DNA of 31,758 nucleotides. It comes from a virus. Under the pieces are notes generated by a model, which saw only the letters and a list, made by a program, of their open reading frames with translations, ran no database searches and had not been told where the DNA came from. Both the position numbers and the translations under genes were made by a program. Of this stretch, positions 1 to 31,758 are shown piece after piece. The stretch covers positions 1 through 31,758 of the IMG/VR virus record IMGVR_UViG_3300030012_003928; one strand, written 5' to 3'. The first letter of the stretch is position 1. Each line of letters begins with the position of its first letter.

Positions 1-207
1 GGTGCCGGCGAATTATATTTCTAGGTGTACCGACCTGTAAGGGGCTTCCATATTCTTAAAATGATCTAGGTGACGTCGCAGCACAAAAAACGAACACAAT
101 ACAGCAATTTACAAATACGGCAATCTAAGCGCACTTTTTTTATAAATTGTTAATAAGATTAAAAAATAAAAGTTAATTAATTACAGGGGTTAAAAACTTT
201 TAAAAAC
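1..207. other. Left chromosome end, cos-like non-coding region
   Basis: No gene lies before the small terminase, as in lambda-type chromosomes opened at cos. TCTAGGTG occurs at 20-27 and again at 65-72. Related TAGGT elements lie at the other end of the window (31718-31755), so they would cluster if the ends were joined. AGGT-N6-ACCT forms a short dyad at 23-36. TACAGCAATT at 100-109 and TACGGCAATC at 116-125 are imperfect direct repeats. The stretch from about 130 to 205 is very A/T-rich. I infer terminase recognition (cosB-like) sites plus a leader for the packaging operon. The exact nick position is not visible. Confidence 0.5.
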
Positions 208-654
208 ATGAGTAAAGATAATAAAGATTTTGGTGTTTGGAATACAACACAAGTTGCAATGATGCTTGGCATATCGCCGCAGGTCGTTAATGAACACGCT
301 CGAAATGGTGTCATTCCAAAAATCGGACGTGGCAAATTTAATCCGATTAAAGCGGTGTCGTCATATTGTAAATGGTGCAGGGGCCAACGTGACGAAGCAA
401 CCGGATCAGGTAAATCACTAACCGCCGCGCGAACGGAATTGGCTCAAGAGGACACAAGATTAAAACGCTTACAAGCCGAAAAACTTGAAGGCAAACTTTG
501 CGACATTGATTTAATACTTGATGCAGAAAACAAATTGTTGTCCGGCATATCAAACATAATTCGCAACAGCGATATTGATGAATCTCGCAAAGAGGATATT
601 TTTACCGCAATCCGGGATCATGGCGATAAATGGAAAGAGGAAATGACAGAATGA
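208..654 (+). CDS. Terminase small subunit (Nu1-like)
   Basis: 148 aa. The N-terminus (about residues 10-45) looks like a winged helix-turn-helix: WNTTQVAMMLGIS followed by VVNEHARNGVIPKIGRGKF, the pattern of Nu1-type and MerR-like DNA-binding domains. A charged helical segment (about 75-100) follows, which in this family supports oligomerisation and contact with the large subunit. It is the first gene after the chromosome end and overlaps the large terminase gene by ATGA, the usual terS-terL arrangement. It would bind the repeated sites at the genome ends and position the large subunit for cutting. There is no Shine-Dalgarno near the ATG; the leader is A/T-rich. Family assignment rests on domain pattern and position. 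Confidence 0.85.
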   Translation: MSKDNKDFGVWNTTQVAMMLGISPQVVNEHARNGVIPKIGRGKFNPIKAVSSYCKWCRGQRDEATGSGKSLTAARTELAQEDTRLKRLQAEKLEGKLCDIDLILDAENKLLSGISNIIRNSDIDESRKEDIFTAIRDHGDKWKEEMTE

Positions 655-2537
655 AACCGTCGTTTTATAATTATATATCTGGAGCATACCAAATTAATCG
701 TCGTTGCCATCGATTTCGTGCAAGCATGCCGGCGACACAATGGGCTGAAGAGGTTCGTCGAATGGAAGGCGGCAAGCGTTATCGTTTTGACTTTGCACCA
801 TATCAAAAAGAAATGATGCAAACGCCGTTTGATCCAAATGTACAGATGACAGTTTTTCAATTAGCGTCACGACTTGGCAAGACTGAAGTTTGTATGAACA
901 TCATTGGTCATTCAATTGATGAAGCTCCGCGAAAAATATTGGCTTTATATCCGACAACCTCACAAGCTGAAAAATGGTCGAAGGAAACACTTGAAAAAGA
1001 ATTGTTTGAATCAACTCCGAGTTTGCAATGGTTGGTTCGCGGTGGCCGGCGTAATTCAAGCAACACCATACTGCACAAACTTTTTCCAGGTGGGCTGATA
1101 AATATATTTGGAGGCAATGCGCCCGGTGAACTTAGGAGAGCAAAAGGAAACTTGCTTTTTGCTGATGAGGTTGACGCATTACAAGCAAGCGAAGGCCGAC
1201 GCGACGAAGGTGATCAACTGTCAATTCTTTGGATGCGTGGCAGTGAGTATCGAGACACAATCAGAATTGCTGCAAGTTATCCAAGTGAAGAAGGACAAAG
1301 TCGCATTGCGCAACTAATGGAAAATTCAGATTATCGCAAATGGATGACACCATGCGCAGAGTGTGGTGAGGAATTTGTGATGTTACGCGAACACGTAAAA
1401 TATGAAAAAAACAAACCTGAAGACGCATATATAAAATGTCCGCAAAACGGTTGTCACTTAACTGACAATCATCGACGTAAAATGATTATTAATGGACACT
1501 GGCAAGCAACCGCTAAATTTAACGGTGTTGCCGGCTTTTGGGGAAATGGAATGATGTCACCGCATCCAGTGCAGAAAGGTTTTAAAAGTCATTTGCATTG
1601 GATAGCACAAAAAGAAATTGAGATTGAGCAAGCTGATAATCCAGATCGGGCGCGACATGTGTTTGTTAATACTTTTGACGCTGATCCATACAAACCGGAA
1701 CGAGTAGAAGCACCGGAGCCTGACAAATTACTGCAAAGAATTGAAGACTATCAACCGCGTGTTTTGTTGCCGGAAGGCGTTTTAATTATTACCGCCGGCG
1801 TTGACGTACAAAAACGATGGCTTGAATCGACTGTATGGGGATGGGGTGAAAATAAAGAATCTTGGTTGCTTGATCATTTTACTATCAACGGCGCACCAGA
1901 TGATCCGGGAACGTGGTCAGAACTTGAACGCACTTTGGCAAATTGTCGTTATCCACATCCATACGGAACAGAATTGGCATTATTTGAAGCCGGTTCGCGT
2001 GTGTTTGTAGATGCCGGACATTGGGATCAACATGTTTTGCCTTGGACATTTTCAAAACAAAAACTTGGAGTTGCAGCTTGTCAGGGATCGCCAACCATTA
2101 ATGCACCAATACTTGGCAAGCCAAGGTTGGCACATAATCCTAGAGCGCAAATTTGGAGTTTAGGCGTTAACCAAAGCAAAGATATTTTATATCGAAGGTT
2201 AACTTTAGATCCGCCAAATGATGGTGTTTCATTTCCGCCCGGATTTATTCATTTAAACAAATCAGCAACGCCACAATTTGTCGAAGGATTGACGGCAGAA
2301 TATGGCAAAGAAGAACGTTACCGCGGAGAAGTTTTTATACGTTACGTTTGCGAAAACTCAAAACGTAATGAGGTTTTAGATACTACAGTGTATGCACATG
2401 CTGCCAAAGAAGCCATTCGACCGCGATTTGAAAAGATTAAAGAAAATTTAAAAAACAAAACTCAAGAAACTAAACCAAAAACAAAACGACTGTATCGAAA
2501 ACGGCCCGGTCGTGGATTTATTGGAGGTTTCAATTAA
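651..2537 (+). CDS. Terminase large subunit (GpA family)
   Basis: 628 aa from the ATG at 651. I prefer this over the in-frame ATG at 630 because it forms an ATGA overlap with the small subunit and has an AGAGGAA purine stretch upstream. Walker A-like ASRLGKTE lies at residues 72-79, Walker B LLFADE at about 168-173, and a probable zinc knuckle at Cys235/238/263/268. The C-terminal nuclease domain begins near AGVDVQ, with a metal-binding Asp at about 385. This is the lambda gpA/phage terminase GpA family: an ATP-driven packaging motor with an endonuclease that cuts concatemers at cos. Length is typical (lambda gpA is 641 aa). The stop overlaps the next start (taATG). Confidence 0.95.
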   Translation: MKPSFYNYISGAYQINRRCHRFRASMPATQWAEEVRRMEGGKRYRFDFAPYQKEMMQTPFDPNVQMTVFQLASRLGKTEVCMNIIGHSIDEAPRKILALYPTTSQAEKWSKETLEKELFESTPSLQWLVRGGRRNSSNTILHKLFPGGLINIFGGNAPGELRRAKGNLLFADEVDALQASEGRRDEGDQLSILWMRGSEYRDTIRIAASYPSEEGQSRIAQLMENSDYRKWMTPCAECGEEFVMLREHVKYEKNKPEDAYIKCPQNGCHLTDNHRRKMIINGHWQATAKFNGVAGFWGNGMMSPHPVQKGFKSHLHWIAQKEIEIEQADNPDRARHVFVNTFDADPYKPERVEAPEPDKLLQRIEDYQPRVLLPEGVLIITAGVDVQKRWLESTVWGWGENKESWLLDHFTINGAPDDPGTWSELERTLANCRYPHPYGTELALFEAGSRVFVDAGHWDQHVLPWTFSKQKLGVAACQGSPTINAPILGKPRLAHNPRAQIWSLGVNQSKDILYRRLTLDPPNDGVSFPPGFIHLNKSATPQFVEGLTAEYGKEERYRGEVFIRYVCENSKRNEVLDTTVYAHAAKEAIRPRFEKIKENLKNKTQETKPKTKRLYRKRPGRGFIGGFN

Positions 2538-2908
2538 TGGAGTCATTGCAAAGTTTAGAAAAAAGCCTAACAGGCGAACAGCGTTTGCATTTAAACATTT
2601 TGATACAAGCTCGCGAAGATTTTGTAATTGCGCGTGATCATGAATACATTGATGAAAATGGTTATATTGATGAATCCGCTTTTCGTTATAAAGGTAAAGG
2701 CAAACAATTAGTTGGAGGTTTTAACACTCCAATGACTGTCACTGGACTGTATGAATTAGCTTTGTACTGGAGGAGCGGCGCACCATTGCTTTCAATTAAT
2801 GCACTAGGGATTCCAGACATTGACGCATTTGGATTTTTAAAACGATTAAACAAAGCAGCAAAAAACAGAACGCGCCTACCGTCACGCATGCCGCTCGACA
2901 CACTATGA
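2537..2908 (+). CDS. Hypothetical protein between terminase and gpW-like gene
   Basis: 123 aa. Not recognised. It is a soluble, charged protein with a helical N-terminus, an acidic stretch near residues 30-50 and a helical centre (TGLYELALYWRSGAPLL). It has one of the few clear Shine-Dalgarno sequences in the late region (GGAGG at 2522-2526), overlaps the terminase stop by one base, and overlaps the next gene by ATGA, so it is translationally coupled on both sides. Lambda has nothing between A and W, so this is lineage-specific. Packaging accessory or DNA-binding roles are possible but unsupported. Confidence 0.75.
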   Translation: MESLQSLEKSLTGEQRLHLNILIQAREDFVIARDHEYIDENGYIDESAFRYKGKGKQLVGGFNTPMTVTGLYELALYWRSGAPLLSINALGIPDIDAFGFLKRLNKAAKNRTRLPSRMPLDTL

Positions 2909-3186
2909 GAAAAATTAATATTGATTTAGATGCAATTGAAATATTAAGAAGATCGGCAGAGTCGACGCCGGGAACTTTAGCTACTTATATATCATTAAGA
3001 GAAATTGCAACAGCTTGTGAATCACCTGATTTTCATACATCAATTGAAGAAATACGATCAAGATCACTAACTAGTGAAAGATGGTGTCGACGAAATCTAA
3101 AACTGATGGAACGCAAGCGATTGATTGACAAATACAAAACCGCAAACGGTCTTAGGATCAGAATCTTAAAAGTTGCAAAGGCGTGA
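2905..3186 (+). CDS. Small wHTH-like hypothetical protein
   Basis: 93 aa, starting at the ATGA overlap with the preceding gene. The C-terminal half, with LTSERWCRRNLKLMERKRLI followed by DKYKTANGLRIRILK, has the look of a winged helix: a recognition helix, then a two-stranded wing. The N-terminal half is helical and charged. A DNA-binding role is therefore plausible. I do not recognise the family. Its stop codon TGA (3184-3186) is the first three bases of the repeated TGATCTATC element. Confidence 0.7.
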   Translation: MRKINIDLDAIEILRRSAESTPGTLATYISLREIATACESPDFHTSIEEIRSRSLTSERWCRRNLKLMERKRLIDKYKTANGLRIRILKVAKA

Positions 3187-3219
3187 TCTATCGTATTGAT
3201 CGACCGGCACTATTATAAT
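3184..3219 (+). promoter_or_regulatory. Repeated late element, copy 1 (TGATCTATC-N21-TATAAT)
   Basis: TGATCTATC at 3184-3192, 21 bases, then TATAAT at 3214-3219, two bases before the GTG start at 3222. One of five copies in the window with the same internal spacing, each just before a structural gene. The function is unknown. Confidence 0.55.
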
Positions 3220-3221
3220 TT

Positions 3222-3767
3222 GTGGCCGATACTGCTCCAAAATCAACAATTCATGCCGGTGATTCATTTAGTTGGGAATCTGATTTTTCTGATTATCCTG
3301 CAACAGATGGTTGGGATGCAATAACAGTTTTTCAAAAACCAGGGAATCAACCATTGCGCGTTATTGGTACAACATCCGGAACTAAGTTTGTGTTTACAAT
3401 AACCGCCGGCGAGTGTGCTTTATTGGAGCCTGGAAAATGGAATTATGCAATTAGAGTTAACAAAACAACGTCAAGTAAAACTCTTCAAACTGGATCAACA
3501 GAAATAAGACCAAATCCAGAAGCACCGTATGTTGAAAGCTACAACGAAAAATGTTTGCGTTTAGTTAAAGCAGCAATTGAAAACCGTCTTGAGGACGTCC
3601 AAGAATCAATTTCGATTTTAGGTCAAGACATTACAAAGGTTCCGGCAATTGAACTTGATCGCATGCTTGATCGTTTCCAAATGCGAGTAAATCGAGAACA
3701 CAAACAAAAACAATTGCTAACTGAAAACAAGCGACGCCGTAAAGGTCGAATTATTTTAAAAGGCTAA
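3222..3767 (+). CDS. gpW-like head-tail joining protein with N-terminal beta domain
   Basis: 181 aa, GTG start. It occupies exactly the gpW slot between large terminase and portal. The C-terminal part (about 105-160) has an amphipathic helix, then ILGQDITKVPAIELDRML and a charged helix, resembling the hairpin-helix pattern of gpW-type joining proteins. The first 100 residues look like a separate beta-sandwich (HAGDSFSWESDF onward). Lambda gpW is only about 68 aa, so this would be a gpW domain with an added module. The last 25 residues are strongly basic. The start is not coupled to the previous gene; it follows the repeated TGATCTATC element. The stop overlaps the portal start (taATG). Confidence 0.6.
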   Translation: MADTAPKSTIHAGDSFSWESDFSDYPATDGWDAITVFQKPGNQPLRVIGTTSGTKFVFTITAGECALLEPGKWNYAIRVNKTTSSKTLQTGSTEIRPNPEAPYVESYNEKCLRLVKAAIENRLEDVQESISILGQDITKVPAIELDRMLDRFQMRVNREHKQKQLLTENKRRRKGRIILKG

Positions 3768-5230
3768 TGAATAGTAAATATTATTTTAATCCTAAAAACG
3801 GCAAATTGACTTTACGCGAGACAAAAAAACGCGGATATGCTGCGGTTACATCGCAACAATTACAAGAGGGATGGATTGCTAGTTATTCAAATGCCAACAC
3901 TGAGTTGCGTGGCGGATTAGCTAGATTAAGAAACATGACGCGCGACCTTGAAAGGTCAAATCCGTATGTTGTTAGGTTTTTGAATGAGTGGGTGACAAAT
4001 ATTGTTGGATCAGGTTTTACTTTTCAATCATTAGCAACTAACGCCGCCGGCAGAGATGACGAACAAGCGCGGTCAATAATCGAGGAGGCGTGGGAAGAAT
4101 GGAAAAAGCCGCGTAACTGTACCGCATCAAAGGACATGAGTTATTGCGAGTTTAAAGCATTAACTGAAAGATCAATTGCGCGAGACGGTGGTATTTTAAT
4201 ACAAAAGCTGCGTGGATTTGATAACGATTACAATTTTGCGTTGCGTGTCCTAGAAATCGACAGATTAGATTTAGATTACAACAATAACAATTTGGAAAAC
4301 GGAAACCGGATTGTTATGGGTAAAGAATTAAACCGGTATGATGAAGCAATTGCATATCATTTACTTGGCGACCATCCGGGCGAAACGTACAAAAGCTATG
4401 GCAAAAAAAGAACGCGAGTGCCGGCTGATCAAATTATACATCGCTTTTATCGCAACCGGGCGGAGGCATCACACGCCGATCCATTAATAACAAGTGCTAT
4501 TATACAATTACGACACCTCGAAAAATATGAAGAAGCTGAAAGTATTGCCGCAAGAATTAGTGCAAGCTCAACAGTTGCTATTGAACGCGACTCATCGATG
4601 CCGTATGAAGGAGATGAATATTTTGACCAAGAATTAACTCCTGGTGGTAAGTGGGATTTAGAACCGGGGGAAAAAGCAACGCTTTTAAATCCAACTCATC
4701 CAAATGCAAATTATGATGGTTTTCGTTCTGGCGTTTTAAAAGGTGTTTCCGCCGGCTTGTTAATGTCTTATCCAACATTAGCACAGGATTATGGTGGTGT
4801 TAATTACAGTTCATTGCGTGAATCTAAGTTAAACATTAAAGCACTGACAAAATGTTATCGTCGTCTTAATATTGAAAATGAGGAAGAGCCAATATTTCGT
4901 GCTTGGTTGGGAACAGCATTGAGGACTGGAGCAATAAAACTTCCGGCTAGTAATTTTAACAACTTTGCAAAAGGTTCATTTACAGGTGCAGGTTTTGAAT
5001 GGGTAGATCCGGCGCGTGAAATCAACGCACTAAAAACTGAACTTGAAATTGGGGCAACTTCATTAAGTCGTGCCGTTAAAGAAAGACTTGGCGTTTCTCT
5101 TGATGTTATTATTGCAGAAAGAAAAAGGGATGTTGAAACGTTTGAAAAAGCCGGTTTGCCAGTTCCAGAAGCACTTTTAACAACGCTTGATCTATCCCAA
5201 ACAGAAGAATCAGCGAATTTACAAGAATAA
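3767..5230 (+). CDS. Portal protein (lambda gpB family)
   Basis: 487 aa, the usual length for phage_portal_2 (lambda gpB type). Recognisable segments include RLRNMTRDLERSNPYVVRFL near residues 50-70, EEWKKPRNC near 115, the LRVLEIDRLDLD stretch near 155-165, and IIHRFYRNRAEASHADPLI near 220. The C-terminal half carries YGGVNYSSLRES, a typical portal wing/crown segment. It forms the dodecameric ring at the capsid vertex through which DNA passes and to which the terminase and the gpW-like joiner attach. It is coupled to its neighbours by one-base stop/start overlaps on both sides. The last 45 nt contain copy 2 of the repeated late element in frame. Confidence 0.93.
   Translation: MNSKYYFNPKNGKLTLRETKKRGYAAVTSQQLQEGWIASYSNANTELRGGLARLRNMTRDLERSNPYVVRFLNEWVTNIVGSGFTFQSLATNAAGRDDEQARSIIEEAWEEWKKPRNCTASKDMSYCEFKALTERSIARDGGILIQKLRGFDNDYNFALRVLEIDRLDLDYNNNNLENGNRIVMGKELNRYDEAIAYHLLGDHPGETYKSYGKKRTRVPADQIIHRFYRNRAEASHADPLITSAIIQLRHLEKYEEAESIAARISASSTVAIERDSSMPYEGDEYFDQELTPGGKWDLEPGEKATLLNPTHPNANYDGFRSGVLKGVSAGLLMSYPTLAQDYGGVNYSSLRESKLNIKALTKCYRRLNIENEEEPIFRAWLGTALRTGAIKLPASNFNNFAKGSFTGAGFEWVDPAREINALKTELEIGATSLSRAVKERLGVSLDVIIAERKRDVETFEKAGLPVPEALLTTLDLSQTEESANLQE
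5188..5223 (+). promoter_or_regulatory. Repeated late element, copy 2 (TGATCTATC-N21-TTTACA)
   Basis: TGATCTATC at 5188-5196, 21 bases, TTTACA at 5218-5223, then the capsid start at 5230. This copy lies inside the portal reading frame, so the nine-mer is kept although it must also encode protein. Confidence 0.5.
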
Positions 5231-7179
5231 TGCAAACAGCTTATCGAACAATTAAAATTGAAAAAAATCAACGCGATGAAATTCCGCGTGGAATTTTAAC
5301 AACTGAACAAGCGGTACCAATGTTTGATTGGAATCGTGGCGAATTTATTCCGGAAGTTATTTTGATGAGTGGAATGTTACAACGTGGTGAGACTATAAAA
5401 CTTTTAGATACACACAACACTGATTCCGTTCGTTCAGTATTAGGATCATTTGTTGATTTACAAGTTAAGCAAGCCGGAGAAAGAAACGTCCCACATAAAT
5501 TTGTTGATGGTGAAATAAGAGTTTCAAAAACTGAACCAGACATTCAAACCAAACTTGAAGAAGGTCACATAAATGAAATGTCTATTGGTTATCGTTATGA
5601 TGATGATGAAACTATTTATTTAAAAAAAGGCGAAAGAAGAATTATTGAAGGCAAAGAGTACGAAGGCCCGATAAACATCCGCACAAAATGGGAAGCACAA
5701 GAGGCATCACTTGTTCCAATCGGTGCAGATGATCAAGCGCAAATACGAGGATTTAAGAGCATTGAAGAAGCTCAAAAAATGATTTCACAAAAGCGAAGCG
5801 AAGAAACCAACAGCGACAGCGTGACACCTGAAGTTGAAAAGATCAATGACAAGATCGAGGAATCTGATCCAGAGCCAAAAAGTGAAACCGAAACTAAACA
5901 ACAACAACCAACCATATTTATTAACATGGATCAAAAAATTGATAAAGCTGTTGAAGAAAAAGCAATTGAGGACGGCATTAAAGCCGGCCAAGAGGCTTTT
6001 GATAAGAGAGCGGATGCAATAATGGCAATCGGTGAAGAAGTCGGTGACGCACAATGGGCGATCAACGAACTCAGATCTGGTAAGTCAATTGAAGACGTTC
6101 AAAATTCAGCTATAAAAAAATTGAAAGAAGAAACTAAAAGCATCGGTGCAAAAACTGCCGAGCCTTTAGGACTAAGTAAAAAAGAGCAAAAAAGTTATTC
6201 AATAACGAACGCTATGAAATCATTGATTTCTGGTCGTGGTGTTGAAGGACTTGAAAAAGAAGTAAGTGATGCAATTGCAGAGCGTGTTGGTCGGGAGACG
6301 AACGGTTTTTTCATCGCGGAACAGCGTGACTTAGTTGCCGGAACTGCAACAGATGGCGCGGAACTAGTACCAACTGATCACCGTTCTGGTGATTTTATTG
6401 ACGCATTAAGGCCAAACATGGTCACACTGCAAGCCGGTGTGCGTGTTCTTAATGGTTTAACTGGTGACGTTTCTATTCCTAGAAAAACAACTACAAGTGC
6501 CGCAACTTTCAAAACTGAGGTTCAAGCACATGCTAACACAGAACCACAGTTTGATGCGCTTACATTGACACCGCGTCATTTGGGTACTTACACTGATGTT
6601 TCAAAGCAGCTATTGGCTCAAGGATCACCAGATGTTGATGCTCTTATTCGTGATGACTTAAATCAGGCAATTGCGGTTGCTTTAGATAAAGCAGTAATTC
6701 AAGGTGCAGGTGATGGATCAAATGAGCCACAAGGCATTATTGGTCAGGCTGATGTACCTGTAATTACAATTGCTGATAATAGTGGCGGTGAGCCAACCAA
6801 AGCAGAGTTGCATGCATTTATTAAGTCACTAGACGAAAATAATGCTTTAGGTGCTTCTTGTGCTTGGATCACAACTCCAACTATTGCTGCCAACGCAAAA
6901 CAGACTCTTTTAGATTCTGGTGTTAGTGGTTATCAGTGGGACATGGCATCAAACACCATGCTCGGTTATCCTGCACACAGTACAGCAAACATACCTGCCG
7001 AAAGGACAATTTTTGGTGAGTTTGACCAGTACATACTTGGCTTGTTCCAAGGTATAGAAATTGTTTATGATCCGTTCTCAGGTGCGAAAAATAGATTAGT
7101 CACATTTGTGCTTAATCTTATGTGTGACGGCGACGTACGTCAGCCGCTTGCATTCGCAACATCTGACAGTGGTTCATAA
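5230..7179 (+). CDS. Fused prohead protease - scaffold - HK97-fold major capsid protein
   Basis: 649 aa. Residues about 1-175 are an HK97-type (U35) prohead protease: His62 in LLDTHN, Ser118 in INEMSIGY, and the family's terminal EASLVPIGAD segment. Residues about 175-330 are acidic/basic and coiled-coil-like (many E, K and Q), as expected of a delta/scaffold domain. From about 330 to the end is an HK97-fold capsid protein, with VAGTATDGAELVP, SVPRKT-like SIPRKTTTSAATF, ALDKAVIQGAGDGSNEPQGI and MLGYPAHSTANIP. The fused order implies autoproteolysis releases the mature capsid subunit, probably near residues 320-350. An internal ATG at 5926 (INMDQKI) could also start a protease-less scaffold-capsid product. 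No separate decoration gene follows. Confidence 0.92.
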   Translation: MQTAYRTIKIEKNQRDEIPRGILTTEQAVPMFDWNRGEFIPEVILMSGMLQRGETIKLLDTHNTDSVRSVLGSFVDLQVKQAGERNVPHKFVDGEIRVSKTEPDIQTKLEEGHINEMSIGYRYDDDETIYLKKGERRIIEGKEYEGPINIRTKWEAQEASLVPIGADDQAQIRGFKSIEEAQKMISQKRSEETNSDSVTPEVEKINDKIEESDPEPKSETETKQQQPTIFINMDQKIDKAVEEKAIEDGIKAGQEAFDKRADAIMAIGEEVGDAQWAINELRSGKSIEDVQNSAIKKLKEETKSIGAKTAEPLGLSKKEQKSYSITNAMKSLISGRGVEGLEKEVSDAIAERVGRETNGFFIAEQRDLVAGTATDGAELVPTDHRSGDFIDALRPNMVTLQAGVRVLNGLTGDVSIPRKTTTSAATFKTEVQAHANTEPQFDALTLTPRHLGTYTDVSKQLLAQGSPDVDALIRDDLNQAIAVALDKAVIQGAGDGSNEPQGIIGQADVPVITIADNSGGEPTKAELHAFIKSLDENNALGASCAWITTPTIAANAKQTLLDSGVSGYQWDMASNTMLGYPAHSTANIPAERTIFGEFDQYILGLFQGIEIVYDPFSGAKNRLVTFVLNLMCDGDVRQPLAFATSDSGS

Positions 7180-7202
7180 AATTTGTTTTTATTCATAACA
7201 TA

Positions 7203-7222
7203 GGTGGGGGGTAACCCCCACC
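7203..7222 (+). terminator. GC-rich hairpin after the capsid gene
   Basis: GGTGGGGG / CCCCCACC, eight perfect pairs with a GUAA (GNRA) loop, in an otherwise A/T-rich gap. There is no U-run after it (ACATTTAT follows), so it is not a classical intrinsic terminator. It may act as a partial terminator or as an mRNA 3'-end protector for the abundant capsid message. Confidence 0.5.
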
Positions 7223-7270
7223 ACATTTATGTTAACAACTGATTCTTTTCACAATTACGACAGTAATATT

Positions 7271-7474
7271 ATGGTTAAAATAAAATTCATTAGAAGCTGC
7301 GGAGCCGGCAAGGTAGGAGAAATTAAAGAGGTTACTGAAAACGTTGCACAAACGTCAATTGCTTACCAAAACGCCGTACTTTTTACAGAAAAAGAAAAGC
7401 CAAAGCCAAAAGCAAAAAAGAAAGCAGCAAAAAAAGTTGCTAAAGCAAAGCCGCCTGTCGACGCTGAAAGATAA
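7271..7474 (+). CDS. Small head protein, lysine/alanine-rich tail
   Basis: 67 aa from ATG 7271. An ATG at 7229 would add 14 poorly structured residues, and the MVKIKFIRSCGAGKVGEIKEV opening is the natural start, resembling the short beta domain (vaguely L9-like) seen in small proteins encoded after phage capsid genes. The last 25 residues are a Lys/Ala/Pro repeat-like basic tail (KPKPKAKKKAAKKVAKAKP), which could contact DNA or the capsid. The stop overlaps the next start (taATG). The position between capsid and connector fits a head-completion or capsid accessory protein; the exact role is unknown. Confidence 0.65.
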   Translation: MVKIKFIRSCGAGKVGEIKEVTENVAQTSIAYQNAVLFTEKEKPKPKAKKKAAKKVAKAKPPVDAER

Positions 7475-7785
7475 TGAGCGAAGCGATTGCAAAAGCGATT
7501 AAATCGCAATTTGAATTTGCAAAACGCAACGGATCAAAATCACTATCAATTCAAGGCGTAACAGTGGACGCGTTAATTGTTGAGCCAATTGAAACGTTAG
7601 GCGATCAGCGAAGAGGTCGACAGCGCGGCATGCGACGTGCCATTGTTGGTGTCCTAAAATCTGATTTACCAATTGTTCCTGTACCGGGAACTAGAGCTAG
7701 TCTTGATAATTGGAATTGTGTTGTAGCTGACGAAGGTGTTGAAGAAGAAGCTTTTGCATATCGCATTCATTTAGTAAGTCCATGA
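7474..7785 (+). CDS. Putative head-tail connector/stopper (gpFII-like position)
   Basis: 103 aa, likely mostly beta. A conserved-looking core (VTVDALIVEPIETLGDQRRGRQRGMRRAIVGVLKSDLPIVPVPGTRASLD) recalls small beta-barrel stopper proteins such as lambda gpFII, in which a short barrel carries a long flexible loop. It sits immediately after the capsid genes and before the tail terminator-like gene, the correct slot for FII. It is coupled to both neighbours (taATG, ATGA). Assignment is by size, composition and order; no diagnostic motif is visible. Confidence 0.6.
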   Translation: MSEAIAKAIKSQFEFAKRNGSKSLSIQGVTVDALIVEPIETLGDQRRGRQRGMRRAIVGVLKSDLPIVPVPGTRASLDNWNCVVADEGVEEEAFAYRIHLVSP

Positions 7786-8243
7786 GCATTGTAACAACAC
7801 CGGCTGTTCTTGAATCGTTTGCAGAGAACAGAATTAAAACATTAATTGAGGCACAAGTGACAAAAGTGCCGGACGTAAACATTTTGACCGGTCACACAAT
7901 TGAAGATGATTCAATTGATCAAGAAGCACCGGTTGTTGTCATAACCGTTGTAAGAGATGAAGAGGATATACCAGGCACCGGTTGGTGGGCCTGTTCAATT
8001 GAAGTTGAACTTGATCCGCGTGATTTAGATGACGAATCAACAGATTCAACCATGCTAGAAATAGAAACCGCACTTGGTGACGGCGACGACTCAAATAAAA
8101 TTGAAGCACAATTAACTAATGGCCGACTTTTGTGCATGACTGGATCTGTCTTTTATGACTCTGAACTAGCTTACAATCCAACAGCCAATGAACGAATTAG
8201 AACTTTTACTTTTAGCGCATCTTTAGGTCTAACCGCCTCTTGA
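7782..8243 (+). CDS. Putative tail terminator (gpU-like)
   Basis: 153 aa. An N-terminal helix (ESFAENRIKTLIEAQV) is followed by alternating strands and acidic loops (VVVITVVRDEED, CSIEVELDPRD), then a terminal beta segment (FTFSASLGL). This alpha/beta layout and length match tail terminators of the lambda gpU group, which cap the tail tube at its head-proximal end. It lies directly before the tail tube gene, as expected. It starts at an ATGA overlap. Its stop codon begins copy 3 of the late element. Confidence 0.6.
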   Translation: MSIVTTPAVLESFAENRIKTLIEAQVTKVPDVNILTGHTIEDDSIDQEAPVVVITVVRDEEDIPGTGWWACSIEVELDPRDLDDESTDSTMLEIETALGDGDDSNKIEAQLTNGRLLCMTGSVFYDSELAYNPTANERIRTFTFSASLGLTAS

Positions 8244-8276
8244 TCTATCCAATCTTATAAAACCATATATTTTATT
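8241..8276 (+). promoter_or_regulatory. Repeated late element, copy 3 (TGATCTATC-N21-TTTATT)
   Basis: TGATCTATC at 8241-8249, 21 bases, TTTATT at 8271-8276, and the tail tube ATG at 8281. The intervening A/T-rich sequence carries no Shine-Dalgarno. Confidence 0.55.
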
Positions 8277-8280
8277 TATT

Positions 8281-8712
8281 ATGCCATCACCAACTTATGT
8301 AGGATCCGCCAGTGGAATGCAAAAAGGCGTTGCCAATGCTGAAACCGGAATAAAAATTGATTCTTTTGACACTTCAGTATCAGACGAAAAAGCACTTGCG
8401 TATGATGAATATGGCGGCGTGTGTGGATTTGCTCATAAATTTAATCCAAGCGTTACAATTTCTGTAAGTGGAGAAATTAGCAACACGACACAAGGATTAC
8501 CAATTTCAGTTTTTGGACAAGCAATAACTTTTGAAAACGCTGCAAATGCAAAAATTACTGATGGTGGAGATAATGATTCTAATGCCGGCGACGCTTATGC
8601 AGGAATTGACGGATCAGGTGGTTTTTATTTAGAAGACATTTCATTTTCAGAAAGTCGAGACGGGTTTAGAACGCTATCACTTACCGCAATAGCTTATCCC
8701 GGTCTAACTTAA
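8281..8712 (+). CDS. Major tail tube protein
   Basis: 143 aa, almost wholly beta and rich in Gly, Ser, Thr and Asn. SVTISVSGEIS near residue 60, GFYLEDISFSESRDGFRTLSLTAIAYP at the C-terminus and the acidic loop GGDNDSNAGDAY are typical of tail tube subunits, which end in a strand pair with a residue-identity pattern of this kind. The position between the terminator-like gene and the G/GT chaperones is where the tube gene lies in lambda-type phages. It is not coupled to its upstream gene; it is preceded by late element copy 3, fitting independent high expression. No Ig-like extra domain is present. Confidence 0.75.
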   Translation: MPSPTYVGSASGMQKGVANAETGIKIDSFDTSVSDEKALAYDEYGGVCGFAHKFNPSVTISVSGEISNTTQGLPISVFGQAITFENAANAKITDGGDNDSNAGDAYAGIDGSGGFYLEDISFSESRDGFRTLSLTAIAYPGLT

Positions 8713-8742
8713 AATAAACAATTTGCCCACGGGCCAGACTGA

Positions 8743-9243
8743 GTGGAAAACGAACAAATAAACAGCCTAAGAGACGGTCAATATATTACTGGTTCAACTG
8801 ATCTTGCGGCGTCATTAATGGCTTGCGGTGTTGCGCCGTCAAAAGATTCGCCATGTACTAACACATACACCGACGACAAACCGTTTCGATCTGGTGTCCC
8901 TGGAAAAGTTCTTTATCATCTTGAACGTCATTCAAGCACCTTTAAATCTGAAGATGGTTCATTTATACCTGCGGATAAATTAGCCGGTGGGTTTGCATCA
9001 AAAGATGCTAATGAAAAACTTGATGAATTAATTGATCAAATTGACGACGAATTATTGCGTTGCAAAATACAAGCCCAATTGCCGATTGCAATTATGAGCC
9101 ATCACCGCGCGGCATTAGGCAACCGTCAAATCATTCGTAAATGGTGGCGTAAAGTAACGCCATACTTTTATGTCAAAAAAGGAAAGAAAAGATTTTTAAT
9201 ATCTAAAGACGCAAAACAAACCGCGAGAAAATGGAACGCATAA
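8743..9243 (+). CDS. Hypothetical protein before tail chaperones
   Basis: 166 aa, GTG start at 8743. The 30-bp gap before it holds a short GCCC/GGGC hairpin. Not recognised. The N-terminal part (ITGSTDLAASLMACGVAP, then VPGKVLYHLERHSSTF) may be a small alpha/beta domain. The C-terminal part is basic and helical (RQIIRKWWRKVTPYFYVKKGKKRF). The position between tail tube and tail chaperone suggests a tail or head-tail accessory protein. It ends one base before the next ATG, so it is in the same operon. Confidence 0.7.
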   Translation: MENEQINSLRDGQYITGSTDLAASLMACGVAPSKDSPCTNTYTDDKPFRSGVPGKVLYHLERHSSTFKSEDGSFIPADKLAGGFASKDANEKLDELIDQIDDELLRCKIQAQLPIAIMSHHRAALGNRQIIRKWWRKVTPYFYVKKGKKRFLISKDAKQTARKWNA

Positions 9244-9244
9244 A

Positions 9245-9670
9245 ATGAGCTTATTTAACAAACCACAAATTTCTGAATTAGATCCAGATGACGCTTTCGA
9301 AGATTCTGACATGATGACATGGCAAGGCAAGCCGCTTTTTTGGTCGTTTCGACATTGGTATTTGTTTTTACCTATGATTAAAAAGGGCGGTGAAATGTGT
9401 GAATCAGAGCAAATAACTTTGGCACTTTGGATTGCAACACATGATGAACAACAAATAAAAGAATTGCGATGTAAGTACCGCCGCAATATGGACGAAGTTT
9501 TCGCCGATTTTGAAGAAGCACCAGAAAAACTTGGAGTCGAACCGGGATCAACGGCACTTGCAGAAGCCGGTGAAATCGTAACGCACTTAATTGAAAGCGT
9601 TACAGCATCGCAAGAGCAACTTGAAGAAAGTGACGATGATGAGGAGGATACAGGATCGCCGGGAAAGTAA
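9245..9670 (+). CDS. Tail assembly chaperone G-type
   Basis: 141 aa. Mostly helical, with an acidic C-terminus (ESDDDEEDTGSPGK). It lies between tail tube and tape measure, where every siphophage carries its tail chaperone pair. The final codons contain the lambda slippery sequence G GGA AAG, so a fraction of ribosomes should slip -1 and add the T domain. By analogy with lambda gpG/gpGT, it coats the tape measure protein and recruits tube subunits during assembly, and is absent from the virion. The helical core around residues 40-75 (EQITLALWIATHDEQQIKELRCKY) fits the family. Confidence 0.8.
   Translation: MSLFNKPQISELDPDDAFEDSDMMTWQGKPLFWSFRHWYLFLPMIKKGGEMCESEQITLALWIATHDEQQIKELRCKYRRNMDEVFADFEEAPEKLGVEPGSTALAEAGEIVTHLIESVTASQEQLEESDDDEEDTGSPGK
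9661..9667 (+). promoter_or_regulatory. Programmed -1 frameshift slippery site GGGAAAG
   Basis: In the zero frame the bases read G GGA AAG TAA. This is the X XXY YYZ heptamer with the same sequence as the lambda G-T frameshift site, placed directly before the zero-frame stop. A -1 slip opens 63 further codons. Confidence 0.85.
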
Positions 9671-9858
9671 GCAACGCCGCCGGATATGCTGCGTCACTAG
9701 CGCGAGTTTTGCCGGGACATGATTTAGATTATTATCTTGGACGCTTGCCTTATGCGCAAGGGTTACAACTTCAGAGCATTGATCTGGCTCGTAACGGCGT
9801 AAAATTTAACACACCTAAACAAAGCGATAAATCGTTTGATGACATAGCCGGAAACTAA
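9667..9858 (+). CDS. T extension of the frameshifted GT tail chaperone
   Basis: After a -1 slip at 9661-9667 translation continues from GTA at 9667 to TAA at 9856-9858, adding 63 residues to the 141-residue G protein (204 aa in total). The extension begins VSNAAGYAASLARVLPG and includes HDLDYYLGRLPYAQGLQLQ, a helical pattern typical of T domains, in which a short Leu/Pro motif precedes an amphipathic helix. It has no good start codon of its own, which supports synthesis only by frameshift. In lambda the T domain binds the tail tube protein while G binds the tape measure. Confidence 0.8.
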   Translation, partial: VSNAAGYAASLARVLPGHDLDYYLGRLPYAQGLQLQSIDLARNGVKFNTPKQSDKSFDDIAGN

Positions 9859-9863
9859 GTGCC

Positions 9864-9899
9864 GAATCTATCCATTGAAACGCTTAGTGCTAATTTAAA
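9864..9899 (+). promoter_or_regulatory. Repeated late element, copy 4 (GAATCTATC-N21-TTTAAA)
   Basis: GAATCTATC at 9864-9872 differs from the other copies only at the first two bases. After 21 bases comes TTTAAA at 9894-9899, and the GTG start follows at 9903. It lies in the gap after the GT stop. Confidence 0.45.
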
Positions 9900-9902
9900 A
9901 AT

Positions 9903-10556
9903 GTGCGTAAAATTGGTAAAACACATTTAAATGATAAGCAATGGGTTCAATCGATGAACAAATATGCCAAAGTAAAAAGGCAAATGGATCATGACGAAAT
10001 TTGTAATCACTTTGGAAGACAAGCGTGTTTGTGGGCGGTTAAGTACACACCAAAAGCGCGAAAGTCTGGATTTCTTGGTGAAGCAGCAAGACCAAAATTA
10101 AAAGGGGTTTCTGCAAAAAGATTACGCGCAACCGGTCGTGCCAGTTTTTTCCATGCTTTAGTTTCAAAACCACATGGAAAACATAATGCACATCCACGCG
10201 GCCAAGGTAATTACAATCAAGCCTTAAAAATATTTAATGGTCGACGCCGATCAATTGGTGCTAACGCCGCCGGTTTTTTAAAGCCGGCACAACAGCTTGG
10301 AAAAACTTTAAAAACCAGAAAAGCCGTTTTGATTCCAGGAGCCAGTGCATCGCGCAGTTATGGCAAAAAATCAAAAGGTGGTGAAATGGCTGCTATTGCA
10401 CACAACAATGTAGAAGGCTCTGGAGACGTAGCATTTGAACCAATGGCTCGAGCTATGAATGAGGTGTCACGACGAGAGCTTGATTTTGCTAACAGGCAAA
10501 TCGAAAAAACAAACAAAGCCTTTATGGTTAAAAGCATTGGTAAATTATTAAGATAA
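9903..10556 (+). CDS. Putative minor tail protein between GT and tape measure
   Basis: 217 aa from GTG 9903, very basic. Segments such as FGRQACLWAVKYTPKARKSG and the later basic, Gly/Ala-rich stretch resemble loosely the long basic minor tail proteins of the gpZ/HK97 gp10 type, but I cannot place it firmly. The start is doubtful. A GTG at 9859 opens a 14-codon peptide (residues PNLSIETLSANLK after the start) in another frame that runs into A5 at 9897-9901. One extra A there would join it to this ORF as LKNVRKIGK. Either the true start is 9903 or the gene is frameshifted near 9900. The stop overlaps the tape measure start. Confidence 0.65.
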   Translation: MRKIGKTHLNDKQWVQSMNKYAKVKRQMDHDEICNHFGRQACLWAVKYTPKARKSGFLGEAARPKLKGVSAKRLRATGRASFFHALVSKPHGKHNAHPRGQGNYNQALKIFNGRRRSIGANAAGFLKPAQQLGKTLKTRKAVLIPGASASRSYGKKSKGGEMAAIAHNNVEGSGDVAFEPMARAMNEVSRRELDFANRQIEKTNKAFMVKSIGKLLR

Positions 10557-11971
10557 TGGCAACTCGTAAAAACAAACTGACAACCGTTTTTGATGGTGAC
10601 GATCGACCATTTCAAAAAAAGATTAAACGTGTACAACACGCAGCAAAAAGGACTGGTGCTATTTTAGGCAAAATGGGCGGTGTTTTGGGTGGCCTTGGTC
10701 TAAGTATGGGCATGGCCCGGACTGCGCAGCACTTTGACAGAATTGCAAAAGTTGCGACTAGAATGAATATGTCTGTTGAGTCACTGCAAAGGTTATCACA
10801 CGCAGCCGAGTTATCTGGTTCTAGTCTTTCACAGTTGCAGGGAATTATGACAAGGCTTGAGCGTCGAACTGGTGAAGCATTACAAAATTCAACTGGGTCA
10901 CAAGCTGAAAGATTTAAAGAGTTAAATATTGAAGTTGAATCATTTTCTAAATTATCGCCTGAAGATAAAATATTAGCAATTGCTGATGCTTTTAATCGAC
11001 TAGGAGGCTCTGAAAAAAGCATTGCAAGTTTGATGGGCTTGTTAGATACTGAAGTTCGTGAATTAATACCGCTGTTGCAAAGTGGTTCAAAGGGTATAGA
11101 AGACATGGTAAAAGGAATTACTGTGTTAAGTAAGGAACAGATTCGAAGCATGGAAGCTGCCAATGATGGTATTACTAAATTGCAGCAATTTGGAACAACA
11201 TTATTTGGCGGTGCATTTTCGAGTTTTGACGGTATTGCTAGAGCAACAAAAGCACTTTTTAGAAGACCTGACCTAGAATTAGGAGAAAGCTATTTTGCAA
11301 AAGGGGGAGGTGATACAGCAGCAAAAATGCGAGCATACTCATATACGTCTATTTATCAAACACCAGAAAATCGAGCTTTGATGGAAAAGCACAACACTGG
11401 CGACTTGCGAATTGCTCGAAAAAAAGAACAACTTGAACTTGATCAACAGGAAAAGGAAAACAAACAACAGCAAAGAAAAATACAATTTAATTTATTGAAA
11501 AGACAAGTTAAGGATAAAGATATTTCCGGTCTTTTTCAAAGAACGACAACAGGTAAAATTTTACAAGGAGCAGGAGGTTTATTTGAAAAAATAACTGGTC
11601 AAAGTTTTGGCGACAAAGCTAAAAGTGTTTTAAGAGGTGCAGATTTTCAATTTAGAAAGGCAGGAGGTTTTGAAGCTATACAGGATAAAATTAGGGAAGC
11701 AAAACAAGCAAATAAATCAGTGCTTTTAGATAACAATGCCACAGTCATGAAAATGATTAAAAAAGAAGAAGAACAGCGTCGCAATCAACCCTCACAAACT
11801 TCTGGTCGCTTTGGCGAGTTTGTTGCAGCAGCAACACTTGGATCAGGTCGCGGTCGTTCTGTTAGTCAATCTAGAGGCATTCGCATTCAAGGTTTAGACA
11901 GAAGCGTTTTAATACAAGAAGCTATGAAAAAAGCACTTGAAGATTTAGTTGCAAATACATCAGAAAGATAA
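10556..11971 (+). CDS. Tape measure protein (short)
   Basis: 471 aa. A basic N-terminus is followed by a Gly/Met-rich hydrophobic segment (about 38-55, ILGKMGGVLGGLGLSMGMA), then the helical motif FDRIAKVATRMNMSVESLQRLSHAAELSGSSLSQLQ, characteristic of tape measure proteins. A long Lys/Gln/Glu-rich helical region occupies 270-330. It directly follows the tail chaperone genes. Tape measure length scales with tail length. At the usual roughly 0.15 nm per residue, the tail would be about 70 nm, short for a siphophage. Starts and stops overlap neighbours by one base. Confidence 0.88.
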   Translation: MATRKNKLTTVFDGDDRPFQKKIKRVQHAAKRTGAILGKMGGVLGGLGLSMGMARTAQHFDRIAKVATRMNMSVESLQRLSHAAELSGSSLSQLQGIMTRLERRTGEALQNSTGSQAERFKELNIEVESFSKLSPEDKILAIADAFNRLGGSEKSIASLMGLLDTEVRELIPLLQSGSKGIEDMVKGITVLSKEQIRSMEAANDGITKLQQFGTTLFGGAFSSFDGIARATKALFRRPDLELGESYFAKGGGDTAAKMRAYSYTSIYQTPENRALMEKHNTGDLRIARKKEQLELDQQEKENKQQQRKIQFNLLKRQVKDKDISGLFQRTTTGKILQGAGGLFEKITGQSFGDKAKSVLRGADFQFRKAGGFEAIQDKIREAKQANKSVLLDNNATVMKMIKKEEEQRRNQPSQTSGRFGEFVAAATLGSGRGRSVSQSRGIRIQGLDRSVLIQEAMKKALEDLVANTSER

Positions 11972-12648
11972 TGCCAAAACCAGAATACAAAGGTGACATA
12001 CAATGGAAATTGCAACGCGGAACAACGTTTGCTGCTGACAATAATGGAAAGGATACAGTTACGCTAATTTACAGGGGGCCAACTGACACCGCTCTAAATT
12101 TTAGATCTCGATGGCGCAAAGGCGATGCGTGTCCAGAACCGGGATTTAATCATTGCACTTTAATTAGTTTACCTAATATAAAACAAGACGAACACGCGTA
12201 TTCAACAGCAACGCTTGTTTTTGAAGGTGCAACAATAGAAACATCAACTGATGACCCTGAAAAAAAGCCTGTCACCGTTTATCGTTTTGAAGCACAACAC
12301 GCTTCATTTTGCATAGCTGATAAAAATGCACAAAATTTAAAATGTTGGTATACTTATTATGCAAAAAGAATGACAGCGGATTATGTTACAAATGTTAGAC
12401 CAACCAAGGCTTTAGCAGTTAATCAAGCACACGCTAGTAATTATTTAGCTAACCCAAAACCGGTTCCCATTAAACGTGAAGATTTTGATAAAAATTTTGC
12501 CAACCCAAAAAAAGCTGAAGAATTACAGGAACGAAAAGATTATCAGGTTATATTACCAGACGGTGCATTTTCATACACTGAAGAGGGTGGAGTTTTTACA
12601 GTGACAGAAATTTTTGAAGTTTTTCTTGAAGGTATAAACGCAGATTGA
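11971..12648 (+). CDS. Distal tail protein, unrecognised family
   Basis: 225 aa, predominantly beta. It opens with YKGDIQWKLQRGTTF and includes two strand-rich blocks (HAYSTATLVFEGATIE and VTVYRFEAQHASF). The C-terminus (YQVILPDGAFSYTEEGGVFTVTEIFEVFLEG) is also beta. It follows the tape measure, where lambda has M/L/K/I and other siphophages have the distal tail protein, but I see none of those families' motifs. A tail-tip or baseplate hub role is inferred from position only. Cotranslated with the tape measure (taATG). Confidence 0.65.
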   Translation: MPKPEYKGDIQWKLQRGTTFAADNNGKDTVTLIYRGPTDTALNFRSRWRKGDACPEPGFNHCTLISLPNIKQDEHAYSTATLVFEGATIETSTDDPEKKPVTVYRFEAQHASFCIADKNAQNLKCWYTYYAKRMTADYVTNVRPTKALAVNQAHASNYLANPKPVPIKREDFDKNFANPKKAEELQERKDYQVILPDGAFSYTEEGGVFTVTEIFEVFLEGINAD

Positions 12649-13514
12649 TGATAGGCAAAAAACCAGAGCGGCCAAAGGGTGGTTTTAAAATTCATGAAAA
12701 ACAAGTTCAAGACTTGTGGGACTGGTTAAACCGCGAACGTGTGCTTGATGGGCCGGGTGTGCAAAATACAGGAAACGGCAAAAAAATTACTTGGAGACAA
12801 GACGAGTTTTCGCCAATGTTTAGACCGTATTTTAATCGGGAATCAAAATACATTATTAAAATGGGAATCCGTACCGGTTACGTTTACGCGCCTTATGACG
12901 ACGGTAATTCAACGCATCTTCCAATGCTTCACCGCTTTCCTTTTGAACCTAAAATTGGCAATAACACATTGTCATCTAGTCCATCGCCATCATTAACATT
13001 AGAAAATTCAGCAACAAATTATATATATTTAAAATTAACATGGGGGTCATTTTTAAGTGCCGTTGGTGGATTTGAAGAAGACAGTACACATGCGTTTAAA
13101 GCAGAACAACACACACACATCGTTAGTGGATATACCGAAAGTGCTGATGTCGGTAGTGGTTCTGGAAGCAGTCATTTACATGTTTTAGGATCATCTGTTA
13201 CTGTGTCAAATGCTGATGTGTTTTTAAAAGTAAACAAAAAGACTTATTATTTAAGTAGTGCAGAGTTTATTTCTCAAACCTCTGATACACCACCAACCGA
13301 AACAGAAACCGAAACCAACATGCTTTGCGGTTGGATAAAACTTGATGCAAATGGTGATCTTGATACAGCAACAAACGACGGATCAAGGTGGTTTATAGAG
13401 GGGCCGGTCTTTGTCGACAAGAATCCAATTTATATAACTGGTAAAAGCTCACCTGATAGAACCGAGCCGGTTGCACCAGTTGCGTCATCTGGTCAGACTA
13501 TTCCAGGAGAGTGA
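12648..13514 (+). CDS. Putative tail-tip or baseplate protein
   Basis: 288 aa from the ATG at 12648, which overlaps the previous TGA (TGATG); the TTG one codon upstream is less likely. The N-terminal 45 residues are helical and basic (HEKQVQDLWDWLNRERVLDGPG). The rest is beta-rich with Ser/Thr/Asn repeats and a loop rich in His and Ser (AEQHTHIVSGYTESADVGSGSGSSHLHV, here cited as two halves around residue 165). Similar long surface loops occur in virion tip proteins. The family is not recognised. The stop TGA begins copy 5 of the late element. Confidence 0.6.
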   Translation: MIGKKPERPKGGFKIHEKQVQDLWDWLNRERVLDGPGVQNTGNGKKITWRQDEFSPMFRPYFNRESKYIIKMGIRTGYVYAPYDDGNSTHLPMLHRFPFEPKIGNNTLSSSPSPSLTLENSATNYIYLKLTWGSFLSAVGGFEEDSTHAFKAEQHTHIVSGYTESADVGSGSGSSHLHVLGSSVTVSNADVFLKVNKKTYYLSSAEFISQTSDTPPTETETETNMLCGWIKLDANGDLDTATNDGSRWFIEGPVFVDKNPIYITGKSSPDRTEPVAPVASSGQTIPGE

Positions 13515-13547
13515 TCTATCTAAAAAAAGCATTCACTTTATTATATT
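13512..13547 (+). promoter_or_regulatory. Repeated late element, copy 5 (TGATCTATC-N21-TATATT)
   Basis: TGATCTATC at 13512-13520, 21 bases, TATATT at 13542-13547, and the GTG start at 13551. Together with copy 1, the closest match to a sigma70 -10 sequence. Confidence 0.55.
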
Positions 13548-13550
13548 TAA

Positions 13551-14615
13551 GTGAGTGTCCATAAAATAGCCTTTACAGGTGACCAAGTTTTTACCGCAAC
13601 ACATACCAGTGGGAGCGGCATATATTTTAGGTCTACAGACTTAGATGATCATGATAATTTAACTTTATATGGCGAGCAGACAAGCGGATCGACTGCCGCT
13701 CGCACCGTTTTAACATCACAATCAACTGGCGGAAAAATTGAAAGATTAAGTGCTGACGCTTGGAATAAGCTATATTTAGTTGATTACGGTATTGGATCGA
13801 ATTTTGAAGGTATTGGCAGTGTGTTTTCTAATGACGGTACACCTGCAACTGGTTCTGTTAAAATAACAAATCAACCAAGCGACGGTGAAAACATTCAAAT
13901 TGGATTAACTGGTTTTTTGTTTACATATACGTTCAAAACAAACGTTGCCGGGTCACAAGCCGGACAAGTTAAAATAGGCACTAATACATCTGAAACTGCT
14001 GATAATTTAGCAAGTGCAATCAATGATGCTCAAACTGGCGCAACTAATCCAATTGAAAACACTGATTACAAGGCTTATTCAAGCCACCCATATTTGTCAG
14101 CCACAAGCTCAAGTGGGACAATTACTTTAACTGACAAAATTAATTGTAAACGCCAGTTGGCATGGGTAATTACGCCATACGACGCTGCTGATTTCGCAAT
14201 TTGTCCAATTCGTGGTGGCATCGATGGAACATTAATTGTTGCAATGGCTGCCGGTACAAACAGCGCATCATTGTCATCAACATCTGGTCTAAGTTTAGAT
14301 TCTGAAGATTTAACAACAGCAAATGTTATATCTGGCGTTCCAACTTTTTCAGACGCAGTTAGAGTTGGAGGCCGTTTTGCTTTGTCAATAAGAGCTAACA
14401 CATCACCTAATGGCGCAATTACGGGAATTGTTCAGTTAAGTAATGACGGAATAAATTTTAATCACGACGCGACCGGATGGACTGATATTGATACTGACCA
14501 CGATCAATACATTTTGGCGAGTGATTACTTTGCAGAATTTGCACGACTTAAATTTAATAATTACTCCGCAACAAATGCAATTGCGTTAAATATAAAATTC
14601 ATTTCACAAAGCTAA
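13551..14615 (+). CDS. Beta-rich virion structural protein
   Basis: 354 aa, GTG start. Two kinds of domain are visible. Residues about 95-185 carry the GENIQIGLTGFLFTYTFKTN and GQVKIGTNTSETADNLASAI pattern, a small alpha/beta repeat seen in many phage and secreted structural proteins. The last 80 residues (VRVGGRFALSIRANTSP, then IVQLSNDGINF) look like a beta-sandwich that may bind sugars or neighbouring fibre subunits. It precedes the giant fibre and is joined to it by a one-base overlap, so it may be the fibre's attachment or collar protein. Its start is uncoupled and follows late element copy 5. Confidence 0.65.
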   Translation: MSVHKIAFTGDQVFTATHTSGSGIYFRSTDLDDHDNLTLYGEQTSGSTAARTVLTSQSTGGKIERLSADAWNKLYLVDYGIGSNFEGIGSVFSNDGTPATGSVKITNQPSDGENIQIGLTGFLFTYTFKTNVAGSQAGQVKIGTNTSETADNLASAINDAQTGATNPIENTDYKAYSSHPYLSATSSSGTITLTDKINCKRQLAWVITPYDAADFAICPIRGGIDGTLIVAMAAGTNSASLSSTSGLSLDSEDLTTANVISGVPTFSDAVRVGGRFALSIRANTSPNGAITGIVQLSNDGINFNHDATGWTDIDTDHDQYILASDYFAEFARLKFNNYSATNAIALNIKFISQS

Positions 14616-17600
14616 TGGCACATCGATTTATAATAGACGACCAGACCGGACAACTGTATAGAGATTTTACAGGTCGCCGACTAACTTCAGCAGCGGAATT
14701 ATTAAAGACTGAAAGAGGTCTTGCACCAACTATTGAAATTTATTTAATAAACGTGGCATCGGATACCGGTGCGGTTACTGGTCAAACATTAACTAATAAT
14801 AAACTGCGTGTTTCAATTGGCAACACAAGCAAACCGCCAGAAAAAGGATTTTTAAAAGCTGCCTTTAACGTTACAGGCACACTATACGAATCACCTGACA
14901 TAAATATTGAAGGACTAACACCATCAGCACTTGAATCAGCATTTAACACTGCTGTGTATCCTGTATATATTGCCGGAGGTTTAAATGTTGAGCAAATAGG
15001 TGAGGGAAAGTATTTGCTAACAATGAAAAAGGTTGGAAACGTTGACGGTGTTCCAACTTTAGATTTAGATAATGCAGAACCGCCGTCCGCCGTTGAGGTT
15101 ACACAATTAAAAGCAGCAAGCCCATCAACCAAGGGTCAATGGGTTTTATCAATAGCACAACAACCAGTCGCAACAATAACACCTGGAACTTTTGACGTAG
15201 TTGATCAGGGATCATCATTTAATGGATTTTCAAAAGAAATATCATTAAACACAACCGGCATGATTGCTGCTATTGCTCGCGGTGTTCGTGACTTTGAATT
15301 ATCGATTACTCATAATAATCATCAAATTCACCGGTCAGACATTTCAATACATGAAAGTTTAGATCCTACAAGTGCCGGTTCATTAGTTATAACATCGCCA
15401 ACACTTTTCACACTTGGAAGCCATGCAGTTAACCAAACTGAAACCATTGCTTTATCTGGTGGTCTTACTTATGACGGTGCAACTTTGACTGCTCCATTTT
15501 TACCATTAGCCGGTGGCACAATGTCTGGAGCGGTTGCAATGGGCAGCCAAAAAATAACTGGATTGGCTGATGGGACTGCAAGCGGTGATGCCGTTAACAA
15601 AGGTCAGCTTGATGCTTTGGTTGATTCAGCACCGGGCGCACTTAATACATTAAACGAGCTTGCAGCAGCACTAGGTGACGACGCAAATTTTTCCACAACT
15701 ATAACCAATAGCATAGCAACAAAGTTACCTCTCGCCGGTGGAACGATGACCGGAAACATTTTATTTGGTGACAATGTCAAAAGCATTTATGGCACTGGTT
15801 CAGATTTAGAAATTTATCATGATGGGTCAAATAGTAGAATTGTAGACACTGGTGACGGTGAACTGCGTTTGCAAGGAACTAATTTAAGATTGTGGTCAGC
15901 TAGTGGAGAAAATTATTTAACAGCAACAGAAAATGGAGCGGTTTCATTATATTACGACAACAACAAAAAATTTGAGACTAGTTCAACCGGCGCAACAATT
16001 AGTGGCAACCTTGTCATGGGTGGGGGTCAAGTTAAGTTTGCAGATGGTGGTCGTGCAAGGTTTGGAGACAGTAACGATTTAGAAATTTATCATAACGGCA
16101 CTGATTCAATAATTGAAAACAGCATTGGTAACATAAGAATTACCAATAAAGATGACGATAAAGATATTATTTTTCAAAGTGATGACGGAAGTGGAGGGAC
16201 AACAACTTATTTTCGCTTAGATGGCAGTTTTGGAGGGCCGGGTTATCCAACAACATTATTTCCTAATGACTCATCGTTAAGGTTTGGTAATAGTGGCAAT
16301 TTACAAATTATTAACAACGGCACTGATTCCTTTATCCAAGAAAACACTGGTGACCTTTACATAAGGCAAAGTGCAGACGATAAAGATATAATTTTTCAAT
16401 CAGACGACGGCTCTGGAGGTACGACTCAATACCTACGTTTGGATGGTAACTTAGGTTATACAGTAGCTTCTAAACAAATTCGCTTCAATGATAGCATATC
16501 CGCAGCTTTCGGAACGGATAACGACTTTGGAATTGACCACAACGGGGTTGACGCAAGAATTATTAATTACACGGGTAATATTATTATCGCTAATAACGCA
16601 AACGATAAAGATATTGAATTTCAATGTGATGATGGTAGTGGCGGTGTAGAGACTTATTTTTTATGTGATGGATCAGCTTCGTCAGGTTTTCCAATTATCA
16701 GATTTCCTGATAATAGCATGATTACATTAGGAACTGATAATGATCTTTATTTTAGGCACGATGGAACAAATACATATTTAGAAAACAACACTGGCGATTT
16801 TTATATAAGAACAAATGCTAACGATAAAGACATTATATTTCAGTCTGATAATGGGAGTGGCGGTGTAGAAACCTATTTTTATTTAGATGGCTCTGCTTCA
16901 AGTGGCAATCCAATTACTGTTTTTCCTGATAATTCATATTTGCAATTTGGAAGCAGTTTAGATTTAGCAATAGTTCATAATGGTACTAATGCTTTAATTT
17001 CAAACACAACTGGAAATATTAAGTTTACTAATTATGCAGATGATTCAGATATAAAGTTTGAATGTGATGATGGAAGTGGTGGGGTTACTGAATACTTCCG
17101 TTTAGATGGTGATTGGGGTGGCACACAATTTAGTCAAGCAACACGTCATTTTGATGGTGTTAATGCTTATTTTGGTTCAGGCGGAGACCTACAAATACTT
17201 CACGATGGTACAAATACTTCTATAAAAAATCATAGTGGAAATCTTACTTTTGAACAAAATGCAGATGATAAAGACATTGTATTTAAATGTGATAATGGTA
17301 GTGGTGGAACAGAAACGTATTTCTTTTTAGATGGTTCAGCTTCAAGTGGAAATCCAATTACTGTTTTTCCTGATTCTTCGCATTTAACATTAGGGACTGG
17401 TAATGATTTAGATTTATATCACGATGGTACAGATTCATATATAAAAAATGAGGCTGGCACTTTAATTATAAGTAACAATGTTGATAATGCTGATATTAGA
17501 TTGCAAACCTCTAGCGGATCTGGTTCTGCTGTTGATTATCTAATTTTAGATAGTAGCCAAACTTCTATTCGAATGAAGCGGAAGACTAAGTGGGATGATA

Positions 17601-20600
17601 ACATTAAGGCAACCTTTGGTGATGGTGAGGATCTGTCTTTATGGCACAGTGGCAGTCATAGTTATATAAATAATAATGTTGGTGATTTGCTTATTTATAA
17701 CAACACTGACGACGGTGACATTAAATTTTATTCTGATGATGGTTCTGGTGGAGTAACTGAATACTTTCGTTTAGATGGGGGTGACACATACGTTGTCTTT
17801 TCAAGGCATACCAGAAATCTTGATACAATGATTTCAAGTTACGGTGATGCAGATGATTTGCGTATATCACACAATGGAACAAGCAGTGAAATTAACAATT
17901 ATACTGGAAATTTATTTATTCGTAATTATGCAAATGATAGCGATATAATATTTGATTGTGATAATGGCAGTGGCGGAACAACAACATATTTTTTATTAGA
18001 TGGTTCAGCCTCTTCTGGAGATCCCATTACTGTTTTTCCTGATAACAGTAAATTAACTTTTGGCAACGATTATGATTTAAGAATACAACACTCATCTGGA
18101 AACAGTTCTGGCTACATTCAAAACTATACTGGCGATCTTCATATTGAAAACAAGGCAGATGATAAAGACATTATTTTCCAATGTGACGATGGCGCTGGCG
18201 GAACAACTGATTATTTACGTTTAGATGGTAGTGATTCAATAATGAAGGCCCACAAGAAACTTAGGTTTCTTGATAGTGTAAAAGCAACTTTTGGTAATGC
18301 TGATGATCTCCAGATTTACCACGATGGTTCTAATAGTTACATTGACGTTGAGGCAGGAACAGGCGAATTTTATATAAGATCAAACAATTTACGTTTAGCA
18401 AATGAAGACGGCAGTGGGCAATTTATAAACGCAAACAACGGTGGTAATGTAGAACTTTTTTATAATAACTCTAAAAAATTAGAAACAACTTCGGCCGGTG
18501 CAACTGTATCAGGAGATTTAACTGTTACCGGAAATATGTTGCTTTCAGGCGACACGTTTACCGTGGATGTTGGCACGTTAAACGTTGAGGATAAGAATAT
18601 AATTCTTGGCAATGTTTCAAGTCCATCAGACACAACAGCCGACGGCGGTGGTATTACTTTAAAAGGGGCTAGTGATTACACAATAGCCTGGAATAATTCA
18701 ACAGATCGATGGCATTTTAATCAGGGTGTAAATTTTTTAGATGATAATGAAATAACGCTTGGAACAAATGTTGATCTAAAACTATATCACACTTCTGGAA
18801 ATTCTTATGTTGATAATTATACAGGCGATTTATTAATTAGAAACCAGACAAACGACGGAAATGTTTCTTTTATTTGTGACAATGGTTCTGGAGGTATGGC
18901 TGAATACTTCCGTTTAGATGGTGGTGATGTTAGGACTGTATTTAGTAAAGACGTACGCTTGCTTGATAGCGTTGAATTAGGAATTGGTACAAATAAATCA
19001 CTAGGTTTGTCATACAATGGTGCAAACAGTTACATTTCAAATCTATATGGGGATTTGTACATTGACCAACATAATGATAATGGTGACATTCGATTTAATT
19101 GTGATGACGGCTCTGGAGGTTTGGCTGAATATTTCCGTTTAGATGGTGGTAGAACAGACTTAACAGTAAGTAAAAGTTTAAGGTTGCTTGACGGTGTTCA
19201 AATTCAGTTTGGGGATGGCGTTGATATGAACATTATGCACAATGGTGCAAATGGTTTCATTACTAACGCTAAAGGTGATTTAACTATAAAAAGTTCTGAA
19301 GCAGATAAAGATATTATTTTTCAATCTGATGATGGTAGCGGCGGATCAACTCAATACATCAGAATTGATGGTTCAGCAGAATTAACACAATTTGATAAAA
19401 ACACAAAATACGTTGATGGCGTTAAAGTTCTTTTTGGAGATGGAGGCGATCTTAAGATTTTCCATGATGCAAGTAATAGTTACATACAAGATAACGGAAC
19501 AGGCGATTTAATTGTTAACACAAATGCGTTTAGATTAAAATCAGCAAACAATGCCGAAAGCATGATAACTGCTTTTGAAGATGGGGCTGTTAATTTATAC
19601 CATAATGATTCATCTCGTTTAAGCACAACCGTCGATGGAATTTCTATTTCAGGAAATGGCTATATTGATTTACCTGATAACGGACGAGCTAGATTTGGGG
19701 ATAGTTATGACTTAGCTATTTATCATGATGGCTCAAGTTCAGTTATCGAAAATTCAACTGGCCATCTCGACATAAAAAATAATGCCAACGATGCTGACAT
19801 AAGATTTAGATGCGATGACGGCAGCGGTGCAACAGCAACTTATTTTTATCTGGACGGGTCTTTAGCAGGAACTTACCTAAATACAAGATTTCCAGACAAT
19901 AGTAGAATTTTATTTGGTACAGGTGGAGATTTAGAAATTGTTCACGAATCAAATAATTCTTACATTAATAATAAAACTGGAGATTTTTATATATCTAACA
20001 AAGCTGATGATAACGATATAATTTTCCAATGCGATGACGGATCTGGTGGCACAGAAACTTATTTCTTCTTAGATGGTAGTGCTTCTGCTGGCAATCCTTT
20101 TACAGTCTTCCCTGACCTTAGTGAACTCGCTTTTGGAGATAGTAAAGATTTTAGAATTAAACACACAGGCGATACCTACTTAACAAATTACTCAGGTGAT
20201 TTTTACATCCGTCAAACAGTAGCAGATAAAGATATCATTTTTAAAGCCGATGACGGTAGTGGTGGTACAGAAACCTATTTCTTTTTAGATGGATCTTTTT
20301 CATCTGGTAATCCATTCACAGTATTTCCTGACCTTGCTGAATTGGCGTTTGGTGATAGTAAAGATTTAAGGATAAAGCACGATGGAACTAATTCTTATAT
20401 TACAGAATTAAATAACGACTTATATATTATAAATCGTGGTGACGACAAAGACATTATTTTCCAATGTGATGATGGCAGCGGTGGAACAGAAACCTATTTT
20501 TATTTAGATGGATCCATTTCATCTGGTAATCCTTTTACAGTTTTTCCAGATAATTCAATATTACAGTTTGGAACAGATACAGATTTATACCTTTATAGTG

Positions 20601-21505
20601 ATGGTGGTTCTAACAGTTACATAAAGAACAGTAATGGTCATTTGCAACTTATTCAGTACGCAAACGACAAAGATATTATTTTCAAATGTGACGACGGGTC
20701 TGGTGGTGAAGAAACCTACTTCTTTTTAGATGGTAGTTATGGATCTGGAACTTATAACTGGACATGTTTTCCTGATAATTCAATAGCTGCTTTTGGTGAC
20801 GGTAAAGATTTAAGATTATATCACAATGGTACTGATTCTTTTATCAATAACAATACAGGAGATTTAAACATAGTTAATCTTGCCGCTGACAAAGATATTT
20901 TATTTAAAGCTGACGACGGCAGTGGAGGCACAGAAACCTACTTCTTTTTAGATGGCTCTAAATCTACAGGTAATCCATATACAATATTTCCTAATAGTTC
21001 TTTCTTAGGTTTTGGTAATGATGGAAACTTACTCATAAACCACGGTGGTTCTGGTGGGTCTGCAACTATACAAAACAATGGTGGAGATATTAATATTACG
21101 CAGAACACTAATAATGGAGATGTAACCTTTTTCAACGATGATGGCAGCGGTTCGACTGCAATATACCTCTCACTTGACGGAGGCCGTGAAATTGTAAAAC
21201 ACCACCGCGGCGTTGAATATAGTTTAACTAGTGTTAGTAATTCAGATTATACAGTAACAAGTGAAGATTATTGTATAATAATGCACTCTTTGACTGCACA
21301 AAGAACAATTACAATCCCTACAGCACAAAGAAACGCCGGTCGTGTTTTAATTATTAAAGAAAAAGACGGATACGCATCATCTTATAATATAGTAATTGAT
21401 CCACAAAGTTCAGTAACAATAGACGGCAACGCTACTTACACGATTTCAACTAACAAAGGGTCAGTCACTTTGATATCAGACGGCTCAAACTGGTTTGTAA
21501 TCTAA
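14615..21505 (+). CDS. Giant repetitive tail fibre protein
   Basis: 2296 aa, more than a fifth of the genome. The N-terminal 285 residues form a head domain that includes FDVVDQGSSFNGFSKEISL. Residues about 295-390 hold the fibre motif LPLAGGTMSG/LPLAGGTMTG with GSQKITGLADGTASGDAVNK, common in phage fibres. From about 390 to 2190 there are around twenty copies of a 60-75-residue unit (dLxIyHdGtnSyI, then DKDIIFQSDDGSGG and YFRLDG). Three longer inserts carry the GELRLQGTNLRL / YYDNNKKFETSSTGATISG type. The last 90 residues form a different beta domain ending NWFVI. No chaperone or cleavage motif is obvious. It should be a long trimeric beta-structured fibre for host binding. Confidence 0.9.
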   Translation: MAHRFIIDDQTGQLYRDFTGRRLTSAAELLKTERGLAPTIEIYLINVASDTGAVTGQTLTNNKLRVSIGNTSKPPEKGFLKAAFNVTGTLYESPDINIEGLTPSALESAFNTAVYPVYIAGGLNVEQIGEGKYLLTMKKVGNVDGVPTLDLDNAEPPSAVEVTQLKAASPSTKGQWVLSIAQQPVATITPGTFDVVDQGSSFNGFSKEISLNTTGMIAAIARGVRDFELSITHNNHQIHRSDISIHESLDPTSAGSLVITSPTLFTLGSHAVNQTETIALSGGLTYDGATLTAPFLPLAGGTMSGAVAMGSQKITGLADGTASGDAVNKGQLDALVDSAPGALNTLNELAAALGDDANFSTTITNSIATKLPLAGGTMTGNILFGDNVKSIYGTGSDLEIYHDGSNSRIVDTGDGELRLQGTNLRLWSASGENYLTATENGAVSLYYDNNKKFETSSTGATISGNLVMGGGQVKFADGGRARFGDSNDLEIYHNGTDSIIENSIGNIRITNKDDDKDIIFQSDDGSGGTTTYFRLDGSFGGPGYPTTLFPNDSSLRFGNSGNLQIINNGTDSFIQENTGDLYIRQSADDKDIIFQSDDGSGGTTQYLRLDGNLGYTVASKQIRFNDSISAAFGTDNDFGIDHNGVDARIINYTGNIIIANNANDKDIEFQCDDGSGGVETYFLCDGSASSGFPIIRFPDNSMITLGTDNDLYFRHDGTNTYLENNTGDFYIRTNANDKDIIFQSDNGSGGVETYFYLDGSASSGNPITVFPDNSYLQFGSSLDLAIVHNGTNALISNTTGNIKFTNYADDSDIKFECDDGSGGVTEYFRLDGDWGGTQFSQATRHFDGVNAYFGSGGDLQILHDGTNTSIKNHSGNLTFEQNADDKDIVFKCDNGSGGTETYFFLDGSASSGNPITVFPDSSHLTLGTGNDLDLYHDGTDSYIKNEAGTLIISNNVDNADIRLQTSSGSGSAVDYLILDSSQTSIRMKRKTKWDDNIKATFGDGEDLSLWHSGSHSYINNNVGDLLIYNNTDDGDIKFYSDDGSGGVTEYFRLDGGDTYVVFSRHTRNLDTMISSYGDADDLRISHNGTSSEINNYTGNLFIRNYANDSDIIFDCDNGSGGTTTYFLLDGSASSGDPITVFPDNSKLTFGNDYDLRIQHSSGNSSGYIQNYTGDLHIENKADDKDIIFQCDDGAGGTTDYLRLDGSDSIMKAHKKLRFLDSVKATFGNADDLQIYHDGSNSYIDVEAGTGEFYIRSNNLRLANEDGSGQFINANNGGNVELFYNNSKKLETTSAGATVSGDLTVTGNMLLSGDTFTVDVGTLNVEDKNIILGNVSSPSDTTADGGGITLKGASDYTIAWNNSTDRWHFNQGVNFLDDNEITLGTNVDLKLYHTSGNSYVDNYTGDLLIRNQTNDGNVSFICDNGSGGMAEYFRLDGGDVRTVFSKDVRLLDSVELGIGTNKSLGLSYNGANSYISNLYGDLYIDQHNDNGDIRFNCDDGSGGLAEYFRLDGGRTDLTVSKSLRLLDGVQIQFGDGVDMNIMHNGANGFITNAKGDLTIKSSEADKDIIFQSDDGSGGSTQYIRIDGSAELTQFDKNTKYVDGVKVLFGDGGDLKIFHDASNSYIQDNGTGDLIVNTNAFRLKSANNAESMITAFEDGAVNLYHNDSSRLSTTVDGISISGNGYIDLPDNGRARFGDSYDLAIYHDGSSSVIENSTGHLDIKNNANDADIRFRCDDGSGATATYFYLDGSLAGTYLNTRFPDNSRILFGTGGDLEIVHESNNSYINNKTGDFYISNKADDNDIIFQCDDGSGGTETYFFLDGSASAGNPFTVFPDLSELAFGDSKDFRIKHTGDTYLTNYSGDFYIRQTVADKDIIFKADDGSGGTETYFFLDGSFSSGNPFTVFPDLAELAFGDSKDLRIKHDGTNSYITELNNDLYIINRGDDKDIIFQCDDGSGGTETYFYLDGSISSGNPFTVFPDNSILQFGTDTDLYLYSDGGSNSYIKNSNGHLQLIQYANDKDIIFKCDDGSGGEETYFFLDGSYGSGTYNWTCFPDNSIAAFGDGKDLRLYHNGTDSFINNNTGDLNIVNLAADKDILFKADDGSGGTETYFFLDGSKSTGNPYTIFPNSSFLGFGNDGNLLINHGGSGGSATIQNNGGDINITQNTNNGDVTFFNDDGSGSTAIYLSLDGGREIVKHHRGVEYSLTSVSNSDYTVTSEDYCIIMHSLTAQRTITIPTAQRNAGRVLIIKEKDGYASSYNIVIDPQSSVTIDGNATYTISTNKGSVTLISDGSNWFVI
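15790..21190 (+). repeat. Diverged tandem repeat array inside the fibre gene
   Basis: About twenty in-frame units of roughly 200-290 bp. Each ends in a block encoding D-K-D-I-I-F-Q-x-D-D-G-S-G-G-x-x-x-Y-F-x-L-D-G. Units are diverged at DNA level but share short runs around gatgatggtagtggtgg. Neighbouring units near 20000-20950 (GTETYFFLDG type) are the most alike, suggesting recent duplication there. Confidence 0.85.
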
Positions 21506-21554
21506 TAGTAAATATTTATTGCAACTTAATAAGACTTAATAAACATTATTAAAT
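21506..21554 (+). promoter_or_regulatory. Leader of the lysis cassette with control-region element
   Basis: The 49-bp A/T-rich gap contains CTTAATAAGACT at 21525-21536. The same 12 bp occurs in inverted orientation at 23844-23855, within a palindrome before a ribbon-helix-helix gene. A direct repeat ACTTAATA/ACTTAATA is also visible. I infer a promoter or operator; no confident -35/-10 pair is assigned. Confidence 0.4.
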
Positions 21555-21734
21555 ATGAAAAAAGATAATCTAACCGAAAACGAATTTACTGTATTGGCAC
21601 AATTAGTTGATCAGGGGATTCGAGCCAGTGGAATCCAAGTTGCAAACGCCGGTGAGGAGTTTATTTCCGCCATGCGTAAATTTTTTGCCTTAAAGCCACA
21701 GCAAGAAAACAACGAAGAACCAAAAAAGGAATGA
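21555..21734 (+). CDS. 59-residue protein opening the lysis cassette
   Basis: 59 aa (MKKDNLTENEFTVLAQ onward). A short helical protein with two amphipathic helices (NEFTVLAQLVDQGIRASG and VANAGEEFISAMRKFFAL) and a charged C-terminus rich in Glu, Asn and Lys. There is no membrane segment. It overlaps the putative holin gene by ATGA, so the two are translationally coupled. Not recognised; a lysis regulator or antiholin-like partner is conceivable, but no evidence beyond position supports this. Confidence 0.7.
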   Translation: MKKDNLTENEFTVLAQLVDQGIRASGIQVANAGEEFISAMRKFFALKPQQENNEEPKKE

Positions 21735-22093
21735 TCCATAGAAAAGGATTTTTAAAAAAACAACAATATCCGCCAATTATGCAAAGTTTAATTAGATTAG
21801 CCCAAAAATGGAGCCATTCAAAAATTGGATGGTTAACAAACAAAATTGCATTAGCTCTTGCCGGTTGGTTTGGTGCAATTGGTGTTGAATCTGATGACGC
21901 TGCAAAGCAAATTGCAGCCGGCGTTGGCGCGTTCTTAATTGCGTTGCTAGAAATTGGCGTCAAATGGTCTTCAAATAAACTGGTGAAAGGAATCCAAAAA
22001 AAATCTGGATTAAAAATAGATGGATGGCCAGGAGTTAAAACTCGAATTGTTGCCGGACTTGAAAATAAAACTGTGCCTCATCCTATTGATTAA
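21731..22093 (+). CDS. Putative holin-like membrane protein
   Basis: 120 aa from the coupled ATG at 21731. An ATG at 21779 (MQSLIRLAQKW) would give 104 aa and is a fair alternative. Two moderately hydrophobic segments (ALALAGWFGAIGV and QIAAGVGAFLIALLEIGV, about residues 38-80) are separated by an acidic turn (ESDDAAK). A basic tail follows (KWSSNKLVKGIQKKSG). This small two-helix layout next to an endolysin gene fits a class II-like holin. The call rests on topology and neighbourhood. Confidence 0.6.
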   Translation: MIHRKGFLKKQQYPPIMQSLIRLAQKWSHSKIGWLTNKIALALAGWFGAIGVESDDAAKQIAAGVGAFLIALLEIGVKWSSNKLVKGIQKKSGLKIDGWPGVKTRIVAGLENKTVPHPID

Positions 22094-22096
22094 TTT

Positions 22097-22312
22097 ATGA
22101 AAAAACTAGGAATAATATTAGGAGTCATTGGGTTTATGAACGTCGGTTGCGTTTTTAATAATCCTTTATCACAAGAGGTCTCAGAAATTGAGTCTCGCAT
22201 TGTAACCGATCCACGCAGCGGTCTAGGTTTGGAAGTTAATACCAGATCTTTTCGCGTTGGTGGAATTTTGTACGCAAATAAAATTAATGAGGAGCTTGAA
22301 TCCTCAAAGTAA
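22097..22312 (+). CDS. Small putative lipoprotein
   Basis: 71 aa. The N-terminus is a signal peptide with a lipobox-like end: MKKLGIILGVIGFMNVGC, Cys18 preceded by Gly. The -3 residue is Asn rather than Leu, so the lipobox is imperfect. The mature part is about 54 residues, charged and without further membrane segments. Within a lysis cassette a small lipoprotein suggests an outer-membrane spanin subunit, with the membrane-anchored coiled-coil protein at 22879 as the possible inner partner. Usual o-spanins are Pro-rich, which this is not. It may instead be an immunity or superinfection lipoprotein. Confidence 0.55.
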   Translation: MKKLGIILGVIGFMNVGCVFNNPLSQEVSEIESRIVTDPRSGLGLEVNTRSFRVGGILYANKINEELESSK

Positions 22313-22882
22313 ATGACCGCGCTTTTCCCCAATGATCGGCCAACTCTTTTACCTGCAATAATTGATGGAAAAGTTGAGACTGAACTTGGGGAAGGCGCAC
22401 ACAAATATGTTGTTTTAGTTGGTGTTAGAGGATACCGCTTAAATAGCATGGGTCGCGTTGGTAAAAACGATCGCGGTATTTATGACGACGCTTTTTTTAT
22501 CAAATCCCCTCATTGTTTTAGATCGTTTGCCGGCAATACAGATCCGACTAGTTTTCGCAAAGGTGAAGGCACAGGCAAAAAAAAAGGCATGGCCGTTTTA
22601 AACAAGGGTGTTTGGAATTATAAACCGGGACTGCATCGCGGAAAATACAAAGCCTTTAGACAAGCAGGGGAAGTAATTGTCACTCGCGACGGAGATCCGC
22701 CGTATGAAGACGAAGGATATTTTGGCATTAATATTCATTCTGGTGGTTGGGAAACAACAAGTTCAGCCGGTTGCCAAACAGTGCCGCCAGATCAATGGAC
22801 GGCTTTTAGAACAACGCTTGAATTTGAATTGAAAAACAACAATCAAAAAGTCTTTAAATATTTACTGTTTGATCAATCATGA
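22313..22882 (+). CDS. Putative endolysin with H...S-x-G-C motif
   Basis: 189 aa. The C-terminal half contains FGINIHSGG followed by TTSSAGCQTVPPDQW. This His then Ser-x-Gly-Cys arrangement recalls YkuD-type L,D-transpeptidase/carboxypeptidase active sites (His, Ser/Thr-His-Gly-Cys), although the His-Cys spacing here is shorter and Ala replaces the second His. An earlier segment (GVWNYKPGLHRGKYKAFRQAG) fits peptidoglycan-modifying enzymes encoded by phages. There is no signal peptide, so export would need the holin. Flanked by the lipoprotein (stop TAA directly followed by ATG) and overlapping the next gene by ATGA. Peptidoglycan cleavage is inferred; the exact bond is unknown. Confidence 0.6.
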   Translation: MTALFPNDRPTLLPAIIDGKVETELGEGAHKYVVLVGVRGYRLNSMGRVGKNDRGIYDDAFFIKSPHCFRSFAGNTDPTSFRKGEGTGKKKGMAVLNKGVWNYKPGLHRGKYKAFRQAGEVIVTRDGDPPYEDEGYFGINIHSGGWETTSSAGCQTVPPDQWTAFRTTLEFELKNNNQKVFKYLLFDQS

Positions 22883-23199
22883 CATGCGACGTTGAAGGAT
22901 CTGGTAATGTGGTAAAGCTGCCAAAATGGTTTGTAATTACAATACTATCTGGAGCCGTTAGTTTTGCCGGATTTGCTATTTCTGTAATTACTAACGAAGC
23001 TAAAGAAGAGGCGCAACTTGTTGATCACGATAAAACCATTTTATTAAACGAGTCAAAAATTGATACTAATTCAAAAACCATATCCGAAATAAAAACAGAT
23101 ATTGCGGTTATACGAGTACAGCAAAGTGCAAACGACAAAGCATTGGAACGAATTGAAGTAAAACAATCCGCAATCTTAGACGCTTTAAAAGAAAACTAA
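22879..23199 (+). CDS. Membrane-anchored coiled-coil protein (spanin- or XhlA-like)
   Basis: 106 aa. One membrane segment (about residues 15-38, WFVITILSGAVSFAGFAISVI) is followed by a heptad-patterned helix rich in Asp, Lys and Ile to the C-terminus. This topology matches inner-membrane spanins and the XhlA-type proteins that accompany endolysins. It starts at an ATGA overlap with the endolysin. Its TAA overlaps the stop codon of the convergent repressor-like gene by two bases, so no terminator separates the two operons. Confidence 0.65.
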   Translation: MTCDVEGSGNVVKLPKWFVITILSGAVSFAGFAISVITNEAKEEAQLVDHDKTILLNESKIDTNSKTISEIKTDIAVIRVQQSANDKALERIEVKQSAILDALKEN

Positions 23200-23381
23200 C
23201 CTTGTTTTTTTACAGGTTTAGAAAAATAAGTTTTTGATTCAATATATTCACGCAAAGCAGCGCGACAATATTCGCTCCTACTCATTCCAGATTTTTCAGC
23301 TAATTTTTCAAGCAACGCTTTTTCTTTATCTGTAAGTGTAACGGAAACATTTTGTTTACCTGCACCAATTCCTTTAGTCAT
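23196..23381 (-). CDS. CopG/ribbon-helix-helix repressor-like protein
   Basis: 61 aa on the minus strand. NVSVTLTDKEKALLEKLAEKSGMSRSEYCRAALREYI is a canonical ribbon-helix-helix: a beta strand, helix A, the SGMSRSEYCR turn and helix B. Short basic tails flank it. Such proteins dimerise and bind short palindromes. TATAAC-N5-GTTATA begins three bases upstream of its start codon, so autorepression is likely. It is the only minus-strand gene in the left four fifths of the genome and is divergent from two further RHH genes, the usual position of a lysogeny repressor. Confidence 0.8.
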   Translation of the reverse strand: MTKGIGAGKQNVSVTLTDKEKALLEKLAEKSGMSRSEYCRAALREYIESKTYFSKPVKKQG

Positions 23382-23383
23382 AA

Positions 23384-23419
23384 TATAACGTGGGGTTATA
23401 ATAATATGTAATCATATTA
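23384..23419. promoter_or_regulatory. Operator pair upstream of the CopG-like gene
   Basis: Two perfect dyads: TATAAC-GTGGG-GTTATA at 23384-23400 and TAATATG-TAAT-CATATTA at 23402-23419. They sit directly before the minus-strand start codon and would overlap its promoter. Confidence 0.55.
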
Positions 23420-23473
23420 ATCACATATTGTCACAATTATTAAGATATGCAAAGATTTATTAAGTTTTATTAA

Positions 23474-23499
23474 AAAATACTTGGATGTAAAAGTATTTT
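23474..23499. promoter_or_regulatory. Palindrome AAAATACTT-N8-AAGTATTTT
   Basis: Nine perfect pairs around an 8-base centre, in the 166-bp gap between the divergent RHH genes. TTGGAT (23481-23486), 17 bases, then TAAAAA (23504-23509) could be a rightward promoter overlapped by this palindrome. It could also fold as a weak hairpin in RNA. Confidence 0.45.
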
Positions 23500-23547
23500 A
23501 ATGTAAAAATGCAATTTAGTTGCTTTTAAACTTATTTTTTTATTGTC

Positions 23548-23721
23548 ATGTCTCTGAATAAAAGATTTCGTTATTTGTTTAAATTGTGCAGTTTTGAGCA
23601 TTGTTTTTTAAAGAAATGGGCTAAAGATAAAGGCATTTCTGTTGATCATTTGATAGGAAAAATTATTCGACGCAAAATACGATTGGAAGAAAAAAACGAA
23701 CAGCAACAAAAGCAAGGTTAA
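23548..23721 (+). CDS. Second RHH-like small protein
   Basis: 57 aa. After a basic N-terminus, the stretch FLKKWAKDKGISVDHLIGKIIRRKIRLEE matches the helix A - turn - helix B half of a ribbon-helix-helix protein, with GISVDHLI at the turn. The preceding strand (RYLFKLCSFEH) is less regular and contains two Cys. The C-terminus is a Gln/Lys tail. It is the first rightward gene opposite the CopG-like gene. It may be a Cro-like counterpart, but the sequence does not say which protein represses which promoter. Confidence 0.6.
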   Translation: MSLNKRFRYLFKLCSFEHCFLKKWAKDKGISVDHLIGKIIRRKIRLEEKNEQQQKQG

Positions 23722-23884
23722 TTGTTGTTATGTTATAAAATGCAAAAGTTTGCAAATTGCATTTAAATTTTTTTTATAACAAAAGCTGTTAAAACTAACA
23801 GACTTATAAAAATGTCTAACAAAAGATTAAAGTTTTTTGTTGTAGTCTTATTAAGACTTAATATATGTTAAGAATACTTAACTA
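23722..23884. promoter_or_regulatory. Palindrome-rich control gap between RHH genes
   Basis: In 163 bp there are several dyads: GTTATA at 23732-23737 facing TATAAC at 23775-23780; CTGTTA-AAAC-TAACAG at 23786-23801; AGTCTTA-T-TAAGACT at 23844-23858; GTTAAG-AATA-CTTAAC at 23867-23882, ending two bases before the next ATG. GTTATA/TATAAC repeats the half-site of the CopG operator. The gap is A/T-rich and probably carries a promoter for the gene at 23885. Confidence 0.55.
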
Positions 23885-24034
23885 ATGAAAACAAAAACGA
23901 TTATCGTAAAATTAGACGAGGAGACTCACCGCATTTTAAAAAGCGAAGCTGTTTTAGCTGCACAAAAACTTCCAGATTTTGCAAGTGCGGTTATTAAGCA
24001 AGCTCTAGTTAATAACAAAGTCTTTAACAAATAA
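23885..24034 (+). CDS. Third RHH protein (Arc-like)
   Basis: 49 aa, about the size of P22 Arc (53 aa). KTIIVKLDEETHRILKSEA gives the beta strand and helix A; KLPDFASAVIKQALVNN gives the turn and helix B. The protein is essentially the fold alone. Two palindromes lie directly upstream (23844-23858 and 23867-23882), consistent with autoregulation. The arm of the first is shared, inverted, with the leader of the lysis cassette at 21525-21536, so this protein may also act there. It precedes the early/replication genes but is separated from them by a GC-rich hairpin. Confidence 0.7.
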   Translation: MKTKTIIVKLDEETHRILKSEAVLAAQKLPDFASAVIKQALVNNKVFNK

Positions 24035-24063
24035 TTTCACCTCGAATTGTCATGGAGTGAAAC

Positions 24064-24097
24064 GACTGCGCCAGGTCTGTGGGGGGCCGGCGCGGTC
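24064..24097 (+). ncRNA. Strong GC-rich hairpin before the early genes
   Basis: GACTGCGCC (24064-24072) pairs with GGCGCGGTC (24089-24097) through nine pairs including one G-U. Inside, GGTC pairs with GGCC, leaving a UGUGGGG loop. It is the most GC-rich short stretch in this region. ACTTAATTTT follows, a poor U-tract. It could be an attenuator or antiterminator-responsive terminator, or a small structured RNA. No start codon lies within it. Confidence 0.5.
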
Positions 24098-24121
24098 ACT
24101 TAATTTTAAACAAGTAAAAAT

Positions 24122-24475
24122 ATGAGACACATTAACAATCAATTTCGCAAACATCGACTTGGTGAATTACGTTGCTTAAAAAATGTAAGGCACACAAAAA
24201 AAGCCATATTTGTTACCAGTATTACGGCCATAGTTTTTTGCTGCTATGGCATGTTATTGGCGGCCATAAGTTTTGTGGCATTGTCATTTGCAGGACTTGC
24301 TTTAATGGCGAGGCTTTATCATTCCGCGGAGCAACATTGGGTTGCGATTACAAATTTAAGAAGACATTTACGCGAAATCAGAGCGGAGGAAGAGAATAGA
24401 GCGTTGGGAGAATCGACGACAAGGCTCGACAGTATGCCTCTTGTGAACACTCTTCCGCCGCTCACTAACGCGTGA
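24122..24475 (+). CDS. Small membrane protein, early region
   Basis: 117 aa. A basic N-terminus (about 28 residues, KHRLGELRCLKNVRHTKKA) is followed by a hydrophobic block (about 29-65, IFVTSITAIVFCCYGMLLAA then FVALSFAGLALMA), long enough for two membrane passes. The C-terminus is charged and helical. It is the first gene after the control region and the hairpin. Phage early membrane proteins often act in superinfection exclusion, but nothing here proves that. It overlaps the next gene by four bases (GTGA). No Shine-Dalgarno; the leader is A-rich. Confidence 0.6.
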   Translation: MRHINNQFRKHRLGELRCLKNVRHTKKAIFVTSITAIVFCCYGMLLAAISFVALSFAGLALMARLYHSAEQHWVAITNLRRHLREIRAEEENRALGESTTRLDSMPLVNTLPPLTNA

Positions 24476-24750
24476 AAATTGAGTGCAGAGGGTGGTCAAC
24501 CCAATACCGCAACAAACGATATTTCCAATATTTAAGCATGGCAATTTTGCAAGGTGAATCACAGATTCCGATTAAACTGTTTCAAATATTTTTGGACACC
24601 ATTGATCAATGTCCAATCCAACGAAAAGCAAAATCACTTGCTGACAGCCATGTTCATTGTGCGCGTGAAATCTTAAAAAATGCGACTAAGGAACAAAAAC
24701 AAATGATGCTTGAGGGAATGACTTTAAAGGCAAGCGAATTACTAAGATGA
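24472..24750 (+). CDS. Hypothetical early protein
   Basis: 92 aa from the coupled GTG at 24472; an ATG at 24538 (MAILQGESQIPIK) would give 70 aa. Helical throughout the second half (AKSLADSHVHCAREILKN, then EQKQMMLEGMTLKASELL). Not recognised. It overlaps the replication initiator-like gene by ATGA, and a TGGACA...TGTCCA dyad (24593-24615), related to the iterons in that gene, lies inside it. A role in replication is possible by association only. Confidence 0.6.
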   Translation: MKIECRGWSTQYRNKRYFQYLSMAILQGESQIPIKLFQIFLDTIDQCPIQRKAKSLADSHVHCAREILKNATKEQKQMMLEGMTLKASELLR

Positions 24751-25153
24751 ATTGGATTAAGGTGCAAACAAATTTAAGAACAAGTCCAAAACTTGTCCGC
24801 ATTTCGTCCGCGTTAAAATGGACACCTGTCCAAAGTCTAGGGGCTGTTGTGCATTCATGGATGATAGCCGATGAGCATGCAACGGAAACAGGCTTGCTCG
24901 AAGGATTAACGTTTTTTGATTTAGATGCAATGGTTGCATGTCCTGGTTTAGCTGAATCAATGGCCAGTGTTGGATGGTTAAAAGAAACAACTAAGGGTGT
25001 GCAATTCGTTAATTATGAGGAACATAATGGATCAACGGCAAAATCAAGAGCGCGTGAACAAAAGAGAAAAGCAGCGTCCCGAAAGTGTCCGCCAAAAAGC
25101 GGACAAAAAGCAGACACGACGCGGACTAGAGAAAAGAAGAGAAGAGAAGAAAA
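24593..25153. other. Candidate replication origin: TGTCC iterons and purine run
   Basis: TGTCC/GGACA-type elements recur: TGGACA 24593, TGTCCA 24610, TGTCCGC 24794, CGTCCGC 24805, TGGACA-CC-TGTCCA 24819-24832, TGTCCGC-N6-GCGGACA 25086-25105 (7-bp arms), GCGGACT 25121. A 26-base all-purine run (25128-25153) and A/T-rich DNA follow at once. The order of iterons then strand-asymmetric DNA inside an initiator gene resembles the lambda origin in gene O. Confidence 0.5.
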
Positions 25154-25637
25154 GAATATAACAACAACACAGATTACTAAGAGCGAAAGAGAATTAGGTG
25201 TTGGTGTTGTGGATCAAGTTAATTTGGAAAAAAAAGAATTGGCAAATTTTGTTAATCGGACGGCGCAAAAATTAGCCGATGCCTATGATTCAAAAGCGGA
25301 ATGGATTAGCTCAGAGGCCAAGCGCACTTTTTACATTGAGCAAAAGACCATGAATTTTACTGATTCGGATGTTGATAATGCGGTTTATTTTATTAAACGA
25401 CATCGCGCAGGAAAAATCGGAATCAAAGAGCCGAGGATTGCACAGGACGCGCAATCTGCATTGGCCGGACTAGGTAAGCTCATTCAAAGAGCGGTCGCAT
25501 TTAAGGCATCAAATAAGCCAAAAAAATTACCAGAAGAAAAAACGTACGTGGCACCGCAACCGGAGGAAATCACAGATGAAGAAAGAGCGGCCAATTTAGC
25601 CATGTTAAAAAATTTAACTGAACAAATAACCAAGTAA
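24747..25637 (+). CDS. Putative replication initiator (O-like, wHTH N-terminus)
   Basis: 296 aa. Residues about 1-95 (MNWIKVQTNLRTSPKLVRIS, then LGAVVHSWMIADEHATETG and VGWLKETTKGVQFVNYEEHNG) match the N-terminal winged-helix domain of phage replisome organisers. A strongly basic linker follows (about 98-140, many Lys, Arg and Ser). The C-terminal domain (about 160-270) is helical with AYDSKAEWISSEAKRTF and may contact the host helicase or its loader. No helicase or polymerase gene is present, so it should recruit host machinery. The gene contains the TGTCC iterons. Coupled to the preceding gene by ATGA. Confidence 0.65.
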   Translation: MNWIKVQTNLRTSPKLVRISSALKWTPVQSLGAVVHSWMIADEHATETGLLEGLTFFDLDAMVACPGLAESMASVGWLKETTKGVQFVNYEEHNGSTAKSRAREQKRKAASRKCPPKSGQKADTTRTREKKRREEKNITTTQITKSERELGVGVVDQVNLEKKELANFVNRTAQKLADAYDSKAEWISSEAKRTFYIEQKTMNFTDSDVDNAVYFIKRHRAGKIGIKEPRIAQDAQSALAGLGKLIQRAVAFKASNKPKKLPEEKTYVAPQPEEITDEERAANLAMLKNLTEQITK

Positions 25638-25642
25638 AAAAA

Positions 25643-25957
25643 ATGATAAAGCAATTAGAAATGTATCCGTTTGGTGCCGGTTTTAAAGAAATTGCCGGGG
25701 CCAGTAAAGAAAACGCCAAAAAACAAAACAAAGAATTAAACAACAAACGACGAATGATGGCGTTGCGTTTGTTTAAATTGCATCCTAACGGACTAACAAG
25801 CGATGAAGTCGCGGATTTAATGAATGATAACATTTTAGCCATTCGACCACGCGTTTCAGAATTGCGAGCGCAAGACAAAATTGAATCAACTGGACAAAGA
25901 CGCAAATCAGCAAATGGCAATGGTGCAACCGTATGGAGGATAAAAAATGGAATCTAA
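25643..25957 (+). CDS. Winged-helix DNA-binding protein
   Basis: 104 aa. The core RMMALRLFKLHPNGLTSDEVADLMN and IRPRVSELRAQDKIESTG, with ATVWRI at the end, is a typical wHTH: helix, positioning helix, recognition helix (RPRVSELRAQ), two-stranded wing. Such small phage proteins sit beside initiators and exonucleases and may regulate early transcription or assist replication. It starts six bases after the initiator stop and overlaps the next gene by 11 bases. Confidence 0.7.
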   Translation: MIKQLEMYPFGAGFKEIAGASKENAKKQNKELNNKRRMMALRLFKLHPNGLTSDEVADLMNDNILAIRPRVSELRAQDKIESTGQRRKSANGNGATVWRIKNGI

Positions 25958-26198
25958 TTTTAAATATCAAATTGATGTTTTTAAAATCTTTAAAGAAGAG
26001 CATCAACATTACGTTTCTTTGACACAAGGCAAAGACCGACTTGAAAAAAGGTATGATCAATTTGTCCGACTGTTTGCTGATCAACTGCGTGTTGAAATTA
26101 TTAAGCAACGTAAAAACAAAGTAAGAAACATTTGCCGATCCTATTTGGAGCTTCTTTGGCAATTAAACATTGCCGGTTTTAATTTTATTAACAAATAA
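25947..26198 (+). CDS. Small hypothetical early protein
   Basis: 83 aa, basic and helical (YVSLTQGKDRLEKRYDQF, then LRVEIIKQRKNKVRNICRSY). Overlaps the preceding wHTH gene by 11 bases, so it is likely translated from the same message. Not recognised. No membrane segment or metal-binding motif is visible. Confidence 0.6.
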   Translation: MESNFKYQIDVFKIFKEEHQHYVSLTQGKDRLEKRYDQFVRLFADQLRVEIIKQRKNKVRNICRSYLELLWQLNIAGFNFINK

Positions 26199-26213
26199 CA
26201 AAAACAATATTAA

Positions 26214-26495
26214 ATGAGCAAAACAACATTCGATGTCGTCGCCACAATTGGCAGTTACACGACGCCAGAGGGAGAAGAAAAAAAGCGATACCAGAATTGT
26301 GGATACGCAACAAAAAATGAGGATGGTCAAATTGGAATAAAATTAAACGCAGCACCCTTATCACCTGATTGGAATGGTTGGTTAAATCTTTATCCAAAAA
26401 ACAACATTCAAAATTCCAAGCCACGTCAGCAACCGCCACAACAACAGGCACCGCCACAACAAAATTTTCAAGACGACGACGATATTCCTTTTTAA
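26214..26495 (+). CDS. Mini SSB-like protein with SSB C-terminal tip
   Basis: 93 aa. Residues 1-65 form a compact beta domain (TFDVVATIGSYTTPEGEEK, GYATKNEDGQIGIKLNAAP, WNGWLNLYP). Residues 70-84 are a Pro/Gln linker. The protein ends FQDDDDIPF, nearly the same as the acidic tip of bacterial SSB (DFDDDIPF), which recruits SSB-interacting proteins. The core is far smaller than the usual SSB OB-fold (about 110 residues). Likely a phage ssDNA-binding or recombination accessory protein that hijacks host SSB partners. It is followed by an OB-like protein and an exonuclease, supporting a recombination role. Confidence 0.75.
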   Translation: MSKTTFDVVATIGSYTTPEGEEKKRYQNCGYATKNEDGQIGIKLNAAPLSPDWNGWLNLYPKNNIQNSKPRQQPPQQQAPPQQNFQDDDDIPF

Positions 26496-26498
26496 AAT

Positions 26499-26912
26499 AT
26501 GAAAGCATTACAAGAAAAAGACAGCCAGTTTATTTATGCCGACGATTTAATTATTAACGGCGTTTGGTCAGAGGTAACAACAACCATTGCTGAAGTAATT
26601 CCGCCGGGCGGATTAACTTATGCCAACAAACGAACATCAACAAAGTTTGCACTTAAATTTGAAGGCAAAGGCAAGCATTGGGAAATGCCGACCACACAAT
26701 TCAGATTAATTAAAATGGGATTAGGTCGCGATCTTAAAAAATGGGTAGGTCAAAAAATTACTTTGTACCCGGCTTTTGGAAAAACGCCATTTGGACAAGG
26801 CCCATTTATTAGATGCCGGCCATTGTGTCCAATGTATCAAATACCGGGAGGCATTCAGCAACACATGGGAAAAGATTTAACCAACAAAAAAATAGGACAA
26901 GAAAATGAATAA
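26499..26912 (+). CDS. Phage OB-like protein of recombination cluster
   Basis: 137 aa. KFALKFEGKGKHWEMPTTQF and WVGQKITLYPAFG are the landmarks of a small phage family often found beside RecT/Erf and exonuclease genes (YADDL near the start, F-E-G-K in the middle, W-x-G-x-K-I-T-L-Y-P, then an I-R-C-R-P ending). The residues suggest a beta-barrel that may bind nucleic acid. It lies between the SSB-tailed protein and the exonuclease, overlapping the latter by 8 bases. Its biochemical role is not established. Confidence 0.6.
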   Translation: MKALQEKDSQFIYADDLIINGVWSEVTTTIAEVIPPGGLTYANKRTSTKFALKFEGKGKHWEMPTTQFRLIKMGLGRDLKKWVGQKITLYPAFGKTPFGQGPFIRCRPLCPMYQIPGGIQQHMGKDLTNKKIGQENE

Positions 26913-27888
26913 AATTGAAAGGGGATTGCCCTTTAAACAATATCAAAATTATCGCAACACTGATTTGCGATTGCCAAACTTAAATGGCTTGGTTATTAAC
27001 TCTTCATCATTATCAGATATTGATGATGACAAAAAAGACGCAGGATCAGCAGCGCGGTTTTATTACAACCATGTACTTGAAAAGGGTGAAAAGAAAAAGT
27101 CGTCGCCGGCATTAACTTTTGGACGGGCGTTTCATAGTTATGTGTTAGAGCCGGAAGAGTTTAATGAAGAATATGTAATTGAAGACAAACTTTTGTATGA
27201 TGAAATTTTGTTAAAAGCACAAAAGGAACAAATTGAACAAAAGCGCAAACCATCAGAAAAGTTTTCCAAAAACTTAAGTGCCTGGAAAAATTTCGTGAAG
27301 GAGATCGAGTTTGAAGGCAGTGAATTATTGTCAGATTCAACCATGCAACAAATTGAAAACATGACTCGATCAATCAAGGATCAAAAATTTGCTGTTGATC
27401 CTTATTGTGTCGAAATATTCAATTCACTTAATTATGAGTGTGAGGTTTCTGTTTTTAATGATCTTAATGACGCAACCGGAAAGCCGCTGCCATGCAAAGC
27501 GCGTTTGGATTATGTCGATTCATTGGCTAATAATGGCAATGGTCTAATCGTTGACTTAAAAAGCATTGCTGAATGGTCGCCGGGCAGATCCATTAGCATT
27601 TTTAAATGGTATCGTCAGATGGCATTTTATAAAGACATCGCAATTTCAGCCGGACTAGTCACAGAGGATTGCAAGGCCGGTTGGATTTTTTGCGAAAAGT
27701 CAGCACCCTATGAATCGCATTTTCATGAAGCCGAAGATTGTTTAATTGAACTTGGACGCGCGGAATATCGTTTTTTATTAAATCAAATTCGATTGGCTGC
27801 CGAAACTAATCACTGGCCGGGACATGGAAAAATCACCTATCCGCAATCATTAGAAAAGAAACTTGAGGAGGTGCAACAATTATCATGA
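26905..27888 (+). CDS. RecE/ExoVIII-like PD-(D/E)XK exonuclease
   Basis: 327 aa. Motifs in order: FGRAFHSYVLEPEEF (His77 region), Glu180 in NYECEVSVF, CKARLDYVD (Asp202), IVDLKSIAE (Asp217, Lys219) and WYRQMAFY (the RecB-family Gln/Tyr motif, near 238). This is the PDDEXK_1/RecE C-terminal nuclease type, which degrades one strand from dsDNA ends for single-strand annealing. Length fits a free-standing phage exonuclease. It ends with an ATGA overlap with the excisionase-like gene. No recognisable RecT, Beta or Erf annealase is present. Confidence 0.85.
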   Translation: MNKIERGLPFKQYQNYRNTDLRLPNLNGLVINSSSLSDIDDDKKDAGSAARFYYNHVLEKGEKKKSSPALTFGRAFHSYVLEPEEFNEEYVIEDKLLYDEILLKAQKEQIEQKRKPSEKFSKNLSAWKNFVKEIEFEGSELLSDSTMQQIENMTRSIKDQKFAVDPYCVEIFNSLNYECEVSVFNDLNDATGKPLPCKARLDYVDSLANNGNGLIVDLKSIAEWSPGRSISIFKWYRQMAFYKDIAISAGLVTEDCKAGWIFCEKSAPYESHFHEAEDCLIELGRAEYRFLLNQIRLAAETNHWPGHGKITYPQSLEKKLEEVQQLS

Positions 27889-28073
27889 AACACAAAAGAG
27901 CAGCATACTCATTTAAAGAATTTGGCGAGTTATTCGGCAAATCACACACATGGACATATCGTTTAAATTATCAAAACAAAATTAAAACCATTGACGGATA
28001 CGGTAAAAAATTAGTGCCGGCCTCTGAAGTTGATCGCATCATTAACAGCGCAAAAGATCGTGATGAAAGTTAA
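27885..28073 (+). CDS. Excisionase-like small HTH protein
   Basis: 62 aa. YSFKEFGELFGKSHTWTYRL followed by KIKTIDGYGKKLVPASEVDRII is a MerR/Xis-like winged HTH with a basic wing and a terminal short helix. A GAGGAGGTG purine stretch lies upstream at 27867-27875, one of the better ribosome binding sites here, and the ATG overlaps the exonuclease stop. Xis-type proteins act with the integrase in excision. The integrase gene is about 0.6 kb away on the opposite strand. Confidence 0.65.
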   Translation: MKHKRAAYSFKEFGELFGKSHTWTYRLNYQNKIKTIDGYGKKLVPASEVDRIINSAKDRDES

Positions 28074-28092
28074 TGAAAACAAATGAAATCTT

Positions 28093-28275
28093 ATGAATAA
28101 TAAAACACTAGCGACGTTAAACGCACTTTGTATTATGTTTCCAATGTTTTTAGGAATTGCGGAAGAACTAACCGCAAAACCCATAAACAATCCATTGCTT
28201 ATCGGAGTAGCCGGTTTGTTTATGATTATTTTCGGTTTTTGGATAAGTATTAGATTATACAAAATCGACGATTAA
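28093..28275 (+). CDS. Small two-helix membrane protein
   Basis: 60 aa. Two hydrophobic segments, LATLNALCIMFPMFLGIA and LLIGVAGLFMIIFGFWISI, are separated by a charged loop (EELTAKPINN), and the tail is short and charged (YKIDD). Not recognised. The start is an ATG at 28093 with no Shine-Dalgarno. Small phage membrane proteins near lysogeny modules can be superinfection-exclusion factors, but this is only a possibility. Confidence 0.55.
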   Translation: MNNKTLATLNALCIMFPMFLGIAEELTAKPINNPLLIGVAGLFMIIFGFWISIRLYKIDD

Positions 28276-28307
28276 TTTTTTTGTATTGGTTTTAATAAAT
28301 TTTATTA

Positions 28308-28323
28308 AGGTTTATGCAAACCT
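28308..28323 (+). other. Short hairpin before the QueD-like gene
   Basis: AGGTTT-ATGC-AAACCT, six perfect pairs with a four-base loop, then A/T-rich sequence and the ATG at 28333. It could influence translation or end the preceding transcript. It is not a preQ1 riboswitch fold. Confidence 0.35.
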
Positions 28324-28332
28324 AAAAATTTT

Positions 28333-28683
28333 ATGCAAGTTAAAATATTTAGAGAATTTGAATTTTCGGCGGCTCATTATTTGAATAATGAAAATCACAA
28401 ATCCAGTCGTTTACATGGTCACAATTATAAACTCAAAATTGAAGTAAAGGGTGTGGTAGATGAAAATCGAAAAATGATTGATTTTAGAGAAATAAAAAAA
28501 CAAGTAAAACCAGTTTTAAAAATGGTTGATCATCAAAATTTAAATCAATCTTTAAAAATTGATCCGACGTCGTGCGAAAGTTTATGTATTTGGTTTTATG
28601 CTGCGTTGAAAGATCGTATTTCTGGAATAACTAAAATAGAAATTAGAGTAACAGATAAATGCGGCGCAATATTTGAAGTTTAA
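28333..28683 (+). CDS. QueD/PTPS-like protein with altered active site
   Basis: 116 aa, full length for QueD. Zinc ligands are present: His15 (EFSAAH), His28 and His30 (RLHGHNY). The Asp66-His67 pair (VDHQNLN) is kept, as is DPTSCESLCIW. However, E. coli QueD reads HKCGRLHGH where this protein reads HKSSRLHGH, so the catalytic Cys is Ser24. The Glu of the C-terminal V-K-E-T motif is Val106. QueD makes 6-carboxytetrahydropterin in the preQ0/queuosine and 7-deazaguanine DNA pathway. No other queuosine or deazaguanine gene (FolE, QueE, QueC, DpdA) is in the window. Either a changed reaction or a non-enzymatic role is possible. Its stop overlaps that of the integrase. Confidence 0.85.
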   Translation: MQVKIFREFEFSAAHYLNNENHKSSRLHGHNYKLKIEVKGVVDENRKMIDFREIKKQVKPVLKMVDHQNLNQSLKIDPTSCESLCIWFYAALKDRISGITKIEIRVTDKCGAIFEV

Positions 28684-29798
28684 AAAGAAACTTTAGCCGC
28701 CATTTGTTTTTGATGGCCGCTTAGATTCATGGCATAAACTTTTAAAAGCATTGCACCACCGTCAGAATCACCACGCCAAGCCGCAACGGTTGGAACATCA
28801 ACACCGGCATTTAAACATTTTGTCGTAAAATATTTTCTCATATCTGCGCGTGTTAAACGTGGCGTCATTCCAATGCGATAAGCGGCATTTTCCATTGCTT
28901 TTCTTGGACTTTTAACGGTCACAACCTTATCAGATGGTTTTGCGTCTGGGTACGTCTCTTTAATTTCAAGCAATAGTGCTTTTAGATTGTCGTTCATTGG
29001 CAACTCGCGGCCATCGCCTTGATCTTTAGCCGATTGCTTTTGACGGTCGTTTTTAGTGCCGGTTTCCGGATCGCCTTTAATGTGGACAATTTCGTTTTCA
29101 AAATCAACGTCGGCCCACGTTAATTGATAGGCTTCAGAATCCGGACGCATGCCAGAGTATGCTAACAAACGCACATAATGATCACGTTCCAAACCACCTT
29201 TCTCTTTTTTCATTTCATCAAGCCATTTCTGAAATGTTTCATCGTCAGGCAATTTGATTTTACGGATCACATCAGGAACACGTTTAACGTCAGTAATTGG
29301 TTCAATATAAACACCAAATTTTTCAGCCTCTTTAATAATGTTGCCAAATATGCCCTTGCAACGATTAAACCGTGATGTGGCATAATGGGTTCGCATGTAC
29401 TTAAAAAATGCAAGAATGTGATTTTTGCTAATGTCTTTGAGCTTTTGAGCGTTGGCGTCTTGATGCCAATGCTTTTTGATGTAACCAAGGCATCGTTTTT
29501 CAAACTTTATTGAATTGGGTTTAAGATGCAGACTATTGTCAGCGCGTTCAATCATTTCATCTATAATTGCGCCTAGTGTGCGGCCATGATCACGTTGTGA
29601 GGCTATCTTTTGACCAGTCTCAACACGCTTGATTAATTCGCGTAATTTTGACTTGGCAATTTCTAGTTGATCGGTTTTAAGACTTTTAAAAGTTTGTTTG
29701 CCATCGACCGATATCCGGGCATAATACTTTCCGCTTTGACGCTTATATAAATAATTGTGCCTAGTTTTTATCCATTCAGATTTGTTAGCAGTTTTCAT
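28680..29798 (-). CDS. int: Tyrosine recombinase integrase
   Basis: 372 aa, minus strand. An N-terminal arm-binding-like domain (YLYKRQSGKYYARISVDGKQ) and a helical core-binding domain (about 70-175) are followed by the catalytic domain. Arg218 (YSGMRPD) is box I, Arg321 (ADMRKYF) and Tyr355 (KVYAM) are present, and a candidate Lys lies at 249. The histidines normally at the HxxR position and in the LGH motif are Ala318 and Asp344. The SDGGAM spacing before Tyr and the C-terminal AAKVSF recall integrases from Verrucomicrobiota. It integrates the phage at attP, which lies directly upstream. The P' arm repeats overlap its probable promoter, suggesting autoregulation. Confidence 0.93.
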   Translation of the reverse strand: MKTANKSEWIKTRHNYLYKRQSGKYYARISVDGKQTFKSLKTDQLEIAKSKLRELIKRVETGQKIASQRDHGRTLGAIIDEMIERADNSLHLKPNSIKFEKRCLGYIKKHWHQDANAQKLKDISKNHILAFFKYMRTHYATSRFNRCKGIFGNIIKEAEKFGVYIEPITDVKRVPDVIRKIKLPDDETFQKWLDEMKKEKGGLERDHYVRLLAYSGMRPDSEAYQLTWADVDFENEIVHIKGDPETGTKNDRQKQSAKDQGDGRELPMNDNLKALLLEIKETYPDAKPSDKVVTVKSPRKAMENAAYRIGMTPRLTRADMRKYFTTKCLNAGVDVPTVAAWRGDSDGGAMLLKVYAMNLSGHQKQMAAKVSF

Positions 29799-29835
29799 AA
29801 CTTGTTTGCAAAAGTATTAAAACATAATAAGTCTT

Positions 29836-29856
29836 TAGTATCAAATCCTAGTATCA
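29836..29856 (+). repeat. P' arm repeats (2 x TAGTATCA)
   Basis: Two identical octamers 13 bases apart, 38 bases upstream of the integrase start codon, placed to bind the integrase N-terminal domain. Confidence 0.65.
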
Positions 29857-29910
29857 AAAAAGGTGTCACAACAGATCGATTCTTTATAAGTTCCTTAGAA
29901 TCAATTAATT

Positions 29911-29951
<41 letters not shown>

Positions 29952-30065
29952 AGTATTTGTCATTTGCAATATTTTTTAAACCTTTGCAAGTACATACAAA
30001 ATCAACGACTTACAAAGCGTTTAATTTTTGTTGTTTTGCATACGTTTTCATTGTTTTGACTAAAA

Positions 30066-30096
30066 TAGTATCACTTTAGTATCAGTTTTAGTATCA
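30066..30096 (+). repeat. P arm repeats (3 x TAGTATCA)
   Basis: Three octamers with 11- and 12-base periods, about one helical turn, so that bound integrase subunits would align on one face of the DNA. Confidence 0.65.
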
Positions 30097-30114
30097 GTTT
30101 TTTGCAATACAAGC

Positions 30115-30133
30115 AGAGGACTTACAATCCTCT
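30115..30133 (+). other. Second tRNA anticodon-arm relic (UAC)
   Basis: AGAGGA-CTTACAA-TCCTCT is a perfect 6-bp stem with a 7-base loop in anticodon-arm format, anticodon TAC (Val). Its flank AGCAGAGGACT equals that of the tRNA-Phe core. The rest of a tRNA is missing. Confidence 0.5.
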
Positions 30134-30154
30134 TATCTACCCTATACAAACAAA

Positions 30155-31060
30155 CTAAGCACCAAACTCCACAAGATCATGCTGACGCTCAAAGTTGACG
30201 CGCTTGTGATTTGGTTTTTCATTTTTTCTCCGTCTGCGGTCATAAAAAAATCGCAACCATAAACATCCGACTGGTTTTGGCGGAAAGCCTTTTAAATTTT
30301 CCCAATTAGGACGACCACCGCCATAGTGACGTTTGTACGATGGGATTTGCAAATGCCATTGTATCGGGTGAGTAATGTTTCCTTTATCTGTTACTTTCCG
30401 ACGTTGTATGGGAACTTGCCAAGCCTCATGTGTGTGACCTGATATGACAATATCGGCATCGGTATATACTGCACGTCGGTTTGTTTGAATTACTCCTTTG
30501 GTAACAGGGCCGCCGCCGCCATATCCATGATGATAATCAATTAAATAAGAACAATGTGTTGTGTCTATATCAAAGCGAAGCCTTATGTATCCGGTTATGC
30601 CGCCAACATGTATTTGTGACGCCGGGCATTTAAGTTTTAATTGATCGGCAAAACGTTGTGATATGTTTGTTTCACATCGCTTTGACACACTGGCCTCATG
30701 GTTACCAACAACAAGAAATGCAAAGTTTTCTCCATAGGGTGCAAAGTAGTTTGCCGCATCATCGATAACTTTATCCAGGTAATGATCAACATTATGTTCT
30801 GGTCTAATTCCTGACTTACTACCACGCGGATCATATTTGCCTTGCATAATGCAAAATAAATCACCGTTATCAATAATGATTGCATTGCGTTCTTTAGCTA
30901 ATTTTAAATGCTCAGTTTGTAAAAGTCGGTCAGACTTTGGATTGTCCCAATGACGGTCAGACGTTAACAAAACCCATTGTTCCCAATTTTTTCGAGATTT
31001 ACCTTTGATTCTTATTTCGTGAATATCGTTGTATTTGCATACGGTAAAGTTAGAGGACAT
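30155..31060 (-). CDS. Calcineurin-like metallophosphoesterase
   Basis: 301 aa. The metal-binding motifs are complete and in order: SDRHWD (Asp35, His37), DNGDLF (Asp67), VVGNHE (Asn120, His121), a YHHGYGGGG segment (His177/178) and SGHTHE (Gly208-His211). This is a calcineurin-fold, dinuclear metal phosphoesterase; members cleave phosphodiesters or phosphomonoesters. Phage-borne versions may act on nucleic acid or nucleotides, but the substrate is not evident. The C-terminal 80 residues are basic and aromatic. It is a monocistronic minus-strand gene between attP and the right end, divergent from the next gene, as expected of a cargo gene. Confidence 0.85.
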   Translation of the reverse strand: MSSNFTVCKYNDIHEIRIKGKSRKNWEQWVLLTSDRHWDNPKSDRLLQTEHLKLAKERNAIIIDNGDLFCIMQGKYDPRGSKSGIRPEHNVDHYLDKVIDDAANYFAPYGENFAFLVVGNHEASVSKRCETNISQRFADQLKLKCPASQIHVGGITGYIRLRFDIDTTHCSYLIDYHHGYGGGGPVTKGVIQTNRRAVYTDADIVISGHTHEAWQVPIQRRKVTDKGNITHPIQWHLQIPSYKRHYGGGRPNWENLKGFPPKPVGCLWLRFFYDRRRRKNEKPNHKRVNFERQHDLVEFGA

Positions 31061-31165
31061 TAAAAAATTATAACATTTATTATTTATCCAGATAGACCGG
31101 CAGAATAGTATTGTGTTTTTGTTATATGTGCTAAGTTATAAATGACAATTTGAGGTGTGTTTATT

Positions 31166-31705
31166 ATGCACCAAATACCAACACAAGAAGATGATGGCGC
31201 AATTGTACATCTTGATCCGGATGAGGTTTTAGTATGTGAAGTGTTGGGTCGTATGCGATCAATCAATGCACGAGCCGCAAGGGTGCGTGATGTAAAGATT
31301 GGAAAGCAAAACGGTGAAGAGGCTGATGTGATGGGAATGAAAGCGGAATATGCTTTTGCTAAATTGTTTAACACATTTCCAGATCTAGGACTAACACCGC
31401 GATCTGGCAGTCCTGACGGTGTCATTAGTGGTTACGCTTATGATATCAAAGCGACTCATTACAAAAATGGAAAGCTACTTGCCACAAAAAAAATAAATCA
31501 TAATGTGGATATGTATGTTCTTGCTGTGGTAACTGAACCGCACGTTGTAGACTTTAAAGGATACCTATTTAAAAAAGACTTCATTAAAAAATCAAACCTG
31601 CGCGATTTAGGTTATGGCGAAGGCTATTGTGTAAATCAATGTGACTTAAAAAAGTTTAAAAAATTAAAGAAGATAACGATGCAAAATGACCGAAATAATG
31701 ATTAA
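31166..31705 (+). CDS. PD-(D/E)XK nuclease-like protein
   Basis: 179 aa from ATG 31166, chosen because GAGGTG (31152-31157) sits eight bases upstream; a GTG at 31157 would add three residues. GMKAEYAFAKLFN supplies a helix with the first Glu, SGSPDGVI the PD motif, and YAYDIKATHYKNGKLL the D-x-K-like pair (D-I-K). This is the usual E...PD...(D/E)xK arrangement of restriction-like nucleases. It could be a resolvase, a defence nuclease or a DNA-end processing enzyme. It is the last gene before the right end and is divergent from the phosphoesterase. An A/T-rich gap (31061-31165) between them must hold both promoters. Confidence 0.6.
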   Translation: MHQIPTQEDDGAIVHLDPDEVLVCEVLGRMRSINARAARVRDVKIGKQNGEEADVMGMKAEYAFAKLFNTFPDLGLTPRSGSPDGVISGYAYDIKATHYKNGKLLATKKINHNVDMYVLAVVTEPHVVDFKGYLFKKDFIKKSNLRDLGYGEGYCVNQCDLKKFKKLKKITMQNDRNND

Positions 31706-31717
31706 TATTTGTGTAAG

Positions 31718-31758
31718 TCTAGGTTCTTCTTAGCACCTACACGCCAATTAGGTGCCGT
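31718..31758. other. Right chromosome end, cos-like
   Basis: TCTAGGTT at 31718-31725, and GCACCT (31733-31738) facing AGGTGC (31750-31755), a perfect 6-bp dyad with an 11-base centre. The terminal GGTGCCG (31751-31757) is the same as the first seven bases of the window. With 1-72 this gives a cluster of TAGGT elements spanning the joined ends, as expected for terminase binding. Confidence 0.5.

Follow-up and report, generated by a model that had tools for sequence, protein, structure and literature searches.

The middle promoters of phage T4 retain the sigma-70 −10 element. They are activated by sigma appropriation through MotA and AsiA, where a box read by the phage takes the place of the −35 (PMC6755090). 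In phage P2, the late promoters PP, PO, PV and PF share an activator box and are served by one small phage activator, Ogr (PMC3931495), and the late regulator of phi13 has its repeats within the 3' end of its own gene (PMC13123087). Among leaderless transcripts, the lambda cI mRNA is the best studied one (PMC11514452).

We have analysed IMGVR_UViG_3300030012_003928, positions 1–31,758, i.e., the whole stretch of 31,758 nucleotides (hereafter the window), which probably comes from a marine virus with a bacterial host. An exact search finds ATCTATC at 3186, 5190, 8243, 9866 and 13514, all on the + strand, and no further copy on either strand; the earlier note had rightly counted five copies and no other on the + strand. 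The full nine-base box is TGATCTATC in four of the five copies and GAATCTATC in copy 4. From boxes 1 to 5, the start codon follows at 30, 34, 32, 31 and 31 nt, and on recheck both the distances given in the earlier note and its remark on the missing stop/start overlaps have proved to be correct. As to the genes served, the names joiner and capsid were confirmed by PHROGs, but the tube, minor tail and distal tail names found no family match. The boxes, their −10 elements and the genes behind them are as follows.

3184–3192, + strand: box 1, TGATCTATC; the 2905–3186 gene ends with its TGA
3211–3216, + strand: −10 of putative promoter 1, TATTAT; joiner GTG at 3222, predicted +1 at about 3223
3222–3767, + strand: head-tail joining protein, first gene after promoter 1; GTG start, PHROGs match
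5188–5196, + strand: box 2, TGATCTATC; within the portal gene, frame L-D-L-S
5215–5220, + strand: −10-like element of putative promoter 2, GAATTT; capsid ATG at 5230, predicted +1 at about 5227
5230–7179, + strand: major head protein with protease region, first gene after promoter 2; PHROGs match
7203–7222, + strand: G+C-rich hairpin, GGTGGGGGGTAACCCCCACC, separating the capsid gene from its downstream neighbour
8241–8249, + strand: box 3, TGATCTATC; the 7782–8243 gene ends with its TGA
8268–8273, + strand: −10 of putative promoter 3, TATTTT; ATG at 8281, predicted +1 at about 8280
8281–8712, + strand: gene behind promoter 3; its position suggests the tail tube, no family match
9864–9872, + strand: box 4, GAATCTATC
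9891–9896, + strand: −10 of putative promoter 4, TAATTT; GTG at 9903, predicted +1 at about 9903
9903–10556, + strand: gene behind promoter 4 and ahead of the tape measure gene; no family match
13512–13520, + strand: box 5, TGATCTATC; the 12645–13514 gene ends with its TGA
13539–13544, + strand: −10 of putative promoter 5, TATTAT; GTG at 13551, predicted +1 at about 13551
13551–14615, + strand: gene after promoter 5; no family match

The number of ATCTATC copies is unremarkable by itself, as at least five copies occur in 19% of dinucleotide shuffles, and the plain motif count was dropped as evidence. A loose search for the nine-mer with 2 mismatches was likewise uninformative, giving 125 scattered matches. 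The placement tells more: all five boxes lie inside a 6-nt zone ahead of a start codon, for which the rough chance is 1e-11. In addition, a two-part position weight matrix (PWM) of box and −10 recovers five sites in the window, compared with 0.33 matches per shuffled genome, and no site on the − strand of the window; surplus matches are the same boxes at alternative spacings.

The second half of the element was resolved with a box-anchored profile of 56 copies from 15 phages. In this profile, positions +19 to +24 read T, A, W, W, W, T, and the information peaks at T19 (1.18 bits), A20 (0.84) and T24 (0.93). Of 52 copies, 32 have TAnnnT at offset 19, and no other offset has it in more than 8. 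The fixed spacing claimed earlier is therefore real, but the proposed TWTA after 21 bases was out of register by 3 nt and is replaced, on the profile and the offset counts, by TAWWWT after 18. That is, the element is a box, 18 nt and a sigma-70-type −10 at a fixed place, and a start codon simply lies close by. With the copies aligned on the box, the best six columns sum to 4.27 bits, versus 3.18 when aligned on the start. The start codon lies 30–35 nt after the box in 52 of the 54 copies with an assigned start; the exceptions are the tube junctions of L028 and L032, where it is 50 or 56 nt off with the −10 in register, and at that of L032 a perfect TATAAT stands at offset 19 with the start codon 56 nt from the box. 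Since the −10 keeps register with the box and not with the start codon, box and −10 should be the functional pair. No TTGACA-like hexamer is found 16–18 nt before the −10; in the aligned copies, the box with its CTAT core ends 18 nt before the −10, where TTGACA would be expected. Promoter 2 has a weak −10 (GAATTT). A separate sigma-70-like site at 643–671 (ATGACA-N17-TATAAT) is not kept in L007, L010 and L012, and was set aside as chance or local.

If the T of position 24 is set as −7, the transcript is predicted to start at about box position 31, which agrees with the earlier remark that a promoter would put the start at the start codon. Because +1 would fall at or near the start codon, leaderless or near-leaderless translation is to be expected. 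No Shine-Dalgarno sequence precedes the five served starts in the window. Over the window, a Shine-Dalgarno-like 4-mer is seen at 5 of 35 gene starts, and the host may therefore depend little on Shine-Dalgarno initiation. All of the ~30 box-bearing relatives, down to 41% protein identity, start the joiner with GTG. Hairpins like the one at 7203–7222 also stand ahead of the next gene in L008 and L033–L035; it is possible that this hairpin is a terminator that closes or isolates the capsid transcript.

Two portal searches of viral contigs provided about 40 loci from related phages (L numbers). Homologous boxes are found in ~30 related viral contigs, with portals 60–99% identical, at the same five junctions, i.e., upstream of the joiner, capsid, tube, 9903 and 13551 genes. 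Among these relatives, the spacer between box and −10 diverges and the box stays. The two-part PWM finds at most five junction sites per relative, on the coding strand, and essentially nothing elsewhere, including the non-structural arms of near-complete genomes; no box was seen at the other late gene starts among those listed. Both outcomes that the earlier note had named as refuting, namely many copies away from starts and no conservation of element and spacing in related phages, are thus contrary to what we observe. In the GC-rich clade L033–L035, which shows poor −10 matches, and at 1–2 degenerate sites each in L021, L014, L028, L032 and L053, the box falls below the PWM threshold and was recognised by alignment. 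The CTAT core is missing at one junction copy, the capsid junction of L028/L029. Four isolate genomes, CRP-831, CRP-406, CRP-811 and S-CBS3, are without the box.

The earlier note had also remarked that the element is kept inside portal coding sequence, and indeed the frame L-D-L-S is read across box 2. Many other phages read L-D-L-S there too, while in L005, L006, L008, L012 and L015 the TGA of the portal/capsid box is the portal stop codon. As the reading at this junction varies, a coding constraint on the box was ruled out.

The flank letters of the box outside the CTAT core are common to the junctions within one phage and differ between phages. The within-phage excess is 1.49 matches (permutation sd 0.13), a value reached by 0 of 2000 permutations; for neighbouring control segments it is just about 0.2–0.3. 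The window's clade has TGATCTATC, L023–L026 have TGATCTATT or TGATCTATA, L021 has TGACCTATTCCC, and boxes like TNGTCTATCG and TAACTATCG are found in L028/L032 and L033–L035, respectively; those of L014 and L022 are weaker (AAATCTAT). Such change in concert within a phage argues for a co-evolving DNA-binding factor.

The candidate for this factor is encoded directly upstream of promoter 1, next to a second small gene.

2537–2908, + strand: mainly helical protein of 123 aa; in L034/L035 it is fused to the winged-HTH protein
2905–3186, + strand: candidate late regulator, a 93-aa winged-HTH protein

In the 2905 family, 7 of 14 members match Pfam MarR_2 (best 4.8e-6), and the PHROG scan gives weak mixed matches, one of them to a general transcriptional-regulator family. 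The AlphaFold2 model (pLDDT 86.8) is a winged HTH with a predicted MarR-like recognition helix and wing. By Foldseek and VIA-align it groups with the DNA-binding domains of MarR, Fur and CRP, with a VIA-align Z of about 9–10 against the latter two. Most MarR or CRP sites are palindromic, which the box is not. The encoded protein has 93 residues in nearly all relatives. In a profile search, the 2905 gene turns up in the box-bearing relatives with a contig that extends over this region, L014 and L022 being the exceptions, and no homologue is matched in the four box-less isolates; as these phages share ancestry, this co-occurrence is confounded by descent and is not independent evidence. In L014 (11 kb contig) and L022 (6 kb contig), the boxes are kept and the gene is missing from its usual place; it may lie elsewhere in the genome or have been lost. 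In L013 and L018–L020, the gene is inverted between terminase and joiner, divergent from the joiner. The joiner retains its box in these four, from which it follows that the box and the gene can be separated. The inverted gene has TTGAAM-N17-TATATT 8 nt before its ATG, by sequence a sigma-70-like, near-leaderless promoter. Between recognition helix and box, co-variation shows a slight excess only (drop 0.41 vs 0.33 for the rest). The 2537 protein is a possible partner of the 2905 protein; its helical model has no convincing PDB match, and an AsiA-like role for it thus found no support. The winged-HTH protein at 25643 was discarded as the regulator, being found in G009 only among the relatives searched.

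Based on the above analyses, we regard the elements as very probably promoters, and near-leaderless starts as likely. Host RNA polymerase with a sigma-70-type factor would read the −10 TAWWWT, and the 9-bp box at about −39 to −31 would stand in for the −35 hexamer and be read by a phage DNA-binding activator, most likely the 2905 protein. It is reasonably probable that this protein is the reader of the box, and, given binding, we would expect with considerable confidence that it activates rather than represses. The protein would be made from the terminase transcript or, in the inverted relatives, from its own sigma-70-like promoter. It would then switch on five short units headed by the joiner, capsid, tube, 9903 and 13551 genes. 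With +1 at or a few bases from the start codon, each unit should have a leaderless or almost leaderless mRNA for its first gene, and the later genes would be translated mostly by stop/start overlap. Taken as a whole, we judge it probable that the five elements are late promoters of a phage-specific regulon, for which the 2905 protein is the likeliest activator.

This explanation has to be weighed against others. The same promoters may have a box read by another factor, either an alternative sigma or another host or phage activator, which we consider unlikely but worth bearing in mind. The box stands where sigma region 4 reads the −35, S-CBS3, a distant relative, encodes a group 2 sigma factor, and L014/L022 have boxes with no 2905 gene in place. 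However, no sigma-like protein was found among the window proteins tested, and concerted, clade-specific change of the box favours a phage-borne reader. The window does encode other small HTH proteins (at 25643 and 27885), but by phmmer their genes are not common to all near-complete relatives, as the 2905 gene is by profile search. It is rather improbable that the 2905 protein is instead a repressor that keeps the virion genes silent in the prophage or in early infection. MarR-type proteins, whose fold it shares, often repress, the box overlaps the −35 zone, and the window carries an integrase gene, so the virus is probably temperate. Yet promoters without a TTGACA-like −35 should need help rather than silencing, and phage late activators such as Ltr are typically encoded just ahead of a late promoter under their control (PMC13123087), as the 2905 protein would be.

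Two further readings would do without a promoter. The RNA roles raised by the earlier note, namely a ribosome-loading or processing site in the mRNA about 30 nt before the start codon, are consistent with the near-constant distance from box to start and with the near absence of Shine-Dalgarno-like 4-mers (5 of 35 genes), but we hold them to be very unlikely. The second half of the element has a −10 profile and tracks the box instead of the start codon, the −10 is in place at the L028 and L032 tube junctions where the start codon is 50–56 nt off, and the other junctions of the same operons, among those listed, are without a box. Nor does the location of the boxes at gene junctions make module-boundary recombination sequences of no regulatory role a credible account, since the elements are directional, confined to five fixed junctions, in register with a −10, and co-evolving in their letters within each phage.

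Some other features of the window bear on the virus and its host. Two scans of genome contigs with portal alignments found no relative for host assignment. Beside the integrase gene (28680–29798, − strand), for which no phage match was found, the 5' half of a tRNA-Phe(GAA)-like sequence lies at 29911–29951. This fragment is likely the attP core; it matches many bacterial taxa equally. At 9245–9860, a tail-chaperone-like gene is followed by an overlapping reading frame, which by analogy suggests a programmed frameshift as in lambda G/GT. The product of the 14615–21505 gene (2296 aa) is fibre-like and highly repetitive, and carries many DDGSGG...YF-LDG repeats. A PTPS/QueD-like gene lies at 28333–28683; in the relative G006 (L048, 8801–10831), a QueD homologue stands beside QueC-, FolE- and QueE-like genes by sequence, which suggests 7-deazaguanine DNA modification.

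Overall, these results offer a late-gene switch that can be put to the test in a group of uncultured phages, for which the literature searched gave no description of regulation. Its components are a box of nine bases, a 93-residue protein as candidate regulator and, in each genome, five transcription starts whose positions can be predicted. With its clade-specific variants, the box also provides a natural series in which the joint change of an activator and its sites can be followed. Phage virion genes are usually among the most strongly expressed. If the transcripts are leaderless, virion genes would be expressed with no landing site for the ribosome, a matter of relevance to the efficiency of leaderless and non-Shine-Dalgarno initiation in the host. 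Tentatively, we may even be dealing with an uncultured, probably marine phage group that has a five-promoter leaderless virion regulon and a new winged-HTH activator, the 2905 family with possibly the 2537 protein as partner, which replaces the sigma −35 contact and whose site has co-diverged several times.

Our literature searches found no description of this element, so the earlier statement that no element of this form is described holds for the sequence of the box; it does not hold for the regulatory logic, which is known from P2, Ltr/RinA and the T4 middle promoters. As with P2 Ogr, several dispersed late promoters would each head an operon of virion genes. On the other hand, the P2 box is TGT-N12-ACA with a zinc-finger reader, whereas here we have a 9-bp non-palindromic box and a winged-HTH candidate. 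No TGT-N12-ACA signal is present in the 56-copy consensus (TGATCTATC), whose columns reach 12 nt upstream of the core, and the zinc motif CX2CX22CX4C is not in the 2905 protein. The Ogr box also sits further upstream, near −55, compared with about −39 to −31 here, where leaderless starts are predicted.

With staphylococcal and lactococcal RinA, Ltr and Alt, the likeness is a small phage protein encoded just upstream of the promoter it controls. The 2905 gene has this position directly upstream of a putative late promoter, which its product may control, and box 1 overlaps the 2905 stop codon, reminiscent of the repeats of phi13. Those regulators control one late promoter through several repeats, but here there are five putative promoters with one box each, and the searches run gave no sequence match to these families. 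The T4 middle promoters are alike in that a phage-read box is proposed to replace the −35, with the sigma-70 −10 kept. MotA differs in being a two-domain protein with a double-wing DNA-binding domain that works with AsiA, and the promoters here serve virion genes; Pfam and PHROG scans of the window proteins, which compare sequence families and not folds, gave no match to MotA or AsiA. Finally, as in lambda cI, the transcript is predicted to begin at the start codon, but here this would apply to a whole virion gene set, GTG starts included, at positions conserved in a phage group.
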